From Bacteroidota bacterium (GTDB lineage: Bacteria; Bacteroidota; Bacteroidia; NS11-12g; UBA955), in assembly GCA_027488835.1 (NCBI GenBank), contig JAIYAW010000001.1, positions 424,254 through 488,253 on the forward strand: a stretch of 64,000 nucleotides of DNA. The letters are read 5' to 3'. Below, in pieces: positions 1 through 64,000 of this stretch. Numbering within the stretch: the first letter of the stretch is position 1; each line of letters opens with the position of its first letter. Under the pieces are notes generated by a model, which saw only the letters and a list, made by a program, of their open reading frames with translations, did not search any database and had not been told where the DNA came from. A program made the translations under genes and the position numbers.

Positions 1-434
1 AAAGGCTGGCAGTTTTGTATATAAGACATTATTTGATTGTTTGTTAACGGGTAGAATTCTACTTCGGTTGCATCGTGAAACACGTGGGTTTTCACATCTG
101 TTTTGATGCAAACCCCTGTATAGACGGCATGAATCCTGCCGCTTAATCGGGTTAACATTTCAACTGCTTCATCGATATTTTGGGGTTTGTTCAATACCAA
201 ATTGTCGATGCAAACAATGGTGTCTGCTGTAACCAATACATCACTTCCAATGGTCTGGATATAATGATTGGCCTTATACAATGCCAAATATTCGCATACC
301 TCTTCGTTTTTTAATTCGGAGGGATAATTCTCTTCAGCTTCAATATTTACTACTTCAAATAACAGTCCGCATTTAGACAATATTTCATGTCTACGTGGGG
401 ATTTTGATGCCAAGAGGATTTTAGGAAATTGCAT
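1..434 (-). CDS. maf: Maf-like nucleotide pyrophosphatase (septum formation inhibitor family), 3' end beyond window
   Basis: Minus-strand frame from the ATG at 434 reads MQFPKILLASKSPRRHEILSKCGLLFEVV...; the LASKSPRR motif is typical of Maf. Confidence 0.88.
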   Translation of the reverse strand, partial: MQFPKILLASKSPRRHEILSKCGLLFEVVNIEAEENYPSELKNEEVCEYLALYKANHYIQTIGSDVLVTADTIVCIDNLVLNKPQNIDEAVEMLTRLSGRIHAVYTGVCIKTDVKTHVFHDATEVEFYPLTNNQIMSYIQNCQP

Positions 435-437
435 GTT

Positions 438-1325
438 TTATGCAAAGTTTGGTGCAACCACCAAGTCTTTGGTTCCATGACTGTAGTCATAAAAACCGCG
501 ACCACTTTTCACACCCAAATCACCAGATGTAACCATATTCACCAATAGTGGAGATGGTGCATATTTTGGATTTCCAAAACCATCGTGAAGTACGCGTAAA
601 ATAGCCAAGCAAACGTCTAATCCAATAAAATCAGCCAATTGCAATGGTCCCATTGGATGTGCCATACCTAATTTCATGATGGTATCAATTTCGGCTACAC
701 CTGCAACACCTTCGTGAAGACTGCAAATGGCTTCGTTGATCATGGGCATAAGTACTCTGTTTGCAATAAAACCTGGGTAATCTTGGGTTAGGGCTGGAAC
801 TTTACCAAGTTTCTTAGACATTTCTAGTATTTCATTGGTAATTGCCTTGTCTGTTTTGAATCCCTCAATAACTTCAACAAGCTTCATAACCGGAACTGGG
901 TTCATGAAATGCATTCCAATTACTTTTTCAGGACGAGAGGTCACAGATGCGATTTTAGTAATAGAAATTGAGGAAGTATTACTAGCTAAAACACAATTTT
1001 CAGGTGTTAACGCGTCTAATTGTTTGAATATATTTAATTTGATTTCTACATTTTCTGTAGCGGCTTCAATAACTAAATCGGCATTGCTCACGCCTTCGGC
1101 AAGTTGGGTAAAGCATTTGATATTGGCCATGGCTTTGGCTTTATCATCTTCGGTAAGAGAACCTTTGGCAATTTGGCGGTCCATATTTTTTTGAATGGTA
1201 GCCATTGCTTTGTCGAGCATATCTTGCTTTACATCAATTAAGTTAACGGCATAACCGTTTTGTGCAAATACGTGTACAATGCCATTTCCCATTGTTCCAC
1301 CACCAATAACTGCAATTTGTTTCAT
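438..1325 (-). CDS. 3-hydroxybutyryl-CoA dehydrogenase
   Basis: IAVIGGGTMGNGIVHVFAQNGY NAD-binding motif, GMHFMNPVPVMKLVEVI and PGFIANRVLMPMINEA. Likely start is MKQIAVIGG at 1325 rather than the longer ORF start. Confidence 0.9.
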   Translation of the reverse strand: MKQIAVIGGGTMGNGIVHVFAQNGYAVNLIDVKQDMLDKAMATIQKNMDRQIAKGSLTEDDKAKAMANIKCFTQLAEGVSNADLVIEAATENVEIKLNIFKQLDALTPENCVLASNTSSISITKIASVTSRPEKVIGMHFMNPVPVMKLVEVIEGFKTDKAITNEILEMSKKLGKVPALTQDYPGFIANRVLMPMINEAICSLHEGVAGVAEIDTIMKLGMAHPMGPLQLADFIGLDVCLAILRVLHDGFGNPKYAPSPLLVNMVTSGDLGVKSGRGFYDYSHGTKDLVVAPNFA

Positions 1326-1377
1326 CGGGTGCAAATTTAGACAGAAATTGTTTGTTGACAAGCGCCAATAAATGAAT

Positions 1378-1385
1378 TATCTTTG
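1378..1385 (+). promoter_or_regulatory. Bacteroidota -7 element (TATCTTTG) upstream of queA
   Basis: Matches the TAnnTTTG consensus, 29 nt before the ATG. Confidence 0.55.
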
Positions 1386-1414
1386 CATCCCCAATTTAGG
1401 GGAAATACGTTCGT

Positions 1415-2461
1415 ATGAAATTATCTCAGTTTAAATTTGAGTTGCCTGAAGAGCTTATAGCACAGGAACCTTTAAAAACCCGCCACGATAGTCGCTTGCT
1501 GGTTGTACATCGCAAAGAAAGAAGAATAGAACACCGTAAGTTCCACGATATTCTAGATATTTTTAACGAAGGCGATGTTTTCGTTGTAAACAACACAAAA
1601 GTGTTTACAGCAAGAATGTACGGACAAAAAGAGAAAACCGGTGCGCAGATTGAAGTATTCTTGTTAAGAGAATTGAATCATGAATTGCGTTTGTGGGATG
1701 TTCTTGTTGACCCTGCGCGTAAAATTCGCGTTGGAAACAAATTGTATTTTGGTGATGACGATTTGGTTGCCGAAGTAGTTGACAACACCACCAGCAGAGG
1801 AAGAACCATTCGTTTCTTGTTTGATGGCGACGATGAAGCTTTTGACAAAGTAATCAAAAAATTGGGTGAAACTCCAATTCCAAAATACATTACCCGTGCC
1901 GTGAAAGAAGAAGATGAACTTTGGTATCAATCTTTATTTGCGAAACACGTGGGTGCTGTTGCAGCTCCTGCTGCTCAGCTGCACTTAACCCGTGAATTGT
2001 TAATGCGTTTAGACATCAAAGGTATTAATTTTGCTGAAGTTACCTTGCATTTGGGCTTAGGTGCCTTTAGAGAGGTTGAGGTTGAAGATTTGACCAAGCA
2101 CAAAATGGACAGTGAGTATTATAAAATTTCGCAAGAAACCTGTGATACTGTAAATCAAGCTGTAATTAACAAAAGCAGGGTAGTAGCAGTAGGTGGAAGT
2201 GTAATGCGTGCCATGGAAACCAGTGTGAGTTCAAATAAGACCCTGAATCCTAGCGAAGGATGGACAGATAAATTTTTGTTCCCACCTCAAGTATTTAACA
2301 TTGCCAATGCGTTTATAACAAATTTACACCAACCAGAATCTCCATTATATATGATGGCATGTGCTTACACAGACCATGAATTTATGGCAGAAATTTACCA
2401 AGAAGCAATCAAAGAAAAATACCGTTTCTTGTGCTATGGTGATGCCATGTTAATCTTGTAA
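1415..2461 (+). CDS. queA: S-adenosylmethionine:tRNA ribosyltransferase-isomerase
   Basis: [31 protein letters not shown] and [15 protein letters not shown]...[27 protein letters not shown] are QueA signatures. Confidence 0.95.
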
Positions 2462-2483
2462 AAGAATTATTCATTGAATATTG

Positions 2484-2510
2484 AAAAAGGCTGCATTTGC
2501 AGCCTTTTTT
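2484..2510. terminator. Rho-independent terminator after queA
   Basis: aaaaaggctgcatttgcagcctttttt hairpin. The same 27-mer recurs at 15694-15720. Confidence 0.85.
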
Positions 2511-2544
2511 GTTTTATTAGATAAGATGAAATGTTAAAATACGA

Positions 2545-2688
2545 TTAACTTTTCTTCATCAGAAGGAAAATTATTTTGTTTTGGCGTTCTGTAATTTCAA
2601 TGAGAGATAAGATTTTTGCCAATAGCAAATCTTCTTCATGGCTGGAAAGGGAGTAATTATTCACAAAACAATTAGGTGCAGAATTTGA
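2545..2688 (-). pseudogene. Decayed XRE regulator: C-terminal fragment only
   Basis: Minus-strand frame SNSAPNCFVNNYSLSSHEEDLLLAKILSLIEITERQNKIIFLLMKKS* aligns with the C-terminus of the intact XRE ORF at 14769-15173 (SNSAPNGIVNNYGLPNEERDLLLTQIKSLNEVVERQNKMIDLLMKKNS*). No in-frame start or HTH portion is present. Confidence 0.85.
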
Positions 2689-2731
2689 TATTTTTTTATG
2701 TCTCCTGTGTTAAAGTGTACTTGTAGTTTAA

Positions 2732-2763
2732 CAAATACAAACAAATAGGAACTTTTTACAAAC
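2732..2763 (-). promoter_or_regulatory. Conserved XRE-associated promoter/operator-like element, copy A
   Basis: Minus strand gtttgtaaaaagttcctatttgtttgtatttg; near-identical to copies at 15186-15216 and 44472-44505. Confidence 0.6.
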
Positions 2764-2976
2764 AATTAATTTCTTATCATAAATTAAATCAAAACGGTCA
2801 CAAATATTTATAAACAAATCGACAAATTCATTTATCTAATTTATATCAAATATTAATCTTTTTTATGATTTTTTAAATTTCTTATTTACATAATTTCCCG
2901 CACATTATTTTTTCAACATTTTATAATTAAATGGTTGAAATTGCTGAAATCATAAGTAAATTTGCGGCAATTTTAT

Positions 2977-3534
2977 ATGTTGATTAGGATTCTGGCGGCG
3001 GTTTTATTGTTAGTTTTACTCCCTTTTTTATTGATTGTTTTTTTCTTCATTTACATTGAAGATGGCTATCCATTTGTTTTCAAACAATTTAGAATTGGTC
3101 AACATGAACGGGTGTTTATTTTTTACAAAATACGAACAATGCGTAGAAATACCCCTGAAAGATCAACAAAGGAAATTGATGAATCTGAGAACTGGGTATT
3201 AAAGACGGGTTATTATTTGAGGAAGTATTCAATAGATGAATCTTTGAATCTTTTGAATATTGTGAAAGGGGATATGAAATTTATTGGTCCTCGACCTTTG
3301 ATTATCGGAGAGGTAGATATGCACGCAAGACGAAAAGAGCTTGGCATTACAAAACAAAAACCTGGCATTACTGGTTGGGCCCAAATTAATGGGCGAGACG
3401 TGATTTCTGATGAAAGGAAATTGGAATTGGAAAAATATTATTTAGATAACCAGAGTATCAAACTGCGATTTGTTATTTTGCTGAAAACAATTTACTATGT
3501 TGTCTATTCAGTAAGGCAAAAATTGTTCAAATAA
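2977..3534 (+). CDS. Bacterial sugar transferase (undecaprenyl-phosphate glycosyl-1-phosphate transferase)
   Basis: FKQFRIGQHERVFIFYKIRTMR, IDESLNLLNIVKGDMKFIGPRPL and PGITGWAQINGRD signatures. Confidence 0.92.
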   Translation: MLIRILAAVLLLVLLPFLLIVFFFIYIEDGYPFVFKQFRIGQHERVFIFYKIRTMRRNTPERSTKEIDESENWVLKTGYYLRKYSIDESLNLLNIVKGDMKFIGPRPLIIGEVDMHARRKELGITKQKPGITGWAQINGRDVISDERKLELEKYYLDNQSIKLRFVILLKTIYYVVYSVRQKLFK

Positions 3535-3685
3535 CATGGATACAATCGATATAGATATTACAGTCTATGTTACCAAAATGTAACAAAGGGAACCAATTTT
3601 ATTTCGCATCTTTGTTGTTGTCATAATGAGTATACAATATATGTAACTCAGGGGGCGAAGCTGTAAATTAATGTGACTATAAAAA

Positions 3686-6082
3686 ATGCAAAATATTAAA
3701 ATAAACATGTTCAATTATAATTTTAAAGTAGGAATATTTTTGTTCCTTTTGTTGTCAACAATTTCTATTCAAGCCCAAATTATGGGAGGGAAATCCAAAG
3801 CCAGTGATTATTCCGATCAAGAGCTAATTCAGATGATTGAAAAGGCAGAAGCTGCTGGACTCAGTGAGAATCAGGTGGTTGATTTGGCACGTGCACGTGG
3901 AATTGCAGAGAATGAAATGGAATTGTTCAAACAGCGTATTCAACAATTGAAAAATGGCTCAAGATCTGGATCTGAAATAACAAATAAAGTTGAACCAGAA
4001 CAAAAAATTTCGAATAATCCAAAAAGCAATGTTGTGTCTGTGCCTTCGGAATTAAATAATTCAATTGAACAACCAGCCGGAATCATTGCAACATCTTTGG
4101 ATATTTCCAAAATATTTGACGAAAAACGTTTTCCCGCTTTTGCAAATGGCAGAACAATCAAAGCGCCTGACCAATATATTATTGGTGTTGGTGATGAAAT
4201 AAGCATTACCGTTTTTGGAAATAGTTATTTCAATAAAGTGAGCCGTGTAGATGATCGGGGTAGAATTGATTTGGGAACGGCATTGGGTAAAATTTATGTA
4301 AAAGGTCTTGCTTTTGGGCAATTAGAAAAAGTAATTCGCGCTGCGGTTGGGCAGAAAATTAATTTAGGTGGAAACGAACTCGAGGTGGATTTGTCATTTT
4401 CGAGACAAATATCGGTGAATGTTACCGGTGAAATTCAAAAACCTGGGACCTATCAAGTGCCTGCGGCAAATACTGTATTCAATTTATTGGTTCTCTCTGG
4501 AGGACCTACCGCAAATGGGAGTGTGAGAAATATTGAAATCATTAAGTCAGGAAAAGTTACGTTAAATTTTGATTTATATGAATATTTGGTTAATCCAAAG
4601 TCAAATATATTTCTTGAGGATGGTGACCATATTGTTATCAAACCTGCATTGAAGCGATTGGTTTTTGGTGGAGGTGTTTTGCGCCCAGGCCGAATAGAGT
4701 TAAAAGAAAATGAGTACCTAGCCGATGCAATAAAATATGCGGGAGGTTTTTCAACAAAAGCAGATCCTTCAAGAATTACAATTTCACGATTGAATGGGAA
4801 AGATCGAACATTGTCTCAAATAGATTTTGGAAAGGCTTCAAATGAGAATTTGTTAAAATTAAATGACGGAGATAATATTTTTGTATTTGAACAGGGGGAG
4901 GTAATTCAAAATCAGGTGAATGTAAGTGGGGAAGTTTATTTTCCTGGCAACTATGCAATAAGAAACGAGTTGTCTGTAAAACAGCTTTTGGATTTGGCTG
5001 GTGGATTAACGCCTCAATCAAATTTGGAAATGGCATTTGTGATTCGAACACTTGAAAATGGCATGTCTGAATATATTAAGTTGCCATTGTCTGGTTCGGA
5101 AATGAGCCAATTTAAATTAGAAAACAAAGATCAACTTGTTATTTTTGCCCAATCTCGATTTGAGGATGTATTTCAAGTTGAAGTAAGGGGTGAAGTGAGA
5201 AACCCCGTAAAGATTGACTTTAAAAAAGGATTGACGCTCAATGTGCTTTTGGATTATGCCGGTGGGCTTAAATACAGTGCGGATGCTACAGAAGTAGAGA
5301 TTTTGAGAAGCTCAGTATTTAAAGATGAGTTTAAGCCAGGTAATAAAAATAAAACAGAGTCAATTCGTGTTACCCTAAACCCCAATAAAAAAGGGGTCAT
5401 TGAAGATATTCAATTAATGGCTGAGGATATTGTAATCGTGCGAAAAGTCTCCAATTTGAATGATCGAATTGGTGTATCCATAGAAGGGGAGGTTTTACAT
5501 CCTGGACAATTTGTACTCGCGAAAAACGAAGACAGAGTAAAGGATTTAATTGAAAAATGTGGAGGATTTACTGAATTTGCTTTTATGGATGGTGCAAAAT
5601 TGATTCGAAACGGAGGAGTTCAATTGGTTTTTGATTTAAACAATGTGATTAAAAATAAAAATAGTATGTACAATTATCGACTAGAGGATGGTGATCGATT
5701 AATTGTGCCTTTGAAAAAGGATTTTGTGATCATTCCCAATACAGATACTTTGTTAAATAATGGTAAAATTTTCGCTCCCTTTGTTTCCGGTAAAAGGGCA
5801 GGATTTTATTTGAAACACTATTCTTTGGGCTTCAATCAGAGCTACCGTAAAAATTTGTTGTATTTGCGTGAACCTGGTGGGAGAATTATAAGATCGAAGA
5901 ATTTTCTATTCTTTATCGTTACCCCAAAAGCAAAAGCAGGATCTGAAATATTCTTTCAACCTGCACCTAAAAAAGAAATTCGCCAAAGAAAGGAAACCGA
6001 TTGGAATCGTACAATCGAAAATTTCACAGTAAAACTTACGGGAATAGCTACACTTTGGATCTTGTTAACTCGCATAAAATAA
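3686..6082 (+). CDS. Outer-membrane polysaccharide export protein (Wza-like, multiple SLBB domains)
   Basis: Signal peptide; PDQYIIGVGDEISITVFGN poly_export motif; repeated VSGEVYFPGNY / VRGEVRNPVKI / IEGEVLHPGQF SLBB-like units. Confidence 0.9.
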   Translation: MQNIKINMFNYNFKVGIFLFLLLSTISIQAQIMGGKSKASDYSDQELIQMIEKAEAAGLSENQVVDLARARGIAENEMELFKQRIQQLKNGSRSGSEITNKVEPEQKISNNPKSNVVSVPSELNNSIEQPAGIIATSLDISKIFDEKRFPAFANGRTIKAPDQYIIGVGDEISITVFGNSYFNKVSRVDDRGRIDLGTALGKIYVKGLAFGQLEKVIRAAVGQKINLGGNELEVDLSFSRQISVNVTGEIQKPGTYQVPAANTVFNLLVLSGGPTANGSVRNIEIIKSGKVTLNFDLYEYLVNPKSNIFLEDGDHIVIKPALKRLVFGGGVLRPGRIELKENEYLADAIKYAGGFSTKADPSRITISRLNGKDRTLSQIDFGKASNENLLKLNDGDNIFVFEQGEVIQNQVNVSGEVYFPGNYAIRNELSVKQLLDLAGGLTPQSNLEMAFVIRTLENGMSEYIKLPLSGSEMSQFKLENKDQLVIFAQSRFEDVFQVEVRGEVRNPVKIDFKKGLTLNVLLDYAGGLKYSADATEVEILRSSVFKDEFKPGNKNKTESIRVTLNPNKKGVIEDIQLMAEDIVIVRKVSNLNDRIGVSIEGEVLHPGQFVLAKNEDRVKDLIEKCGGFTEFAFMDGAKLIRNGGVQLVFDLNNVIKNKNSMYNYRLEDGDRLIVPLKKDFVIIPNTDTLLNNGKIFAPFVSGKRAGFYLKHYSLGFNQSYRKNLLYLREPGGRIIRSKNFLFFIVTPKAKAGSEIFFQPAPKKEIRQRKETDWNRTIENFTVKLTGIATLWILLTRIK

Positions 6083-6090
6083 ATTAAAAA

Positions 6091-7128
6091 ATGAGTCAAG
6101 AATTAAAACCCCATGCAAGATTAAAAGATGATGAAATATCATTGCCCGACTTGTTGGTGAAAATAAAAAACGGAATACAGATACTAAAAAAGAACTGGTG
6201 GAAATTACTCATTGCAGGTATTATTGGTGCAAGTTTAGGATTTGTATACAACAGTGTCAAAAAAACAAAGTATACTGCTGAATTGGTTTTTGTTGCAGCA
6301 GAAGCTGAAGAAGGAGGCATGAGCAAGTTGAGTGCAATAGGGTCGCAATTTGGATTTGATCTTGGTGGGGGAAGTTCTGGTGCTTTTGGCGGTGATAATT
6401 TATTGGAATTGATGAAAAGCCGGAGATTGGTTGAGCAAACGCTATTTGACAGCTTAGAGCACAACGGCAAAAAAAATCGATTATTAGAATATTATTTAAA
6501 AAGAGATTCACAAGAAAAGTCGGAAATTCCGGCAGTTGAATTAAGGTCCATAAGAAAAAGGGAAGATTGTTTGTTCCGACAAGATTCATTGTTAAAGGTT
6601 GTATACGACCGAATTATTAAAGGAGGATTGGTGGTTGCAAATCAGGACAAAGAATTGGCCTTCAAGAAAGTATCTTTTACTGATATTGATCCTGTATTTG
6701 CCAAAGCTTTTGTAGAGAAATTAACGGATAATGTAACTTCATTTTACTTAGAGACAAAATTTCGTCAATCGAGAGAAAATATCAGAATGCTCGATAGAAA
6801 AGCAGACAGTGTAGAGCGGGTATTGCGTTCCAAAATGCTTTCTGCTGCCATTCAACGAGATCAAAATCAATTTTTAACGAACAATGAAGGATCCGTTCAA
6901 ATGATCAAACAGCAAATGGAGGTACAATTATTCACTACTTTGTATGGGGAAGTTGTGAAGAATCTTGAATTATCAAAAACAATGGCGGCTCACAATCAGC
7001 CTTTGATACAAATAATTGATAGCCCCAGATTTCCCTTAGAAAATGACGGTGGCGGCTTGCTAAAGTTTATGTTTTTGGGATGGATTTTGGGTGTAGTGGT
7101 GGTGACTATACGTTTGTTCATTAAATAA
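6091..7128 (+). CDS. Polysaccharide chain-length determinant (Wzz-type) without kinase domain
   Basis: Two terminal TM segments (NWWKLLIAGIIGASLGFVYN and FMFLGWILGVVVVTI) with a coiled-coil region between; no Walker motifs. Confidence 0.8.
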   Translation: MSQELKPHARLKDDEISLPDLLVKIKNGIQILKKNWWKLLIAGIIGASLGFVYNSVKKTKYTAELVFVAAEAEEGGMSKLSAIGSQFGFDLGGGSSGAFGGDNLLELMKSRRLVEQTLFDSLEHNGKKNRLLEYYLKRDSQEKSEIPAVELRSIRKREDCLFRQDSLLKVVYDRIIKGGLVVANQDKELAFKKVSFTDIDPVFAKAFVEKLTDNVTSFYLETKFRQSRENIRMLDRKADSVERVLRSKMLSAAIQRDQNQFLTNNEGSVQMIKQQMEVQLFTTLYGEVVKNLELSKTMAAHNQPLIQIIDSPRFPLENDGGGLLKFMFLGWILGVVVVTIRLFIK

Positions 7129-7134
7129 AATTAT

Positions 7135-8439
7135 TTGAGTTATTACCAATCATTAAAATTAAGAATTGGTCAAAATGAGTTAATAAAAGATTCATTTTGG
7201 GCTTTGTTAGGGAATTTTTTCGGGAAAGGACTTTCTTTTGCTGCCGGTATTTATGTTGCAAGGTTTTTGGGGAAAGAGGTTTTTGGAGAATATGGAATGA
7301 TAAGAAATACAGTTGTTTCGATTTCAATTTTTTCTACTTTTGGCTTGGGTTATACGGTAACTAAATTCGTTGCAGATTTGCGAGAATCGAAGGATAGAAA
7401 TGTGATTCAAATTGTGAATAACACGAATAAAATCACTTGGATTTCTAGTGGAATTTTAACATTGTTATTAATCATATTTGCTGATCAGGTAGCTCTTCTA
7501 GGACTTAAAGCTGCACACTTGTCGAATACATTAAGAATTGTTGCCCTATGGGTTTTATTCAACGCGCTAACTACATCTCAAATTGGTGTGTTAGCGGGAT
7601 TAGGTAAATTTAAATTAATGGCTAAATGGAATGCCTTGATTGGGGTAATTACATTTTTAAGCATTGTTGCACTAACGTACTATTATAATTTGAACGGAGC
7701 GTTAATAGGTTTATTGATAACGCAAATAGCAAATTGGTTAATTTACAATTATTTGATAAAAAAGGAATTGGATTTTTTTATAAACGTAAATGCTAGCAAT
7801 GAATCATATGATGCTTCGAAATTGATAACTTTTTCAATTCCTGTCGCTATGCAAGAAATTTCCTATTCACTTTTAAGTTGGCTTACGAGCTTTATTTTTT
7901 TGAGTTACTCTAGTTATTCAGAATTTGGTATTTTTAACGCGGGATTGCAGGTAAGCGTAATGATATTATTTATTCCAGGAATTTTGAGAAATGTATTCTT
8001 GTCTCATTTGTCAGTTACATTAAATGAAGTTGAGTCTTACAAGAAAGTTTTGAGAACTACAATTAAGATAAACTTAATTTCAACGCTATTGCCTGTTATT
8101 TTTATATTGCTTTTTTTAAATCCAATTCAACAAATGTATGGGCCTAACTATGCCAATATTAAGCTCGTGATCATATTGCTTTCCATAAATACAATACCAA
8201 TGAGTGTAATCAATGTTTATTCTCAGTCGTTTTTATCAAAAGGAAAGAATTGGATATTGTTTTGGATTAAGCTGATTAAGGATTTGTTGGTGATAATCGT
8301 CTTCATATTATTTGTCTTATCAAAGCTTAACGCATCCATAGCGTTATCAATTTCATCAATAGTATTGAATGTGTTATTTTTAATATTTATTATTTTGTTA
8401 AATAATAAGTTAATTACTAAAAGTTCAATTATTGCTTAA
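7135..8439 (+). CDS. Oligosaccharide flippase (Wzx/MATE-like)
   Basis: DSFWALLGNFFGKGLSFAAGIYVARFLGKEVFGEYGM N-terminus and multiple TM helices. TTG start in the ORF track. Confidence 0.88.
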   Translation: MSYYQSLKLRIGQNELIKDSFWALLGNFFGKGLSFAAGIYVARFLGKEVFGEYGMIRNTVVSISIFSTFGLGYTVTKFVADLRESKDRNVIQIVNNTNKITWISSGILTLLLIIFADQVALLGLKAAHLSNTLRIVALWVLFNALTTSQIGVLAGLGKFKLMAKWNALIGVITFLSIVALTYYYNLNGALIGLLITQIANWLIYNYLIKKELDFFINVNASNESYDASKLITFSIPVAMQEISYSLLSWLTSFIFLSYSSYSEFGIFNAGLQVSVMILFIPGILRNVFLSHLSVTLNEVESYKKVLRTTIKINLISTLLPVIFILLFLNPIQQMYGPNYANIKLVIILLSINTIPMSVINVYSQSFLSKGKNWILFWIKLIKDLLVIIVFILFVLSKLNASIALSISSIVLNVLFLIFIILLNNKLITKSSIIA

Positions 8440-8442
8440 ATT

Positions 8443-9639
8443 ATGGCATTGAAATTCAAAATCATTCATCTCTATTTTCTCGGAATTATTGCAACGCTAT
8501 TGTCGCAGCTTCCATTATTTATAGAAAATGGGACGAGTCAATACTTTCAAATTGTTTGGATTCTGCCAATAATGGGTTTGTTTTATGTGAAACATTTTAG
8601 GTTAAATAAAGTAATTGTTAGTTTGTTGATTGTAACAATTTTATTGACTGTATTTGTTGTTTTAATGTCGTTTTTTAATACAAATTTATATTTTAAATCT
8701 CCGCATTTGATAAATATTATTAAGAGTCTTTTTATTTTGATTATATCTTTTAACTATTCATTTTTTGTGGATATTGATTTCTTTAGCAATAAAATGGGTT
8801 GGATTTCCTTTTTGTTGGGTTCAATTATTTGCTTTAGTGTTTATGTCCAAGTTTTAAATAGCAACATTGCAATCACGGATAGGACTTATGCTTATGCTGC
8901 GAAGAATTCAGTTTCACAAATAATAATAAGTTGTTTAATCATTACTTTCTTTTTTGTTTCAAATCAAAGCAACCTTTGGGGAATGATGTTGAAATTATTG
9001 AAATTTGTGTTTATTGCGTTTGGCATTTATGTACTCTTCATTTTGAAGAGTAGGGCAACGATTTTAGGACTTATTTTTTTTATATGGGTAATTTTTAAAA
9101 GAAAAGACGCCTCGCCGAAATATTTTCTGATCCTATTTCTTTGTCTCTTTGTCATAACATTATTTTTTTTTAATGACTTGAGAAATTTACTCTTTTATAA
9201 TATCATTTTTGCTGGACGTGATTTGAATGATTTGAATGACGCGACAAGCGGTAGAATTGGCTTTTTTTCTGATTTTCCCGATTTATTTTTAGATAATATG
9301 TTTCTTGGTCATGGTTTTATTTTTAATGAAAGTTTTCCATTATCTGTGCTTTTAGATTATGGGATCATTGGCGGGACAATGGTATTTTATTTCGCATTAA
9401 TTCCTTTAGTTTACCTGAAACAAATGTGGAATTTAAGTAATTATAACTTATCAGCTGTTTTTATTTCATTGGTATTAATATACTATTTTAACTCTTTGTT
9501 TGAACAGCAGGCACCTTTTGGCCCTGGCGCTAAGAACTTTTTTTTGTGGGTTTTTCTGGGTTTTGTAATGTTTAGATGCGACGATTTATTTCTAAAATTC
9601 AACAGCGACAAATGTGAACCAATTCTGCAGGTAAAATGA
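8443..9639 (+). CDS. O-antigen polymerase/ligase-like membrane protein (Wzy/WaaL-like)
   Basis: Polytopic hydrophobic ORF with KSRATILGLIFF and a periplasmic loop ending SGRIGFFSDFPDLFLDNMFLGHGF, between flippase and glycosyltransferases. Confidence 0.75.
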   Translation: MALKFKIIHLYFLGIIATLLSQLPLFIENGTSQYFQIVWILPIMGLFYVKHFRLNKVIVSLLIVTILLTVFVVLMSFFNTNLYFKSPHLINIIKSLFILIISFNYSFFVDIDFFSNKMGWISFLLGSIICFSVYVQVLNSNIAITDRTYAYAAKNSVSQIIISCLIITFFFVSNQSNLWGMMLKLLKFVFIAFGIYVLFILKSRATILGLIFFIWVIFKRKDASPKYFLILFLCLFVITLFFFNDLRNLLFYNIIFAGRDLNDLNDATSGRIGFFSDFPDLFLDNMFLGHGFIFNESFPLSVLLDYGIIGGTMVFYFALIPLVYLKQMWNLSNYNLSAVFISLVLIYYFNSLFEQQAPFGPGAKNFFLWVFLGFVMFRCDDLFLKFNSDKCEPILQVK

Positions 9640-9720
9640 GTTTAATTTTTATTTTGTTTGTGACGAATTTAACATTTATCGTATGATTTTAACAAAAACA
9701 CAAAAGAACTAACTTTACCC

Positions 9721-10752
9721 ATGAAAATTATATTTCTCGTAATCGATTACATGCCGCATCAATTAACATCGATTAATGCATTAATTGAAAACTATAATGT
9801 GGAGGTACATTCAATCACTTTTAAAAAGTCGATACCCTCAAAAGTTCTACCTAAACATTTTTATTATCAATATAATGAAACTGAACGTTCCTTATTTCTT
9901 AAATTAATACTAGATTTAAAACCTGACGCATTGGTTGTTGCTGGATGGTTAGTTAGCGACTTTACTTGGTTGTCTAAGCATATACGAAAATATCTTGACA
10001 TTCCTGTTATTGCTTATTCTGATACCCCTTGGTATGGCACTTTCAGGCAAAAAATCAATTGTTTAATAAGTCCTCTACATTTGAAAAAAGCCTTTACCCA
10101 CATTTGGGTCGCAGGAATATATCAATTCGAATATGCAAGGAGATTGGGGTTTGCAAAATCCAATATTTTGTTTAACGCATTAAGTTGTAGTCCTGCATTT
10201 TTCGGTAAACAAATCAATAAATTGAATGTTGGCCAAATTAAGAATAAAAAATTGTTATTTATAGGGCGTTTTGTAAATGTAAAAGGCATAGATCTTTTGC
10301 TTGAGGCATGGGCAAATATTCAGAATAAACAAGGTTGGGAATTAACTTTGATTGGAGAAGGTCCATTAAAACCTAATAAAAATTTAGAGGCGGTAATTGT
10401 AAAGGATTATATGGATAATCATGAATTAATTCTTGAAATGACCAATGCCAATTGTTTTATTTTACCGTCGATTTTTGAACCTTGGGGTGTAGTTCTGCAT
10501 GAGGCTGCAGCAATGGGTCTTCCTTTAATTGCGACCAATGCCTGTGGAGCAATCCCACATTTTTTAGTGAATAATTTTAATGGATATGTTGTTGAACCAG
10601 ATATAAAATCAATTCAAGATGCTATTTTTAAAATGATAAATCTTAACAAAGAAAAATTGTTCGAATTTTCAGAAAATAGCCGGCTACTGGCTTCTAATAT
10701 TACTCCAGATAAGGGAGCTTCCTCTATTTATTCAATTATTTCTAAATCATGA
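9721..10752 (+). CDS. Glycosyltransferase (GT-B, family 4-like)
   Basis: LLFIGRFVNVKGIDLLLEAW, LPSIFEPWGVVLHEAAAMGLPLIAT. Confidence 0.88.
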   Translation: MKIIFLVIDYMPHQLTSINALIENYNVEVHSITFKKSIPSKVLPKHFYYQYNETERSLFLKLILDLKPDALVVAGWLVSDFTWLSKHIRKYLDIPVIAYSDTPWYGTFRQKINCLISPLHLKKAFTHIWVAGIYQFEYARRLGFAKSNILFNALSCSPAFFGKQINKLNVGQIKNKKLLFIGRFVNVKGIDLLLEAWANIQNKQGWELTLIGEGPLKPNKNLEAVIVKDYMDNHELILEMTNANCFILPSIFEPWGVVLHEAAAMGLPLIATNACGAIPHFLVNNFNGYVVEPDIKSIQDAIFKMINLNKEKLFEFSENSRLLASNITPDKGASSIYSIISKS

Positions 10753-11882
10753 AAATAATTCACGTAGTTTCTTCCATCGATGAGTCAACAGGTGGGCCTG
10801 CCAGGAGTATCACAACAGCTGTTCAAGGTTTATTGGACCTGATCGAAATTGATGTCCAAATTTTTACAGGAAAATCAAAAAAGCCGGTAACTGAATTGTT
10901 GAAACATTCTGATAGAGTGCTTAACTTTTTTAATTTGGAATTTTTAGGCAAATTTGAAAATTTCAGTCAAAGTTTTGTTCAAACGGATCATTTGATTCTT
11001 CATGGGCATGGAATGTGGGATTTACCAATACACCAAATGAGTTTGCTTGCGAGAAAACATAAAATACCATACATTCTAACTTCACATGGAATGCTAGAGC
11101 CTTGGGCCCTTGCTCATAAGGGGTTTAAAAAGAAGTTAGCGCTACTTGCTTACCAGGCAAAGGATTTAAATTTTGCAAATTGTATTCAAGCTACCTCAGA
11201 AATGGAGGCAGAGAATATCCGAAAATTGGGTTTTAAAAATCCAATTGCAATTATTCCTAACGGAATTCGAGTTTCTGAATATCCAGTTAATTCAGTGAAT
11301 AATGAAACTAGAAGAGTATTGTTTCTTTCAAGAATTCACCAAGTAAAAGGGTTGGAGTTTTTAATAGAAGCCTGGTTGAGATTGCCTTTCGATATCAGAA
11401 GAAATTGGAAATTAGAAATTGCCGGTAACGGAGAAGATTTATATGTCAAACAAATAAGACAATTAATATCAAATATGAATCTCGAAAATGAGGTTTCCTT
11501 TTTGGGTCCATTGTTTGATGATAAAAAATTGGAAGCCTATTCAAATGCAGATGTTTTTGTTTTACCTACATTTAGTGAGAATTTTGGGATGGTCGTTGCT
11601 GAGGCAATGGCAAGTGGATTGCCTGTTATAACCACCAAAGGAACTCCTTGGGAGGAATTAGAAACTATGAATGCGGGTTGGTGGATTGATATTGGCGTTG
11701 ATCCTCTGGTAGTTGCATTGTCTGACGCAATGGCTCAATCAAAAGAGACTTTATCAAACATGGGACAAAACGGTAGAAAATTAATTGAAGAAAAATATAG
11801 TGTTGAAATAGTTTCCCAACAAATGTTCGCGCTCTATGAATGGTTACTTCAGAAAGGTCCTAAACCTAATTTTGTTATATGA
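10749..11882 (+). CDS. Glycosyltransferase family 4
   Basis: STGGPARSI, VLFLSRIHQVKGLEFLIEAW, LPTFSENFGMVVAEAMASGLPVITT. Confidence 0.92.
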   Translation: MKIIHVVSSIDESTGGPARSITTAVQGLLDLIEIDVQIFTGKSKKPVTELLKHSDRVLNFFNLEFLGKFENFSQSFVQTDHLILHGHGMWDLPIHQMSLLARKHKIPYILTSHGMLEPWALAHKGFKKKLALLAYQAKDLNFANCIQATSEMEAENIRKLGFKNPIAIIPNGIRVSEYPVNSVNNETRRVLFLSRIHQVKGLEFLIEAWLRLPFDIRRNWKLEIAGNGEDLYVKQIRQLISNMNLENEVSFLGPLFDDKKLEAYSNADVFVLPTFSENFGMVVAEAMASGLPVITTKGTPWEELETMNAGWWIDIGVDPLVVALSDAMAQSKETLSNMGQNGRKLIEEKYSVEIVSQQMFALYEWLLQKGPKPNFVI

Positions 11883-12433
11883 AAACTGTTGATTTATCAA
11901 TTTATAAAAACCAATTTGGTTTTAAAAATAAATTAACTCGTTTACTTTGGAACATTGTCTGGCTATTTCTGGCTAAGCCCTTTCCAAGAAGTTTGGGGAA
12001 TCAATGGAAGTTGTTTTTACTTAGAACTTTTGGGGCAAAAATCCACTCAACGGCTGTAGTGTATTCAACTGTGCATATTTACATGCCTTGGAATTTAGAA
12101 ATGGCTGAATATTCGTGTTTGTCCCCTGAAGTCGATTGTTACAATGTTGCAAAAATTACTATAGGCGCTCATTCAACTGTATCTCAAAAGACTTATTTGT
12201 GCACTGCTTCTCACGATATTACGAAGTCAAATCATCCGTTGATTTATTCACCAATAATTATCCAAGATCAAGCTTGGATAGGAGCTTCGGTTTTTATTGG
12301 AATGGGAGTTAATATTGGTCAGGGTGCGGTAATTGGAGCTACTTCATCAGTTTATAAAAATGTAGAACCATGGACTGTGGTGGGAGGGAATCCAGCTAGA
12401 TTCATTAAGAAAAGAGTAATTAATAATGGTTGA
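11879..12433 (+). CDS. WcaF-like acetyltransferase (left-handed beta-helix)
   Basis: AWIGASVFIGMGVNIGQGAVIGATSSVYKNVEPWTVVGGNPARFIKKR. Confidence 0.88.
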   Translation: MKTVDLSIYKNQFGFKNKLTRLLWNIVWLFLAKPFPRSLGNQWKLFLLRTFGAKIHSTAVVYSTVHIYMPWNLEMAEYSCLSPEVDCYNVAKITIGAHSTVSQKTYLCTASHDITKSNHPLIYSPIIIQDQAWIGASVFIGMGVNIGQGAVIGATSSVYKNVEPWTVVGGNPARFIKKRVINNG

Positions 12434-13331
12434 AAATCGAATGGATATAACCGTAATTGTATTAACTTTTAATGAAAAATTGCACATTGAGAGATGTATA
12501 AATAACCTAAATCAATTTGTAAAACGAATTGTAGTAGTAGACTCTATTTCTACCGATGGTACCCAAGAATTGGCTCGAAACTTAGGAGCCACTGTTTTGT
12601 CAAACCAATTTGTAAATCATGCAAATCAATTTAATTGGGCCCTTCAAAATATTAAATTTGAAACGGAATGGGTTATGAAAATTGATGCAGATGAATATTT
12701 ATTGCCTGACCTTGTTGAAGAATTAAGCCGTAAATTGTTAACTGTTAATAGAAACGTAAATGGAATAGTTTTTAAAAGAAAACATATTTTTTTGGGAAAT
12801 CCCATGATTCGTGGTTCATATCCTGTTAAATTACTTAGGTTGTTTAGAATAGGTTTTGGTAAGTGTGAAGATCGTTGGATGGATGAGCATTTGGAAATTA
12901 CAGAAGGTGAAACAATTGAACTTAATGGAGATTTTGTTGATCATAATTTAAATCCACTTAATTGGTGGATTCAAAAACATAATGGTTATTCAATTCGGGA
13001 AGCGATTGAATTGTTAAATTTAGAATTACCTTTATTACAGGTTTCAAACAATGCCGGTATATTATCTTTACAAGCGGAACAAAAACGACAGAAAAAGTTA
13101 AAGTATGCCCGAATGCCTCTTTTCTGGCGGGCATTTTTCTATTTTATTTACAGGTATTTTTATAAATTGGGATTTTTAGAAGGGAAGGAAGGTTTCTTGT
13201 GGCATTTTTTACAAGGTTGGTGGTATAGAACCCTAGTTGATGCTAAAATTTTTGAAATTAAAAAGAGCTGTGGAAATGATCCTGAAAAAATTAAAAAGTA
13301 TATCTCAGACAATTACAATATCCGATTGTGA
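12426..13331 (+). CDS. Glycosyltransferase family 2
   Basis: ITVIVLTFNEKLHIERCINNL, VVDSISTDGTQELA, WVMKIDADEYL. Confidence 0.9.
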   Translation: MVENRMDITVIVLTFNEKLHIERCINNLNQFVKRIVVVDSISTDGTQELARNLGATVLSNQFVNHANQFNWALQNIKFETEWVMKIDADEYLLPDLVEELSRKLLTVNRNVNGIVFKRKHIFLGNPMIRGSYPVKLLRLFRIGFGKCEDRWMDEHLEITEGETIELNGDFVDHNLNPLNWWIQKHNGYSIREAIELLNLELPLLQVSNNAGILSLQAEQKRQKKLKYARMPLFWRAFFYFIYRYFYKLGFLEGKEGFLWHFLQGWWYRTLVDAKIFEIKKSCGNDPEKIKKYISDNYNIRL

Positions 13332-14077
13332 AAATTTCGATCATAACCGCAACATTCAATAGTGAAAAATTTATAGAGAATTGCTTGAATTCAATATTGA
13401 ATCAAACATATTCGCACTTTGAAATAATTATTGTAGATGGCAAATCTTCTGATAGAACCGTTCAAATTATCAATTCGTTTAGCGATTCGAGAATTCGAAT
13501 GGTTTCAGAAAAAGACAGTGGGATTTATTATGCGCTGAATAAAGGTTTGGCTCTTTGTTCCGGAGATATCATTGGTTTTTTGCATTCCGATGATTTCTTT
13601 TGTGATACCAATGTCCTTCAAAACATAGCAAATGAATTTTATTCCAAACCTTCATTGGATGGTTGTTATGGAAATCTTAAGTATGTGCATCATGTTCAAA
13701 CGAATAAGGTAATGAGAGATTGGAGATCAAAGTTGTTTAGCGAGAAAAACTTGAAATTTGGGTGGATGCCTCCACACCCTACCTTGTTTCTAAAAAAGGA
13801 AGTTTATCAATTAGTTGGTAATTTCAATACGCGCTTTCGTATTGCCGCTGATTATGATTTTCTATTGAGAATATTTCATCAACCGAAGTTGAAAATTTCT
13901 CATTTGGACATTTATATTACCAACATGAGAATTGGTGGCGCAAGCAACGGTAGTCTAAAGTCTATTTTCAGGAAATCAAAAGAAGACTATTTGGTGATTT
14001 CACAATTTAAACTTTTGGGTTGGATTACATTGATATTTAAGAATTTACGAAAAATTCCGCAGTTATTTAATTTTTAG
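13328..14077 (+). CDS. Glycosyltransferase family 2 (WcaE-like)
   Basis: KISIITATFNSEKFIENCLNSILNQTYSHFEIIIVDGKSSDRT, GFLHSDDFF. GTG start. Confidence 0.9.
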   Translation: MKISIITATFNSEKFIENCLNSILNQTYSHFEIIIVDGKSSDRTVQIINSFSDSRIRMVSEKDSGIYYALNKGLALCSGDIIGFLHSDDFFCDTNVLQNIANEFYSKPSLDGCYGNLKYVHHVQTNKVMRDWRSKLFSEKNLKFGWMPPHPTLFLKKEVYQLVGNFNTRFRIAADYDFLLRIFHQPKLKISHLDIYITNMRIGGASNGSLKSIFRKSKEDYLVISQFKLLGWITLIFKNLRKIPQLFNF

Positions 14078-14126
14078 AATGTAACAACTATTTGGTTCTT
14101 TGAACCCCCATAATTAATTTACTACA

Positions 14127-14147
14127 AGCCGCTTCGCGGCTTTTTTT
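14127..14147 (+). terminator. Rho-independent terminator of the polysaccharide operon
   Basis: agccgcttcgcggcttttttt. Confidence 0.85.
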
Positions 14148-14267
14148 ATGTCCCTTATAATTGAGTTTGTCAAAAAAACATAAAACACAAATAATCAAAA
14201 TTGGATATAAAATATGGAATTAATCAAATTCTACATTTATAAAATTTCAAACAATATAAATAAAGAA

Positions 14268-14750
14268 TTAAAATAAATTTCTTTTGACAACAGCTGGAAC
14301 ACCTGCCGCTAAAACTCCAGGTGGAATATTTTTGGTTACAACGGAACCAGCTGCAATAATTGATCCATCACCAATTGTAATTCCATGTAAAATGGTAGCA
14401 CCGCATCCAATCCAAACACCGTTTCCTATTATAATATTCTCTGAATAGCCTTCACCAGCAGCCTGTAAAATACTTCCAATTTTGTGAGTTCCTGTAACAA
14501 TACTAACACGCGAAGATATATCGCAGTTCTGGCCAATTGTAACCGTACTCTTTCCTCCAGTAATCATTGTTTCATCACCAATAAAAGTATTATCACCGAT
14601 AATTAAATTTACGGCATTAACCCTAATTCTGGCAACCCTAACATTTTTCCCAACAACGGCTCCGCTAAAAGTTAATAAAAGTCTTTTTAGGGAGAAAAGT
14701 CTCGAACTTGGAAGAAAAAATAATATTAAATTGACTATATATTGAATCAT
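14268..14750 (-). CDS. Hexapeptide-repeat acyltransferase (LbH)
   Basis: VWIGCGATILHGITIGDGSIIAAGSVVTKNIPPGVLAAGVPAVVKR. Confidence 0.85.
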   Translation of the reverse strand: MIQYIVNLILFFLPSSRLFSLKRLLLTFSGAVVGKNVRVARIRVNAVNLIIGDNTFIGDETMITGGKSTVTIGQNCDISSRVSIVTGTHKIGSILQAAGEGYSENIIIGNGVWIGCGATILHGITIGDGSIIAAGSVVTKNIPPGVLAAGVPAVVKRNLF

Positions 14751-14768
14751 AAAAAAACTGACTTTTAC

Positions 14769-15173
14769 TTAGCTATTTTTCTTCATAAGAAGGTCAATCA
14801 TTTTGTTTTGACGTTCTACAACTTCATTGAGGGATTTTATTTGCGTCAATAATAAATCTCTTTCTTCGTTTGGAAGACCGTAATTATTTACAATACCGTT
14901 CGGTGCGGAATTTGACATGGTATTGATGTTGAAAATAATGCTTTCATCGAACTGCAAAATATCAATTGCAGAAATCCCTAAAATAGCAGCAATTTCTTCC
15001 AATCGGTCAATTTTGATGGCAGATTCGCCGCGTTCAATTTTACCGTATCCATTTGTGGTGATTCCCAATTGTTTGGCAACGGATTCTTGTTTAATACCTT
15101 TTATCTCGCGTATTTTTCGAAGATTATCGCCGATTTTTTGGTACTTACTTGGGTTTTCCATTTCAACATTCAT
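14769..15173 (-). CDS. XRE-family helix-turn-helix transcriptional regulator
   Basis: IGDNLRKIREIKGIKQESVAKQLGITTNGYGKIERGESAIKIDRLEEIAAILGI HTH plus C-terminal coiled coil. Confidence 0.92.
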   Translation of the reverse strand: MNVEMENPSKYQKIGDNLRKIREIKGIKQESVAKQLGITTNGYGKIERGESAIKIDRLEEIAAILGISAIDILQFDESIIFNINTMSNSAPNGIVNNYGLPNEERDLLLTQIKSLNEVVERQNKMIDLLMKKNS

Positions 15174-15185
15174 TGTGAGTGTAAA

Positions 15186-15216
15186 TATACAAACTAACAG
15201 GAACTTTTTACAAACT
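15186..15216 (-). promoter_or_regulatory. Conserved XRE-associated promoter/operator-like element, copy B
   Basis: Minus strand gtttgtaaaaagttcctgttagtttgtatat immediately upstream of the XRE start; shared with copies A and C. Confidence 0.65.
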
Positions 15217-15344
15217 AAGAATTTTATGCGATGAATTAGATTTGTAGGGGGATGAATGGTTTTGGATTTTGACTTTTGGAATTGCAGTTAAACATAATTG
15301 GAATCAAAATTGATTTACAGAAAAATATTTAAAAGGTGATTTTC

Positions 15345-15503
15345 GTGAAATTGAAGATTATAAATCAAGAAAAAATTGAAAAAGCAATTTTTCGTGGAAC
15401 TTTTGTAGCCATGATTTTGATTGTTGTCATCGGGGCTATAATTCTTTTGTCAGAAATTGGAATTTTCAGAAATGATACCAAATACTTATTTTTACAAATG
15501 TAA
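15345..15503 (+). CDS. Possible 52-aa single-TM small protein
   Basis: GTG-initiated frame MKLKIINQEKIEKAIFRGTFVAMILIVVIGAIILLSEIGIFRNDTKYLFLQM*; basic N-terminus then hydrophobic helix. No homologue recognised. Confidence 0.3.
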   Translation: MKLKIINQEKIEKAIFRGTFVAMILIVVIGAIILLSEIGIFRNDTKYLFLQM

Positions 15504-15693
15504 ATTCTAACGGCACTGGAGACATACTAAATAGGAAAATTTGTGTCAGCAACAAAATCAATCTTCATTATTTCTCACAGAAAATTGATATTATAATCCA
15601 TCGATGTTCCGTTTGAGTTTGCCAAAATACTTGGCTATATTTTAGGTGTGTTCTTTCTATTTGATTAATCAATGATAAACAATCGCAAAATCA

Positions 15694-15720
15694 AAAAAGG
15701 CTGCATTTGCAGCCTTTTTT
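15694..15720. terminator. Rho-independent terminator, identical to 2484-2510
   Basis: aaaaaggctgcatttgcagcctttttt next to tRNA-Leu. Confidence 0.85.
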
Positions 15721-15723
15721 TGT

Positions 15724-15806
15724 GCCCAGTACTGGATTCGAACCAGCACATTCTTTCGAACTCCACCCCCTCAAGATGGCGTGTCTACCAATTTCACCAA
15801 CTGGGC
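15724..15806 (-). tRNA. tRNA-Leu(GAG)
   Basis: Minus strand GCCCAGTTGGTGAAATTGGTAGACACGCCATCTTGAGGGGGTGG...GGTTCGAATCCAGTACTGGGC; acceptor and anticodon stems pair, anticodon GAG, class II variable arm. Confidence 0.92.
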
Positions 15807-15865
15807 AAGAAGACTACAAATATAACCAATTTTAGGCGATTCTAAAAATGATACGCCCCTTATTC

Positions 15866-16561
15866 TTAGCGCTTTTTGTAAAAATACTGAGGATATACAC
15901 TCTGTGCAATCACAAATAACGCAATGGGTACAATGGCAAAATACCACATGTACAATTGCTTTTCTCCCAAGTATTCACTCGGTAAAAAGTAATGCGCAAA
16001 CACCCCTCCAATCAATAACCCGCCCAAATGTCCCTCATGAGAAATGCGATTTCTATCCGGAGTTTGTGTCAATACAATGCTGCCCAAGGTGTAAATAATT
16101 CCAAAGATCCATGCCGGTATCATTACAGGGAACAACATCAATCCAATTTGCATGTCGGGATATAAAAACATACCCACCATGATCAATCCACTTACCCCGC
16201 CCGAGGCACCAACTGCCTGGTAATTCAACTCTTCTCTGCGCACCCAAAGTGGCAACAAAGATCCGCCTGCAACCGATAAAACAAAGATGATCCAAGACCA
16301 AAACGCACCAAAAAATTGCTCAATAACGGGACCAAAATAATAAATACCGATGCCATTCATGATCAAATGAACGATACCGCCATGGATGAGTGCGGGAGAC
16401 AAAATGCGGTAATACTGTTTGTTTTTGCGGATTTGAAAACTGCTAAAAAGCAAATTATCGGCAATTTTGGGATTTCCCATGGTGCCAAAATATACCAAGG
16501 TGATAAGTGCAATTAATCCGTAAGTAAAAGGATATTCAACGTGAATGTGAGATAGGTTCAT
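15866..16561 (-). CDS. Rhomboid family intramembrane serine protease
   Basis: GGIVHLIMNGIGIYYFGPVIE, AVGASGGVSGLIM (GxSG) and a later H (GHLGGLLIGGVFAHYF). Confidence 0.88.
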   Translation of the reverse strand: MNLSHIHVEYPFTYGLIALITLVYFGTMGNPKIADNLLFSSFQIRKNKQYYRILSPALIHGGIVHLIMNGIGIYYFGPVIEQFFGAFWSWIIFVLSVAGGSLLPLWVRREELNYQAVGASGGVSGLIMVGMFLYPDMQIGLMLFPVMIPAWIFGIIYTLGSIVLTQTPDRNRISHEGHLGGLLIGGVFAHYFLPSEYLGEKQLYMWYFAIVPIALFVIAQSVYPQYFYKKR

Positions 16562-16564
16562 AGA

Positions 16565-17302
16565 TTATTCTGGAATGGCTCTGCCGCTTCCGTAAGTGTT
16601 GATTTGTGATTTGTAAAAAGTACGCGGTTTATAATATAAATTGCCACTATTAAACATATTGGCTTCAAATTGCTTTTCAGGATAAACATAGCAATCTTGC
16701 TTGGTGTAATGACGGATGTAAGCGTCGTCGCAATAGAGTTTTTTGGCATCAAACCACGATCCCTGTTCGCAACTCCAAGAGAAAATTGTACCCCGTCCCT
16801 CAAAAGAAATAGAACCTAGATTGCTGCTTCCCCCGTATAAATTTCCGCAATTCACTTTAATTATAGCCGGTTTCACAGAATGCATGTTGATGTTCAAATT
16901 GCCAGTGTATATGGTGTCTAAGCAGATCAATTCACAAGCTCCCTGAATGTTCAAATCATTCAATGTATGGATGTTAATGGTAACTTTTGGACGGACTGTT
17001 AAATCACGGGTCCAATTGTAACTATTCCCATCGGTAATGGTAAGGGTGTTGTTTTTGATGGTTGTTATAATTTTGGCATTCAGGTTTTCGAAATATTCAA
17101 TGGATACATTTTGAGGGACAGACTTGTCTTGGGTAATGTAAACCAAAAACTTTTCGCCAATGTCTATGGTGTTAAAATCATTCAAAGGACGTTGAATAGA
17201 TTGCGGATTTCCTGCTGATTTAAAAAAATCGTCAGCGTTTTTACATCCCTCAAAAGAAGACAGAAAAACAAGGAACAGCAAAAAATGATATGGTCGGAAC
17301 AT
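16565..17302 (-). CDS. Lipoprotein with DUF2807/GIN-like head domain
   Basis: LSSFEGCKNAD lipobox; FNTIDIGEKFLVYITQDKSVPQNVSIEYFENLNAKIITTIKNNTLTI matches the DUF2807 pattern. Confidence 0.75.
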   Translation of the reverse strand: MFRPYHFLLFLVFLSSFEGCKNADDFFKSAGNPQSIQRPLNDFNTIDIGEKFLVYITQDKSVPQNVSIEYFENLNAKIITTIKNNTLTITDGNSYNWTRDLTVRPKVTINIHTLNDLNIQGACELICLDTIYTGNLNINMHSVKPAIIKVNCGNLYGGSSNLGSISFEGRGTIFSWSCEQGSWFDAKKLYCDDAYIRHYTKQDCYVYPEKQFEANMFNSGNLYYKPRTFYKSQINTYGSGRAIPE

Positions 17303-17342
17303 GACTGATGCAAAGTTGCCGAAAGATTTTTACTTTTGTTGC

Positions 17343-17975
17343 ATGTCGTTTAAAAACTTATTGTTCATTTTAATGATTGCCGGTAATTGTGTTAACGCCC
17401 AATATAACCCGGAAGATGAAATGCCACCCATTGCGAGGGCTCATGATTGTATGAACAAAGGCAATTACAGAATGGCCGAAGGTATTTACCGTGAAGAGTT
17501 GCGCAAAAACAATGTGCCTGGGGTTCAGCAATTGCTTTGTCATTCTTTAATTATGCAACAGAATTTTGCCGAAGCCGATTCAACTTTGTTGAGTTTGGTG
17601 GCATTAGATAGCAATGCGGAGCAGAATTATTGGTTTTTGGCATTGAGTGCGGAACGCCAATCAGACGATAACAAAACATTGACTTTATTTAAAAAGTATA
17701 TTTCGAAAGCGAAACAAAGAATTGAAAATTCGCATGGGGTTGAAAGTGAAAATCCCAAAGCTTGGTTAAAAATGGGATCCGTTTTCAGGAGAAAAATGCA
17801 TACCAAAGGCATCAACGACCAGGAGTGGATAGAGATGGTTTATGATTACGAAGTGTATTTAAGATTGAATCCTACAGACCAATTTGCTTTCAATTTGAGG
17901 GAATTTTTAGATCAAGTGCGATTAAAAAGACCCGATCCCATGGGTGGTATATTACTTTGGGATGAGAAGTCGTAA
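17343..17975 (+). CDS. Secreted TPR-like protein of unknown function
   Basis: Signal peptide MSFKNLLFILMIAGNCVNAQ; NKGNYRMAEGIYREELRKNNVPGVQQLLCHSLIMQQNFAEADSTLLSL TPR-like. Confidence 0.6.
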   Translation: MSFKNLLFILMIAGNCVNAQYNPEDEMPPIARAHDCMNKGNYRMAEGIYREELRKNNVPGVQQLLCHSLIMQQNFAEADSTLLSLVALDSNAEQNYWFLALSAERQSDDNKTLTLFKKYISKAKQRIENSHGVESENPKAWLKMGSVFRRKMHTKGINDQEWIEMVYDYEVYLRLNPTDQFAFNLREFLDQVRLKRPDPMGGILLWDEKS

Positions 17976-17988
17976 CTTTGTAGCATAA

Positions 17989-19218
17989 ATGGTTACAGCC
18001 AATAAAAGTAAAATCATAAATGATCCATTACATGGATTTTTGGCGTTGCCAAGCGCTTTGATTTATGATGTAATTCAGCATCCGTATTTTCAACGTTTGC
18101 GCAGAATTAGGCAGTTGGGATTAAGCGAATGGGTTTATCCAGGAGCAACTCACACGCGTTTTCACCATGCTTTGGGTGCTTTGAATTTAACCATTCAAGC
18201 GGTTGAAACATTACAGCGCAAGGGAATTGAAATTACAGAGGATGAAAAAGAGGGTGTTTCTTTGGCAATTTTATTGCATGACATAGGACATGGTCCATAC
18301 AGCCATACATTAGAACATACTTTAATTCACGGTGTTCAGCATGAAGAAATTTCCTTGCAAATTATGCAAAGAATGAACATTGAATTTGACGGCAAACTTT
18401 CGTTGGCTATTGAGATTTTCAAAGGCACTTATGCTAAAAAGCCATTTTTAGGACAATTGGTTTCGGGTCAGTTGGACATGGATAGATTGGATTATTTATT
18501 GAGGGATAGTTTTTATACAGGAGTAAGTGAAGGAATTGTTGGGGCAGATAGAATTATACATATGCTCAATGTTTCTGATGGAAATTTGGTGGTTGAAGAG
18601 AAGGGAATTTACAGCGTTGAGAAATTTTTGGTAGCCCGCCGGTTGATGTATTGGCAAGTTTACTTGCACAAAACGGTGATTGCTTCGGATGCAATGTTGA
18701 TTTCAATTTTACAAAGGGCAAGGCAATTGGCAATGGCTGGCTCCACTTTGGGCACATACCATCCATTGATGCATTTTTTGTTTAAAGATGTAAATGCGAG
18801 CAATTTCGACAATGAAGCATTGGATTTGTTTTTGGCCTTAGACGATATTGATATCATGTCGAGTTTAAAGCAATGGCAGTTTCACGAAGACAAAATCTTA
18901 TCAGTTTTGTGCGGTAGGATGTTGAATAGGCAATTGCCAAAGATAAAAATTGGTCTAGAACCAATAACCGATGAAATGTTTACTTTGGTTACGCAACAGG
19001 CGGCGAATTTGTTTGGAATAAGCGAGGCACTGGCGGCTGAATTTTTTATTAAAAAAGGAATACTTGAAAATCATGCATATAAAACCGAGGGTGGGGGAAT
19101 TAGAATTTTGAGAAAAAATGGAAAAATTCAAGATGTTGCTGAGGCATCTGACAATTATAACTTGGCAGCATTAAAAGAAACGGTGACTAAGTATTACATG
19201 ATTTATTGGGAGAAATAA
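17989..19218 (+). CDS. HD-domain phosphohydrolase (dNTPase-like)
   Basis: INDPLHGFLALP, RLRRIRQLGLSEWVYPGATHTRFHHALG, LLHDIGHGPYSHTLEHTLI. Confidence 0.9.
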   Translation: MVTANKSKIINDPLHGFLALPSALIYDVIQHPYFQRLRRIRQLGLSEWVYPGATHTRFHHALGALNLTIQAVETLQRKGIEITEDEKEGVSLAILLHDIGHGPYSHTLEHTLIHGVQHEEISLQIMQRMNIEFDGKLSLAIEIFKGTYAKKPFLGQLVSGQLDMDRLDYLLRDSFYTGVSEGIVGADRIIHMLNVSDGNLVVEEKGIYSVEKFLVARRLMYWQVYLHKTVIASDAMLISILQRARQLAMAGSTLGTYHPLMHFLFKDVNASNFDNEALDLFLALDDIDIMSSLKQWQFHEDKILSVLCGRMLNRQLPKIKIGLEPITDEMFTLVTQQAANLFGISEALAAEFFIKKGILENHAYKTEGGGIRILRKNGKIQDVAEASDNYNLAALKETVTKYYMIYWEK

Positions 19219-20024
19219 TGTTTAGAAAACCGAATGCAAATAGCGACAAGGTAACTGCGAAAAAGCAACTTGGACAACATTTTTTAACCGATAAGGGCAT
19301 TGCACAAAAAATTGGCGATTTACTTGTTGATGATTTGGATGGGGTTATAGAAATAGGACCGGGTATGGGCGTCATGACCACTTCCTTGTTTGAAAAATGG
19401 GGCAATAAATTGGCGGTGATAGAAATTGATAAAGAGTCATGTGATTATTTAGGACGTCAAGAATGGGCTGAGGGATTGAAGGTCATAGAGGGAGATTTTC
19501 TAGAGATACCTTATACGGAATGGCCTGACGGTGAAAAATTGGCAATTATTGGCAATTATCCCTACAATATATCTACCCAAATTGTATTTAGAATGTTAGA
19601 ATCGGGCAAAAGGGTAGAACAGTTTGCGGGGATGTTTCAAAAAGAAGTTGCCAAAAGATTTTGCGCTGAGCACGGCAATAAAGAATACGGAATTACGAGT
19701 GTAATTTTACAAGCATATTACAATTGTAAATATGAGTTTACGGTGAATGAGGGGTCGTTTAATCCGCCACCAAAGGTAAAGAGTGGGGTAATGAGTTGTG
19801 TTTTGAGGGATGATTTACCGCAGTGCAGTTATAAAAATTTAAAACTGGTAGTAAAGCATGGATTTTCTCAGCGGAGAAAAACGTTACACAATGCTTTAAA
19901 GCCATTGACATCAGCCAACAGCAATTTTGTGATACCAGAAAAATGGCAAGGCAAAAGGGCAGAGCAATTAAGTGTTGAAGAATTTATAGAATTGTCAATT
20001 TTTTTCGAAAAGTCAACTCATTGA
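19218..20024 (+). CDS. ksgA: 16S rRNA (adenine1518-N6/1519-N6)-dimethyltransferase
   Basis: KKQLGQHFLTDKGIAQKI, VIEIGPGMGVMT, IGNYPYNISTQIVFRML. ATG overlaps the preceding gene end. Confidence 0.93.
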   Translation: MFRKPNANSDKVTAKKQLGQHFLTDKGIAQKIGDLLVDDLDGVIEIGPGMGVMTTSLFEKWGNKLAVIEIDKESCDYLGRQEWAEGLKVIEGDFLEIPYTEWPDGEKLAIIGNYPYNISTQIVFRMLESGKRVEQFAGMFQKEVAKRFCAEHGNKEYGITSVILQAYYNCKYEFTVNEGSFNPPPKVKSGVMSCVLRDDLPQCSYKNLKLVVKHGFSQRRKTLHNALKPLTSANSNFVIPEKWQGKRAEQLSVEEFIELSIFFEKSTH

Positions 20025-20165
20025 ATTATAGATAATTAATTATTTGTTAATTTTTTTTTGTGGTGAAATTATATAAAACTTAAAAAAAACATTGAAAAAT
20101 TCCCCCAACTAATGGCAGATATAAGTAAATTTGCCCTACTAAAAACCCTTTTTTGGTTTAGAAAG

Positions 20166-21629
20166 ATGAAGCTTAATCTATTTGGAGTTAAAAGTAACTC
20201 ATTGTTTAAGAAAACATTGGCAATTTTTGGGCTAATGTTAACGCCAATATTTTTATTGGCAGCTGATGACGTGGTAGCACCACCTACTGAATTTAATCCT
20301 ATGGCATGGGACTGGTCGAGTATTTTGATCTTAGTTTTGGCTATTTTAATTATTTTGGTAATTGCACGATCCTTTGACATTGGCAGTTTGACTGAAAAGA
20401 TCACTGGGAAAACCATTGTGAGTTGGAACAACGTAAATGCTTGGGCAGGGATTATTTTCCTTGTGGTAGGCTTGATTGGTGTTTGGTATGAAATGAAAAT
20501 ACATGGCAAATACCTAAAATTAGGTGATTCTGCCTCAGCACATGGTGAAACCTTGGATTCTATGTTCTATTGGACATTCGGTTTTACCTTCTTTGTATTT
20601 GTAGTAACAGAGATATTGTTATTCTATTTCATGTTTAAATACAAGTATGACAAAAACCGCAAAGCAGCTTATTTCTTCCACAATAATAAATTGGAAATTA
20701 TTTGGACAATTGTACCTGCAATTGTTTTAACCTTTTTGGTTTTACGCGGGTTCAGCACTTGGACAAAGATTACAACTGATATCGACAAAAACAGCGAGGA
20801 GATTGAAGTATTTGCTTATCAATTTGGTTGGAAAGCACGTTACTCAGGTGATGATAAACAATTGGGAACTGCCAATTTTAATTTTATTTCTGGTACAAAT
20901 CCTTTAGGAGTTGCTGAAGACAGCGCGGTTTCATCACTAGTGAATGAATTGAATGGTGAAATCAAAAAGTTGGAAATTATTAAAGCTTCAATTGAAGATT
21001 CTTCTAAATTGTGGAAAGCGCAATACGATAGATATGTTTCAACTGGAATGAGTAATTCATATCCTGAGGAATTCAAACAAATGAAATCGAAATACAATGA
21101 TTTGATTTCAGGAGCATATGAACGTCAATTAGAAAAAGACATCAAACGTAAAAATACAGCGATCAAGCGTATAGCAGCTTATCAAAAAGACCATGAAACA
21201 TTCAATGGTACTGCGAAAGACGATAAAATTACTACTGAAATTGTACTTGTGAAGAACAAGCCATATATCTTTAAATACAGAGCAAGAGATGTAATTCACT
21301 CAGCATATATGCCTGAGTTTAGAGCACAAATGAACTGTGTACCAGGTATGCCAACCAGTTTTGCTTTTACTCCAATCAAAACCACTGAGGAAGCAAGAGC
21401 GTCTAAAAATGACCCTGAATTTGATTTCTATCTATATTGCAATAAAATTTGTGGTGCAGCGCATTACAACATGAAAATTAAAATTACCGTTGTAGGTAGC
21501 GAGGCAGAGTACAAAACTTGGTTGGCAACACAAACTCCGTTTGTGGCTCCACCAGCAGCACCCGCAGCTCCAACATCACCAAAAGCCGATTCTACTGCGG
21601 TGAAACAAGGGACAGTAGTTAAAAATTAA
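20166..21629 (+). CDS. coxB: Cytochrome c oxidase subunit II with internal insertion
   Basis: WTIVPAIVLTFLVLRGF, FAYQFGWKARYSG, ARDVIHSAYMPEFRAQMNCVPGMPT and the CuA motif YCNKICGAAHYNM. Confidence 0.92.
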   Translation: MKLNLFGVKSNSLFKKTLAIFGLMLTPIFLLAADDVVAPPTEFNPMAWDWSSILILVLAILIILVIARSFDIGSLTEKITGKTIVSWNNVNAWAGIIFLVVGLIGVWYEMKIHGKYLKLGDSASAHGETLDSMFYWTFGFTFFVFVVTEILLFYFMFKYKYDKNRKAAYFFHNNKLEIIWTIVPAIVLTFLVLRGFSTWTKITTDIDKNSEEIEVFAYQFGWKARYSGDDKQLGTANFNFISGTNPLGVAEDSAVSSLVNELNGEIKKLEIIKASIEDSSKLWKAQYDRYVSTGMSNSYPEEFKQMKSKYNDLISGAYERQLEKDIKRKNTAIKRIAAYQKDHETFNGTAKDDKITTEIVLVKNKPYIFKYRARDVIHSAYMPEFRAQMNCVPGMPTSFAFTPIKTTEEARASKNDPEFDFYLYCNKICGAAHYNMKIKITVVGSEAEYKTWLATQTPFVAPPAAPAAPTSPKADSTAVKQGTVVKN

Positions 21630-21651
21630 CAAATTATTTTAGAAAAAGAAT

Positions 21652-23541
21652 ATGAGCACAGCAGCTTTACACGCAGAGCACGATTCACATCACCACGACC
21701 ATAAGGAGAGCTTCATTAGTAAGTATGTCTTCTCTATGGATCACAAGATGATCTCAAGACAATTCCTGATTACAGGTATTATTATGGGTCTTGTTGGTAT
21801 GGGAATGTCTTTATTATTCCGTTTGCAATTGGCATGGCCCGATGAACAATTTGGAATTTTAGAAACCTTGTTAGGAAAATGGGGTAAAGATGGTAAGATT
21901 GATCCTAATTTTTATATGGGATTGGTTACCATTCATGGTACAATCATGGTATTCTATGTACTAACAGCGGGTTTAAGTGGTACCTTTAGTAATTTACTCA
22001 TTCCGTTGCAATTAGGTGCAAGAGATATGGCTTCTCCGTTTATGAATATGTTGAGCTATTGGTTCTTCTTTTTGTCTTCGGCGGTGTTGTTGACTTCTAT
22101 ATTTGTAGAAACTGGTCCAGCATCTGCAGGTTGGACAGTTTATCCGCCATTGTCAGCTTTAGAAAAAGCGGTACCAGGTTCAGGCTTGGGAATGACACTT
22201 TGGTTAGTAGCAATTGCATTATTCATTGTTTCTTCATTATTGGGTGGTATCAACTACATTTCAACCGTGTTGAACATGCGTACCAAAGGAATGAGCATGA
22301 ACAGAATGCCATTAACTATTTGGGCGTTTTTCTTCACCGCTATTTTGGGTGTATTGTCGTTTCCAGTATTATTGGGTGCTGCATTGTTCCTAATATTTGA
22401 TAGAAGTTTTGGTACTTCTTTCTATTTGAGCGATATTTATTTGGAGGGAGTTGGTGCATTAGAAAACATTGGTGGTAGCCCTGTTTTGTATCAGCATTTA
22501 TTTTGGTTCTTAGGTCACCCTGAAGTTTATATCATTTTGATGCCTGCTTTGGGTATTACTTCTGAAGTAATTTCTACAAATGCGCGTAAACCAATCTTCG
22601 GTTACACAGCAATGATTATTTCATTGATGGGTATTTCTATTTTGTCTTTCATTGTATGGGGTCACCATATGTTCATTACAGGTATGAATCCTTTCTTAGG
22701 ATCTGTATTTATGATATTGACATTGATCATTGCCGTACCATCGGCGGTGAAAGCATTTAACTATTTGGCTACATTGTGGAGAGGTAACTTACGTTTCACT
22801 CCTGCGATGTTGTTTTCTATTGGTTTGGTATCATTCTTTATTTCTGGTGGATTAACCGGTATTTATTTGGGTAACGCTGCAATGGATATTCAATTGCATG
22901 ATAGTTATTTTGTAGTTGCGCATTTCCACTTGGTAATGGGTTCTGCTGCTATTTTTGGTATGTTTGCTGGTATTTACCATTGGTTCCCTAAAATGTTTGG
23001 TAAAATGATGAACAATACTTTGGGTTATTTCCATTTCTGGTTTACCTTCATCTCTGCGTATTTGGTATTCTTCCCAATGCACTTTATGGGATTAGCAGGT
23101 GTTCCACGTCGTTACTATCAATTTACATTGGTAAAAGAATTTGACGTTTGGATGGATGTCAATAAATTAATTACCATTGCTGCTATTATGGGTGGTATGG
23201 CGCAAGTGTTCTTTCTTTGGAACTTCTTTTACAGCATTTTCAAAGGCAAAAAGGCTACTCAAAACCCTTGGGAAAGTAATACCCTAGAGTGGACAACTCC
23301 TGTTGAAGGTATTCATGGAAACTGGCCTGGTGAAATTCCAACAGTTTATCGTGGTCCTCACGAGTATTCTCGTCCTGATAGAGAGTCGGATTTCTTCCCT
23401 CAACATCTTCCTGATGAAACAGCACCTGTTACTGCTCCTCAAGAAGGTGAACAAACAGCTCCTACCGAGGTAGTTCCTCAGGAAACCGTTGAAAGCAGCG
23501 TATTCTTTGCAGCAATCAAACGTGTGTTAGGATTGAGTTAA
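21652..23541 (+). CDS. ctaD: Cytochrome c oxidase subunit I
   Basis: LFWFLGHPEVYIILMPALGITSEVI, VWGHHMFITGMNPFLG, LHDSYFVVAHFHLVMGSAAIFG. Confidence 0.96.
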   Translation: MSTAALHAEHDSHHHDHKESFISKYVFSMDHKMISRQFLITGIIMGLVGMGMSLLFRLQLAWPDEQFGILETLLGKWGKDGKIDPNFYMGLVTIHGTIMVFYVLTAGLSGTFSNLLIPLQLGARDMASPFMNMLSYWFFFLSSAVLLTSIFVETGPASAGWTVYPPLSALEKAVPGSGLGMTLWLVAIALFIVSSLLGGINYISTVLNMRTKGMSMNRMPLTIWAFFFTAILGVLSFPVLLGAALFLIFDRSFGTSFYLSDIYLEGVGALENIGGSPVLYQHLFWFLGHPEVYIILMPALGITSEVISTNARKPIFGYTAMIISLMGISILSFIVWGHHMFITGMNPFLGSVFMILTLIIAVPSAVKAFNYLATLWRGNLRFTPAMLFSIGLVSFFISGGLTGIYLGNAAMDIQLHDSYFVVAHFHLVMGSAAIFGMFAGIYHWFPKMFGKMMNNTLGYFHFWFTFISAYLVFFPMHFMGLAGVPRRYYQFTLVKEFDVWMDVNKLITIAAIMGGMAQVFFLWNFFYSIFKGKKATQNPWESNTLEWTTPVEGIHGNWPGEIPTVYRGPHEYSRPDRESDFFPQHLPDETAPVTAPQEGEQTAPTEVVPQETVESSVFFAAIKRVLGLS

Positions 23542-23543
23542 AA

Positions 23544-24590
23544 ATGAGTCACACAGATTCTACTCGAATCAACATTATATTCAGACGAATAGGTTTATTT
23601 ACCTGTTCGTCTGTTTTTTTATTGTTCCTATTGGGGGCATTGGTTAGGGCTACCGGTAGCGGCATGGGCTGTCCCGATTGGCCAAAGTGTTTTGGTCTTT
23701 ACGCGCCTCCTACTTGCGAGTGCGAATTACCTAAGAATTACGAGCAGGTTTTTCAAGAAAAAAGACATAAAAAGGTTGCTAAATTTTTAAAAACATTGCG
23801 TGCTTTAGGATTTTCTGAAAAAGCTGATTTAATAGAAAAGGATAAAAATTTATACATTCAAGAGAAATTCGATTCAACCAAAGCTTGGATTGAATATATC
23901 AATCGTTTGTTTGGTGCTCTTGCTGGATTGTTTGCTGTGATATTTGTTGCATTGTCGTTTTTGAATAAATCCCTCAAGAAAACAAGACTTTGGGTTTCAT
24001 TAGGATTTATAATGCTAATTCTCAATGCTTGGTTAGGAAGTATTGTTGTAACAACCAACTTGTTGCCTGGAATTGTTTCACTACATTTTCTTTTGGCATT
24101 CTTTTGCTTATTTGGTTTTATCAATGCAATTCAAAAAGCCAGCCCAATATTAAAGTTACATCATTTAGATAATAAGAAGGTTTGGTTTTTGTTGTGGATA
24201 GTAATATTTGCAGAGGTTATTTTGGGTACTTGGTCAAGAGAACAAGTGGATATGTTAAAAGCAAATTCGAATTTGTATCTAAATGGAAATTCAAATGAAG
24301 TACTGAATGTAATGGGTATGGATTGGTTATTTGTGGTTCATAGATATGTTCCTGTAATTCTATTGTTTTTTGCTTTATTTAAATATTACAAAAGTCGGTT
24401 TTTATCATCTTTACACAAGAATCATTGGTTTTGGATTGCCTTATTTTGTTTTGTTCAAATTTGTTTGGGTGTTGTACATATAATGTTTGTTGTACCTAAA
24501 TGGACGCAAATTTCCCATGTGGTTTTGGGAAGCGGGTTGTTAACTTACAGTTTTTTGGTTTGGTTATCGTTTAAAAAAGAAGAAATATGA
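23544..24590 (+). CDS. ctaA: Heme A synthase (COX15/CtaA)
   Basis: LLGALVRATGSGMGCPDWPKCFG and further COX15 TM segments. Confidence 0.92.
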   Translation: MSHTDSTRINIIFRRIGLFTCSSVFLLFLLGALVRATGSGMGCPDWPKCFGLYAPPTCECELPKNYEQVFQEKRHKKVAKFLKTLRALGFSEKADLIEKDKNLYIQEKFDSTKAWIEYINRLFGALAGLFAVIFVALSFLNKSLKKTRLWVSLGFIMLILNAWLGSIVVTTNLLPGIVSLHFLLAFFCLFGFINAIQKASPILKLHHLDNKKVWFLLWIVIFAEVILGTWSREQVDMLKANSNLYLNGNSNEVLNVMGMDWLFVVHRYVPVILLFFALFKYYKSRFLSSLHKNHWFWIALFCFVQICLGVVHIMFVVPKWTQISHVVLGSGLLTYSFLVWLSFKKEEI

Positions 24591-25465
24591 AATCGGTATT
24601 GAAGAGTTATGCTGAATTGGTTAAATTCCGATTATCGAGCACAGTAGTTGCCACATCTATTTTTGGTTACATATTGGCTTTAAAATATTCGCATGGAACG
24701 CATTGGACAGAATATTTTAATTGGACATTATTTTGTGGTGTCTTATTTGGAGGGATGTTTATCGTTTTTGCATCAAACGGACTGAATCAAATTATTGAGA
24801 AAGATAACGATGGCAAAATGGCTCGGACATCAGGTAGACCGATTGTAGAAGGGCGCATTCCTTTGATACAAGCGAGAGTTTTTTGCTGGGCCACAGGATT
24901 CATTGGAATTATGACGCTAATATTGACTGGAGCACCCTTTTTGGCTGTTCTTTTAGGAGCAATTAGCTTGATCGTTTATGTTTTTATTTACACTCCGATG
25001 AAACAAGTAAGTCCGCTTGCTGTTATGGTTGGTGCTATTCCTGGTGCATTGCCTCCTTTGATTGGGTATTCGGCTGTGATACCATCGTTGGACCAATTGG
25101 GTATCATTTTATTTTTAATTCAATTTTTCTGGCAATTTCCACATTTTTGGGCAATTGCTTGGATGTTGCACGATGATTATCAAAAAGCAGGATATTGGTT
25201 GTTGCCTTCTGGCGGTGGAAGAGATAAAAAAAGTGCGTATCAAATTCTTATATATACAGTTATATTAAACATGGTAAGCTTAATGCCTTTGCTTTATGGA
25301 TTGTCTTCGGTGAAGGTTTTGTTTGTAATTTTGCCTTTATGTCTTTATTTTTTATTCAAATCGTTGCAATTATTTAAGACGTTAGAAATAAAAGATGCAA
25401 GAAAATTACTTTATGCATCGTTTTTATACACTCCTGTTGTATTTTTGTCGTACATATTCTTCTAA
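24587..25465 (+). CDS. ctaB: Protoheme IX farnesyltransferase (heme O synthase)
   Basis: NQIIEKDNDGKMARTSGRPIVEGRI, VFIYTPMKQVSPLAVMVGAIPGALPPLIGY. Confidence 0.94.
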   Translation: MKSVLKSYAELVKFRLSSTVVATSIFGYILALKYSHGTHWTEYFNWTLFCGVLFGGMFIVFASNGLNQIIEKDNDGKMARTSGRPIVEGRIPLIQARVFCWATGFIGIMTLILTGAPFLAVLLGAISLIVYVFIYTPMKQVSPLAVMVGAIPGALPPLIGYSAVIPSLDQLGIILFLIQFFWQFPHFWAIAWMLHDDYQKAGYWLLPSGGGRDKKSAYQILIYTVILNMVSLMPLLYGLSSVKVLFVILPLCLYFLFKSLQLFKTLEIKDARKLLYASFLYTPVVFLSYIFF

Positions 25466-26058
25466 TGAATAAGAAATTTCCGAAAGATCCAGCATTTGCC
25501 GTAGCGCCATCAAAGTTTAATTTGTGGTTGTTCATGTTAGCGAGTTCAATGTTGTTTGCGGCTGTTGTGAGTGCTTTTATTGTGCATCATCCTGATGCTG
25601 AGAAAAAGGATGCTTGGACAGCTTTTGATCTTCCTATTTATTTTCTATATTCAATGTTTGTTGTTGTTGCTAGTTCGGTAACAATTTATTATGCCTTTAA
25701 AATGGCAAAAAAAGATGAAATTTCTGCCAACAAATGGTTGAATGGAATCACTCTTTTACTCGGAATTGTATTCTGTTACTCCCAATACATGGGTTGGAAT
25801 CAGTTAGTCTCATTAGGATTAACATTTGTTAACTCTAGACCTGAAGATATTTCTGCATCTTATGTATATGTAATTACAGCCCTTCACGTAGCTCACGTTT
25901 TGGGTGGAATTGTATTGCTAACAATATGTTGGATTCAGTCGTTAAGATTAAATGTTCACAAAAAGAATCTCACGCTTATGTCAATTACTCACACTTATTG
26001 GCATTTTGTAGGATTATTGTGGATTTTGTTATATTTATTCCTTTATTTCGCAAAGTAA
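25465..26058 (+). CDS. Heme-copper oxidase subunit III family protein (copy 1)
   Basis: KFNLWLFMLASSMLFAAVVSAFIV, ALHVAHVLGGIV, HTYWHFVGLLWILLYLFLYF. Confidence 0.88.
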   Translation: MNKKFPKDPAFAVAPSKFNLWLFMLASSMLFAAVVSAFIVHHPDAEKKDAWTAFDLPIYFLYSMFVVVASSVTIYYAFKMAKKDEISANKWLNGITLLLGIVFCYSQYMGWNQLVSLGLTFVNSRPEDISASYVYVITALHVAHVLGGIVLLTICWIQSLRLNVHKKNLTLMSITHTYWHFVGLLWILLYLFLYFAK

Positions 26059-26067
26059 ATTTACCCA

Positions 26068-26835
26068 ATGTCAAATCATTCAGAAGCAGTTTTTGAGAAA
26101 CAGCCCATGTGGGCGGGAGGCAGATCTCCTTTTAACGTGAGTTATGGAAAATTGATGATGTGGATCTTCCTTTTATCGGATGCATTTACGTTTTCTAGTT
26201 TACTCATTCAGTATGGTGCGCAACGTTTTTCAAACGTTCAAAATGCCGTAACGACCAAATGGCCTGATCCGGCGTCAATTTTTAATCACTTTCCCTTTAT
26301 GCACGGCTTACATTTGCCGTTGCTTTTTGTGAGTGTGATGACATTCATTTTGATTTTAAGTTCAGTGACTATGGTTTTGGCTGTAGAAGCTGGACACAGA
26401 AATAGCAAAAAAGAAGTTGAACGTTATATGATTTACACCATTCTCGGTGGTGTAGCATTTTTAAGCTGCCAGGCTTGGGAATGGGCTACCTTTATTCATG
26501 AAGGTGCGCGTTTAGATGGTAACTTTTTTGGAATTACCAAAGAAGGTTACGCTCACTTAGGAAGTGTTCATTTTGGAAGTCATTTTGAGTGGGATAAAGC
26601 CGTAGATAGAACCAATGGGCCTGTACCATTTGCAGCATTGTTCTTCATTGTAACTGGTTTCCATGGTTTTCACGTATTTAGTGGAGTAGTAATCAACGTT
26701 GTGATGTATATCATGACTGTCAGAGGTACTTTCGAACGTCGTGGTCACTACGAAATGATTGAAAAAGCTGGTTTGTACTGGCATTTTGTAGATTTGGTTT
26801 GGGTATTTGTATTTACCTTTTTCTATTTAATTTAA
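26068..26835 (+). CDS. Cytochrome c oxidase subunit III (copy 2)
   Basis: LMMWIFLLSDAFTFSSLLIQYG, FHGFHVFSGVV, AGLYWHFVDLVWVFVFTFFYLI. Confidence 0.9.
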   Translation: MSNHSEAVFEKQPMWAGGRSPFNVSYGKLMMWIFLLSDAFTFSSLLIQYGAQRFSNVQNAVTTKWPDPASIFNHFPFMHGLHLPLLFVSVMTFILILSSVTMVLAVEAGHRNSKKEVERYMIYTILGGVAFLSCQAWEWATFIHEGARLDGNFFGITKEGYAHLGSVHFGSHFEWDKAVDRTNGPVPFAALFFIVTGFHGFHVFSGVVINVVMYIMTVRGTFERRGHYEMIEKAGLYWHFVDLVWVFVFTFFYLI

Positions 26836-26854
26836 CTGTTAAAACACAAGTAAT

Positions 26855-27232
26855 ATGGAATTTCATTCAAAACCAGGCGAATATGATGCGATTAATTATG
26901 TTCCCCATACAGAAAGTCATGGTACCAAAGAACTTTGGAGAACTTTTTGGCTTCTTTTAGGAATTACAATTTTAGATTTTGTGATCTACTTTATAATGGG
27001 TCCTTCAGGAATTAGAAATGTAATTTTTATTTTATTCGGTTTGGTAAAAGCATACTACATCGTAGGTGCGTTTATGCACATGAAAAGTGAAAAAATCAAT
27101 TTGGCGTTATCTATTATAGTGCCCGTTGTATTTGTTTTCGGATTAATTTGGGTAATGCTTTATGAAGGCGGTGCGATTTCTCAATCGCACACTAATCATT
27201 CAACTGAGACTCATACAGAAGTTCATAAATAA
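26855..27232 (+). CDS. Cytochrome c oxidase subunit IV family protein
   Basis: Three TM segments, KAYYIVGAFMHMKSEKINLALSII; position in operon. Confidence 0.85.
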   Translation: MEFHSKPGEYDAINYVPHTESHGTKELWRTFWLLLGITILDFVIYFIMGPSGIRNVIFILFGLVKAYYIVGAFMHMKSEKINLALSIIVPVVFVFGLIWVMLYEGGAISQSHTNHSTETHTEVHK

Positions 27233-27235
27233 TTA

Positions 27236-27925
27236 ATGAGCGCTTCCAATAATAAAAAATTTAAAGTGGCCGCTACAGCGGCCATTGTTATTTTACCCAT
27301 ATTTGCTGTATTTTTTTGGAGTAAAGCCAAATGGGTGCATAAAGAGTTGCCTATTTTTGGTGATACCATAATGGGCGATAATGGGAAAAAAGAATACCTT
27401 AGCCACACGGTTAGTGATATTGTTTTGTATAATCAGCACGGTAAAAAAATTACCCTAGACGATTTTGATTCAAGTATTCTCGTGGTGAATATTTTCTTTG
27501 CTTCTTGTCCTACAATTTGTCCCTCTTTGAATAAACAGGTTCAATCTGTTGCAGAAGGCTATACCAATGAAAATAATATCAAATTCTTATCAGTAACAAT
27601 TGATCCAGAAAGTGATTCAGTTCCGGTATTGGCAGAATATGCCAAAGCCTACAAAGCGGATCTATTTAAAAGAACTTTTGCTACAGGCAATAAAAAAGAA
27701 ATTTATGATTGGGTTTACAATGATTTAAAATTGGCCACTGAGCAACGAGGGTCGAACTTTATACATGACGATAAGGTTGTTATTATTGATAAACAGCATA
27801 GAATTCGTGCCATTTTGCCAACTGCCGGAGATAACAATACCCAGAAGTTCAAAAATATACAACGCATTAAAGACGATATCGAAAATTTAAAATATGAATA
27901 CAGACAAAAAGAATTGGATAAGTGA
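27236..27925 (+). CDS. SCO1/SenC copper chaperone
   Basis: VNIFFASCPTICPSLNKQVQ (CxxxC), FLSVTIDPESDSVPVLAEYAKAY, FIHDDKVVIIDKQHRIR. Confidence 0.93.
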   Translation: MSASNNKKFKVAATAAIVILPIFAVFFWSKAKWVHKELPIFGDTIMGDNGKKEYLSHTVSDIVLYNQHGKKITLDDFDSSILVVNIFFASCPTICPSLNKQVQSVAEGYTNENNIKFLSVTIDPESDSVPVLAEYAKAYKADLFKRTFATGNKKEIYDWVYNDLKLATEQRGSNFIHDDKVVIIDKQHRIRAILPTAGDNNTQKFKNIQRIKDDIENLKYEYRQKELDK

Positions 27926-28442
27926 TAAAGGCTTCTTTTGGCTTGTCCTTGGTGTAACTTTGGTTATTCCCGCTGTTGTTATACTCTTGCAAGTAATTCC
28001 TGCTGACTTGCGCCCAACGGCAGATTTTGCAAAACATTTGCCAAAGTTAAATGCCATCATAAATACTTTGGTAAGCATTTGTTTGTTTTTGGGATATCGT
28101 GCTATTCGTTATTCAAAAAATAAAGCTTTGCATCAAAAACTAATGTTTTCGGCATTTTTATTGTCGGCCATGTTTTTAATAAGTTATGTTACCTATCATT
28201 TAACTCTTCCTCCAGTAAAATATTGCAATGAAGGATTTTTGAAATATCTTTATTTCTTTTTATTGGTTACACATATCGTTTTGGCTGCAGTAATTTTGCC
28301 AATGGTATTGTATACAATTTATTACAGCACTTCAGGCCGATTTGAAAGCCACAAGAAAATTGCCCGATGGACTTATCCATTGTGGTTATATGTTTCGGTT
28401 ACCGGAGTAATTGTTTATTTGATGTTAGCACCTTGTATGTAA
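27894..28442 (+). CDS. DUF420 membrane protein
   Basis: NALINTL-type region LNAIINTLVSICLFLGYRAIR, HQKLMFSAFLLSAMFLISYVTYH, HKKIARWTYPLWLYVSVTGVIVYLML. Confidence 0.85.
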   Translation: MNTDKKNWISDKGFFWLVLGVTLVIPAVVILLQVIPADLRPTADFAKHLPKLNAIINTLVSICLFLGYRAIRYSKNKALHQKLMFSAFLLSAMFLISYVTYHLTLPPVKYCNEGFLKYLYFFLLVTHIVLAAVILPMVLYTIYYSTSGRFESHKKIARWTYPLWLYVSVTGVIVYLMLAPCM

Positions 28443-28690
28443 TGATGAAAAAAATAGTATTTGTTTTCGCAATGATGATCGTATCAAGTGTTGAACTTGG
28501 TGCACAATGCCCAATGTGTAAGGCTGCCTTAACAAGTAGCCGTGATCACGGAAAGAAAAATGAGCAAAATGTAGGTAACGGAATTAACAAAGGGATATTA
28601 TTTTTACTATCAGCGCCGTATTTCTTGATCGGTACTGCAGGATTTGTATATTACAAAGCCCAGAAGAAAAAGAAATTAGCGCATGGTTAA
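28442..28690 (+). CDS. Small membrane protein with N-terminal CPMCKAAL motif
   Basis: MMKKIVFVFAMMIVSSVELGAQCPMCKAALTSSRDHGKKNEQNVGNGINKGILFLLSAPYFLIGTAGFVYYKAQ; signal peptide, CxxC, one TM. Embedded in the oxidase operon. Confidence 0.75.
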   Translation: MMKKIVFVFAMMIVSSVELGAQCPMCKAALTSSRDHGKKNEQNVGNGINKGILFLLSAPYFLIGTAGFVYYKAQKKKKLAHG

Positions 28691-29093
28691 GAATAACGAA
28701 AGGGCAGGTATTGCCGCGTTTATTCAATCTAAATGCCCTCGTTGTGGAAAGGGTAAGGTTTTTTCCGGTTCTTTATTTTCTTTGCGTTCATTCTCTGATA
28801 CTCTTGAATACTGTCCAAACTGTAATCTAAGTTATGAACCAGAAACGGGATTCTTTTTTGGTGCCATGTATTTTAGTTATGCATTGATTGTTGGATCGAT
28901 TATTGTTGGTAGTATTGTGATGAATTTTTTAGATTTGTTTGATTATGCAATATATGTAATCCCGGTATTGTTAATACTATTGTTGCCATTGATTTTCAGG
29001 CATAGTAGGTTATTTATGTTGTATGTTGTTTACCCTTTGATGTATGAAGAGAAATTCTACGGCAAGCGCAAAGATTCTGAAGAGAATAAATAA
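28683..29093 (+). CDS. DUF983 membrane protein
   Basis: KCPRCGKGKVFSGSLF...CPNCNLSYEPETGFFFGAMYFSYAL. Confidence 0.88.
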   Translation: MVKNNERAGIAAFIQSKCPRCGKGKVFSGSLFSLRSFSDTLEYCPNCNLSYEPETGFFFGAMYFSYALIVGSIIVGSIVMNFLDLFDYAIYVIPVLLILLLPLIFRHSRLFMLYVVYPLMYEEKFYGKRKDSEENK

Positions 29094-29119
29094 TTTGATT
29101 GCAAAAATCTGATAAAAGA

Positions 29120-29145
29120 AAAGCCCTTGAAATTTCAAGGGCTTT
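29120..29145. terminator. Bidirectional terminator between DUF983 gene and recA
   Basis: aaagcccttgaaatttcaagggcttt perfect hairpin between convergent genes. Confidence 0.8.
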
Positions 29146-29167
29146 ACTTTTTAGTTAAAATTATGAA

Positions 29168-30205
29168 TTATGCTTCAGCTTCAGCATCGGGTTCAACCGC
29201 TACAACGGATTCTCCAGCTTTGTTTTTTGCAATAATTTTTGCTTCTAATTCGGCAACCATTTCTGGATTATCTTCTAGAAGTTCTTTCACTGTGTCTCTA
29301 CCTTGACCCAATTTTGTGCCGTCGTAGCTAAACCAGCTACCACTTTTTTGAACAATGTTGGCATCAACTGCAAGGTCAAGAACTTCACCAACGCGGCTAA
29401 TTCCTTTTCCGTACATGATATCAAATTCTACCACTCTAAAAGGAGGTGCTACTTTATTTTTAGCAACTTTTACTTTGGTACGGTTACCAATAATTTGGTC
29501 GCCATCTTTGATTTGTGCATTTCTACGAATATCCAAACGAATAGAAGCATAAAATTTCAACGCATTACCACCCGTTGTGGTTTCTGGATTACCAAACATT
29601 ACACCAATTTTTTCACGCAATTGGTTAATAAAAATGGCAATACAGCCTGTTTTATGAATTGTACCAGTTAGTTTTCTCAATGCTTGGCTCATTAAACGGG
29701 CATGTAAACCCATTTTGCTATCACCCATATCGCCTTCAATTTCCGCTCTTGGTACTAAGGCAGCAACAGAGTCAATCACCAAAACATCAATTGCACCGGA
29801 ACGAATTAAATTATCGGCGATTTCTAATGCTTGTTCTCCATCGTCGGGTTGAGAGATTAATAAATTGGCAGTATCAATGCCTAATTTTTCGGCATAGAAT
29901 TTATCAAATGCATGTTCTGCATCAATAAATGCGCAAATACCGCCTTTTTTTTGTGCTTGTGCTATGGTATGCAACGCGATGGTTGTTTTACCTGAGCTTT
30001 CTGGTCCATAAATTTCAACAATTCTTCCGCGAGGAAATCCACCAACGCCCAACGCAATGTCAAGGCCAAATGATCCTGTTGAAATAACATCTACATTAAT
30101 AGATTTGGTATCATTCATTTTCATAACAATACCTTTTCCATAAGCTTTTTCTAGTCTTTCGATAGTTTGTTGAAGCGCTTTTAGTTTTTCTTTTTGTTCA
30201 CTCAT
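29168..30205 (-). CDS. recA: Recombinase A
   Basis: [49 protein letters not shown]. Confidence 0.98.
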
Positions 30206-30290
30206 AATTGTAATTTTTATAAATTTTAAACGATTAAATGTTCCAGATTATTTTCAAAAATACGATTTTGAAAATATATTTACCAAAGTT

Positions 30291-30992
30291 ATGTTAAAAA
30301 ATTTATCAACACAAGAAATGCCACTGATGAATAAGGTGGGCACAGCAAAAGTGCAAGAAAAGCTACTTTTGCAGGGAAGACGGGCACTTTCGGAGATTGA
30401 ACTGTTAGCATTAATCTTAAATAACAGCGCAAATTGCAAATTATCCGTAGAAACAGCAACTAAAATTCTGAATTATTGCGGAAATAATTTGCAAGAATTG
30501 GCGCGACTATCTGTAGAAGAGTTATTATCTATAGATGGAATGACATTAAAGGGGGCATTGCGGCTATCTGCAGTTTTCGAACTTGCAAATAGGAAACAAG
30601 GAAACCTGTCCCTCAAAATAAAAATTAAAAAATCTATGGACGCCTATGAATTGTTTAGGCCTTATTTTTCAGATTTGGTTCATGAAGAATTTTATATGGC
30701 ATTTTTAAACAGGGCAAATCAAATAATACGGGTAGAATTGTTGAGTAAAGGCGGTATTAATGGAACTGTGGTTGACGTGAGAATAATTATGAATAGGGCG
30801 GTATTACATAAAGCTTCTGCAGTTATAGTTGCACACAATCATCCTTCCGAAAATTTATCGCCCAGTGATCAAGATAAAGCGTTAACAAAAAGATTAAAAG
30901 AAACTTGCAATCTTTTTGAAATGCAATTGATAGACCATGTTATCATGGGAAACCACCGTTATTTTAGTTTTGCCGATGAAGGAATCATTTAG
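30291..30992 (+). CDS. radC: RadC/JAB-domain DNA repair protein
   Basis: ARRALSEIELLALIL-type HhH region and AVIVAHNHPSENLSPSDQD JAMM motif. Confidence 0.92.
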   Translation: MLKNLSTQEMPLMNKVGTAKVQEKLLLQGRRALSEIELLALILNNSANCKLSVETATKILNYCGNNLQELARLSVEELLSIDGMTLKGALRLSAVFELANRKQGNLSLKIKIKKSMDAYELFRPYFSDLVHEEFYMAFLNRANQIIRVELLSKGGINGTVVDVRIIMNRAVLHKASAVIVAHNHPSENLSPSDQDKALTKRLKETCNLFEMQLIDHVIMGNHRYFSFADEGII

Positions 30993-31068
30993 TTTCACAA
31001 AAATGTGCATTTTAGGTTCAATTCTTTGACAATTATTAATTGAGAAAAGTGTAATTTTGTTTTTACAT

Positions 31069-33945
31069 ATGAGTAAGTTTGATGCCCGCTACACTATGCC
31101 TTTTGCTGATAGGCATATTGGTACTAGAAAAGAAGATTTAGCCGCAATGTTGTCGGTGATTGGCGTTAACAGTTTAGACGAGTTAATCGATAAAACTGTG
31201 CCATCAAATATCCGTTTAAAACAGCCATTGAACACAGGTGCGCCAATGAGCGAACAAGAGTTCTTGACTGAATTGAAAGGCGTAGCTTCTAAGAATGAAA
31301 TCTTTACCAATTATATTGGTATGGGATATTATAATACGTTAACTCCTTCTGTAGTACTTAGAAACATCATGGAAAATCCAGGTTGGTATACGGCTTACAC
31401 TCCGTATCAGGCTGAGATTGCTCAAGGTCGTTTAGAGGCGTTGTTAAATTTCCAAACCTTAGTGATTGAACTTTCAGGAATGGAGATCGCCAATGGTTCT
31501 TTGCTTGATGAAGCTACCGCTGCAGCGGAAGCAATGAATATGTTTAAAGGATTGTTAGACAGAAAACGCGTTGCCAACAAATATTTTGTTGATCAGCATA
31601 CTTTCCCTCAAACAATTGATGTTTTGTATACCCGTGCACAACCTGTTGGAATTGAAATCGTAATTGGTGATTTCAAAACCTTTACTCCTGATGATTCTTA
31701 CTTCGGAGCAATGGTACAATATCCAAACAATGTAGGAAGCATTGAAGATTATCGCGAATTCACTGCCAAATGTAAAGCGGCAAATGTAAAAACTTGTTTT
31801 GCTTCAGATTTAATGGCGTTGACATTGTTAACCCCTCCAGGTGAATTTGGTGCCGATTGTGTTGTAGGTAATTCTCAACGTTTTGGTGTTCCATTGGGAT
31901 ATGGTGGACCTCACGCTGCTTTCTTTGCTACTAAAGACGATTACAAAAGACAAATACCTGGTCGTATTATCGGTGTTTCTCAAGATCGTTTAGAAAATAG
32001 AGCTTTGCGTATGGCATTGCAAACCCGTGAACAACATATCAAACGTCAAAATGCAACAAGTAATATTTGCACAGCGCAAGTATTGTTAAGCATCATGGCA
32101 AGTATGTATGCCGTTTATCATGGTTCTGAGGGACTAAAAAACATTGCAGGCCGCATTCATGCACAAGCTAGATTATTGTCAGATTCATTGGCGGGATTAG
32201 GTTTCACAAATGAAAATGCAAACTACTTTGATACTTTGTACTTGAAATCATCTGTTTCTGCATCTACGGTAAAAACCATTGCTGAAAAACATAAAATCAA
32301 CTTACGCTATTTTGAAAATGGCAATATTGGTATTTCTGTTGACGAAACTACTACTGAAAGTGCTTTGCAAACTTTGGTAAATATTTTTGCTGAAGCTGCA
32401 AGTAAAACTGCGTCTACTGTAATTGGAAAGGATGCAGTTGTTGCTAACGTTTGGCCTTCTTGGGCGCAACGTACTTCTAATTATATGATGCACCCAGTTT
32501 TCAATAGTTACCACAGTGAACATGAAATGTTGCGTTATATCAAATCATTAGAAGCAAAAGATTTGAGCTTATGCCATAGCATGATTGCTTTGGGTAGCTG
32601 TACAATGAAATTGAATGCAACTACTGAAATGATTCCAGTTACTTGGCCTGAGTTTAATAGCTTGCATCCTTTTACTCCATTGGAACAAACAAAAGGATAT
32701 CAAGAAATTATTGAAAAACTTGACAAGGATCTAAGTGAAATTACTGGATTTGCCAAAATGAGTATGCAACCGAATTCAGGAGCTCAAGGTGAATATGCTG
32801 GCTTGATGGTTATTCGTGAGTACTTTAAAGACAAAGGTGAAGGACATAGAAATATTGCCTTAATTCCTTCTTCTGCGCATGGAACCAATCCTGCAAGTGC
32901 TGTGATGGCGGGAATGACAGTTGTTGTTACCAAATGTGATGACCACGGAAACATTGACGTTGCGGATATCAAAGAAAAAGCAGAATTGTACAAAGACAAT
33001 TTGGCTTGCTTAATGGTAACTTACCCAAGTACACATGGTGTATTTGAAAGTGCAATTATTGAAATTACAAATATCATTCATGAAAATGGAGGACAAGTGT
33101 ATATGGATGGTGCCAATATGAATGCCCAAGTAGGTTTAACGTCTCCGGGTATGATTGGTGCAGACGTTTGTCACTTGAATTTGCATAAAACTTTCTGTAT
33201 TCCTCATGGTGGTGGTGGACCAGGTGTTGGACCAATTGGTGTTGCGGCACATTTGGCTCCTTTCTTGCCAGGACATTCTGTGGTGAATATGGCTGGTGAT
33301 AAAGCCATGCGTGCAGTGAGTGCTGCTCCTTGGGGTAGTGCAAGTATTTTGTTAATTTCCTATGCTTACATCAAAATGATGGGTGGCGAAGGATTGACAG
33401 AAGCTACCAAGCATGCCATTTTAAATGCAAATTATATCAAAGCTAGATTGGAACATGAATATCCAATTTTATATACTGGAGAATCTGGATTTGCAGCGCA
33501 TGAAATGATCTTGGATACACGCAAATTCAAAACTTCAGCACATGTTGAAGCGGAAGATATTGCAAAACGTTTGATGGATTATAATTTCCATGCTCCAACG
33601 TTGAGTTTCCCAGTTGCAGGTACTTTAATGGTTGAACCTACCGAAAGCGAAAGCAAAGAAGAGTTAGATCGTTTTTGTGATGCCATGTTGAGCATTCGCG
33701 AAGAAATTAGAGAAATCGAAAACGGAACCCAAGATGCGGAAGTGAATGTATTGAAAAATGCACCTCATACAGCTACTGAGGTAATTGGCGACAATTGGAG
33801 TTATAACTATAGCCGTGAAAAAGCTGCGTTCCCATTGCCTTATGTAAAAGCAAACAAATTTTGGCCAACTGTTGCCCGTGTAAACAGCACCTATGGCGAC
33901 AGAAATTTGATTTGTGCATGCGTTCCAGTTGAAGCATACGCTTAA
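31069..33945 (+). CDS. gcvP: Glycine dehydrogenase (decarboxylating), single-chain
   Basis: [32 protein letters not shown]-lysine region, about 958 aa. Confidence 0.96.
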
Positions 33946-33966
33946 GAATTAATATTTTCATATTTT

Positions 33967-33993
33967 AAAAAGGCGTCAATTGGCGCCTTTTTT
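33967..33993. terminator. Terminator after gcvP
   Basis: aaaaaggcgtcaattggcgcctttttt. Confidence 0.85.
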
Positions 33994-34250
33994 GTTTTGA
34001 GCCATCCTCTGTGTATGAAAGCTAGAAACTATCGAATTTATAGGCATTGTCGTGAAAATTAAAAAAATTGCGTTACACAATTGATATACTTGAATGAAAC
34101 ATAACACTCCAATTTTAATTAAAATTCAAAATGGAATTCAATTTAGTTATTAAATAACGCCAATGTAATTTAATTTATATCACTTGTTTATAATGTATTG
34201 TTATTTTGAATTGTCATATTTTTTTTTCATATTTGATATTAAAATAATTT

Positions 34251-36389
34251 ATGATGAAAAAAATACTACCATTATTTATTCTCCTTTTCAGCTTGAATGC
34301 TGTGGTTGCTCAAAATAGGGCTTTGAACTTTGACGGGGTTGACGATTATATACTCGTCGCGGGAAGCAGCTCCTTGAGTCCATCAAAAATCACTTGTGAA
34401 ACTTGGGTTTATATTAAAGATTTTACGACTACTCCTTGCGGAGACTGTGCGCCTATCATTTGGGAACAAGGAAATGCCTATAGATTTGGAACTGGCAATG
34501 GTCAAATTGTTCATTTGCAATTAATGAACAGCTCAACCGTTGTTTCTTTAAATAGTTCAGCCCAATTAACAGCCAATGCTTGGAATCACATTGCTGGAAC
34601 TTTTGACGGTTCTAAAATGAAAATTTATATCAATGGAGTCTGTAAAGATTCTAGTTCAGGCTCTTTTTCGATTTCATATTCAGGTACCAACGATGTTTGG
34701 ATTGCAGACCCTAAAACAGGTTTTAATGGAACATTAGAAGAAACTCGAATTTGGGATTATGCCCGTTCAGAAGCACAAATCAAAGAAGGGATGTATAAAA
34801 AATTCCCAAGTAATCAATCCGGTTTAATGTTGCAATATAGTTATGAAGATGGTGTGCCCTACAAAGTGAATACAACTGTTTCGAGTATTGCTGACAATTC
34901 CAGTTATTCAAACACAGGCGGAGTGAATGATTTTAGAATGACAGATTCAACTTCGAATTTTGTTTTAGGAAGATCATTCTGCGATACCATTGCGTATGCT
35001 AAATTTTCGTTAGGGAGATGTGTGAGCTACCAGTTTCCTTCCAAAAAGAAAACTGTTTACAAATCTGGTGTTTATCAGGACACAATTATGTCTTACAGGG
35101 GTTGTGATTCTGTAATGACAATTAATTTAACCATCTTAAAACCTTCGTCTACAAATATTACCATTGTTCAATGTGATTCGTTCATATTGCCTATGAATAA
35201 AACGGTAGTTAAAAAATCAGGTAAATATTCTGAGAAAACACGAAATGCGGTAGGTTGTGACAGTGTAATTTCCTATTCCGTAACAATTATTAAAAAGGAT
35301 ACAACTTATTTTTCACTCATCGGCTGTTCTTCGGTAACATTAAAAAACAAGTTGAAAACGGTAGTATATAAAAGTGGATTGTATATAGATTCTCTTAAAG
35401 GATACAAAGGTTGTGATAGTTTTGTGAGATATACCGTTCTTGTCAAAAAACCTTCATTTGTAAAGCGCACCTTAAAGATTTGTAAATTTTTGGTATGTCC
35501 TTCAAATATCAATAAAGTATTTAAAAAACCAGGTATTTATAATGATACTTTAGTCAATGCGGTAGGCTGCGATAGTGTCATAGAGTATACTTTAAATTCT
35601 GCAACTTCTTCTAGTATAGTAGATTTAACCACTTGTGCCGCTGTGAAAAGTCCTTCAAAAAAATATACTTGGACAAAATCTGGAACTTATAAAGACACTT
35701 TGCTAAATAAAAATACTGCGGGTTGCGATAGTTTTATTACAATGAATCTTACGATCAATAGTCCAACCACTCAGAACCTAAAAGTAACAAATTGTCGTTC
35801 ATATACAACTCCTTCTGGCCGACATACAGTAACAAATACCTCATTTGTAAATGATACTTTGAGAACAAAAGGAGGATGTGATAGTGTGATTTTAACCATT
35901 GATGTAACCATCAATAATGTCAATACAAATACAACACGTTCAATGAACACACTGTCGGCAATTACAGCGAATAGTACTGCATTGTTTCAATGGTTAGATT
36001 GCGACAATGCGTATGCTACAATAGCCAGTGAAAACAATAAAGATTATACCCCTGCAAAAGATGGTAAATATGCGGTTGAAGTAACGGAGAGTAGCTGTAA
36101 AGACACTTCTATCTGTGTTACTTTTGCAATTAACGGCATTAAAATGCTCGATAAATCAACATTGAACATTGCGCCAAATCCATCAAAAGGACAATTTACA
36201 ATTAACTCATTGTCGTTGATTCATAACGCTAAGGTTACATTGATTAGTGCGCAAGGTCAATTGATTCAGACTTGGAATTTTGCTGAGTTAAAACAATCAA
36301 AATTAAATGTACAAGTTGCTGGGGGAGTATATTACTTGAATATTGAGTCTGCTGAAGGTCAATATCACACTTCTATTATTTTTGAATAA
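34251..36389 (+). CDS. Secreted LamG/concanavalin-like protein with six GCDS repeats and T9SS type A C-terminal domain
   Basis: Signal peptide; ALNFDGVDDYILVAGSSSLSPSKITCETWVYIK LamG; repeated GCDS(V/F); C-term LNIAPNPSKGQFTINS...GGVYYLNIESAEGQYHTSIIFE. Confidence 0.88.
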   Translation: MMKKILPLFILLFSLNAVVAQNRALNFDGVDDYILVAGSSSLSPSKITCETWVYIKDFTTTPCGDCAPIIWEQGNAYRFGTGNGQIVHLQLMNSSTVVSLNSSAQLTANAWNHIAGTFDGSKMKIYINGVCKDSSSGSFSISYSGTNDVWIADPKTGFNGTLEETRIWDYARSEAQIKEGMYKKFPSNQSGLMLQYSYEDGVPYKVNTTVSSIADNSSYSNTGGVNDFRMTDSTSNFVLGRSFCDTIAYAKFSLGRCVSYQFPSKKKTVYKSGVYQDTIMSYRGCDSVMTINLTILKPSSTNITIVQCDSFILPMNKTVVKKSGKYSEKTRNAVGCDSVISYSVTIIKKDTTYFSLIGCSSVTLKNKLKTVVYKSGLYIDSLKGYKGCDSFVRYTVLVKKPSFVKRTLKICKFLVCPSNINKVFKKPGIYNDTLVNAVGCDSVIEYTLNSATSSSIVDLTTCAAVKSPSKKYTWTKSGTYKDTLLNKNTAGCDSFITMNLTINSPTTQNLKVTNCRSYTTPSGRHTVTNTSFVNDTLRTKGGCDSVILTIDVTINNVNTNTTRSMNTLSAITANSTALFQWLDCDNAYATIASENNKDYTPAKDGKYAVEVTESSCKDTSICVTFAINGIKMLDKSTLNIAPNPSKGQFTINSLSLIHNAKVTLISAQGQLIQTWNFAELKQSKLNVQVAGGVYYLNIESAEGQYHTSIIFE
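35019..35914 (+). repeat. Six degenerate ~50-aa coding repeats (C...KSGxYxDT...GCDS(V/F)...)
   Basis: GCDS occurs in SYRGCDSV, NAVGCDSV, GYKGCDSF, NAVGCDSV, NTAGCDSF, TKGGCDSV. Confidence 0.85.
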
Positions 36390-36407
36390 TATCAACATCA
36401 ACTACAT

Positions 36408-36435
36408 AAAAAAGGCGCCAATTGGCGCCTTTTTT
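36408..36435. terminator. Terminator between LamG gene and thiamine pyrophosphokinase
   Basis: aaaaaaggcgccaattggcgcctttttt perfect palindrome; nearly identical to 33967-33993. Confidence 0.85.
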
Positions 36436-36440
36436 ATGCC

Positions 36441-37106
36441 TTAATCCCAGCATTCCATCATTAACAAATGCCCAGTTTCGTAGGTGATGGAAACAAAACC
36501 ATCGGCCTCCACTTCATTTGAGCTGCTTGTGCTAAAAGGCAATTGCAAATCGTGGTTAGCCATGTTGTATGCCAAGTTTTCTGTATGTATTCCGGTAGCT
36601 GTTCCAACAGGGAATATAGAAATCTTGGTTCCTTTTTGATACCATTTTTTAAATGCGTTTGGCAATACATAAACCCTTGAATGGTTGTCAATTACACCCA
36701 ATGTTATTTGGGAATGGTATTGCGATAAGGTAAATAGATTATTAAAATGGTGATCCTGTCTTTTGCCCGTTGCCCAAATGATATTTGCAGCAGGGAATCC
36801 TTTTTCAATTAAAAATTCAATGCCTTTTTGTAAATCAGTTTTGTTTTGATCTGGGGTATGAACTTTTTGTATGTGCTGTAAGTGAGGTATTTCTGTAATA
36901 TCTATGTCATTGCCTGAATCAAAATCGCCAAGCCAAGCATCGAATTTTATTTGCTTTTCTAAAACCCTGTGAATGGCGCCATCGAGCACCAACACAAACG
37001 GCGACCATTCCATAAGTTGATCCAGTAAATCATCTGAGCAAGCTTCCCCATTTGCAATAATCAAAGCAGGTTCTTGGTCATCTCTTACTATATGGTGCGA
37101 ACTCAT
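36441..37106 (-). CDS. Thiamine pyrophosphokinase
   Basis: VLVLDGAIHRV, DAWLGDFDSG, DQNKTDLQKGIEFLIEKG, GKRQDHHFNNLF. Confidence 0.88.
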   Translation of the reverse strand: MSSHHIVRDDQEPALIIANGEACSDDLLDQLMEWSPFVLVLDGAIHRVLEKQIKFDAWLGDFDSGNDIDITEIPHLQHIQKVHTPDQNKTDLQKGIEFLIEKGFPAANIIWATGKRQDHHFNNLFTLSQYHSQITLGVIDNHSRVYVLPNAFKKWYQKGTKISIFPVGTATGIHTENLAYNMANHDLQLPFSTSSSNEVEADGFVSITYETGHLLMMECWD

Positions 37107-37224
37107 GATGCAAAAATGGGTAATCTTGAATGAAATAAGATGTATTTTATCTAAAAAGAATAAAAAATCCCACCAAAAAGAAAAAATAGCGCGAATTTTG
37201 AAGTAAATTATCCGTTATAAAATT

Positions 37225-38775
37225 ATGATACCACATATTCTTTGGGCCGACGACGAAATTGACTTACTAAAACCTCATATTTTATTTCTTGAGGGAAAAG
37301 GATATAAAGTTACCAGTGTTAACAGCGGCAGAGATGCCATTGATGCCGTAAAGAAATCTGAATATGATTTGGTGTTTCTTGACGAAAATATGCCAGGTAT
37401 TTCTGGACTCGATGCGCTTGCGCAGATCAAACAAGATAGACCCAACATCCCGGTTATTATGATTACGAAAAACGAGGAAGAACACATTATGGAAGAAGCA
37501 ATTGGCAGTAAAATTGCCGATTATCTAATAAAACCTGTTCACCCAAATCAAATTCTCTTGAGTATCAAAAAGAATTTAGATGAAAAACGATTGGTAAGCC
37601 AAATGACAACCCAAGGATATCAGCGCGAATTCATGCAAATTGGCATGACTGTTTCTGATAAATTGAGCTTTGAAGAATGGAAAGAGGTATATAAAAAATT
37701 AGTTTTTTGGGAAATTGGTTTAGATCAAACCAATGAAGAAGGCATGAAAGAGGTTTTTGAAACGCAAAAATCTGATGCCAATAGAAACTTTTCACGCTTC
37801 GTAAATGACAATTATAACCGTTTGGTGAACAAATCAAACGATGAAATTATCATGAGTCATAATCTTTTTAGGAAAGTGGTGAATCCATTGCTCGATGACG
37901 ATTTGCCTGTTTTTATGGTAGTTTTAGATAACCTTCGTTTCGATCAATGGAGGGCAATTTCTGAAACTTTGGGCGAAAACTTCAGAATTGACAATGAAGA
38001 CATTTACATGAGCATTTTGCCAACCACTACGCAATATTGTAGAAATGCAATTTTTAGTGGTATGATGCCGTTAGATATCGAAAAAACTTTCCCCGATAAA
38101 TGGAGCAACGATGAAGACGAAGGCGGAAAAAACATGTACGAAAAGGAATTTTTGGAAGAACAATTAAAGCGTTTGCGCCGAAATATTAAGTTTGGGTATA
38201 CAAAAATTACCAATTTAGAAAACGCCAAACACCTTCCAGATGCCGTTCCAAATATGTGGCAAAACAAGTTAAATGTAATCGTTTATAATTTCGTAGATAA
38301 CTTCTCCCACGCCAGAACCGACGTGCACATTGTGCGCGAATTGGCCGAAAATGAAGCTGCTTACAGAAATGTAATGGCAACTTGGTTTAAACATTCGCCA
38401 CTTTGGGAAGCCCTCAAGAGAATTAGCGAAAAACCTTGTCGCTTGGTAATTACCACAGACCACGGTAGTATCCGTGTGAAAGACCCAATTAAAATTGTTG
38501 GCGATAAAAACGTGAATAAAAACTTGCGCTACAAACAAGGCAAGAATATTACGTATAATCCGAAAGAAGTTTTTGAAGCCAAAAAACCACACGATATTTA
38601 TTTGCCATTGCAGCATTTGAGCAGCGTGTTCGTTTTTGCAAAAGAGAACGATTTCTTTGCTTATCCAAACAACTATAATTACTATGTGAATTACTACAAA
38701 AACACCTTTCAACACGGCGGAATTAGCTTAGAAGAAATGTGTTGCCCATTGGTTACGCTTACGGCAAAACCATAA
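37225..38775 (+). CDS. porX: T9SS-associated response regulator PorX (receiver + PglZ/alkaline-phosphatase-like domain)
   Basis: IPHILWADDEIDLLKPHILFLEGKGY receiver domain; C-terminal PglZ-like VFMVVLDNLRFDQWR...LVITTDHGSIRVKDP. Confidence 0.93.
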   Translation: MIPHILWADDEIDLLKPHILFLEGKGYKVTSVNSGRDAIDAVKKSEYDLVFLDENMPGISGLDALAQIKQDRPNIPVIMITKNEEEHIMEEAIGSKIADYLIKPVHPNQILLSIKKNLDEKRLVSQMTTQGYQREFMQIGMTVSDKLSFEEWKEVYKKLVFWEIGLDQTNEEGMKEVFETQKSDANRNFSRFVNDNYNRLVNKSNDEIIMSHNLFRKVVNPLLDDDLPVFMVVLDNLRFDQWRAISETLGENFRIDNEDIYMSILPTTTQYCRNAIFSGMMPLDIEKTFPDKWSNDEDEGGKNMYEKEFLEEQLKRLRRNIKFGYTKITNLENAKHLPDAVPNMWQNKLNVIVYNFVDNFSHARTDVHIVRELAENEAAYRNVMATWFKHSPLWEALKRISEKPCRLVITTDHGSIRVKDPIKIVGDKNVNKNLRYKQGKNITYNPKEVFEAKKPHDIYLPLQHLSSVFVFAKENDFFAYPNNYNYYVNYYKNTFQHGGISLEEMCCPLVTLTAKP

Positions 38776-38819
38776 TTAATTTTTCATAAAACGCAATCTA
38801 TCATTATTAATTATCCATA

Positions 38820-39275
38820 ATGTCCATCGATAAAACATACACGTTAATTGCCAACGAATCAGAAATTGATAGGGTAGTACAATTGTTATTTACCATTGAA
38901 CCCTTTCCTCAGGTAATTTGTTTTCGGGGGGATTTGGGCGCCGGAAAGACTACGCTCATTAAGAAAATTTGTGCAAAGCTTGGTTATTCGGGAGAAGTGA
39001 GTAGTCCAACTTATGGATTGGTAAACCCTTATCCTATAGATAATCACGAGGGAACCATTTATCACTCCGATTGGTACAGAATTAAAGACCTAGATGAATT
39101 GTACGACTCAGGAATTGAAGACAATTTATATGCACCCAACAGCACTTGGCTCATTGAATGGCCCCAAGTGGGGATGGAAATTCTGATGGGATTTCATTTG
39201 GTGGATATTGAAATTAACCACCTCGAAAATTCAAGAAGCTATTTAATAACGGATTATCCGTTATACACATTTTAA
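38820..39275 (+). CDS. tsaE: tRNA threonylcarbamoyladenosine biosynthesis ATPase TsaE
   Basis: FRGDLGAGKTTLIKKICAKLGY, SSPTYGLVN, HSDWYRIKDLDEL. Confidence 0.92.
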   Translation: MSIDKTYTLIANESEIDRVVQLLFTIEPFPQVICFRGDLGAGKTTLIKKICAKLGYSGEVSSPTYGLVNPYPIDNHEGTIYHSDWYRIKDLDELYDSGIEDNLYAPNSTWLIEWPQVGMEILMGFHLVDIEINHLENSRSYLITDYPLYTF

Positions 39276-40043
39276 TTAGTCAACTGCCAAGTTGGCCCAC
39301 GTAGGACAATGGTCTGAATGCTTTGCATTGGCATCAATTCCCGAAGAGATAATAGTGGGTGCTAAGGTGTTTGAAACACTCACATAGTCAATTCTCCAAC
39401 CTTTATTATTTGCTCTTGCGTTTGCCCTGAAACTCCACCATGTATAATTATGGGGTTCTGGATTCAATGTTCTAAATGAATCTGTATAACCAGAATTGAA
39501 CCATTTTGTCATCCATTCTCTTTCTTCAGGTAAGAAACCAGTGCTGTTTTTATTGCTTACTGGATCGTGAATGTCAATAGCGTGATGACAAATGTTATAA
39601 TCGCCGCAAACCACCAAATTTGGAATTTGGTTTCTTAGATTAGTGGCATAATCGTAAAAGTAATTCAAGAAGTCGAACTTGATGTTTTGACGGTCATCGC
39701 CGCTGGTTCCACTTGGGAAATAGGCTGAAATGACACTTCCCCATTGAAAGTCAAGCCTGATTACACGTCCCTCAAAATCAAAAAGTTCATTTTCACAACC
39801 GTAAACCACGTTGGTAGGTTTGTGCTTTGAAATAATTCCTACACCGCTGTACCCTTTTTTTTGTGCTGAAAACCAGTAACAATTGTAGCCCATTTCTTCT
39901 AACGGAACTTGGTCAATTTGCTCTGGAAGCGCCTTTAGTTCTTGAAAGCAAACAATATCGGCTCTCTCAGCCATTAAATATTCATAAAGTCCTTTGGTTG
40001 TTGCACTGCGAATACCGTTTACGTTGTAAGAAATAATTTTCAT
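39276..40043 (-). CDS. Exodeoxyribonuclease III / AP endonuclease
   Basis: MKIISYNVNGIRSA, CFQELKALPEQ, RIDYVSVSNTL...SDHCPTWANL. Confidence 0.93.
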   Translation of the reverse strand: MKIISYNVNGIRSATTKGLYEYLMAERADIVCFQELKALPEQIDQVPLEEMGYNCYWFSAQKKGYSGVGIISKHKPTNVVYGCENELFDFEGRVIRLDFQWGSVISAYFPSGTSGDDRQNIKFDFLNYFYDYATNLRNQIPNLVVCGDYNICHHAIDIHDPVSNKNSTGFLPEEREWMTKWFNSGYTDSFRTLNPEPHNYTWWSFRANARANNKGWRIDYVSVSNTLAPTIISSGIDANAKHSDHCPTWANLAVD

Positions 40044-40100
40044 TGCCTCAAAAATAGGGAAAAAAGTAAGAGTTAAAAACCGAATCCGTATCTTTGTACC

Positions 40101-41267
40101 ATGTCTGATAAATATTCTCGTAGGGGAGTTTCTTCACAAAAAGAAGATGTACACAACGCCATCAAAAACATAGATAAAGGATTGTTTCCAAAAGCGTTTT
40201 GTAAGGTTATTCCCGATTACTTGAGCAACGATCCAAACGCTTGTACCATTGTTCATGCCGATGGCGCTGGAACAAAAAGCAGTTTGGCTTATATTTATTG
40301 GAAAGAAACTGGCGATATGTCGGTTTGGAAGGGCATTTCTCAAGATGCCATAGTAATGAATACCGACGATTTGCTTTGTGCAGGATTAACAGGCCCGTTT
40401 TTATTGTCGAGTACCATTGGTAGAAACAAAAATCTAATTCCAGGTGAAGTGATTTCTTCTTTGATTGAGGGATCAGAAATGTTTTGCCAAAGCATGCGTG
40501 AGCATGGCATTGAAATTCATGCAACAGGTGGTGAAACTGCCGATGTGGGTGATTTGGTTCGCACAATTATTGTTGATTCAACTTTGGTTGCTCATGGAAA
40601 GCGTTCAGATATTATTGACAATTCGAATATTGCCGATGGACAAGTAATTGTTGCGTTTTCTAGTTACGGCCAAGCAACTTACGAAACTGAATACAACGGT
40701 GGAATGGGTAGCAACGGTTTAACCAGTGCCCGCCATGATGTTTTTTCAAAAGAATACCGCGAAAAATATCCTGAATCTTATAACACAGATTTACCTGAAG
40801 ATGTGGTTTACTGCGGCAATATGAAACTTACCGATTCAGTTGAAGGGTCTCCTTTGAATGCCGGTAAATTGGTTTTGTCGCCTACCAGAACCTATGCCCC
40901 AATTATTAAAAAGATATTTGACGAGTGCAGTAGGGAAGTGGTGAAAGGAATGATTCACTGTTCGGGTGGAGCACAAACCAAAGTGTTGCATTTTGCCGAT
41001 AACGTGCACATTTCCAAAAACGATTTCTTGCCAATTCCTCCTTTGTTTGAATTGATTAAAAATCAAAGCGGTACCGATTGGAGAGAAATGTTCCAAGTAT
41101 TTAATATGGGACATCGTTTAGAAATATACACCGATGTAAAATCAGCAGAAACCATGATTGCCATCTCTAAATCGTTTGGGGTAGAGGCAAAAATCATTGG
41201 TTTTGTTGAGGGACATTCTGGCAAGAAATTAACCATTTCTGGTGCTTGGGGCGAATTGGTTTACTAA
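40101..41267 (+). CDS. purM: Phosphoribosylformylglycinamidine cyclo-ligase (AIR synthase)
   Basis: HADGAGTKSSLAYIYWKETGD, DAIVMNTDDLLCAGLTGPFLLSSTIGRN, ATGGETADVGDLVRT. Confidence 0.9.
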   Translation: MSDKYSRRGVSSQKEDVHNAIKNIDKGLFPKAFCKVIPDYLSNDPNACTIVHADGAGTKSSLAYIYWKETGDMSVWKGISQDAIVMNTDDLLCAGLTGPFLLSSTIGRNKNLIPGEVISSLIEGSEMFCQSMREHGIEIHATGGETADVGDLVRTIIVDSTLVAHGKRSDIIDNSNIADGQVIVAFSSYGQATYETEYNGGMGSNGLTSARHDVFSKEYREKYPESYNTDLPEDVVYCGNMKLTDSVEGSPLNAGKLVLSPTRTYAPIIKKIFDECSREVVKGMIHCSGGAQTKVLHFADNVHISKNDFLPIPPLFELIKNQSGTDWREMFQVFNMGHRLEIYTDVKSAETMIAISKSFGVEAKIIGFVEGHSGKKLTISGAWGELVY

Positions 41268-41357
41268 TTTTCAAACAATACTTACGGTTGAACAATGGTA
41301 TCATCTTTTGAACGTTATTAATAAGTAACTTTATCAAATTCAAAACGTTTTAAAATT

Positions 41358-42440
41358 ATGCAAAAAATATATCTATTTTTTGTTGCACTTTTTGCAACAA
41401 TTCAACTTTCTGCCCAGGTATCGGGCAATTCTGCTTGGAACGAAAACAACCGTTTTAAAAATAGCGAAATGTATCAATCTAAAGCCAAATCTAAGGGTAG
41501 AAGTGATGTTGGAGTTGCTGGAAACAATGGATACAACAATGGTTATCAAAATGTCGACAAGGCATTGATGCAGCAAGTAACGAATAACTACAGTTCTTAT
41601 TCTAGTGGCAATGACTATGTGGTAAAAGTGAATGTGTTGTACAATGCAGTTCCAAATAATTATACTGCCATATTTCATTTGAATCAGGCAGGAAAAAAAA
41701 TCCAAGAACTCGATAGCTTATTGCAAGGAAGAGTGAATAAATTTATGGTTTTGGCAAATAAAATTGGGGTAAAAAAAGACAACTTTTATTTAGATATGAT
41801 TGCCTTAGTTCCAATTTTTGAAAGAGAGAAAAAAACTTTTTCAAAGACATATATCCAAGTGCCAAAAGGGTTTGAAATTCAAAAGAATTTGCATGTTCGT
41901 TATCGCGACCCGGCTCAATTAGATCAATTATTTTCAATGGCTGCACAATGTGAAATTTACGATTTGGTAAAAGTGGAATACCAATTCGATTCTACAGAAG
42001 TTGCAAATGCCATAATCAGGGAAAAAGCGCAAATGGTGTTGCAGAAGAAATTGAAATATTATGCAAAGTTGGGTGTACAACTAGATACAAATTTTAGAAC
42101 CATCACTGAACAACAAGCGCAGAATTTCCCGGTAGATCAGTATGTGTCGTATTCACCTTTGGCTGTAAGTACATTAGATGATGAATCGTCTAGTGATGCC
42201 ACAAAAATGGCAATCCCATCGAATAACAGTAGATCAACCTTGTTTTACAATCAGATTTCGAGCGATGGATTTGATGTGGTTATCAATCCTTCTCCGTTAA
42301 AGCCTGGCATTCAGTTTGTCTATTCGTTGGAAGTGAAATATAGAATTGTCCCTATTGTTTATCACAATACAAAAATCCAGAAGGATACTGAAATATTACT
42401 GATTACACCTCAAGGCACAATCAAAGAGCTGAAGAAATAA
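41358..42440 (+). CDS. Secreted protein with possible SIMPL (DUF541)-like domain
   Basis: Signal peptide MQKIYLFFVALFATIQLSAQ; alpha/beta pattern weakly resembling SIMPL. Confidence 0.4.
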   Translation: MQKIYLFFVALFATIQLSAQVSGNSAWNENNRFKNSEMYQSKAKSKGRSDVGVAGNNGYNNGYQNVDKALMQQVTNNYSSYSSGNDYVVKVNVLYNAVPNNYTAIFHLNQAGKKIQELDSLLQGRVNKFMVLANKIGVKKDNFYLDMIALVPIFEREKKTFSKTYIQVPKGFEIQKNLHVRYRDPAQLDQLFSMAAQCEIYDLVKVEYQFDSTEVANAIIREKAQMVLQKKLKYYAKLGVQLDTNFRTITEQQAQNFPVDQYVSYSPLAVSTLDDESSSDATKMAIPSNNSRSTLFYNQISSDGFDVVINPSPLKPGIQFVYSLEVKYRIVPIVYHNTKIQKDTEILLITPQGTIKELKK

Positions 42441-42468
42441 TATCAATTTCTTGCAGTAACTTTGCTGT

Positions 42469-42942
42469 GTGAGTCAAAAAGTGCAACGTATCCTCTTTGT
42501 TTGTTTGGGTAATATATGCCGAAGCCCATTGGCTGAGGCTTTGTTTCAATCGGAAATTGAAGCCAGAAATTTAGTACATCAATTTAAAATTGATTCATGT
42601 GGCACCAACGGATTGCATGATGGTGAGCGTGCAGATGTGCGCACTCGTCGCAATGCCATGATTCATGGTATTAATATGCCACAAGTTAGCCGCAGAATAA
42701 AATTGTCTGATATTTCTGACTTTGATTTGATATTAACCATGGATGATAGCATCAATCAGCGTGTTTTGAAAATGTGCATGAACGATGAGCAAAGGGCAAA
42801 AGTGAAATTATTTAGAACTTTTGATGTTCAAAATCCGGGCGCCGATGTTCCTGATCCTTGGTTTGGTGGCGATGAGGGATTTGAAAATGTATTCCAAATA
42901 ATCAAGGAAAATACCGATATTTGGGTAAATAGATTATGTTAA
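42469..42942 (+). CDS. Low-molecular-weight protein tyrosine phosphatase
   Basis: ILFVCLGNICRSPLAEALF P-loop and DVPDPWFGGDEGFENVF. GTG start. Confidence 0.93.
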   Translation: MSQKVQRILFVCLGNICRSPLAEALFQSEIEARNLVHQFKIDSCGTNGLHDGERADVRTRRNAMIHGINMPQVSRRIKLSDISDFDLILTMDDSINQRVLKMCMNDEQRAKVKLFRTFDVQNPGADVPDPWFGGDEGFENVFQIIKENTDIWVNRLC

Positions 42943-43448
42943 AGAAAGTCCTCTTAGGAATCATTGCGATTTTCGCGTTGATCCAACTTATTCCCTCGAA
43001 AAAAAATGTATCTGATCAGAAAGATCCAGAGTTGTTTAAAATGTATCCAACTTCAAATACAGTTAAAAATATATTAAGAACATCGTGTTACGACTGTCAT
43101 TCGAACAATACAGAATACCCTTGGTATTCAAAGATTCAACCTGTTAAATTTTGGTTGGCCGATCACATTGAAGAGGGCAAAGAGCACTTCAATATCTATG
43201 AATTTCAAAATTATAGACCTTGGAAGCAATACCATAAAATTGAAGAGTGCTTAGACGAAATCAAAGAAGGAGAAATGCCTTTAAAGAGTTATACGTATAT
43301 TCATACCGATGCAATTTTAACAGAATTGCAAAAACATGAATTTGAACTTTGGGCGCATGGTGTTTTAGACAGCATGAAACGTCAGTATCCAGCAGATAGT
43401 TTAATTTCTCCAAGGAAGAGAAAAGAACTCCAAGAAAAAAAGGATTAA
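42936..43448 (+). CDS. Haem-binding domain protein (CxxCH)
   Basis: ILRTSCYDCHSNNTEYPWYSKIQPV matches the haem_bd pattern. Confidence 0.85.
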   Translation: MLKKVLLGIIAIFALIQLIPSKKNVSDQKDPELFKMYPTSNTVKNILRTSCYDCHSNNTEYPWYSKIQPVKFWLADHIEEGKEHFNIYEFQNYRPWKQYHKIEECLDEIKEGEMPLKSYTYIHTDAILTELQKHEFELWAHGVLDSMKRQYPADSLISPRKRKELQEKKD

Positions 43449-43922
43449 ATGAGCCACATTTTTACGGCCCTAGATTTTGAAACAGCCAATAGCAACGGGT
43501 ATAGCGTTTGCCAAATTGGGATTGTAAAAGTGATGTTTGGTGTTGTAACCGAAAGGGTTTCAATTTTGGTACAACCTCCCAATAATGAGTACCATTATTG
43601 GAATACCAAAGTGCATGGTATTACCGCCATGAACACCAGAAATGCACCCACTTTTGATGAAGTTTGGGATGATATTTCCCATTTTTTTGAGGGACAAACG
43701 GTTGTGGCCCACAACGGTAAATTTGACTTTAGTTGCTTGGCGAAGGTGTTAGATTATTATCAGTTGCCTCATCCAAAGTATGCAAAAAAGTGTACCTATG
43801 TAATCTTTAAAAAAGGCTTGAAAAAACTCTGTGAAGAACATGGAATTCACCTAAACCACCACGATGCATTAAGCGATGCCGAGGCATGCGCTGCGCTTTA
43901 TATGAAGCATTTGGGATTGTAA
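43449..43922 (+). CDS. 3'-5' exonuclease (DnaQ-like)
   Basis: FTALDFETANSNGYSVCQIGIV, VVAHNGKFDFSCL, HHDALSDAEACAALY. Confidence 0.9.
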   Translation: MSHIFTALDFETANSNGYSVCQIGIVKVMFGVVTERVSILVQPPNNEYHYWNTKVHGITAMNTRNAPTFDEVWDDISHFFEGQTVVAHNGKFDFSCLAKVLDYYQLPHPKYAKKCTYVIFKKGLKKLCEEHGIHLNHHDALSDAEACAALYMKHLGL

Positions 43923-43953
43923 GAAATCGGGCAAGTCAATATACGATTTATAA

Positions 43954-43984
43954 AAAATGCCTCAGAGTAATCTGAGGCATTTTG
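43954..43984. terminator. Rho-independent terminator
   Basis: aaaaatgcctcagagtaatctgaggcatttt hairpin. Confidence 0.8.
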
Positions 43985-44014
43985 ATTTAAGAATAATTTT
44001 ATTGTTGACAATAA

Positions 44015-44422
44015 TTAATTGTTGTTTTGAGCTTCAGCATCAAAAATGTTGTGCTCTTTGCACCAGTTATTGTAACCATCATTACCCAATGCGGCTTTCA
44101 ATTTACTTGTGCTAATTGCAGTACCTTCAACTTTGTACCCTGAAACCAATACGTAATCTTGGATAGATACAACTCCATCTACCAATAAATCATAATCAGG
44201 ACCTGCACTTTGAAGCGCTTTGTCCATTGCCCCTTTGATAGAAGCGCCCAATCCTAGAAATCCAACGCTTGCACCAGATACTCTGATTCCTTGAGATTTG
44301 TCAATTTTTAAACTTACGTTCTTAGAACTAATTACTGTAAAATCTACTAATCTTACTGAACAGCTGGTCATTAAAAAAAATGATGCAAGCACCATTAATA
44401 GAGTTAATTTGTTTGTTTTCAT
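44015..44422 (-). CDS. Small lipoprotein of unknown function
   Basis: MKTNKLTLLMVLASFFLMTSCSVRLVDFTVISSKNV lipobox. Confidence 0.7.
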   Translation of the reverse strand: MKTNKLTLLMVLASFFLMTSCSVRLVDFTVISSKNVSLKIDKSQGIRVSGASVGFLGLGASIKGAMDKALQSAGPDYDLLVDGVVSIQDYVLVSGYKVEGTAISTSKLKAALGNDGYNNWCKEHNIFDAEAQNNN

Positions 44423-44471
44423 ATATTTTTAGTTGTTAGTTAACAAAACTAATTAATCTCATAAAATCCGC

Positions 44472-44505
44472 AGTTAGTAAAAAGTTCCTATCAGTTTGTA
44501 TTTGG
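44472..44505 (+). promoter_or_regulatory. Conserved XRE-associated promoter/operator-like element, copy C
   Basis: gttagtaaaaagttcctatcagtttgtattt; matches copies A and B. Confidence 0.55.
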
Positions 44506-44767
44506 AAACTATTTGTACTTAATTTTTGAGGACGGGTATCAAATGTTTTATAGTAATTACAATTAAATTATTCAGCCTTATTATTTTTCAAATTTTCCAG
44601 CTTTTAATAAAGTAATCCCAAGTTGTAGTACTACCGTTTAGATTATTAAAAGACTTAACTCGGGAGCAAATGGCCTCGCTAAAAAAGCAAGATTTAAAAA
44701 ATTTGGACATTCTGATCTGTTTTTTGTGGCAAAAAATTAAACCATATGTAAACCGCTCTAAATGAAC

Positions 44768-44793
44768 AAAGCCTCAGATTTCTCTGAGGCCTT
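44768..44793. terminator. Hairpin near tRNA-Ala 3' end
   Basis: aaagcctcagatttctctgaggcctt. Confidence 0.65.
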
Positions 44794-44806
44794 GTATTTA
44801 TTGGGG

Positions 44807-44883
<77 letters not shown>

Positions 44884-44928
44884 TCTGTGGCGAAAATAGT
44901 GAAAAGGTTTTGTTTAATTAGAAATTAA

Positions 44929-46059
44929 CTATTTTAATGTCTTCAAGATGTTTTCTGCTACGTTTTTACTTACATCTTGACCCTTTGCAATTAGCATATC
45001 CCAAAGTGCTTCGTAGCCTTTATTCAAAGTATTAAGATTAGATGGTGTTTGCAATCTGTCAATTGCATCTGTGAGTGTTTTCACCTCCACATCTTGTAAA
45101 TGCTCTTCTACCAATTGTTTTTGTAATAATATATTTACTAGAGACACATAAGGAATTTTCAAAAGTCGTTTTCCAACGAAATAAGTAATTTTATTTACCT
45201 TGTAAGCCACCACTTGTGGCACTTTAAATAATGCAGTTTCTAGCGTTGCTGTGCCACTCGCAACCAATGCAAATCCCTTCGTTTGATGCGCTTGATTTAA
45301 AATTTCAAACGTTTTGCCAAATTCAATGGTGGCATTTAATTGGTGCGTATTTAAAATGTTATTGTAAAATTCCAAATCTAAACCCGGAGCAGCGGCAACA
45401 ACAATGTTTGCATTTTCAATTTGATTGGCGGCTTTAATAAAATTTGGCAACAGGGTAGAGACTTCATTTTTGCGGCTACCCGCAAGTATTGCAATAGTAG
45501 GTTTGTCAGGATTTAATCCGATGAAATCAGGTTGATTTTTTTGGCTTTGTTGAAATTCTAACACCGATTCAAGTGTAGGATTTCCAACATAGGTGCAAGG
45601 CATCCCAAGTCCCTCAAAAAAAGAAACTTCAAATGGAAAAATCACGTAAAGGTGATCAATGCATTTGCGCATGGTTTTGACCCTGCTTTTATTCCAAGCC
45701 CAAGCTTTGGGTGCAATGTACCAGTGAACGGGAATTCCGTGTTGCTTTGCAAACTGAGCCAAGGGCAAATTGAAACCTGGGTTGTCAATAAATACAATGG
45801 CATCTGGCTTTTCGGTTAAAATTTCAGACTTGGCTTGCTTCATGTAGCCTTTGATTGCCCTAATATTTTTCAATACCTCAACCAGGCCCATGTAAGCCCT
45901 GTTTTTGTAGTGCGATAATAATCTTGCGCCTTCATTTTGCATTAGATCGCCGCCCCAAGCCACCAATTCGATAGTGGGGTCAAGTGATTTAATTTTGGCA
46001 ATCAAACGAGAGCCATGTTGGTCGCCGGAAGCTTCGCCAGCTACAAAAAAGAGTTTCAT
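44929..46059 (-). CDS. lpxB: Lipid-A-disaccharide synthase
   Basis: MKLFFVAGEASGDQHGSRLI, WYIAPKAWAWNKSRVK, LAGSRKNEV. Confidence 0.94.
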   Translation of the reverse strand: MKLFFVAGEASGDQHGSRLIAKIKSLDPTIELVAWGGDLMQNEGARLLSHYKNRAYMGLVEVLKNIRAIKGYMKQAKSEILTEKPDAIVFIDNPGFNLPLAQFAKQHGIPVHWYIAPKAWAWNKSRVKTMRKCIDHLYVIFPFEVSFFEGLGMPCTYVGNPTLESVLEFQQSQKNQPDFIGLNPDKPTIAILAGSRKNEVSTLLPNFIKAANQIENANIVVAAAPGLDLEFYNNILNTHQLNATIEFGKTFEILNQAHQTKGFALVASGTATLETALFKVPQVVAYKVNKITYFVGKRLLKIPYVSLVNILLQKQLVEEHLQDVEVKTLTDAIDRLQTPSNLNTLNKGYEALWDMLIAKGQDVSKNVAENILKTLK

Positions 46060-46060
46060 T

Positions 46061-46360
46061 TTAGAATGATTGCAATTCAATAATCATGGCCAAAATTGCC
46101 ATCAACATGGTTGCGATTAACAATCCCCTATTGAAGAAAATCATTTTATCGAACTTCATTAAATAGAAAAACAATCCAATGTTTCCTGCCACTCCAACTT
46201 GAAAAGGAGTGTTGTAAACGTGTCTTAAATGGATGATGCTTTTGATGAAAGTTTCAGCATGGATATGCATTACAGTTGCAATTCCGGTACCTAATAAAAA
46301 GGGAATTATTAATCCAACAATAAATCCCACCCCCATTTGTTTTAGGTTAAGTTGTTCCAT
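46061..46360 (-). CDS. Small three-TM membrane protein between surE and lpxB
   Basis: MEQLNLKQMGVGFIVGLIIPFLLGTGIATVMHIHAETFIKSIIHLRHVYNTPFQVGVAGNIGLFFYLMKFDKMIFFNRGLLIATMLMAILAMII; start overlaps the surE end. Confidence 0.7.
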   Translation of the reverse strand: MEQLNLKQMGVGFIVGLIIPFLLGTGIATVMHIHAETFIKSIIHLRHVYNTPFQVGVAGNIGLFFYLMKFDKMIFFNRGLLIATMLMAILAMIIELQSF

Positions 46361-47129
46361 TGAGATTCCATTGATTGAGCGACCCAATTCTTTGATGGTC
46401 AGTAAGGTCATACATGGTTGGCACGATAGAAATATATCCATTTTCAAGCGCCCACTGATCTGTATCTTCTCCTTTGTCCATATTTACAAATTTTCCTGTC
46501 ATCCAAAAATAATCGCGCCCAAAAGGATCTTGACGTCGGTCGAAATCTTCTTTCCATTTGGCTTGGGCTTGACGGCAAATTTTGATGCCAAGTATATTTT
46601 TATCAGCAGGAACTGGAATATTCACGTTTAACAAGGTACCATAAGGCATGCCATTTTTCAAGGTTTCAAGTGCAATGGTTTTGATGTATGGTTTGATGGA
46701 TTCAAAATCTGCATCCCATGCATAATCGCAAAGAGAAAACCCAATTGCTTTCATCCCATCGATAGATGCTTCAACAGCGGCCGACATGGTACCGGAATAA
46801 ATGACGTTGATAGAAGAGTTTGCTCCATGATTGATACCAGAAACCATCAAATCGGGTTTTCTTGGAAGTATTTTATCAATGGCAATTTTCACACAATCAA
46901 CGGGTGTACCCGAGCACTGATAGGCAATTACTCCTTCGTAAAGATGTACTTCGGTTATGCGAATAGGGTGATTGATGGTAATGGCATGTCCCATTGCGCT
47001 TTGCGGCTTATCAGGGGCAACTACAATTACTTCGCCTATTTCTTTCATCACATCAATGAGTGCTTGAATACCGGGTGCGGTTATTCCGTCGTCATTGCTA
47101 ATTAAAATTAAAGGTTTTTGGTGCGACAT
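46347..47129 (-). CDS. surE: 5'/3'-nucleotidase SurE
   Basis: LILISNDDGITAPGIQAL, APDKPQSAMGHAITI, MVSGINHGANSSINVIYSGTMSAAVEA. Confidence 0.96.
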   Translation of the reverse strand: MSHQKPLILISNDDGITAPGIQALIDVMKEIGEVIVVAPDKPQSAMGHAITINHPIRITEVHLYEGVIAYQCSGTPVDCVKIAIDKILPRKPDLMVSGINHGANSSINVIYSGTMSAAVEASIDGMKAIGFSLCDYAWDADFESIKPYIKTIALETLKNGMPYGTLLNVNIPVPADKNILGIKICRQAQAKWKEDFDRRQDPFGRDYFWMTGKFVNMDKGEDTDQWALENGYISIVPTMYDLTDHQRIGSLNQWNLNGTT

Positions 47130-47340
47130 TGGTAATACAAATTTACAACTTTGAATGTTAGATATTATTATGTTTTGAAAATTGATTGTTTTAACGCCTT
47201 TTTAAATTTTTAAATATAAACATATCAATAATATATGAATTTTATCGTTAAATTTCAGTAATTGACATCTACAAAGAGAACGAAATAAGCCCAAAAGTAA
47301 AACAAAATAACATTTGTTTGTTTCTACATTTGTTTAAACA

Positions 47341-48633
47341 ATGTACTTGAACATCAAACATATCATAGACAAAGCCATAAAATCAAAAATTGGGGTTGCT
47401 GTTTGGTTCATGTTTTTTCAGAGTTCACTAATTGCATTTAATTATACCCCGGTTGAAATTGCTAAAATTTTAAATAGGGCAAATGCTGAAACGAATAAAA
47501 TTACCCATTCGGCAATAGGTGAGACCGATTATATAGTTTCCGGGGATTCATTATTTTTAAATCCAGATGGTACCCATTATCTATATTCTTATTTGCCCTC
47601 TAGAAATACAATCCTGCGCTTAGACCATTCACAATTTCATGGTCATCATTTTGCGCGACATTTGTTTTTGTATCATGGTGAAATTTATGCTTTTGGGGGA
47701 TATGGGTTTTGGAATGACCATGCCAAATTAATTAAGTTCGACAAGCGCACAAAAGAGTGGGAGTTGGTGATGGTTAAAAACAATGATGTGTTGACTGGCA
47801 AACCAATAATGTCGATACTTCAAGGAGATTCACTTTTTATTTACGGCACAATTCAACACCATGTAAATTTCCAAGGTACTTCAATCAGTACAAATTGTTA
47901 TGTGTTAGATTTAAAAAAGTTAGCGTTTTCCGAATTCAAAAGGGTAACACCCAATTTGGAAATTCAGAGCTGCTCTCAAGGATTTAATAATCAATTTTCT
48001 AAATTTGTAATTTTTGGCACTCCGAATTCGATTATGTACATATTCGACAAGAGCAAAAGAACAATATATAAGAATGCTTCGGGTCCATCCTTATGGCATG
48101 AGTCTAATGTTTTAAAAATTGATGTTGTTGATTCAATTTATAGATTCACCGTTGGAAACGAGCTCATAACGGTTTTGTCAGATTTGACAGTGGATAGTAT
48201 TAACTTAAATAATTATCTGGAATTATATTGTTTTGAAGAAAGTAAATTTAATGACTGGACTCCTAAGGGTTCGGAGATAAAATGGATTGAATTTATTTAC
48301 AAATATGTTATTTTGATTCTGGTAATTTTGGTTGTATTTCTGGGATATCACTTTCTAAGTACCGGTGGAATATATAACAGAAAAATCCTCAATCAATACA
48401 GGCAATTAGAAGAGGAAATGGACGTATTGGATTATGTGGATACGCTCAAAGAAAATTTATTTTCAGAACACGAAATTGATTTGACTTTTAGAATTTATCA
48501 TTTGCCATCTCAAGTTAGAAAAATTAAAAGAAGTCAAATAATTAATGCAATTAATGTACTTCAACCGGGTAAAATCGAAAAAGTGATTAATCCTAAGAGA
48601 ATCAATCAATTTTTATATAAGGTAAATGCTTAA
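47341..48633 (+). CDS. Membrane protein with kelch-like ectodomain and cytoplasmic tail of unknown function
   Basis: HHFARHLFLYHGEIYAFGGYGFWNDHAKLIKFDKRTKEWELV kelch-like blade; TM YVILILVILVVFLGYHFLS; charged C-terminal domain. Confidence 0.6.
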   Translation: MYLNIKHIIDKAIKSKIGVAVWFMFFQSSLIAFNYTPVEIAKILNRANAETNKITHSAIGETDYIVSGDSLFLNPDGTHYLYSYLPSRNTILRLDHSQFHGHHFARHLFLYHGEIYAFGGYGFWNDHAKLIKFDKRTKEWELVMVKNNDVLTGKPIMSILQGDSLFIYGTIQHHVNFQGTSISTNCYVLDLKKLAFSEFKRVTPNLEIQSCSQGFNNQFSKFVIFGTPNSIMYIFDKSKRTIYKNASGPSLWHESNVLKIDVVDSIYRFTVGNELITVLSDLTVDSINLNNYLELYCFEESKFNDWTPKGSEIKWIEFIYKYVILILVILVVFLGYHFLSTGGIYNRKILNQYRQLEEEMDVLDYVDTLKENLFSEHEIDLTFRIYHLPSQVRKIKRSQIINAINVLQPGKIEKVINPKRINQFLYKVNA

Positions 48634-51530
48634 TTTAAATTGATTTTTGAAATCAGAATAAAGCAGTAGTAAAATTTATCTTCGAAGTTTGTTGAAAAAT
48701 TGATTTTATACGTTTTATTGTACAGTTTATTAAATAATTCAATCCTTTCTAACACTATTTTTTGCCCATTTAATGTCCCCGTCTTGCGCATAATTTCCTT
48801 GTGCATTCCTTTGTTTTTAATTTGAATGAGGATTTCATTTGGAGAAGAATTTGTGATATTGATTCCAATAAATCCTATCTCTTTTTTTTCAAGCAATACG
48901 CCATGTTTGAGAGCATTTTCCAAGAGTGGTTGTAAAATTAATGGGGGTAAATTCCAATTTTTTGTATGAATACCTTCCTCTATAATGATATCGAATACAA
49001 AATCCTTATCACTTTCGAAACGCATTTTCTCTAATTGGATATAAGTATTAGCAAATTCTAATTCTTGTTGGAGACTAATGTAATCTTTTTCAGAGGTTTC
49101 CAAGAATAACCTGTTTATTTGAGACAATTTGGTTGTTGCCTTTAATGCCATGGTTTTGTTGTTCTTGATAATCATGGCTTGTACAAAATTCATTACATTA
49201 AAAATGAAATGCGGATTCATGTTCGATTTCAAACGGCTTAATTCTAGTCCAATAATTTTTTCTTGAAGTTGAAATTTTTGAAATTGCTCATTGTATATAA
49301 AAAAGAAGAAAATAAAGACAGCAATAATGACCATTATCCAAAATTCTGGTCTCCGTAAAATAGGATTTTCTATTTTTAATGGGATTCCCTTTTTCCAATT
49401 GATTGTATTTATTGATATTTGAAACAATCCCTCATTGATATCATTCATCCATATTGGAAGGCGTGTTTCTTTGAAATTTTGTATTAGAATAGAATCAACA
49501 TTAGACAATGTCACCTCACAGACACTATGGCTGGCGTGAATGTAGTTAGGTGAAATTAACTTAATGGGAAAGTTTTCATTCTGATTAAAATAGGGTAGTT
49601 TAAAATTTGAAATATTTTGATAAGTTACAAAAACACAATTAAACATTTGAGTTTGTTTGAGGGATTCTAGAAAATCTATTTTTTGAACAAAATTATTTCT
49701 CAATAAGTACAGGTAAGTTGATTCAATATGAATATTGTTAATTTCTTGCGAATTACCTAAATAAAATTGATTCAAGAATTTCAAGTATTTGCTATTTTGA
49801 TTGATGCCAAATTGCAAAACATAATTGCTATTTCCGAGCCACAAACCTTTTTCATCTCCTTTAATCCAATCAATTTCGAATGTTGGAAACAACTTTTGCA
49901 AATTCAAAATCTCTTTGGCTTTAATTTGTTTTCGATTAAAATCAATTTCACAACAAATTAAATTCTGACCATCTTGAATAAGCATTGCGTTGCCAGCCAA
50001 ATAAAAGTTAAATTTACTTTTATCAATGGGTATGTCTATGGTAAGTTTATAAATTGAATCATGCTCGATAATAAAATAACCTTTACTATCTGAATGTAAA
50101 ATGGTGAAGAGTTTGGATGAAGAAATTGAATTGATGTTATCAATTGTTTGGTCTAAATGATTAATTACTTTTTCTTGCTTTAAGTCATAACTCCAAATTG
50201 GACCAAAATAATGAATGCAATATAAAATTTCATTTTGAATGAAAACTTGCTGAAATGCCGATTTGAAGAGGTGTTTTGTTTTGTTTTTTCGTTTTGTATC
50301 AAAAATGTAAATCCCGTCTTCACAGTGAATAATGATTTTTTCTTTGAAAGTTTGAACCGATCGAATATTGGTTTCTGTTTTATAGGTCTCCCAATTTAAA
50401 GCTTGCTTGGTTTTAAAAATAAGTTCATTCGCCTTCCATGCAAATTGTAAGTTTTGACTTTCAAAATAATCGTCAGCAACAAATGGTAAAATAACATTAT
50501 TGTGAAATTGAGGAAAATAATAGACCCCTTTTTTTATCGAATTTGCCCAAATTCCATGGTTTATGGAATCATAAGTGATTGCCCAGAAGAATGGTTTTTT
50601 AGGCTGTTGACTTATATCAAATGTTTTTTGGTAATCGTTGTGTGTATGCAAATAACCGCTTTCAAGGTTATTTGTATTTCCTACAGCCATTACTAATTTA
50701 TTGTGGGTTACATTAAAATCCCAAACCACATAATTGTCATTGTTTTTATGTTTGAATGTGAATTTTTCAGTTTTCCCATTCGCATCCAATGAAAAATACG
50801 AATTATCTGCAGTGCTGCCATAAAATTTGTTCTGAAAAACAATGGATGTCATTACAGTTTTGTATTGCCCATTTTGAAGTAAAAACTTGTTTAATGGATC
50901 TTGAAGATTTATTTCCCACTTTTTCTGGTTTTTCCAAGACAACAAAGGTTGTTTATCGTAAAAACTTGCGTAATACTGATTGCTAAAGTAAAATAAATCC
51001 ATCGGCATATTTTTGCCTCCAGATTTATTATTTTGTTTATTTAAAATACAACTGATTTTTGATCCTGAAATTTCAAAAAAACCATTCCCTGAGATTAAAA
51101 AGAGCCGGTTATTTATTTCTTTTAATTTTCTTATTCGAGGGAATTCTTGATATTGATATCTTTTAATTAATTTTCCGTTATTGACATTGAAAATAAATAA
51201 TCCCGAATCATAACTTGCAATGTATATGATGTCTTTCTTTTGAATGATATCCCAAACTTGACTAAAGCCAACTTTTTTCGAAATAATAGCCTTGGGGGCG
51301 CTGATTTGAGGAAATATACCTAAGCCGGCATCTGTGCCTACCCAAACCGTACCTTCTTTGTCTATGAAAGTTTTTCTTGTTACAATAGACGGTAACCCTT
51401 TGTTATAATCTATCTCTAGACCAAAATCACCTGATGCGAATAATGAATGACATATTAGGATTAAAAAGAATCCTGTAATATTTTTCTTCCAGTTTTGGAG
51501 AGATTTATATGCGTGCCATCTTGTAGACAT
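48630..51530 (-). CDS. LytS/YehU-type sensor histidine kinase with beta-propeller ectodomain
   Basis: EGTVWVGTDAGLGIF propeller unit; SRLKSNMNPHFIFNVMNFVQAMIIKNN His_kinase motif; LPPLILQPLLENALKHGV ATPase region. Confidence 0.9.
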   Translation of the reverse strand: MSTRWHAYKSLQNWKKNITGFFLILICHSLFASGDFGLEIDYNKGLPSIVTRKTFIDKEGTVWVGTDAGLGIFPQISAPKAIISKKVGFSQVWDIIQKKDIIYIASYDSGLFIFNVNNGKLIKRYQYQEFPRIRKLKEINNRLFLISGNGFFEISGSKISCILNKQNNKSGGKNMPMDLFYFSNQYYASFYDKQPLLSWKNQKKWEINLQDPLNKFLLQNGQYKTVMTSIVFQNKFYGSTADNSYFSLDANGKTEKFTFKHKNNDNYVVWDFNVTHNKLVMAVGNTNNLESGYLHTHNDYQKTFDISQQPKKPFFWAITYDSINHGIWANSIKKGVYYFPQFHNNVILPFVADDYFESQNLQFAWKANELIFKTKQALNWETYKTETNIRSVQTFKEKIIIHCEDGIYIFDTKRKNKTKHLFKSAFQQVFIQNEILYCIHYFGPIWSYDLKQEKVINHLDQTIDNINSISSSKLFTILHSDSKGYFIIEHDSIYKLTIDIPIDKSKFNFYLAGNAMLIQDGQNLICCEIDFNRKQIKAKEILNLQKLFPTFEIDWIKGDEKGLWLGNSNYVLQFGINQNSKYLKFLNQFYLGNSQEINNIHIESTYLYLLRNNFVQKIDFLESLKQTQMFNCVFVTYQNISNFKLPYFNQNENFPIKLISPNYIHASHSVCEVTLSNVDSILIQNFKETRLPIWMNDINEGLFQISINTINWKKGIPLKIENPILRRPEFWIMVIIAVFIFFFFIYNEQFQKFQLQEKIIGLELSRLKSNMNPHFIFNVMNFVQAMIIKNNKTMALKATTKLSQINRLFLETSEKDYISLQQELEFANTYIQLEKMRFESDKDFVFDIIIEEGIHTKNWNLPPLILQPLLENALKHGVLLEKKEIGFIGINITNSSPNEILIQIKNKGMHKEIMRKTGTLNGQKIVLERIELFNKLYNKTYKINFSTNFEDKFYYCFILISKINLN

Positions 51531-52177
51531 AAATAATTACTACTAAAACTTATAATTTGCCACCTCGGCACCAAAAACGATCTGTGAACTCTCAAAAATG
51601 ATTTTGGCAAAATGGTTTCTTCTAATGATTTTAAAGTTTTAGTTGCTATGTATTTGCGGTTCAAAGTTACAACTTTTGAATAAGCTCCACTTGCCTCTAT
51701 GAAAATAATATCTTTCAGGGGAATCAAAATATTTTCCCCATTTTCTTTGATCAGGAAAGAATCTGTAGGATTTAAAGGATTAGGAATTCCAATTTGTAAG
51801 TTCAGTTTGAGAATTAATCGTGTTTTAAATTTGATAAATTCTGCTTCATCAATTGGCTTCAACAAATAATCAAAAACATTTGCACGAATTGCATTAATTG
51901 CATATTGTGAGTGGGCCGTTACAACCACCAAAATACACTCTTTAGATAATAAAGGAGCAATTTTAAGTCCGTCTTCGCCGCTCAACTCATAATCGGTAAA
52001 TACAATATTGGGACTAAAATTTAGCATAGCTTCTTTTGCTTCGTCAATTGATGAAACCATAACAATTTTATCAGCCAAATCATTCAAAAATTGTTCAACA
52101 TAATATTCCATCATCGTCCTACCCGATAATTCATCGTCTATGATGAGTATTTTAAGTTTAGATGATTTGTTATTCAT
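51461..52177 (-). CDS. LytTR-family response regulator
   Basis: KILIIDDELSGRTMMEYY receiver, IVFTDYELSGEDGL, C-terminal IPLKDIIFIEASGAYSKVVTLNRKYIATKTLKSLEETILPKSFLRVHRSFLV LytTR. Confidence 0.93.
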   Translation of the reverse strand: MNNKSSKLKILIIDDELSGRTMMEYYVEQFLNDLADKIVMVSSIDEAKEAMLNFSPNIVFTDYELSGEDGLKIAPLLSKECILVVVTAHSQYAINAIRANVFDYLLKPIDEAEFIKFKTRLILKLNLQIGIPNPLNPTDSFLIKENGENILIPLKDIIFIEASGAYSKVVTLNRKYIATKTLKSLEETILPKSFLRVHRSFLVPRWQIISFSSNYLCLQDGTHINLSKTGRKILQDSF

Positions 52178-52233
52178 ATAAATTATGAAGACAATTGGTT
52201 AGCAATTCTACTTTTGCTTAAATTTGGTGCAAA

Positions 52234-53100
52234 ATGATTAATTATTATCTAAAAAACAATCTCTTTTTTGTGAACGTATCAAAAAGCGGAGCAGAAATAC
52301 TTTCGGTTCATAATTTGATAAATAAAACCGAAATTTTATGGTCTCCAGATTTTCAATTTTGGAATAGAGTTTCACCGGTTTTATTTCCAATTGTAGGTAA
52401 ATTAATGAATAATTGTTTTAATGAAAATAAAAATAATTATTCAATGTTGCAACATGGATTTGCCAGAAACATGGAATTTGAAGTAATTCATCAAACAGAA
52501 AATTCCTTATCCATGCAATTGATTTCCAATGATGAAACACGATTTCAATATCCATTTGATTTTGTGCTAAAAATTTCGTATATTCTTTTAGAAAATTCCC
52601 TCGACATTCATTATTCTGTTACAAATTTATCAGCCGTTGAGATGCCATTTTCAATTGGGGCTCACCCAGGATTTGCAATAGAAAAACCCCTCAATCATTA
52701 CAAATTGGTATTCGATCAGCCGTTTACCGCAAACAGGCACTTGATTGAAGATGGATTGTATACGGGAGAAACCGCTCCTACAATGCAAAATACCCATGAA
52801 CTATTGCTTTCCGATGAACTCATTCAACACGATGCAGTTGTGTTTAAAAATGTACCCTTCTACCGTGTAACCCTTTGTGAATTAGACAATACCCCTGTGG
52901 TAACTGTGAGTAGTTCCGATTTTCCTCACTGGGGATTTTGGTCAAAGCCCGGTGCCCCGTTTTTTTGTATTGAGCCTTGGGCCGGACTTGCAGATTCTGT
53001 TGAAGCAACTGGTAATTTAAGAGACAAGGAAGGCATACATTTGTTAGAGCCCAATCAAACAAAACAGTTTTCTTACTCCATAGAAATGCCAACCAATTAA
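52234..53100 (+). CDS. Aldose 1-epimerase family protein
   Basis: NKTEILWSPDFQFWNRVSPVLFPIVGKL, MLQHGFARNMEFEV, MPFSIGAHPGFA, FFCIEPWAGLADS. Confidence 0.88.
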   Translation: MINYYLKNNLFFVNVSKSGAEILSVHNLINKTEILWSPDFQFWNRVSPVLFPIVGKLMNNCFNENKNNYSMLQHGFARNMEFEVIHQTENSLSMQLISNDETRFQYPFDFVLKISYILLENSLDIHYSVTNLSAVEMPFSIGAHPGFAIEKPLNHYKLVFDQPFTANRHLIEDGLYTGETAPTMQNTHELLLSDELIQHDAVVFKNVPFYRVTLCELDNTPVVTVSSSDFPHWGFWSKPGAPFFCIEPWAGLADSVEATGNLRDKEGIHLLEPNQTKQFSYSIEMPTN

Positions 53101-53145
53101 TTTGTTTTTCACTATAAATTCATCAGTTCTCACTAATTTTACAAA

Positions 53146-53577
53146 ATGAAACCAGAATATTATTTCTTTTTAGGAATGGGCATAATGATTACCTCTATCA
53201 TTGTTTCTAAAATTTTAAGTGAAAAAGGATTGAAAGTGTTGTCCAATGAAGAGAAAGGAATGTTGATTTCTAATTTCTCTAAAACGCGTATGGCGTCAGT
53301 GATAATTTTAATGTCAATCGTAATTATTTACCTAGTTGCCATGTATTCTGGTGCATCGGTTTGGCTTGAAAGCAGAAATATCAATCCAACGCTATCCTAT
53401 TTCGTTTTGATTGCACTTTATATCGTTATTTTGAGCACCTACACCTTAAAAAAACAACGTGAATTGGGATTGCCCAAAGAATACTTAGATGCACAAGTGA
53501 AATCGCAAATCGTTAGATTTGTTGGAATCGTTTCGTTGTGTATTGGCATGTATTTTTACTTCGGAACACTAAAGTAA
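53146..53577 (+). CDS. Hypothetical multi-TM membrane protein
   Basis: Four hydrophobic segments; no family recognised. Confidence 0.6.
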   Translation: MKPEYYFFLGMGIMITSIIVSKILSEKGLKVLSNEEKGMLISNFSKTRMASVIILMSIVIIYLVAMYSGASVWLESRNINPTLSYFVLIALYIVILSTYTLKKQRELGLPKEYLDAQVKSQIVRFVGIVSLCIGMYFYFGTLK

Positions 53578-54546
53578 TTCAAAGCTTTTTACCCGATTGA
53601 TTTTGCCGTTTTCGGTGTGAATCAATTTTTCCAAAATAAATATTTCTTTGGGCTTGTAATACCCATTTGAAAAATTCCAATTTTGAGGAATATTCTTTTC
53701 AATTGTAACCAAAACTAACTTTTGACCCAAAATTTCATCGGGCATGTTCCAGCAAAAGAAAGCATCGCTCGGCCAATTTGTTTGCTTTTGAATTTCAGAT
53801 TCAACCGTTTCTAATTGAATCTTAAGTCCGCCAGAATTAATCGTAAAATCGGTTCTTCCAACCCATATAAATTGTGAATCGTTGATCATTTCAACAATAT
53901 CGTTGGTTTGAATCCATTCGTTATCCGTAATAAAATTCCTCACTTTCAATGCACCCACTTCGTTTTGCGTAATTTCGGTGTTTGGCAATACCTCGTAAAT
54001 CTGATTGCCAAGCAGACGTCCCGCAAAATGAGAATAAGTTTCCGTCATTCCAAATGTGTGAAACCAGCGGGTGTCGGGGTAGTTTTCGAGCAACGTTTTT
54101 TCTATTTCGGGGGACATTGAACCGCCACCAATGAGTACAGTGTGAAACTGATGCATTACCTCTTTGCTAATTTCATGGTTCAAAATATGCCACAATTGCA
54201 TGGGGGTAAATGATGCAATTTGAGCTGGACCTCTGTAATCTAACAAAGGATTGGCACTTGCTTCAACTACGTCAACAGGAGAGTGCCAAACGGCACTTCT
54301 AACCAATTGCATAAAACCACCCACTTTGGATACTGGCAAACAACATAGTTGATATTTGTTGATTGTCCTTTTTAAAAATGCTTCTTTGGTGTTGTTGGCG
54401 CTCCAAATCAATTTGTCTTTTTCAAGAATAATTTTCTTGGGTTCGCCGGTACTTCCTGAAGTAGTAAGTTCAAATTGGGTTTTATCGTTTTCCCATCCCT
54501 CAAAAAAGAGCTGAGCAAGATTTTCATTTGAATTATCCGAAGGCAT
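53569..54546 (-). CDS. menE: Short AMP-binding enzyme, probable O-succinylbenzoate-CoA ligase
   Basis: FELTTSGSTGEPKKIILEK A3 motif, TRWFHTFGMTETYSHFAGR, FIWVGRTDFTINSGGLKIQLETVE. Confidence 0.7.
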   Translation of the reverse strand: MPSDNSNENLAQLFFEGWENDKTQFELTTSGSTGEPKKIILEKDKLIWSANNTKEAFLKRTINKYQLCCLPVSKVGGFMQLVRSAVWHSPVDVVEASANPLLDYRGPAQIASFTPMQLWHILNHEISKEVMHQFHTVLIGGGSMSPEIEKTLLENYPDTRWFHTFGMTETYSHFAGRLLGNQIYEVLPNTEITQNEVGALKVRNFITDNEWIQTNDIVEMINDSQFIWVGRTDFTINSGGLKIQLETVESEIQKQTNWPSDAFFCWNMPDEILGQKLVLVTIEKNIPQNWNFSNGYYKPKEIFILEKLIHTENGKINRVKSFELL

Positions 54547-55831
54547 ATTCTTTGAGCAAAGATACGCATTGTTCTATTTCATGCTCGGTATTGTAGTAAT
54601 GGGTAGAAATTCTGATGTTGTCGAGTCCGTTTTCAGCCACATGTCGCAATATCATTTGCTTTGACCTGGCGTAGTTTACAAAGCCAATATTCGGATTGTC
54701 CTTCTTGGAATTTTTAATTCTAAAGCCAATTTGTGCACCTCGAGAACGGTCTTCGGTTGGTGTGAGCATTTCTATGCCATCGCCAATTTCTAACAATGCA
54801 TTTTGTAGCTTTTGGGCCAAATATTTCACCCGATTTTCAATGCGAGCTGGACCAATTTTGGAATAAAATTCCAAAGATTTTAAGGCACCTACATATAAGG
54901 GACCACAAAAAGTTCCATAACTGTATCGTCCTGTAGAATCTACCAAAGGACCCATACTTGGTGGAGTGGCTCTCATATTGAACTCGCCTGCGCTGTAGGC
55001 CGCAACATGATAAATTTTGGTTTGCTGAATTTTTTGCTGTGCAATGTAAAGCCAACCTGTTCCAATTGGGCCCAAAACCCACTTGTGAAAACAACCTGCA
55101 TAATAATCGCAGCCAATGTCCTTCACATTGAATTGTATCATTCCCAGCGGGTGGGCTCCGTCAATGCAACTGATAATGTTTTTGCTTCTCGCCAAATCGC
55201 AGATTTCTTTTACGGGTAAAATTTGACCAATGGTGCAAGGAATATGCGGTACCGCAATGGCTTTGGTTTTCTTGGTGATGGCGGTATTTAGGTTATTGAG
55301 GGTTTCTTCGGCGGTTTTACCAAGAACAAAAGTTTTAATCACAATGCCATCCACTTTTGCGCGGTGTAACCAGGCCAAACATCCCCCAACATGTTCATGT
55401 TCGGTTAAAATAACCTCATCGCCACGTTTCAAATCCAAACCCCAACAAATGTGGTTAATGCCCTCACTCACATTTTTGGTGATGCCAATTTCTTTGGGAT
55501 CAGCGCCAATGATACTTGCAAGCATTTTTTCTAAATCGTCGCTGTGGTGCGGATATTCTGCTTTTTCGGCAATGGTTTCAAAGCTATTTTGAACTGCATT
55601 CAAAACGGGGTAGGGCGTAATTCCCATAGTGCCATTGTTCAAGAAAATGCGGTCGTTACCCAATGGAAACATGCTTCTAACGGTTGCCCAATCGAAATTG
55701 TCAGTTTGGTCAAGTTGCGCCAAAGAACCCATATCATTGAGTTGTGCTTCAATAATTTGTGAATTGGCAGCCTTTAAATTGGTAGCAGCAAAAAGTCCTG
55801 TTCCAATGGTTAAAAACGATTTTCTTTTCAT
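54533..55831 (-). CDS. Class V aminotransferase with N-terminal signal-like sequence (isopenicillin N epimerase-like)
   Basis: MKRKSFLTIGTGLFAATNL; FLNNGTMGITPYPVL, ISCIDGAHPLGMIQFNVKDIGCDYYAGCFHKWVLGPIGTGWLYI. Confidence 0.85.
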   Translation of the reverse strand: MKRKSFLTIGTGLFAATNLKAANSQIIEAQLNDMGSLAQLDQTDNFDWATVRSMFPLGNDRIFLNNGTMGITPYPVLNAVQNSFETIAEKAEYPHHSDDLEKMLASIIGADPKEIGITKNVSEGINHICWGLDLKRGDEVILTEHEHVGGCLAWLHRAKVDGIVIKTFVLGKTAEETLNNLNTAITKKTKAIAVPHIPCTIGQILPVKEICDLARSKNIISCIDGAHPLGMIQFNVKDIGCDYYAGCFHKWVLGPIGTGWLYIAQQKIQQTKIYHVAAYSAGEFNMRATPPSMGPLVDSTGRYSYGTFCGPLYVGALKSLEFYSKIGPARIENRVKYLAQKLQNALLEIGDGIEMLTPTEDRSRGAQIGFRIKNSKKDNPNIGFVNYARSKQMILRHVAENGLDNIRISTHYYNTEHEIEQCVSLLKEYAFG

Positions 55832-55976
55832 GGTAAATAAATTTGAACTTGCATTTTACAAAATCTTTATGAAAACTGCTATATGTTATCGAAATAATTG
55901 GTTGAGTATGCCATTTTATCAAAAAATTATTCCTTTTCATTGCCTATTTTTGCATTTTTACACATTGTAAGAAAGT

Positions 55977-57059
55977 ATGAAGGTACTAGGAATAATGAGT
56001 GGCACAAGCATGGATGGCATTGATTTGGCGTTGTGCGATGTGCAGCAAAATGGCGACCAATGGTCGGTGAATATAGACAGCGCAATCACTGTGCCCTACA
56101 ACGAAACTTGGCGCGTTCGATTGTCGCAATTGAAATATCAAAATTCAGAAGTGTTTGTAAAAACAGATGTGTTTTACGGCCGCTATTTGGGAGAGTTGGC
56201 CAAAGGCTTCGCCCAAGAAACAGGCAAACAAATTGACCTGGTTGCTTCACACGGACATACCATTTTTCACGATCCACAGAACTGGATAACCAGCCAAATT
56301 GGCGATGGTGCAACGTTGGCCGCGACGGCTGGAATTCCAGCAGTTACCAATTTTCGCCGTGGCGATGTGGCATTGGGTGGACAAGGTGCGCCGTTGGTGG
56401 GACTTGGTGACGATTTGCTGTTTCCAGATTACGACTATTGTTTGAATTTGGGTGGATTTTGTAATATCTCAGCAAAACACAACGGCAAACGCATTGCCTT
56501 CGACATTGCTCCTTGCAATATTATTTTGAACCGTTTGGCCCGTGAACGAAACTTGAAATACGACGAAGACGGCAAAATTGCTGAAAATGGAAATATCATT
56601 TATCCGTTGTTGCATGCCTTAAACGACATCCCTTACTATAAAAATAACTATCCAAAAAGCTTGGGAAGAGAATGGATTAATAAAAACTTTTGGCATTTGG
56701 TGAGAGATTATGACGATCAACCCCTAGAAGATCGCATGAAAACTTTGGTGATGCACATTGCAACACAAATTGCCATAGCCTTAGACCGAATTGCCGAAAA
56801 AGATTTGCAAGAAACGCGAATTTTGGTTACCGGTGGCGGTGCTTTGAATCAAGTATTGGTAGATTTTATCAAGTCTGAAACAGAAGCCCAAGTGGTGGTG
56901 CCCGATGAACAATTGGTAAACTACAAAGAAGCCATGATTTTTGCCTTGTTGGGTGCCATGCGTGCCAAAAACATTTGCAATACCTTGCCCAATGCAACCG
57001 GAGCGAAACAGGCTTTTGTTGGGGGTTCTTTAGACGGAGATTTTTCGAAATTAATTTAA
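55977..57059 (+). CDS. anmK: Anhydro-N-acetylmuramic acid kinase
   Basis: LGIMSGTSMDGIDLALCD, SHGHTIFHDP, ILVTGGGALNQVL. Confidence 0.93.
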   Translation: MKVLGIMSGTSMDGIDLALCDVQQNGDQWSVNIDSAITVPYNETWRVRLSQLKYQNSEVFVKTDVFYGRYLGELAKGFAQETGKQIDLVASHGHTIFHDPQNWITSQIGDGATLAATAGIPAVTNFRRGDVALGGQGAPLVGLGDDLLFPDYDYCLNLGGFCNISAKHNGKRIAFDIAPCNIILNRLARERNLKYDEDGKIAENGNIIYPLLHALNDIPYYKNNYPKSLGREWINKNFWHLVRDYDDQPLEDRMKTLVMHIATQIAIALDRIAEKDLQETRILVTGGGALNQVLVDFIKSETEAQVVVPDEQLVNYKEAMIFALLGAMRAKNICNTLPNATGAKQAFVGGSLDGDFSKLI

Positions 57060-57068
57060 AATATACAC

Positions 57069-58304
57069 GTGAAATTAGATCAGTTAATACAGAAATTTGA
57101 GGGAAAACAACCAGAAATTGTTTTCGCTTGGAAAGATGCCGAAACAGAGGCGGAAGGTTGGATTGTTATCAATTCATTAAGAAACGGTGCTGCTGGTGGT
57201 GGAACCAGAATGCGTAAAGGATTAAACCAACGCGAAGTGGAAAGCCTTGCAAAAACCATGGAAGTGAAATTCACGGTTGCCGGCCCTCCAATTGGTGGTG
57301 CCAAGTCTGGTATCAATTTCGATCCTGCTGATCCACGTAAAAAAGGGGTTTTAGAACGCTGGTACAAAGCCGTTCGACCACTTTTGAAAAACTATTACGG
57401 TACAGGTGGCGATTTAAACGTGGATGAAATTCACGAAGTAATTCCAATGACAGCCGCTTTGGGTGTGTTACATCCCCAAGAAGGTGTTGTTGCAGGACAC
57501 TTAACACAATACACTCCAGAAGATAAATTAAAGGCAATTTCTCGTTTGCAAAAAGGAGTTTTGTTGCCAATTACCGATGAGCGTTTGAGTCCAGATGTTG
57601 CCAAAGAATTAACCATAGCCGACATGATTACCGGTTGGGGTGTTGCCGAAGGTGTTCGTCACTATTACGAAGTGTATGGTGGATTCATGAACAACAAATT
57701 GGCAATTATTCAAGGTTGGGGTAATGTTGCTGCGGCAGCTGCTTTCTACTTAACCAAATACGGTGTTCGTATTGGAGGGATCATTGACAGAAATAGCGGT
57801 ATTATCAATAAAAATGGGTTGGGACATGAAGAAATTTTAGAATTGTTCTTAACCCGTGATGGCAATTCATTGAATACGCCAAACATGATGACATTTGAAG
57901 AGGTGAATGCCCAAATTTGGGATTTGCCAGCTGAAATATTTATTCCAGGTGCTGCCAGTCGTTTGGTAACCGAAGACCAAGTAAATCGCATGGCGAAATC
58001 GGGGATCGAAGTGGTTTCTTGTGGTGCAAACGTTCCGTTTGCCGATGAAGAAATTTTCATGGGACCAATTTCTCGCCTTGCCGACAGTCAATTTGCTGTG
58101 ATTCCAGATTTCATTGCAAACTGTGGAATGGCGCGTGTATTTGCCTATTTGATGAAACAAGATGCCGAAGTAACCGACGTTGCCATTTTCAAAGACGTAA
58201 GCAACATCATCCGTTCTAGCATCATGCGCGTGCACCAATTCAATCCAAAAACCACTGGCCTCAGCGCCAAGGCGTTGGAAATGAGTTTGACAGATCTTGT
58301 GTAG
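57069..58304 (+). CDS. Glu/Leu/Phe/Val dehydrogenase
   Basis: GGGTRMRKGLNQREVESLAKTMEVKFTVAGPPIGGAKSGINFDP, GGDLNVDE, IIQGWGNVAAAAAFYLTKYG. GTG start. Confidence 0.92.
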   Translation: MKLDQLIQKFEGKQPEIVFAWKDAETEAEGWIVINSLRNGAAGGGTRMRKGLNQREVESLAKTMEVKFTVAGPPIGGAKSGINFDPADPRKKGVLERWYKAVRPLLKNYYGTGGDLNVDEIHEVIPMTAALGVLHPQEGVVAGHLTQYTPEDKLKAISRLQKGVLLPITDERLSPDVAKELTIADMITGWGVAEGVRHYYEVYGGFMNNKLAIIQGWGNVAAAAAFYLTKYGVRIGGIIDRNSGIINKNGLGHEEILELFLTRDGNSLNTPNMMTFEEVNAQIWDLPAEIFIPGAASRLVTEDQVNRMAKSGIEVVSCGANVPFADEEIFMGPISRLADSQFAVIPDFIANCGMARVFAYLMKQDAEVTDVAIFKDVSNIIRSSIMRVHQFNPKTTGLSAKALEMSLTDLV

Positions 58305-58313
58305 GAATACTAA

Positions 58314-58373
58314 GGTTTATAAAAGTTTATAAGGGTTTATAAAAGTTTATGAGGGTTTATAAAGGTTGATAAA
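58314..58373 (+). repeat. Left repeat array: three 20-bp units ggtttataaaagtttataag
   Basis: ggtttataaaagtttataag / ggtttataaaagtttatgag / ggtttataaaggttgataaa read directly. Confidence 0.9.
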
Positions 58374-58386
58374 CGATGAACAAAAT

Positions 58387-58423
58387 AAAAGGTAGTGCTG
58401 AAATTTCAACACTGCCTTTTTTT
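58387..58423 (+). terminator. Terminator hairpin, plus-strand T-tract
   Basis: aaaaggtagtgctgaaatttcaacactgccttttttt; 13-bp stem with one mismatch. Confidence 0.75.
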
Positions 58424-58802
58424 AAATAGTTTTCGCACTAGCACTTAATGTGTACTTTGATAATGAGTTTACCTGAAATGTTATAATTTGGATGTATTTA
58501 CGGGTTTCTAAATACGAATACGAATCAACAAATTCAATTTCATTTGCGATAATAAGTTGATTCAACAATTCAAAGGAACTTGAAATTGCATATTGATAAA
58601 ATCGGGCTTGTTCTTTTCCTAATTTTCTGCCACATCCTTCGGCAATATTAGATGCAATTGATATTGCAGCCCTTCTCATCTGGTTTGTTAGGCCATTCAT
58701 TTCTGAATGCGGAAATTTACCTGTGATTTTATAAATGGATTTGCAAAGTTTATTCGCGTTTTGCCAAGCCTCAAGTTTTTCAAATGAATATATGTATTTT
58801 AT
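58422..58802 (-). CDS. Four-helix-bundle protein (S23/Avd-like); canonical start codon apparently missing
   Basis: The frame is open well upstream of the listed M (58700): (ATA)KYIYSFEKLEAWQNANKLCKSIYKITGKFPHSEMNGLTNQMRRAAISIASNIAEGCGRKLGKEQARFYQYAISSSFELLNQLIIANEIEF... matches the four-helix-bundle family. Confidence 0.8.
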   Translation of the reverse strand: MKYIYSFEKLEAWQNANKLCKSIYKITGKFPHSEMNGLTNQMRRAAISIASNIAEGCGRKLGKEQARFYQYAISSSFELLNQLIIANEIEFVDSYSYLETRKYIQIITFQVNSLSKYTLSASAKTI

Positions 58803-58860
58803 CTTGATTGGAATTACCCTTTTATATTATATTTCCCCCATAAATTATGATATAATAAAT

Positions 58861-59064
58861 GTTTATAAACGATTATTTTCTATTTAACAATTCCCGAAAC
58901 CCTTATAAACTTTTATAAACGCTCTATAAACTTTTATAAACCTTCCTATTCCCTTAAAAAATGTTTATAAACGATTATTTTATTTTTAACTATGTCAAAA
59001 ACCCTTATAAACTTTTATAAACGCTCTATAAACTTTTATAAACCTTCTTATTTCCTTAATTTTG
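58861..59064 (+). repeat. Right repeat array: two 102-bp tandem units
   Basis: Units 58861-58962 and 58963-59064 each begin gtttataaacgattatttt and contain the identical block cccttataaacttttataaacgctctataaacttttataaaccttc. Confidence 0.92.
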
Positions 59065-59068
59065 ACCT

Positions 59069-60292
59069 ATGAACCTAGAACACCGTTTCTGCAATTATGT
59101 GAAAATTGATACGCAAAGTGATCCTGAGTCAACTACGTTTCCGAGTACCGAAAAACAAAAAGATTTGAGTAGGGTTTTGGTGGCCGAATTGTTGGAAATG
59201 GGATTAACCGATGCGCATTTAGATGAGTTTGGTTATGTGTATGCTACGTTGCCGTCGAATGTAAATAAAAAAGTGCCTGTAATTTGCTTTTGCTCTCATG
59301 TTGATACCTCTCCAGATTGCACTGGGGCCAATGTGAAACCCATTGTGCATAGAAATTATCAAGGACAAGACATAGTGCTTCCCGACGATACTTCTCAGGT
59401 AATTAAACCATCGGAACACCCATATTTGTTAGAAAGAATTGGTGACGATATTGTTACCGCTTCGGGTACAACCCTTTTGGGAGCTGATGATAAAGCAGGC
59501 GTTGCCGTGATTATGGATTTCGTTCAAAAAATGGTTCAAAATCCGAATATCCCTCATGGCGATATTAAAATTTTATTTACCCCAGATGAGGAAATTGGAC
59601 ATGGGGTAGATCATGTAAATATTGAAAAATTAGGGGCCGATTATGGCTATACCCTCGATGCAGGTGAGCGCGGTTGCTACGAAGATGAAACGTTTAGCGC
59701 CGATGGTGCAACAGTGAATTTTTATGGAATTTCTGCCCATCCTGGTTATGCCAAAGATAAGTTGGTGAATGCGTTGAAAATTGCTGGCGATTTTTTAAGC
59801 CGTTTGCCAAAGAATGAATGGAGTCCTGAAACCACGTCTGATCGTGAGGGATTTGTTCACCCGGTTACCATGGGTGGCGGTGCCGAGCATGCCTATGTAA
59901 AATTCATTGTGAGGGACTTTATTACAGCGAATTTGGCAGAGCACGAAGCAAAGTTGAAGTCGTTGATGGAGGCTACAGTAGCTGATTATCCGGGAGCAAC
60001 AGCAAGTATGGAAGTGGCTGAGCAATATCGCAATATGAAAGATGTGGTTCAATTGACACCTGAAATTTCTGAATATGCAATCAAGGCAATTGAAATGGCT
60101 GGTATGACGCCACAGTTAACGAGTGCACGCGGCGGAACCGATGGTAGCAGATTGAGCTTCATGGGATTGCCTTGTCCGAATATTTTCACTGGTGAAATGG
60201 CATTTCATGGAAAGCACGAATATGTGAGCGTTCAAGACATGGAAAAAGCGAGTGAGGTATTGGTACATTTGAGCGGTTTGTGGGCACAATAG
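59069..60292 (+). CDS. pepT: Peptidase T
   Basis: FCNYVKIDTQSDPESTTFPSTEKQKDLSRVL, CSHVDTSPDCTGANVKP, TLLGADDKAGVAVIMD, FTPDEEIGHGVDH. Confidence 0.95.
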   Translation: MNLEHRFCNYVKIDTQSDPESTTFPSTEKQKDLSRVLVAELLEMGLTDAHLDEFGYVYATLPSNVNKKVPVICFCSHVDTSPDCTGANVKPIVHRNYQGQDIVLPDDTSQVIKPSEHPYLLERIGDDIVTASGTTLLGADDKAGVAVIMDFVQKMVQNPNIPHGDIKILFTPDEEIGHGVDHVNIEKLGADYGYTLDAGERGCYEDETFSADGATVNFYGISAHPGYAKDKLVNALKIAGDFLSRLPKNEWSPETTSDREGFVHPVTMGGGAEHAYVKFIVRDFITANLAEHEAKLKSLMEATVADYPGATASMEVAEQYRNMKDVVQLTPEISEYAIKAIEMAGMTPQLTSARGGTDGSRLSFMGLPCPNIFTGEMAFHGKHEYVSVQDMEKASEVLVHLSGLWAQ

Positions 60293-60327
60293 AACAAAGA
60301 ATTAATTTTGCCATCCCGACATATTAT

Positions 60328-60357
60328 AAAAAGGCCTCTGATGTATCTGGGGCCTTT
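60328..60357. terminator. Terminator after pepT
   Basis: aaaaaggcctctgatgtatctggggccttt. Confidence 0.75.
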
Positions 60358-60386
60358 GTTGTATAGAGTTGTTTACAGTGGCGAAA

Positions 60387-60692
60387 TTACGCGCCCTCTT
60401 CTTCGAATTCCTCGTCGTCGTCGTATTCTTCCTCGTCGTCGTATTCGTCAATCAACCACTCGTTGTCGATGTTGTCCCAAACTGCGCATTGGCTCAATTC
60501 AAGTTGTTCGCAAATTTCTTTTAACTCAGGATAAGATTCATAAATCTGCTCCAACGATACTACCACAATTTCTTCCTCATTGTTGGGTTTGTCGCCTACA
60601 AATTCCCATTGGTCTTCGGCATCGCGTAAAATGGCAACAATGGTTTCCTCTTTGCTCAATAATTTATTGGTGGTATAGCAGTTTTCTAACAT
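60387..60692 (-). CDS. Small acidic protein with Asp/Glu/Tyr-rich C-terminal tail
   Basis: ...DEYDDEEEYDDDEEFEEEGA; no family recognised. Confidence 0.65.
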   Translation of the reverse strand: MLENCYTTNKLLSKEETIVAILRDAEDQWEFVGDKPNNEEEIVVVSLEQIYESYPELKEICEQLELSQCAVWDNIDNEWLIDEYDDEEEYDDDEEFEEEGA

Positions 60693-60843
60693 GATCTTTA
60701 TTTTGTTGTAAATTCAAGTACAAAGATAGTACTTCATTGTTGTCGTTTTTATTTTTGAGGGACGCATTTCTGAAAAATTCATGATAAATTTGTTACTTTG
60801 AGAGCCGGCTCACGGCAAAATGTCCCTCAAAATAATAAAAGTT

Positions 60844-61878
60844 ATGAATACACTTGCAGCCACAGAACTTCGCTCCGATACCTTTACAAAACCTACACCC
60901 AATATGCTCACCGCCATGATGAATGCCGCAGTGGGTGATGATGTGTTTGGTGAAGATCCCTCCATCAACGCCTTGGAACAAATGGCCGCCAATATGTTTG
61001 GTATGGAAGCAGCCCTGTTTTGTCCCTCAGGAACCATGACCAACCAAATTGCCATCAATGTGCATACACAACCCGGCGATGAGGTCATTTGCGAGGAAGG
61101 CTCGCATATTTTTTATTACGAGGGAGGTGGTATTGGCAGGAATTCTGGCTGTCAAGCCAGGTTAATCAAAGGCAACCGCGGACAAATTACGGCTGCGCAA
61201 ATTGCCGAAGTAATCAACCCCGACGATGTGCACCGCGCCAGAACCCGCTTGGTGAGTTTAGAAAACACCTGCAACAGGGGTGGGGGAAGTTGCTACAACC
61301 TCAATGAGATTGCCGAAATTCGGAATCTTTGCAACGCCCATGGATTGAGTTTGCACCTCGATGGAGCCCGTTTGATGAATGCCATTGTGGCCCAAAACGA
61401 AGATCCGTTGACATACGGAAAACTATTTCACAGTATTTCGTTGTGCTTGAGCAAAGGACTTGGTGCTCCGGTGGGAAGCGTGCTTTTGGGTAGCAAGGAA
61501 TTTATCAAAGAGGCTAGAAGGGTAAGAAAAGTAATGGGCGGCGGCATGCGCCAAGCTGGATTTTTAGCAGCCGCTGCAAGCTATGCGTTGGAGCATCAAG
61601 TTGAAAGACTTGCCATTGATCACGCACATGCAAAAAAATTGGGGATGGTTTTAAGCGAACTCAATTGGGTTGATTCGGTGTTGCCGGTAGAAACCAATAT
61701 TGTCATTTTTGCCATCAAAATGCCAGCAACGGTAAAGCAAGTTTCGGATTATTTGTTGCAATACAACATTCGGGTTTCGGCCATGAGTTCCACCCAAATT
61801 CGCATGGTAACGCACCTCGATGTTACCCCCGAAATGATCGATTTTGTGATAGAGAAACTACATGATTTTTCTATGTAA
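60844..61878 (+). CDS. ltaE: Low-specificity L-threonine aldolase
   Basis: LRSDTFTKPTPNMLTAMMNAAVGDDVFGEDP, LENTCNRGGGSCYNLNEI, LHLDGARLMNAIVA, SLCLSKGLGAPVGSVLLG. Confidence 0.93.
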   Translation: MNTLAATELRSDTFTKPTPNMLTAMMNAAVGDDVFGEDPSINALEQMAANMFGMEAALFCPSGTMTNQIAINVHTQPGDEVICEEGSHIFYYEGGGIGRNSGCQARLIKGNRGQITAAQIAEVINPDDVHRARTRLVSLENTCNRGGGSCYNLNEIAEIRNLCNAHGLSLHLDGARLMNAIVAQNEDPLTYGKLFHSISLCLSKGLGAPVGSVLLGSKEFIKEARRVRKVMGGGMRQAGFLAAAASYALEHQVERLAIDHAHAKKLGMVLSELNWVDSVLPVETNIVIFAIKMPATVKQVSDYLLQYNIRVSAMSSTQIRMVTHLDVTPEMIDFVIEKLHDFSM

Positions 61879-61908
61879 TTGAATTATAATATTTTGGTAT
61901 AAAAAAGT

Positions 61909-61940
61909 ATTAATTTAGTCAATCAACTGACTAAATTAAT
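61909..61940. repeat. 13-bp perfect inverted repeat (attaatttagtca ... tgactaaattaat)
   Basis: Loop of 6 nt; followed by agttttt. Confidence 0.8.
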
Positions 61941-62066
61941 AGTTTTTGAATGCAAGGTGAAGCAAAAAGGCAAAATTACCAAGGCCTTTACCTCCAAATA
62001 TCCAGAAGCACAAGTTGCCTTAGTAACCGAAGCAAATTTCTTAGAATATTTGGGCTAAAAACAAAA

Positions 62067-62921
62067 TTATTTTGAAATGCGTTTAAAGAATTTAGGTGCA
62101 CGGGCTGGTATAATTTCACCTTCGATGCTACTTCCTTCTTGAAAATAGGCTTTGGTTCCCACTTCGCCGGGCAATGTCCAGCAATTTTGATTGTAATAGA
62201 TAAAGCTAGATTCTGAGGGATAAGGCAGTTTGATTTGCAGAATGCCCTGATAGTTGTTATAAAGTACTTGTACCTGTATTTCAGATTTTTCAAGTGAATT
62301 TTTCAAAATGTATTTTCCTTTGATTTCATTTCTGATTTTTGAGGGAAACAAGCACAGGGTATCTTGGCTGGCAGAATCGCAAAAAACTCCAAAAATAGTG
62401 TTGTCGCAATTTGATCCTGCACTTTGAAATGATTTCACAAACTTTTCAAATGCCGGAGCAGATATAATTTCGGGTGCGGTAAATTTTTTATTGGCATCAA
62501 CAATTTCTAATGCATACCATCCAGATAAACTTCCTCTGCCGCCGGCAATGAGGGTGTCGTAATCTTGAAGGAAAGTGCAAACAGCTTTAAATTTTCTTCC
62601 TTTCACAAAGGGTTCTTTGTGTCGGATGAATTGATTATCAGAAAGCCATATAGAAAAGGAGTCGATTTTATTTTGATTGTCTACAACTTGAATAATGCCA
62701 TTAAATGGACCTTCAAGGTATTCGATGAAGGTAAATTCCTTTAATGAATAGCCAGGTGCCAAATAGATTTTTTGACCATTATTGCCGCAAATAATTGTCC
62801 TTTTTGAATCACTGCAAGGTTCAGTGGTAGTGGATATTTTTACTTGCTTATCTTGTTGGGAAAACCCAATATTGAAAATAAAATAAGAAAACAGAAAAAG
62901 AAAAGATTTGGGTTTCATCAA
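62067..62921 (-). CDS. Secreted hypothetical protein
   Basis: Signal peptide MMKPKSFLFLFSYFIFNIGFSQQ; no domain recognised. Confidence 0.65.
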   Translation of the reverse strand: MMKPKSFLFLFSYFIFNIGFSQQDKQVKISTTTEPCSDSKRTIICGNNGQKIYLAPGYSLKEFTFIEYLEGPFNGIIQVVDNQNKIDSFSIWLSDNQFIRHKEPFVKGRKFKAVCTFLQDYDTLIAGGRGSLSGWYALEIVDANKKFTAPEIISAPAFEKFVKSFQSAGSNCDNTIFGVFCDSASQDTLCLFPSKIRNEIKGKYILKNSLEKSEIQVQVLYNNYQGILQIKLPYPSESSFIYYNQNCWTLPGEVGTKAYFQEGSSIEGEIIPARAPKFFKRISK

Positions 62922-62930
62922 TGAACCTAC

Positions 62931-64000
62931 TTATTTCTCGTTGATCTTGTTTCTTTGCTCTTCTGCATTTTTTATAATCTCGGCAGATTTATTGTCGGCT
63001 TCTGCAACCAAAGCATCGGCTTTTTTATTGGCTTCAGCTTCAAGTTTATTGGCGCTATTTCCTGCAGCAAGTTTGAATTGGTTGGCTTTTTTCTCAGCTT
63101 CTTTTTTCAATATTTTTACCGCTTTTTCAGCAGCAAATTTTTCGATTGGATTAGATGCTTTGGCCATTAATTTGTCAGCTTCGTCGTTTGCTTTTTTCAA
63201 AGCTTCATTTGCAAGTCTGTCGCCTTCTGTTCTTTCCTTTTCGGCTAATTTGTGCGCTTCTTGGCGCAATTGATCAGCCTTTTCACGGGCAGTTTGTTTT
63301 AAGTTTTCGGCCTGAGCTCTGGCTTTATTCAAAATATCATCGGCTGCTTTATTGACTTTGTTTTTAATTTCTTCCTTGCCTTTGTCTAGATATGGTTGTG
63401 CCAAACCTTTGCCAAACGCTTTCCAATCAATCACCAATTTCGGATTTTGAACGGTTCCTGTAATTTTCAAAGGCAATGATTTTCCTTCGGCAATAATACG
63501 TCCCCCAAAATCAATGGATTGATCTAATTTCACTTTGCCAATCATACTCATTTTACCACCTTTAGGCAATTTCATACGGATAGAATCCTTCAATTTCAAT
63601 TCGCCATTTTCAATGGTAAATCCAACTTTTGTAGGTTGTAATTCAAGTTTTTTAGCATCCCATTTAAAGAATTTACCGGCTTCACTCAACCAGTTTGGCA
63701 TGTTAATCAAACCTTTCAAAACATTCAAATTTCCATCGGCAAAAACAGAATTCATGTCAACGCCCATTTCTTGGGTTAGGTTGGTTTTTAAATTCATGTT
63801 TAAGTTTGCCAATCCTTCAATGTCTTTCAACGCAGGGGCATATTTGTTTACCAAGGCTATTTTCTCATTTAGTTTTGAGGGATTTAAATTCGATAGCGCA
63901 ATGCTGCTATTTACAATAGGATCGCCACCTTTCACGTGTGCATACGAAGTGCGGTTCATTTCGAAGGTGCTTCCCCATAAACTTGCTTTGATAGGATCGA
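62931..64000 (-). CDS. AsmA-like protein C-terminal region with Ala/Lys/Glu-rich coiled-coil tail (5' end beyond window)
   Basis: DSIRMKLPKGGKMSMIGKVKLDQSIDFGGRIIAEGKSLPLKITGTVQNPKLVIDWKAFGKGLAQ, then EANKKADALVAEADNKSAEIIKNAEEQRNKINEK; the frame continues past position 63959. Confidence 0.75.
   Translation of the reverse strand, partial: DPIKASLWGSTFEMNRTSYAHVKGGDPIVNSSIALSNLNPSKLNEKIALVNKYAPALKDIEGLANLNMNLKTNLTQEMGVDMNSVFADGNLNVLKGLINMPNWLSEAGKFFKWDAKKLELQPTKVGFTIENGELKLKDSIRMKLPKGGKMSMIGKVKLDQSIDFGGRIIAEGKSLPLKITGTVQNPKLVIDWKAFGKGLAQPYLDKGKEEIKNKVNKAADDILNKARAQAENLKQTAREKADQLRQEAHKLAEKERTEGDRLANEALKKANDEADKLMAKASNPIEKFAAEKAVKILKKEAEKKANQFKLAAGNSANKLEAEANKKADALVAEADNKSAEIIKNAEEQRNKINEK

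Follow-up and report, generated by a model that had tools for sequence, protein, structure and literature searches.

The window, a stretch of 64,000 nt from a bacterial genome of 2.49 Mb (labelled G000), holds between a Glu/Leu dehydrogenase gene and pepT an open frame of the four-helix-bundle gene family (PF05635/TIGR02436, hereafter 4HB), enclosed by arrays of short repeats. The left array starts about 10 nt past the stop codon of the dehydrogenase gene, and the features of the locus are as follows:

57069-58304, plus strand: Glu/Leu dehydrogenase gene, left neighbour (open frame; adjoins pepT in relatives too)
58315-58375 (end approximate), plus strand: left arm, 10-nt units GTTTATRARN, with the G-rich strand towards the 4HB gene
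58384-58423, no strand assigned: putative terminator-like hairpin, followed on either strand by a run of T, which separates the left arm from the 4HB stop (inverted repeat, read from the sequence)
58422-58826, minus strand: 4HB open frame (23S_rRNA_IVP / TIGR02436), 134 aa (profile matches, AlphaFold)
58853-58954, minus strand: right arm, inner copy, with the palindrome GTTTATAAAC and an inverted array at 58897-58944
58955-59056, minus strand: right arm, outer copy, a tandem duplicate of the inner copy with an inverted array at 58999-59046
59069-60292, plus strand: pepT, right neighbour (open frame; kept beside the dehydrogenase gene in relatives)

Exact matches to GTTTATAAA number 15 in the window against 2.3 expected, a count that no shuffle attained, and 11 of the 15 fall in 58315-59043. 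The left array (plus strand) and the right arrays (minus strand) pair as inverted repeats: positions 58315-58338 pair with both 58897-58920 and 58999-59022 over 24/24 nt, and 58304-58331 pairs in the same inverted manner with 58925-58952 over 28 nt at 93%. A sequence-only reading of the window had proposed that the frame is enclosed by inverted arrays, and these 24/24-nt pairings, together with the enrichment of the repeat, confirm it. The same reading had taken a palindrome as the basic word; the repeat unit is instead the 10-nt direct repeat GTTTATRARN, and the palindrome occurs in two places only (58861-58870 and 58963-58972). On the right, a 102-bp unit occurs twice in tandem (58853-58954 and 58955-59056, identity 92/102), and no transposase ORF was found among the open frames inside the element.

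In profile searches the frame matches PF05635 (E 4e-30, above the cut-off) and TIGR02436, "four helix bundle protein" (E 2e-28), and it is the single 4HB gene of the genome. Its N-terminus (frame 58826-58422, minus strand) lacks ATG, GTG or TTG, with none in frame upstream, and an ATA at 58802-58800 occupies the position of the ATG in the gene of the congener G005. The missing standard start codon may be due to decay, to the use of a rare start or to an error in the assembly; because a normal start is absent and the units are of 10 nt, the copy in the window may be decaying. AlphaFold models the protein as a bundle of four helices (pLDDT 95.7), which structure comparison places closest to XCC0516, BT_0352 and Avd, the likeness to Avd being seen in a match to 4dwl (TM-score 0.69-0.76 by query, about 110 residues) and to the PHROG Avd profile (E 2e-4). 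Sequence and fold bear out the earlier leads to 23S rRNA intervening-sequence proteins and to Avd. In diversity-generating retroelements Avd is a pentamer that binds nucleic acid, and both crystal entries of the 4HB family contain five chains. Since the crystals are five-chained and Avd is pentameric, a 4HB ring that reads periodic units is plausible by analogy. The protein is probably nucleic-acid binding. Phages and viral contigs yielded no 4HB protein when searched, and a DNA-level search of plasmids with another 4HB gene was likewise negative. A function as a defence gene was considered and set aside, no PADLOC match being obtained.

In eight related loci the dehydrogenase-pepT junction is empty, measuring 22-176 nt with neither the 4HB gene nor arrays, and the element was therefore gained on this lineage or lost elsewhere. 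A comparison with such empty junctions had been suggested as a way to define the ends; the junctions were found, but they give no clean ends or target duplication, the intergenic DNA being too diverged. Four congeners (G000, G005, G007 and G011) carry related 4HB proteins at this site, with identities of 61% between G000 and G005, 71% between G007 and G011, and 45-48% between the two pairs. The words of their arrays differ by species while the arms agree within each of the four loci, and in a matrix of left against right arms the best-scoring partner of every left arm is the right arm of its own locus; since the words vary by species yet the arms agree per locus, both arms change together. At the locus of G007 (L195, G007:C34) the 3' end of the dehydrogenase gene, in the left flank of the 4HB gene, runs directly into its reverse complement, forming at the array boundary a near-perfect palindrome some 40 nt long. 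In a more distant bacterium (L118:7334-7585) the 4HB gene lies directly after the dehydrogenase gene with another gene next door, and GGTGTTGGGTATTAGG-type repeats stand on either side of it in inverted order.

Inverted arms across the family and beyond Bacteroidota

Most of 13 further 4HB loci of the genus have inverted short arrays as flanks, and the words vary (GGGTTTC, GGTGATC, GGTCTTT, GAATGAT, GATTAGAC and others). When the left flank was aligned with the reverse complement of the right flank to give an arm score, 22 of 35 4HB loci from the genus, family and order lay above all 300 control windows. Among 89 loci of the phylum, mostly the best-scoring family members, 69% scored above the 95th percentile of control genes and 54% above the 99th (448 genes from 20 of the sampled genomes; p=5e-29), a value which, like those of the other alignment-score and Fisher tests, counts related genomes as independent, and such p-values overstate independence, given the kinship of the genomes and the non-random choice of sampled windows. 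Flanks in direct orientation were not enriched at the same loci (p=0.08), and 31% of the 89 lay below the 95% threshold, about a third being without detectable arms. Dinucleotide shuffles gave 59 of 88 loci above all 100 shuffles versus 1 of 100 control windows, one locus present twice in the set (L235 = L323) having been reduced to a single copy for this test only. The arms are periodic at 7 and 14, with identities of 0.54 and 0.56 against 0.24-0.30 at other periods, and in the 21 genomes with at least two sampled loci the two arms of a locus resemble each other much more closely than they do the arms of other 4HB loci of that genome (p=6e-12, one duplicate locus included). A 4HB gene was found in 117 of 149 Bacteroidota genomes of the phylum sample (79%) and in 0 of 14 named controls. 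The architecture is general in Bacteroidota: the 4HB gene stands between inverted short-repeat arrays, usually of 7-nt units, with a locus-specific word. The proposal that gene and inverted arrays form a unit is supported, and the same architecture recurs with the family far beyond G000.

In addition to Bacteroidota, the architecture is seen in examples from Cyanobacteria, and it occurs on a Riemerella plasmid and in an Azospirillum rRNA operon. Among 21 plasmid-borne loci, from cyanobacteria, Azospirillum, Gemmatirosa and Riemerella (Bacteroidota), 11 have a score of at least 20, against a local 95th percentile of 16.4. On plasmid AZO_p2 of Azospirillum lipoferum 4B the 4HB gene lies in an rRNA operon, inside a full-length 23S rRNA gene (L403:1990-2380), and its arms are heptamer arrays (GAGGACGGATGACAGAGGACGGAGGACAGA); the record used for this locus carries no annotated features. 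The Coxiella intervening sequence is reported to contain GACAGAT heptamers (PMC4990558), and these heptamer arms in Azospirillum and Coxiella indicate that rRNA intervening sequences and free-standing 4HB genes are of one design. One 4HB copy is placed between the two ribonucleotide reductase genes. In two cyanobacteria (L237, L410) type I-D CRISPR operons carry the gene between cas6 and cas4, and at another locus (L239) it lies between cas10 and a cmr3 family gene.

Dispersal of the words and co-occurrence with the gene

Genome censuses were made by pattern searches plus sampled stretches. The doubled GTTTATRARN unit has 124 matches in the 2.49 Mb of G000 versus 0 in a reversed control, and since this genome has a single 4HB gene, arrays of the window's word also occur apart from the gene. 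The word was found in 6 of the 15 genomes available for the genus and almost nowhere else among 57 relatives; G005 has 63 matches and four other congeners have fewer. The suggestion that TTTATAAAC is a conserved signal of the family was rejected, the word being genome-specific and dispersed and relatives using other words. G000 and G005 are the top two genomes for the window's word and are the two in which GTTTATRARN flanks the 4HB gene. The word has 31 matches in G014, in which no 4HB gene was detected, and this genome may be a relic, may have lost its gene to a contig break or may be a counter-example; G007, G009 and G011 carry the word as well, and the 4HB loci read there have other flanking words. 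Among the listed arrays of six word/genome sets, neighbours on opposite strands less than 300 bp apart were inward in 11 cases and outward in none, and the inward orientation of these gene-less pairs is that found around the 4HB gene. Four gene-less mini elements of G000 (m1-m4) have a common core of about 60 nt between their arms. The stretch G000:C1:136660-139505 holds four miniature inverted-array elements with a common core, clustered within 3 kb.

Three further words were counted across the 15 congeners. The GGTGRTC word (GGTGRTCGGTGRTCGGT) has 187 matches in G012 and 4 in G003, the CGGGTWW word (CGGGTWWCGGGTWWCGGGT) 106 in G003, and the GAATKRT word (GAATKRTGAATKRTGAATK) 37 in G006 and 16 in G010, with 0 in all other congeners in each case. 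The top genomes for these words are the ones whose 4HB gene is flanked by the word in question, and, bar 4 stray matches, 3 of the 4 words tested are limited to genomes whose 4HB gene they flank. This word-by-genome pattern is partly expected if any array uses its genome's words; the inverted enclosure is not. Two observations stand side by side, namely that the matching of the arms is locus-specific and that arrays of the same word are dispersed in the same genomes. The earlier idea of a repeat-binding gene with its own sites fits the pattern for three of the four words, whereas the window's word is also present in congeners without such a gene.

The association was also seen in scan windows which had not been chosen around 4HB genes. 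Period-7 arrays numbered 27 in 738 kb from 35 genomes with the 4HB gene against 0 in 1,078 kb from 34 genomes without it, the positive genomes being 13 of 35 and 0 of 34, respectively (Fisher 6e-5); a stricter threshold gave 18 versus 0 (9e-4), and repeat periods other than 7 showed no such contrast. Genomes without the gene were sampled more deeply than those with it, which works against the reported contrast, and kinship is only partly controlled, the genus and several families each containing genomes of both classes. Another 50 named genomes, which overlap the earlier sample and are left out of these counts, gave a consistent picture, with a search that placed 4 of 4 loci with period-7 arrays in genomes with the 4HB gene. 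Period-7 arrays were present only in sampled genomes with a 4HB gene, and a 23S intervening sequence in Azospirillum is of the same design. The sequence-only reading had named generic, genome-wide repeats lacking any association with the family as evidence against itself; the arrays are indeed dispersed genome-wide, but a lack of association with the family is contradicted.

Known systems and competing explanations

The element in the window shares with the 23S rRNA intervening sequences of Coxiella, Leptospira and Azospirillum an ORF of the same protein family (23S_rRNA_IVP) and inverted, stem-capable arms that enclose this ORF and can pair around it, and the arms in Azospirillum contain heptamer repeats, as does the Coxiella arm (PMC4990558). 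It differs from them in lying between the dehydrogenase gene and pepT, outside 23S rRNA, and in the genome-wide dispersal of its word, which was not found described for intervening sequences. REPIN-RAYT systems likewise have a gene between inverted short repeats, dispersed gene-less inverted pairs and a genome-specific sequence; here, however, the repeats are tandem words of 7-10 nt and not single hairpins, the four-helix-bundle protein has no recognised nuclease domain, and G000 has no match to a Y1 (HUH) transposase. With diversity-generating retroelements the element has in common an Avd-like protein (by the 4dwl fold and the PHROG profile), whereas G000 has no reverse transcriptase match. 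Membership of both systems fails because neither enzyme was found in G000. The heptamer repeats of cyanobacteria and Xanthomonas (STRR; GGGAATC; TAACTGA) are also intergenic and dispersed, with 7-nt units, against 10 nt in the window and mostly 7 nt in its relatives. In Xanthomonas they form 70-75 convergent inverted pairs (PMC4692102), and Xcc encodes the 4HB protein XCC0516 (PDB 2gsc); a further difference is that no gene is tied to heptamer repeats in the accessible papers.

Our leading explanation, held with slightly better than even confidence, is a widespread gene-plus-repeat system in which the 4HB protein is encoded between inverted arrays that are its substrate. The 23S intervening sequences are best read as one case of this 4HB/array system, which would resemble REPIN-RAYT with a non-nuclease protein, the protein being the putative cause and the element putatively mobile. 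In the proposed mechanism the palindromic arms would fold out as single-stranded DNA or RNA hairpins, and a 4HB ring would bind their periodic units, the oligomer thus recognising the array or its hairpin. The protein may then promote the copying of arrays, or the conversion of either arm to the sequence of its partner, using host replication enzymes; repair or replication would copy an arm into new intergenic sites, and such copying would hold the two arms to one sequence even as the word diverges from species to species. Gene-less inverted pairs and other arrays of the word would be dispersed non-autonomous relatives, and the whole element may move. A role at the level of DNA or replication, with the 4HB ring acting on hairpin-forming arrays and keeping them alike, is favoured. 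The broader proposal, that the 4HB protein drives short inverted arrays without any known nuclease and so explains both the origin of 23S intervening sequences and bacterial heptamer repeats as one selfish gene-repeat system, is more tentative and falls a little short of even. Several observations stand against a gene-repeat system: the word in G014 without a detected gene, the mismatched words of G007, G009 and G011, the 31% of loci below threshold, and in the window itself the 10-nt unit and the absent start codon.

What 23S intervening sequences and their encoded protein do, and where they come from, is still described as unclear (PMC4990558), and heptamer repeats have been little studied (PMC4692102). 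The window locus links the two via one protein family. If the 4HB protein acts on the arrays, it would constitute a new route for repeats to spread and stay alike without a recognised transposase, and the questions of intervening sequences and of heptamers would both become testable. No report linking a 4HB gene with short repeat arrays was found in the literature searched, which left out most subscription journals and all preprints, and an earlier one may exist.

Among the alternatives, an insulating role at the RNA level ranks first, and is judged rather unlikely. The arms would be kept as a stem cuttable by RNase III around the 4HB gene, as in 23S intervening sequences, so that the element is tolerated in operons and rRNA genes, while the arrays would grow by slippage and the protein would not drive their dispersal. 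The predicted RNA fold does pair the arms around the gene (-182 versus -132 +/- 6 kcal/mol, z -8), 4HB genes do lie inside operons (ribonucleotide reductase, cas6/cas4, cas10/cmr3 family) as well as in 23S rRNA, and the Coxiella elements are excised by RNase III (PMC4990558). However, a terminator-like hairpin separates the left arm from the 4HB gene of the window, and because of it the 4HB mRNA may miss one arm; moreover, this reading leaves unexplained both the gene-less arrays with this word at other sites of the genome and the lack of such arrays in sampled genomes without 4HB.

It is improbable that the arrays are independent repeats spread by another process, among which 4HB elements merely settle or survive. 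Such a process would accommodate the heptamers of Xanthomonas and Nostoc, for which no link to a 4HB gene is noted (PMC4692102), the TAACTGA repeats of Beggiatoaceae, cyanobacteria and five Bacteroidetes (PMC4679880), and the case of G014, which has arrays of the window's word but no detected 4HB gene. An element inserted into a pre-existing array would, however, have direct flanks, and only inverted flanks are enriched; locus-specific arms and the lack of period-7 arrays in all 34 sampled genomes without 4HB also argue against it.

Very improbable is the action of known drivers, whether REPINs moved by a Y1 transposase (RAYT) or the products of a reverse transcriptase with an Avd-like partner, even though a lone gene flanked by its repeats, with dispersed inverted pairs, resembles REPIN-RAYT and the 4HB fold resembles Avd. 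The Y1 transposase profile PF01797 has 0 matches in G000 and in the array-bearing congeners, its matches in the genus being confined to G013, which has neither a 4HB match nor any of the tested words; the reverse transcriptase profile PF00078 has 0 matches in G000 and, within the genus, one in G012 only. Chance or an isolated local repeat expansion at the dehydrogenase-pepT junction, which the A+T-rich low-complexity DNA and the tandem duplication there might suggest, has a negligible probability and was ruled out by the window shuffles, the genome-wide control (124 array matches versus 0) and the phylum-wide statistics with their 448 control genes.
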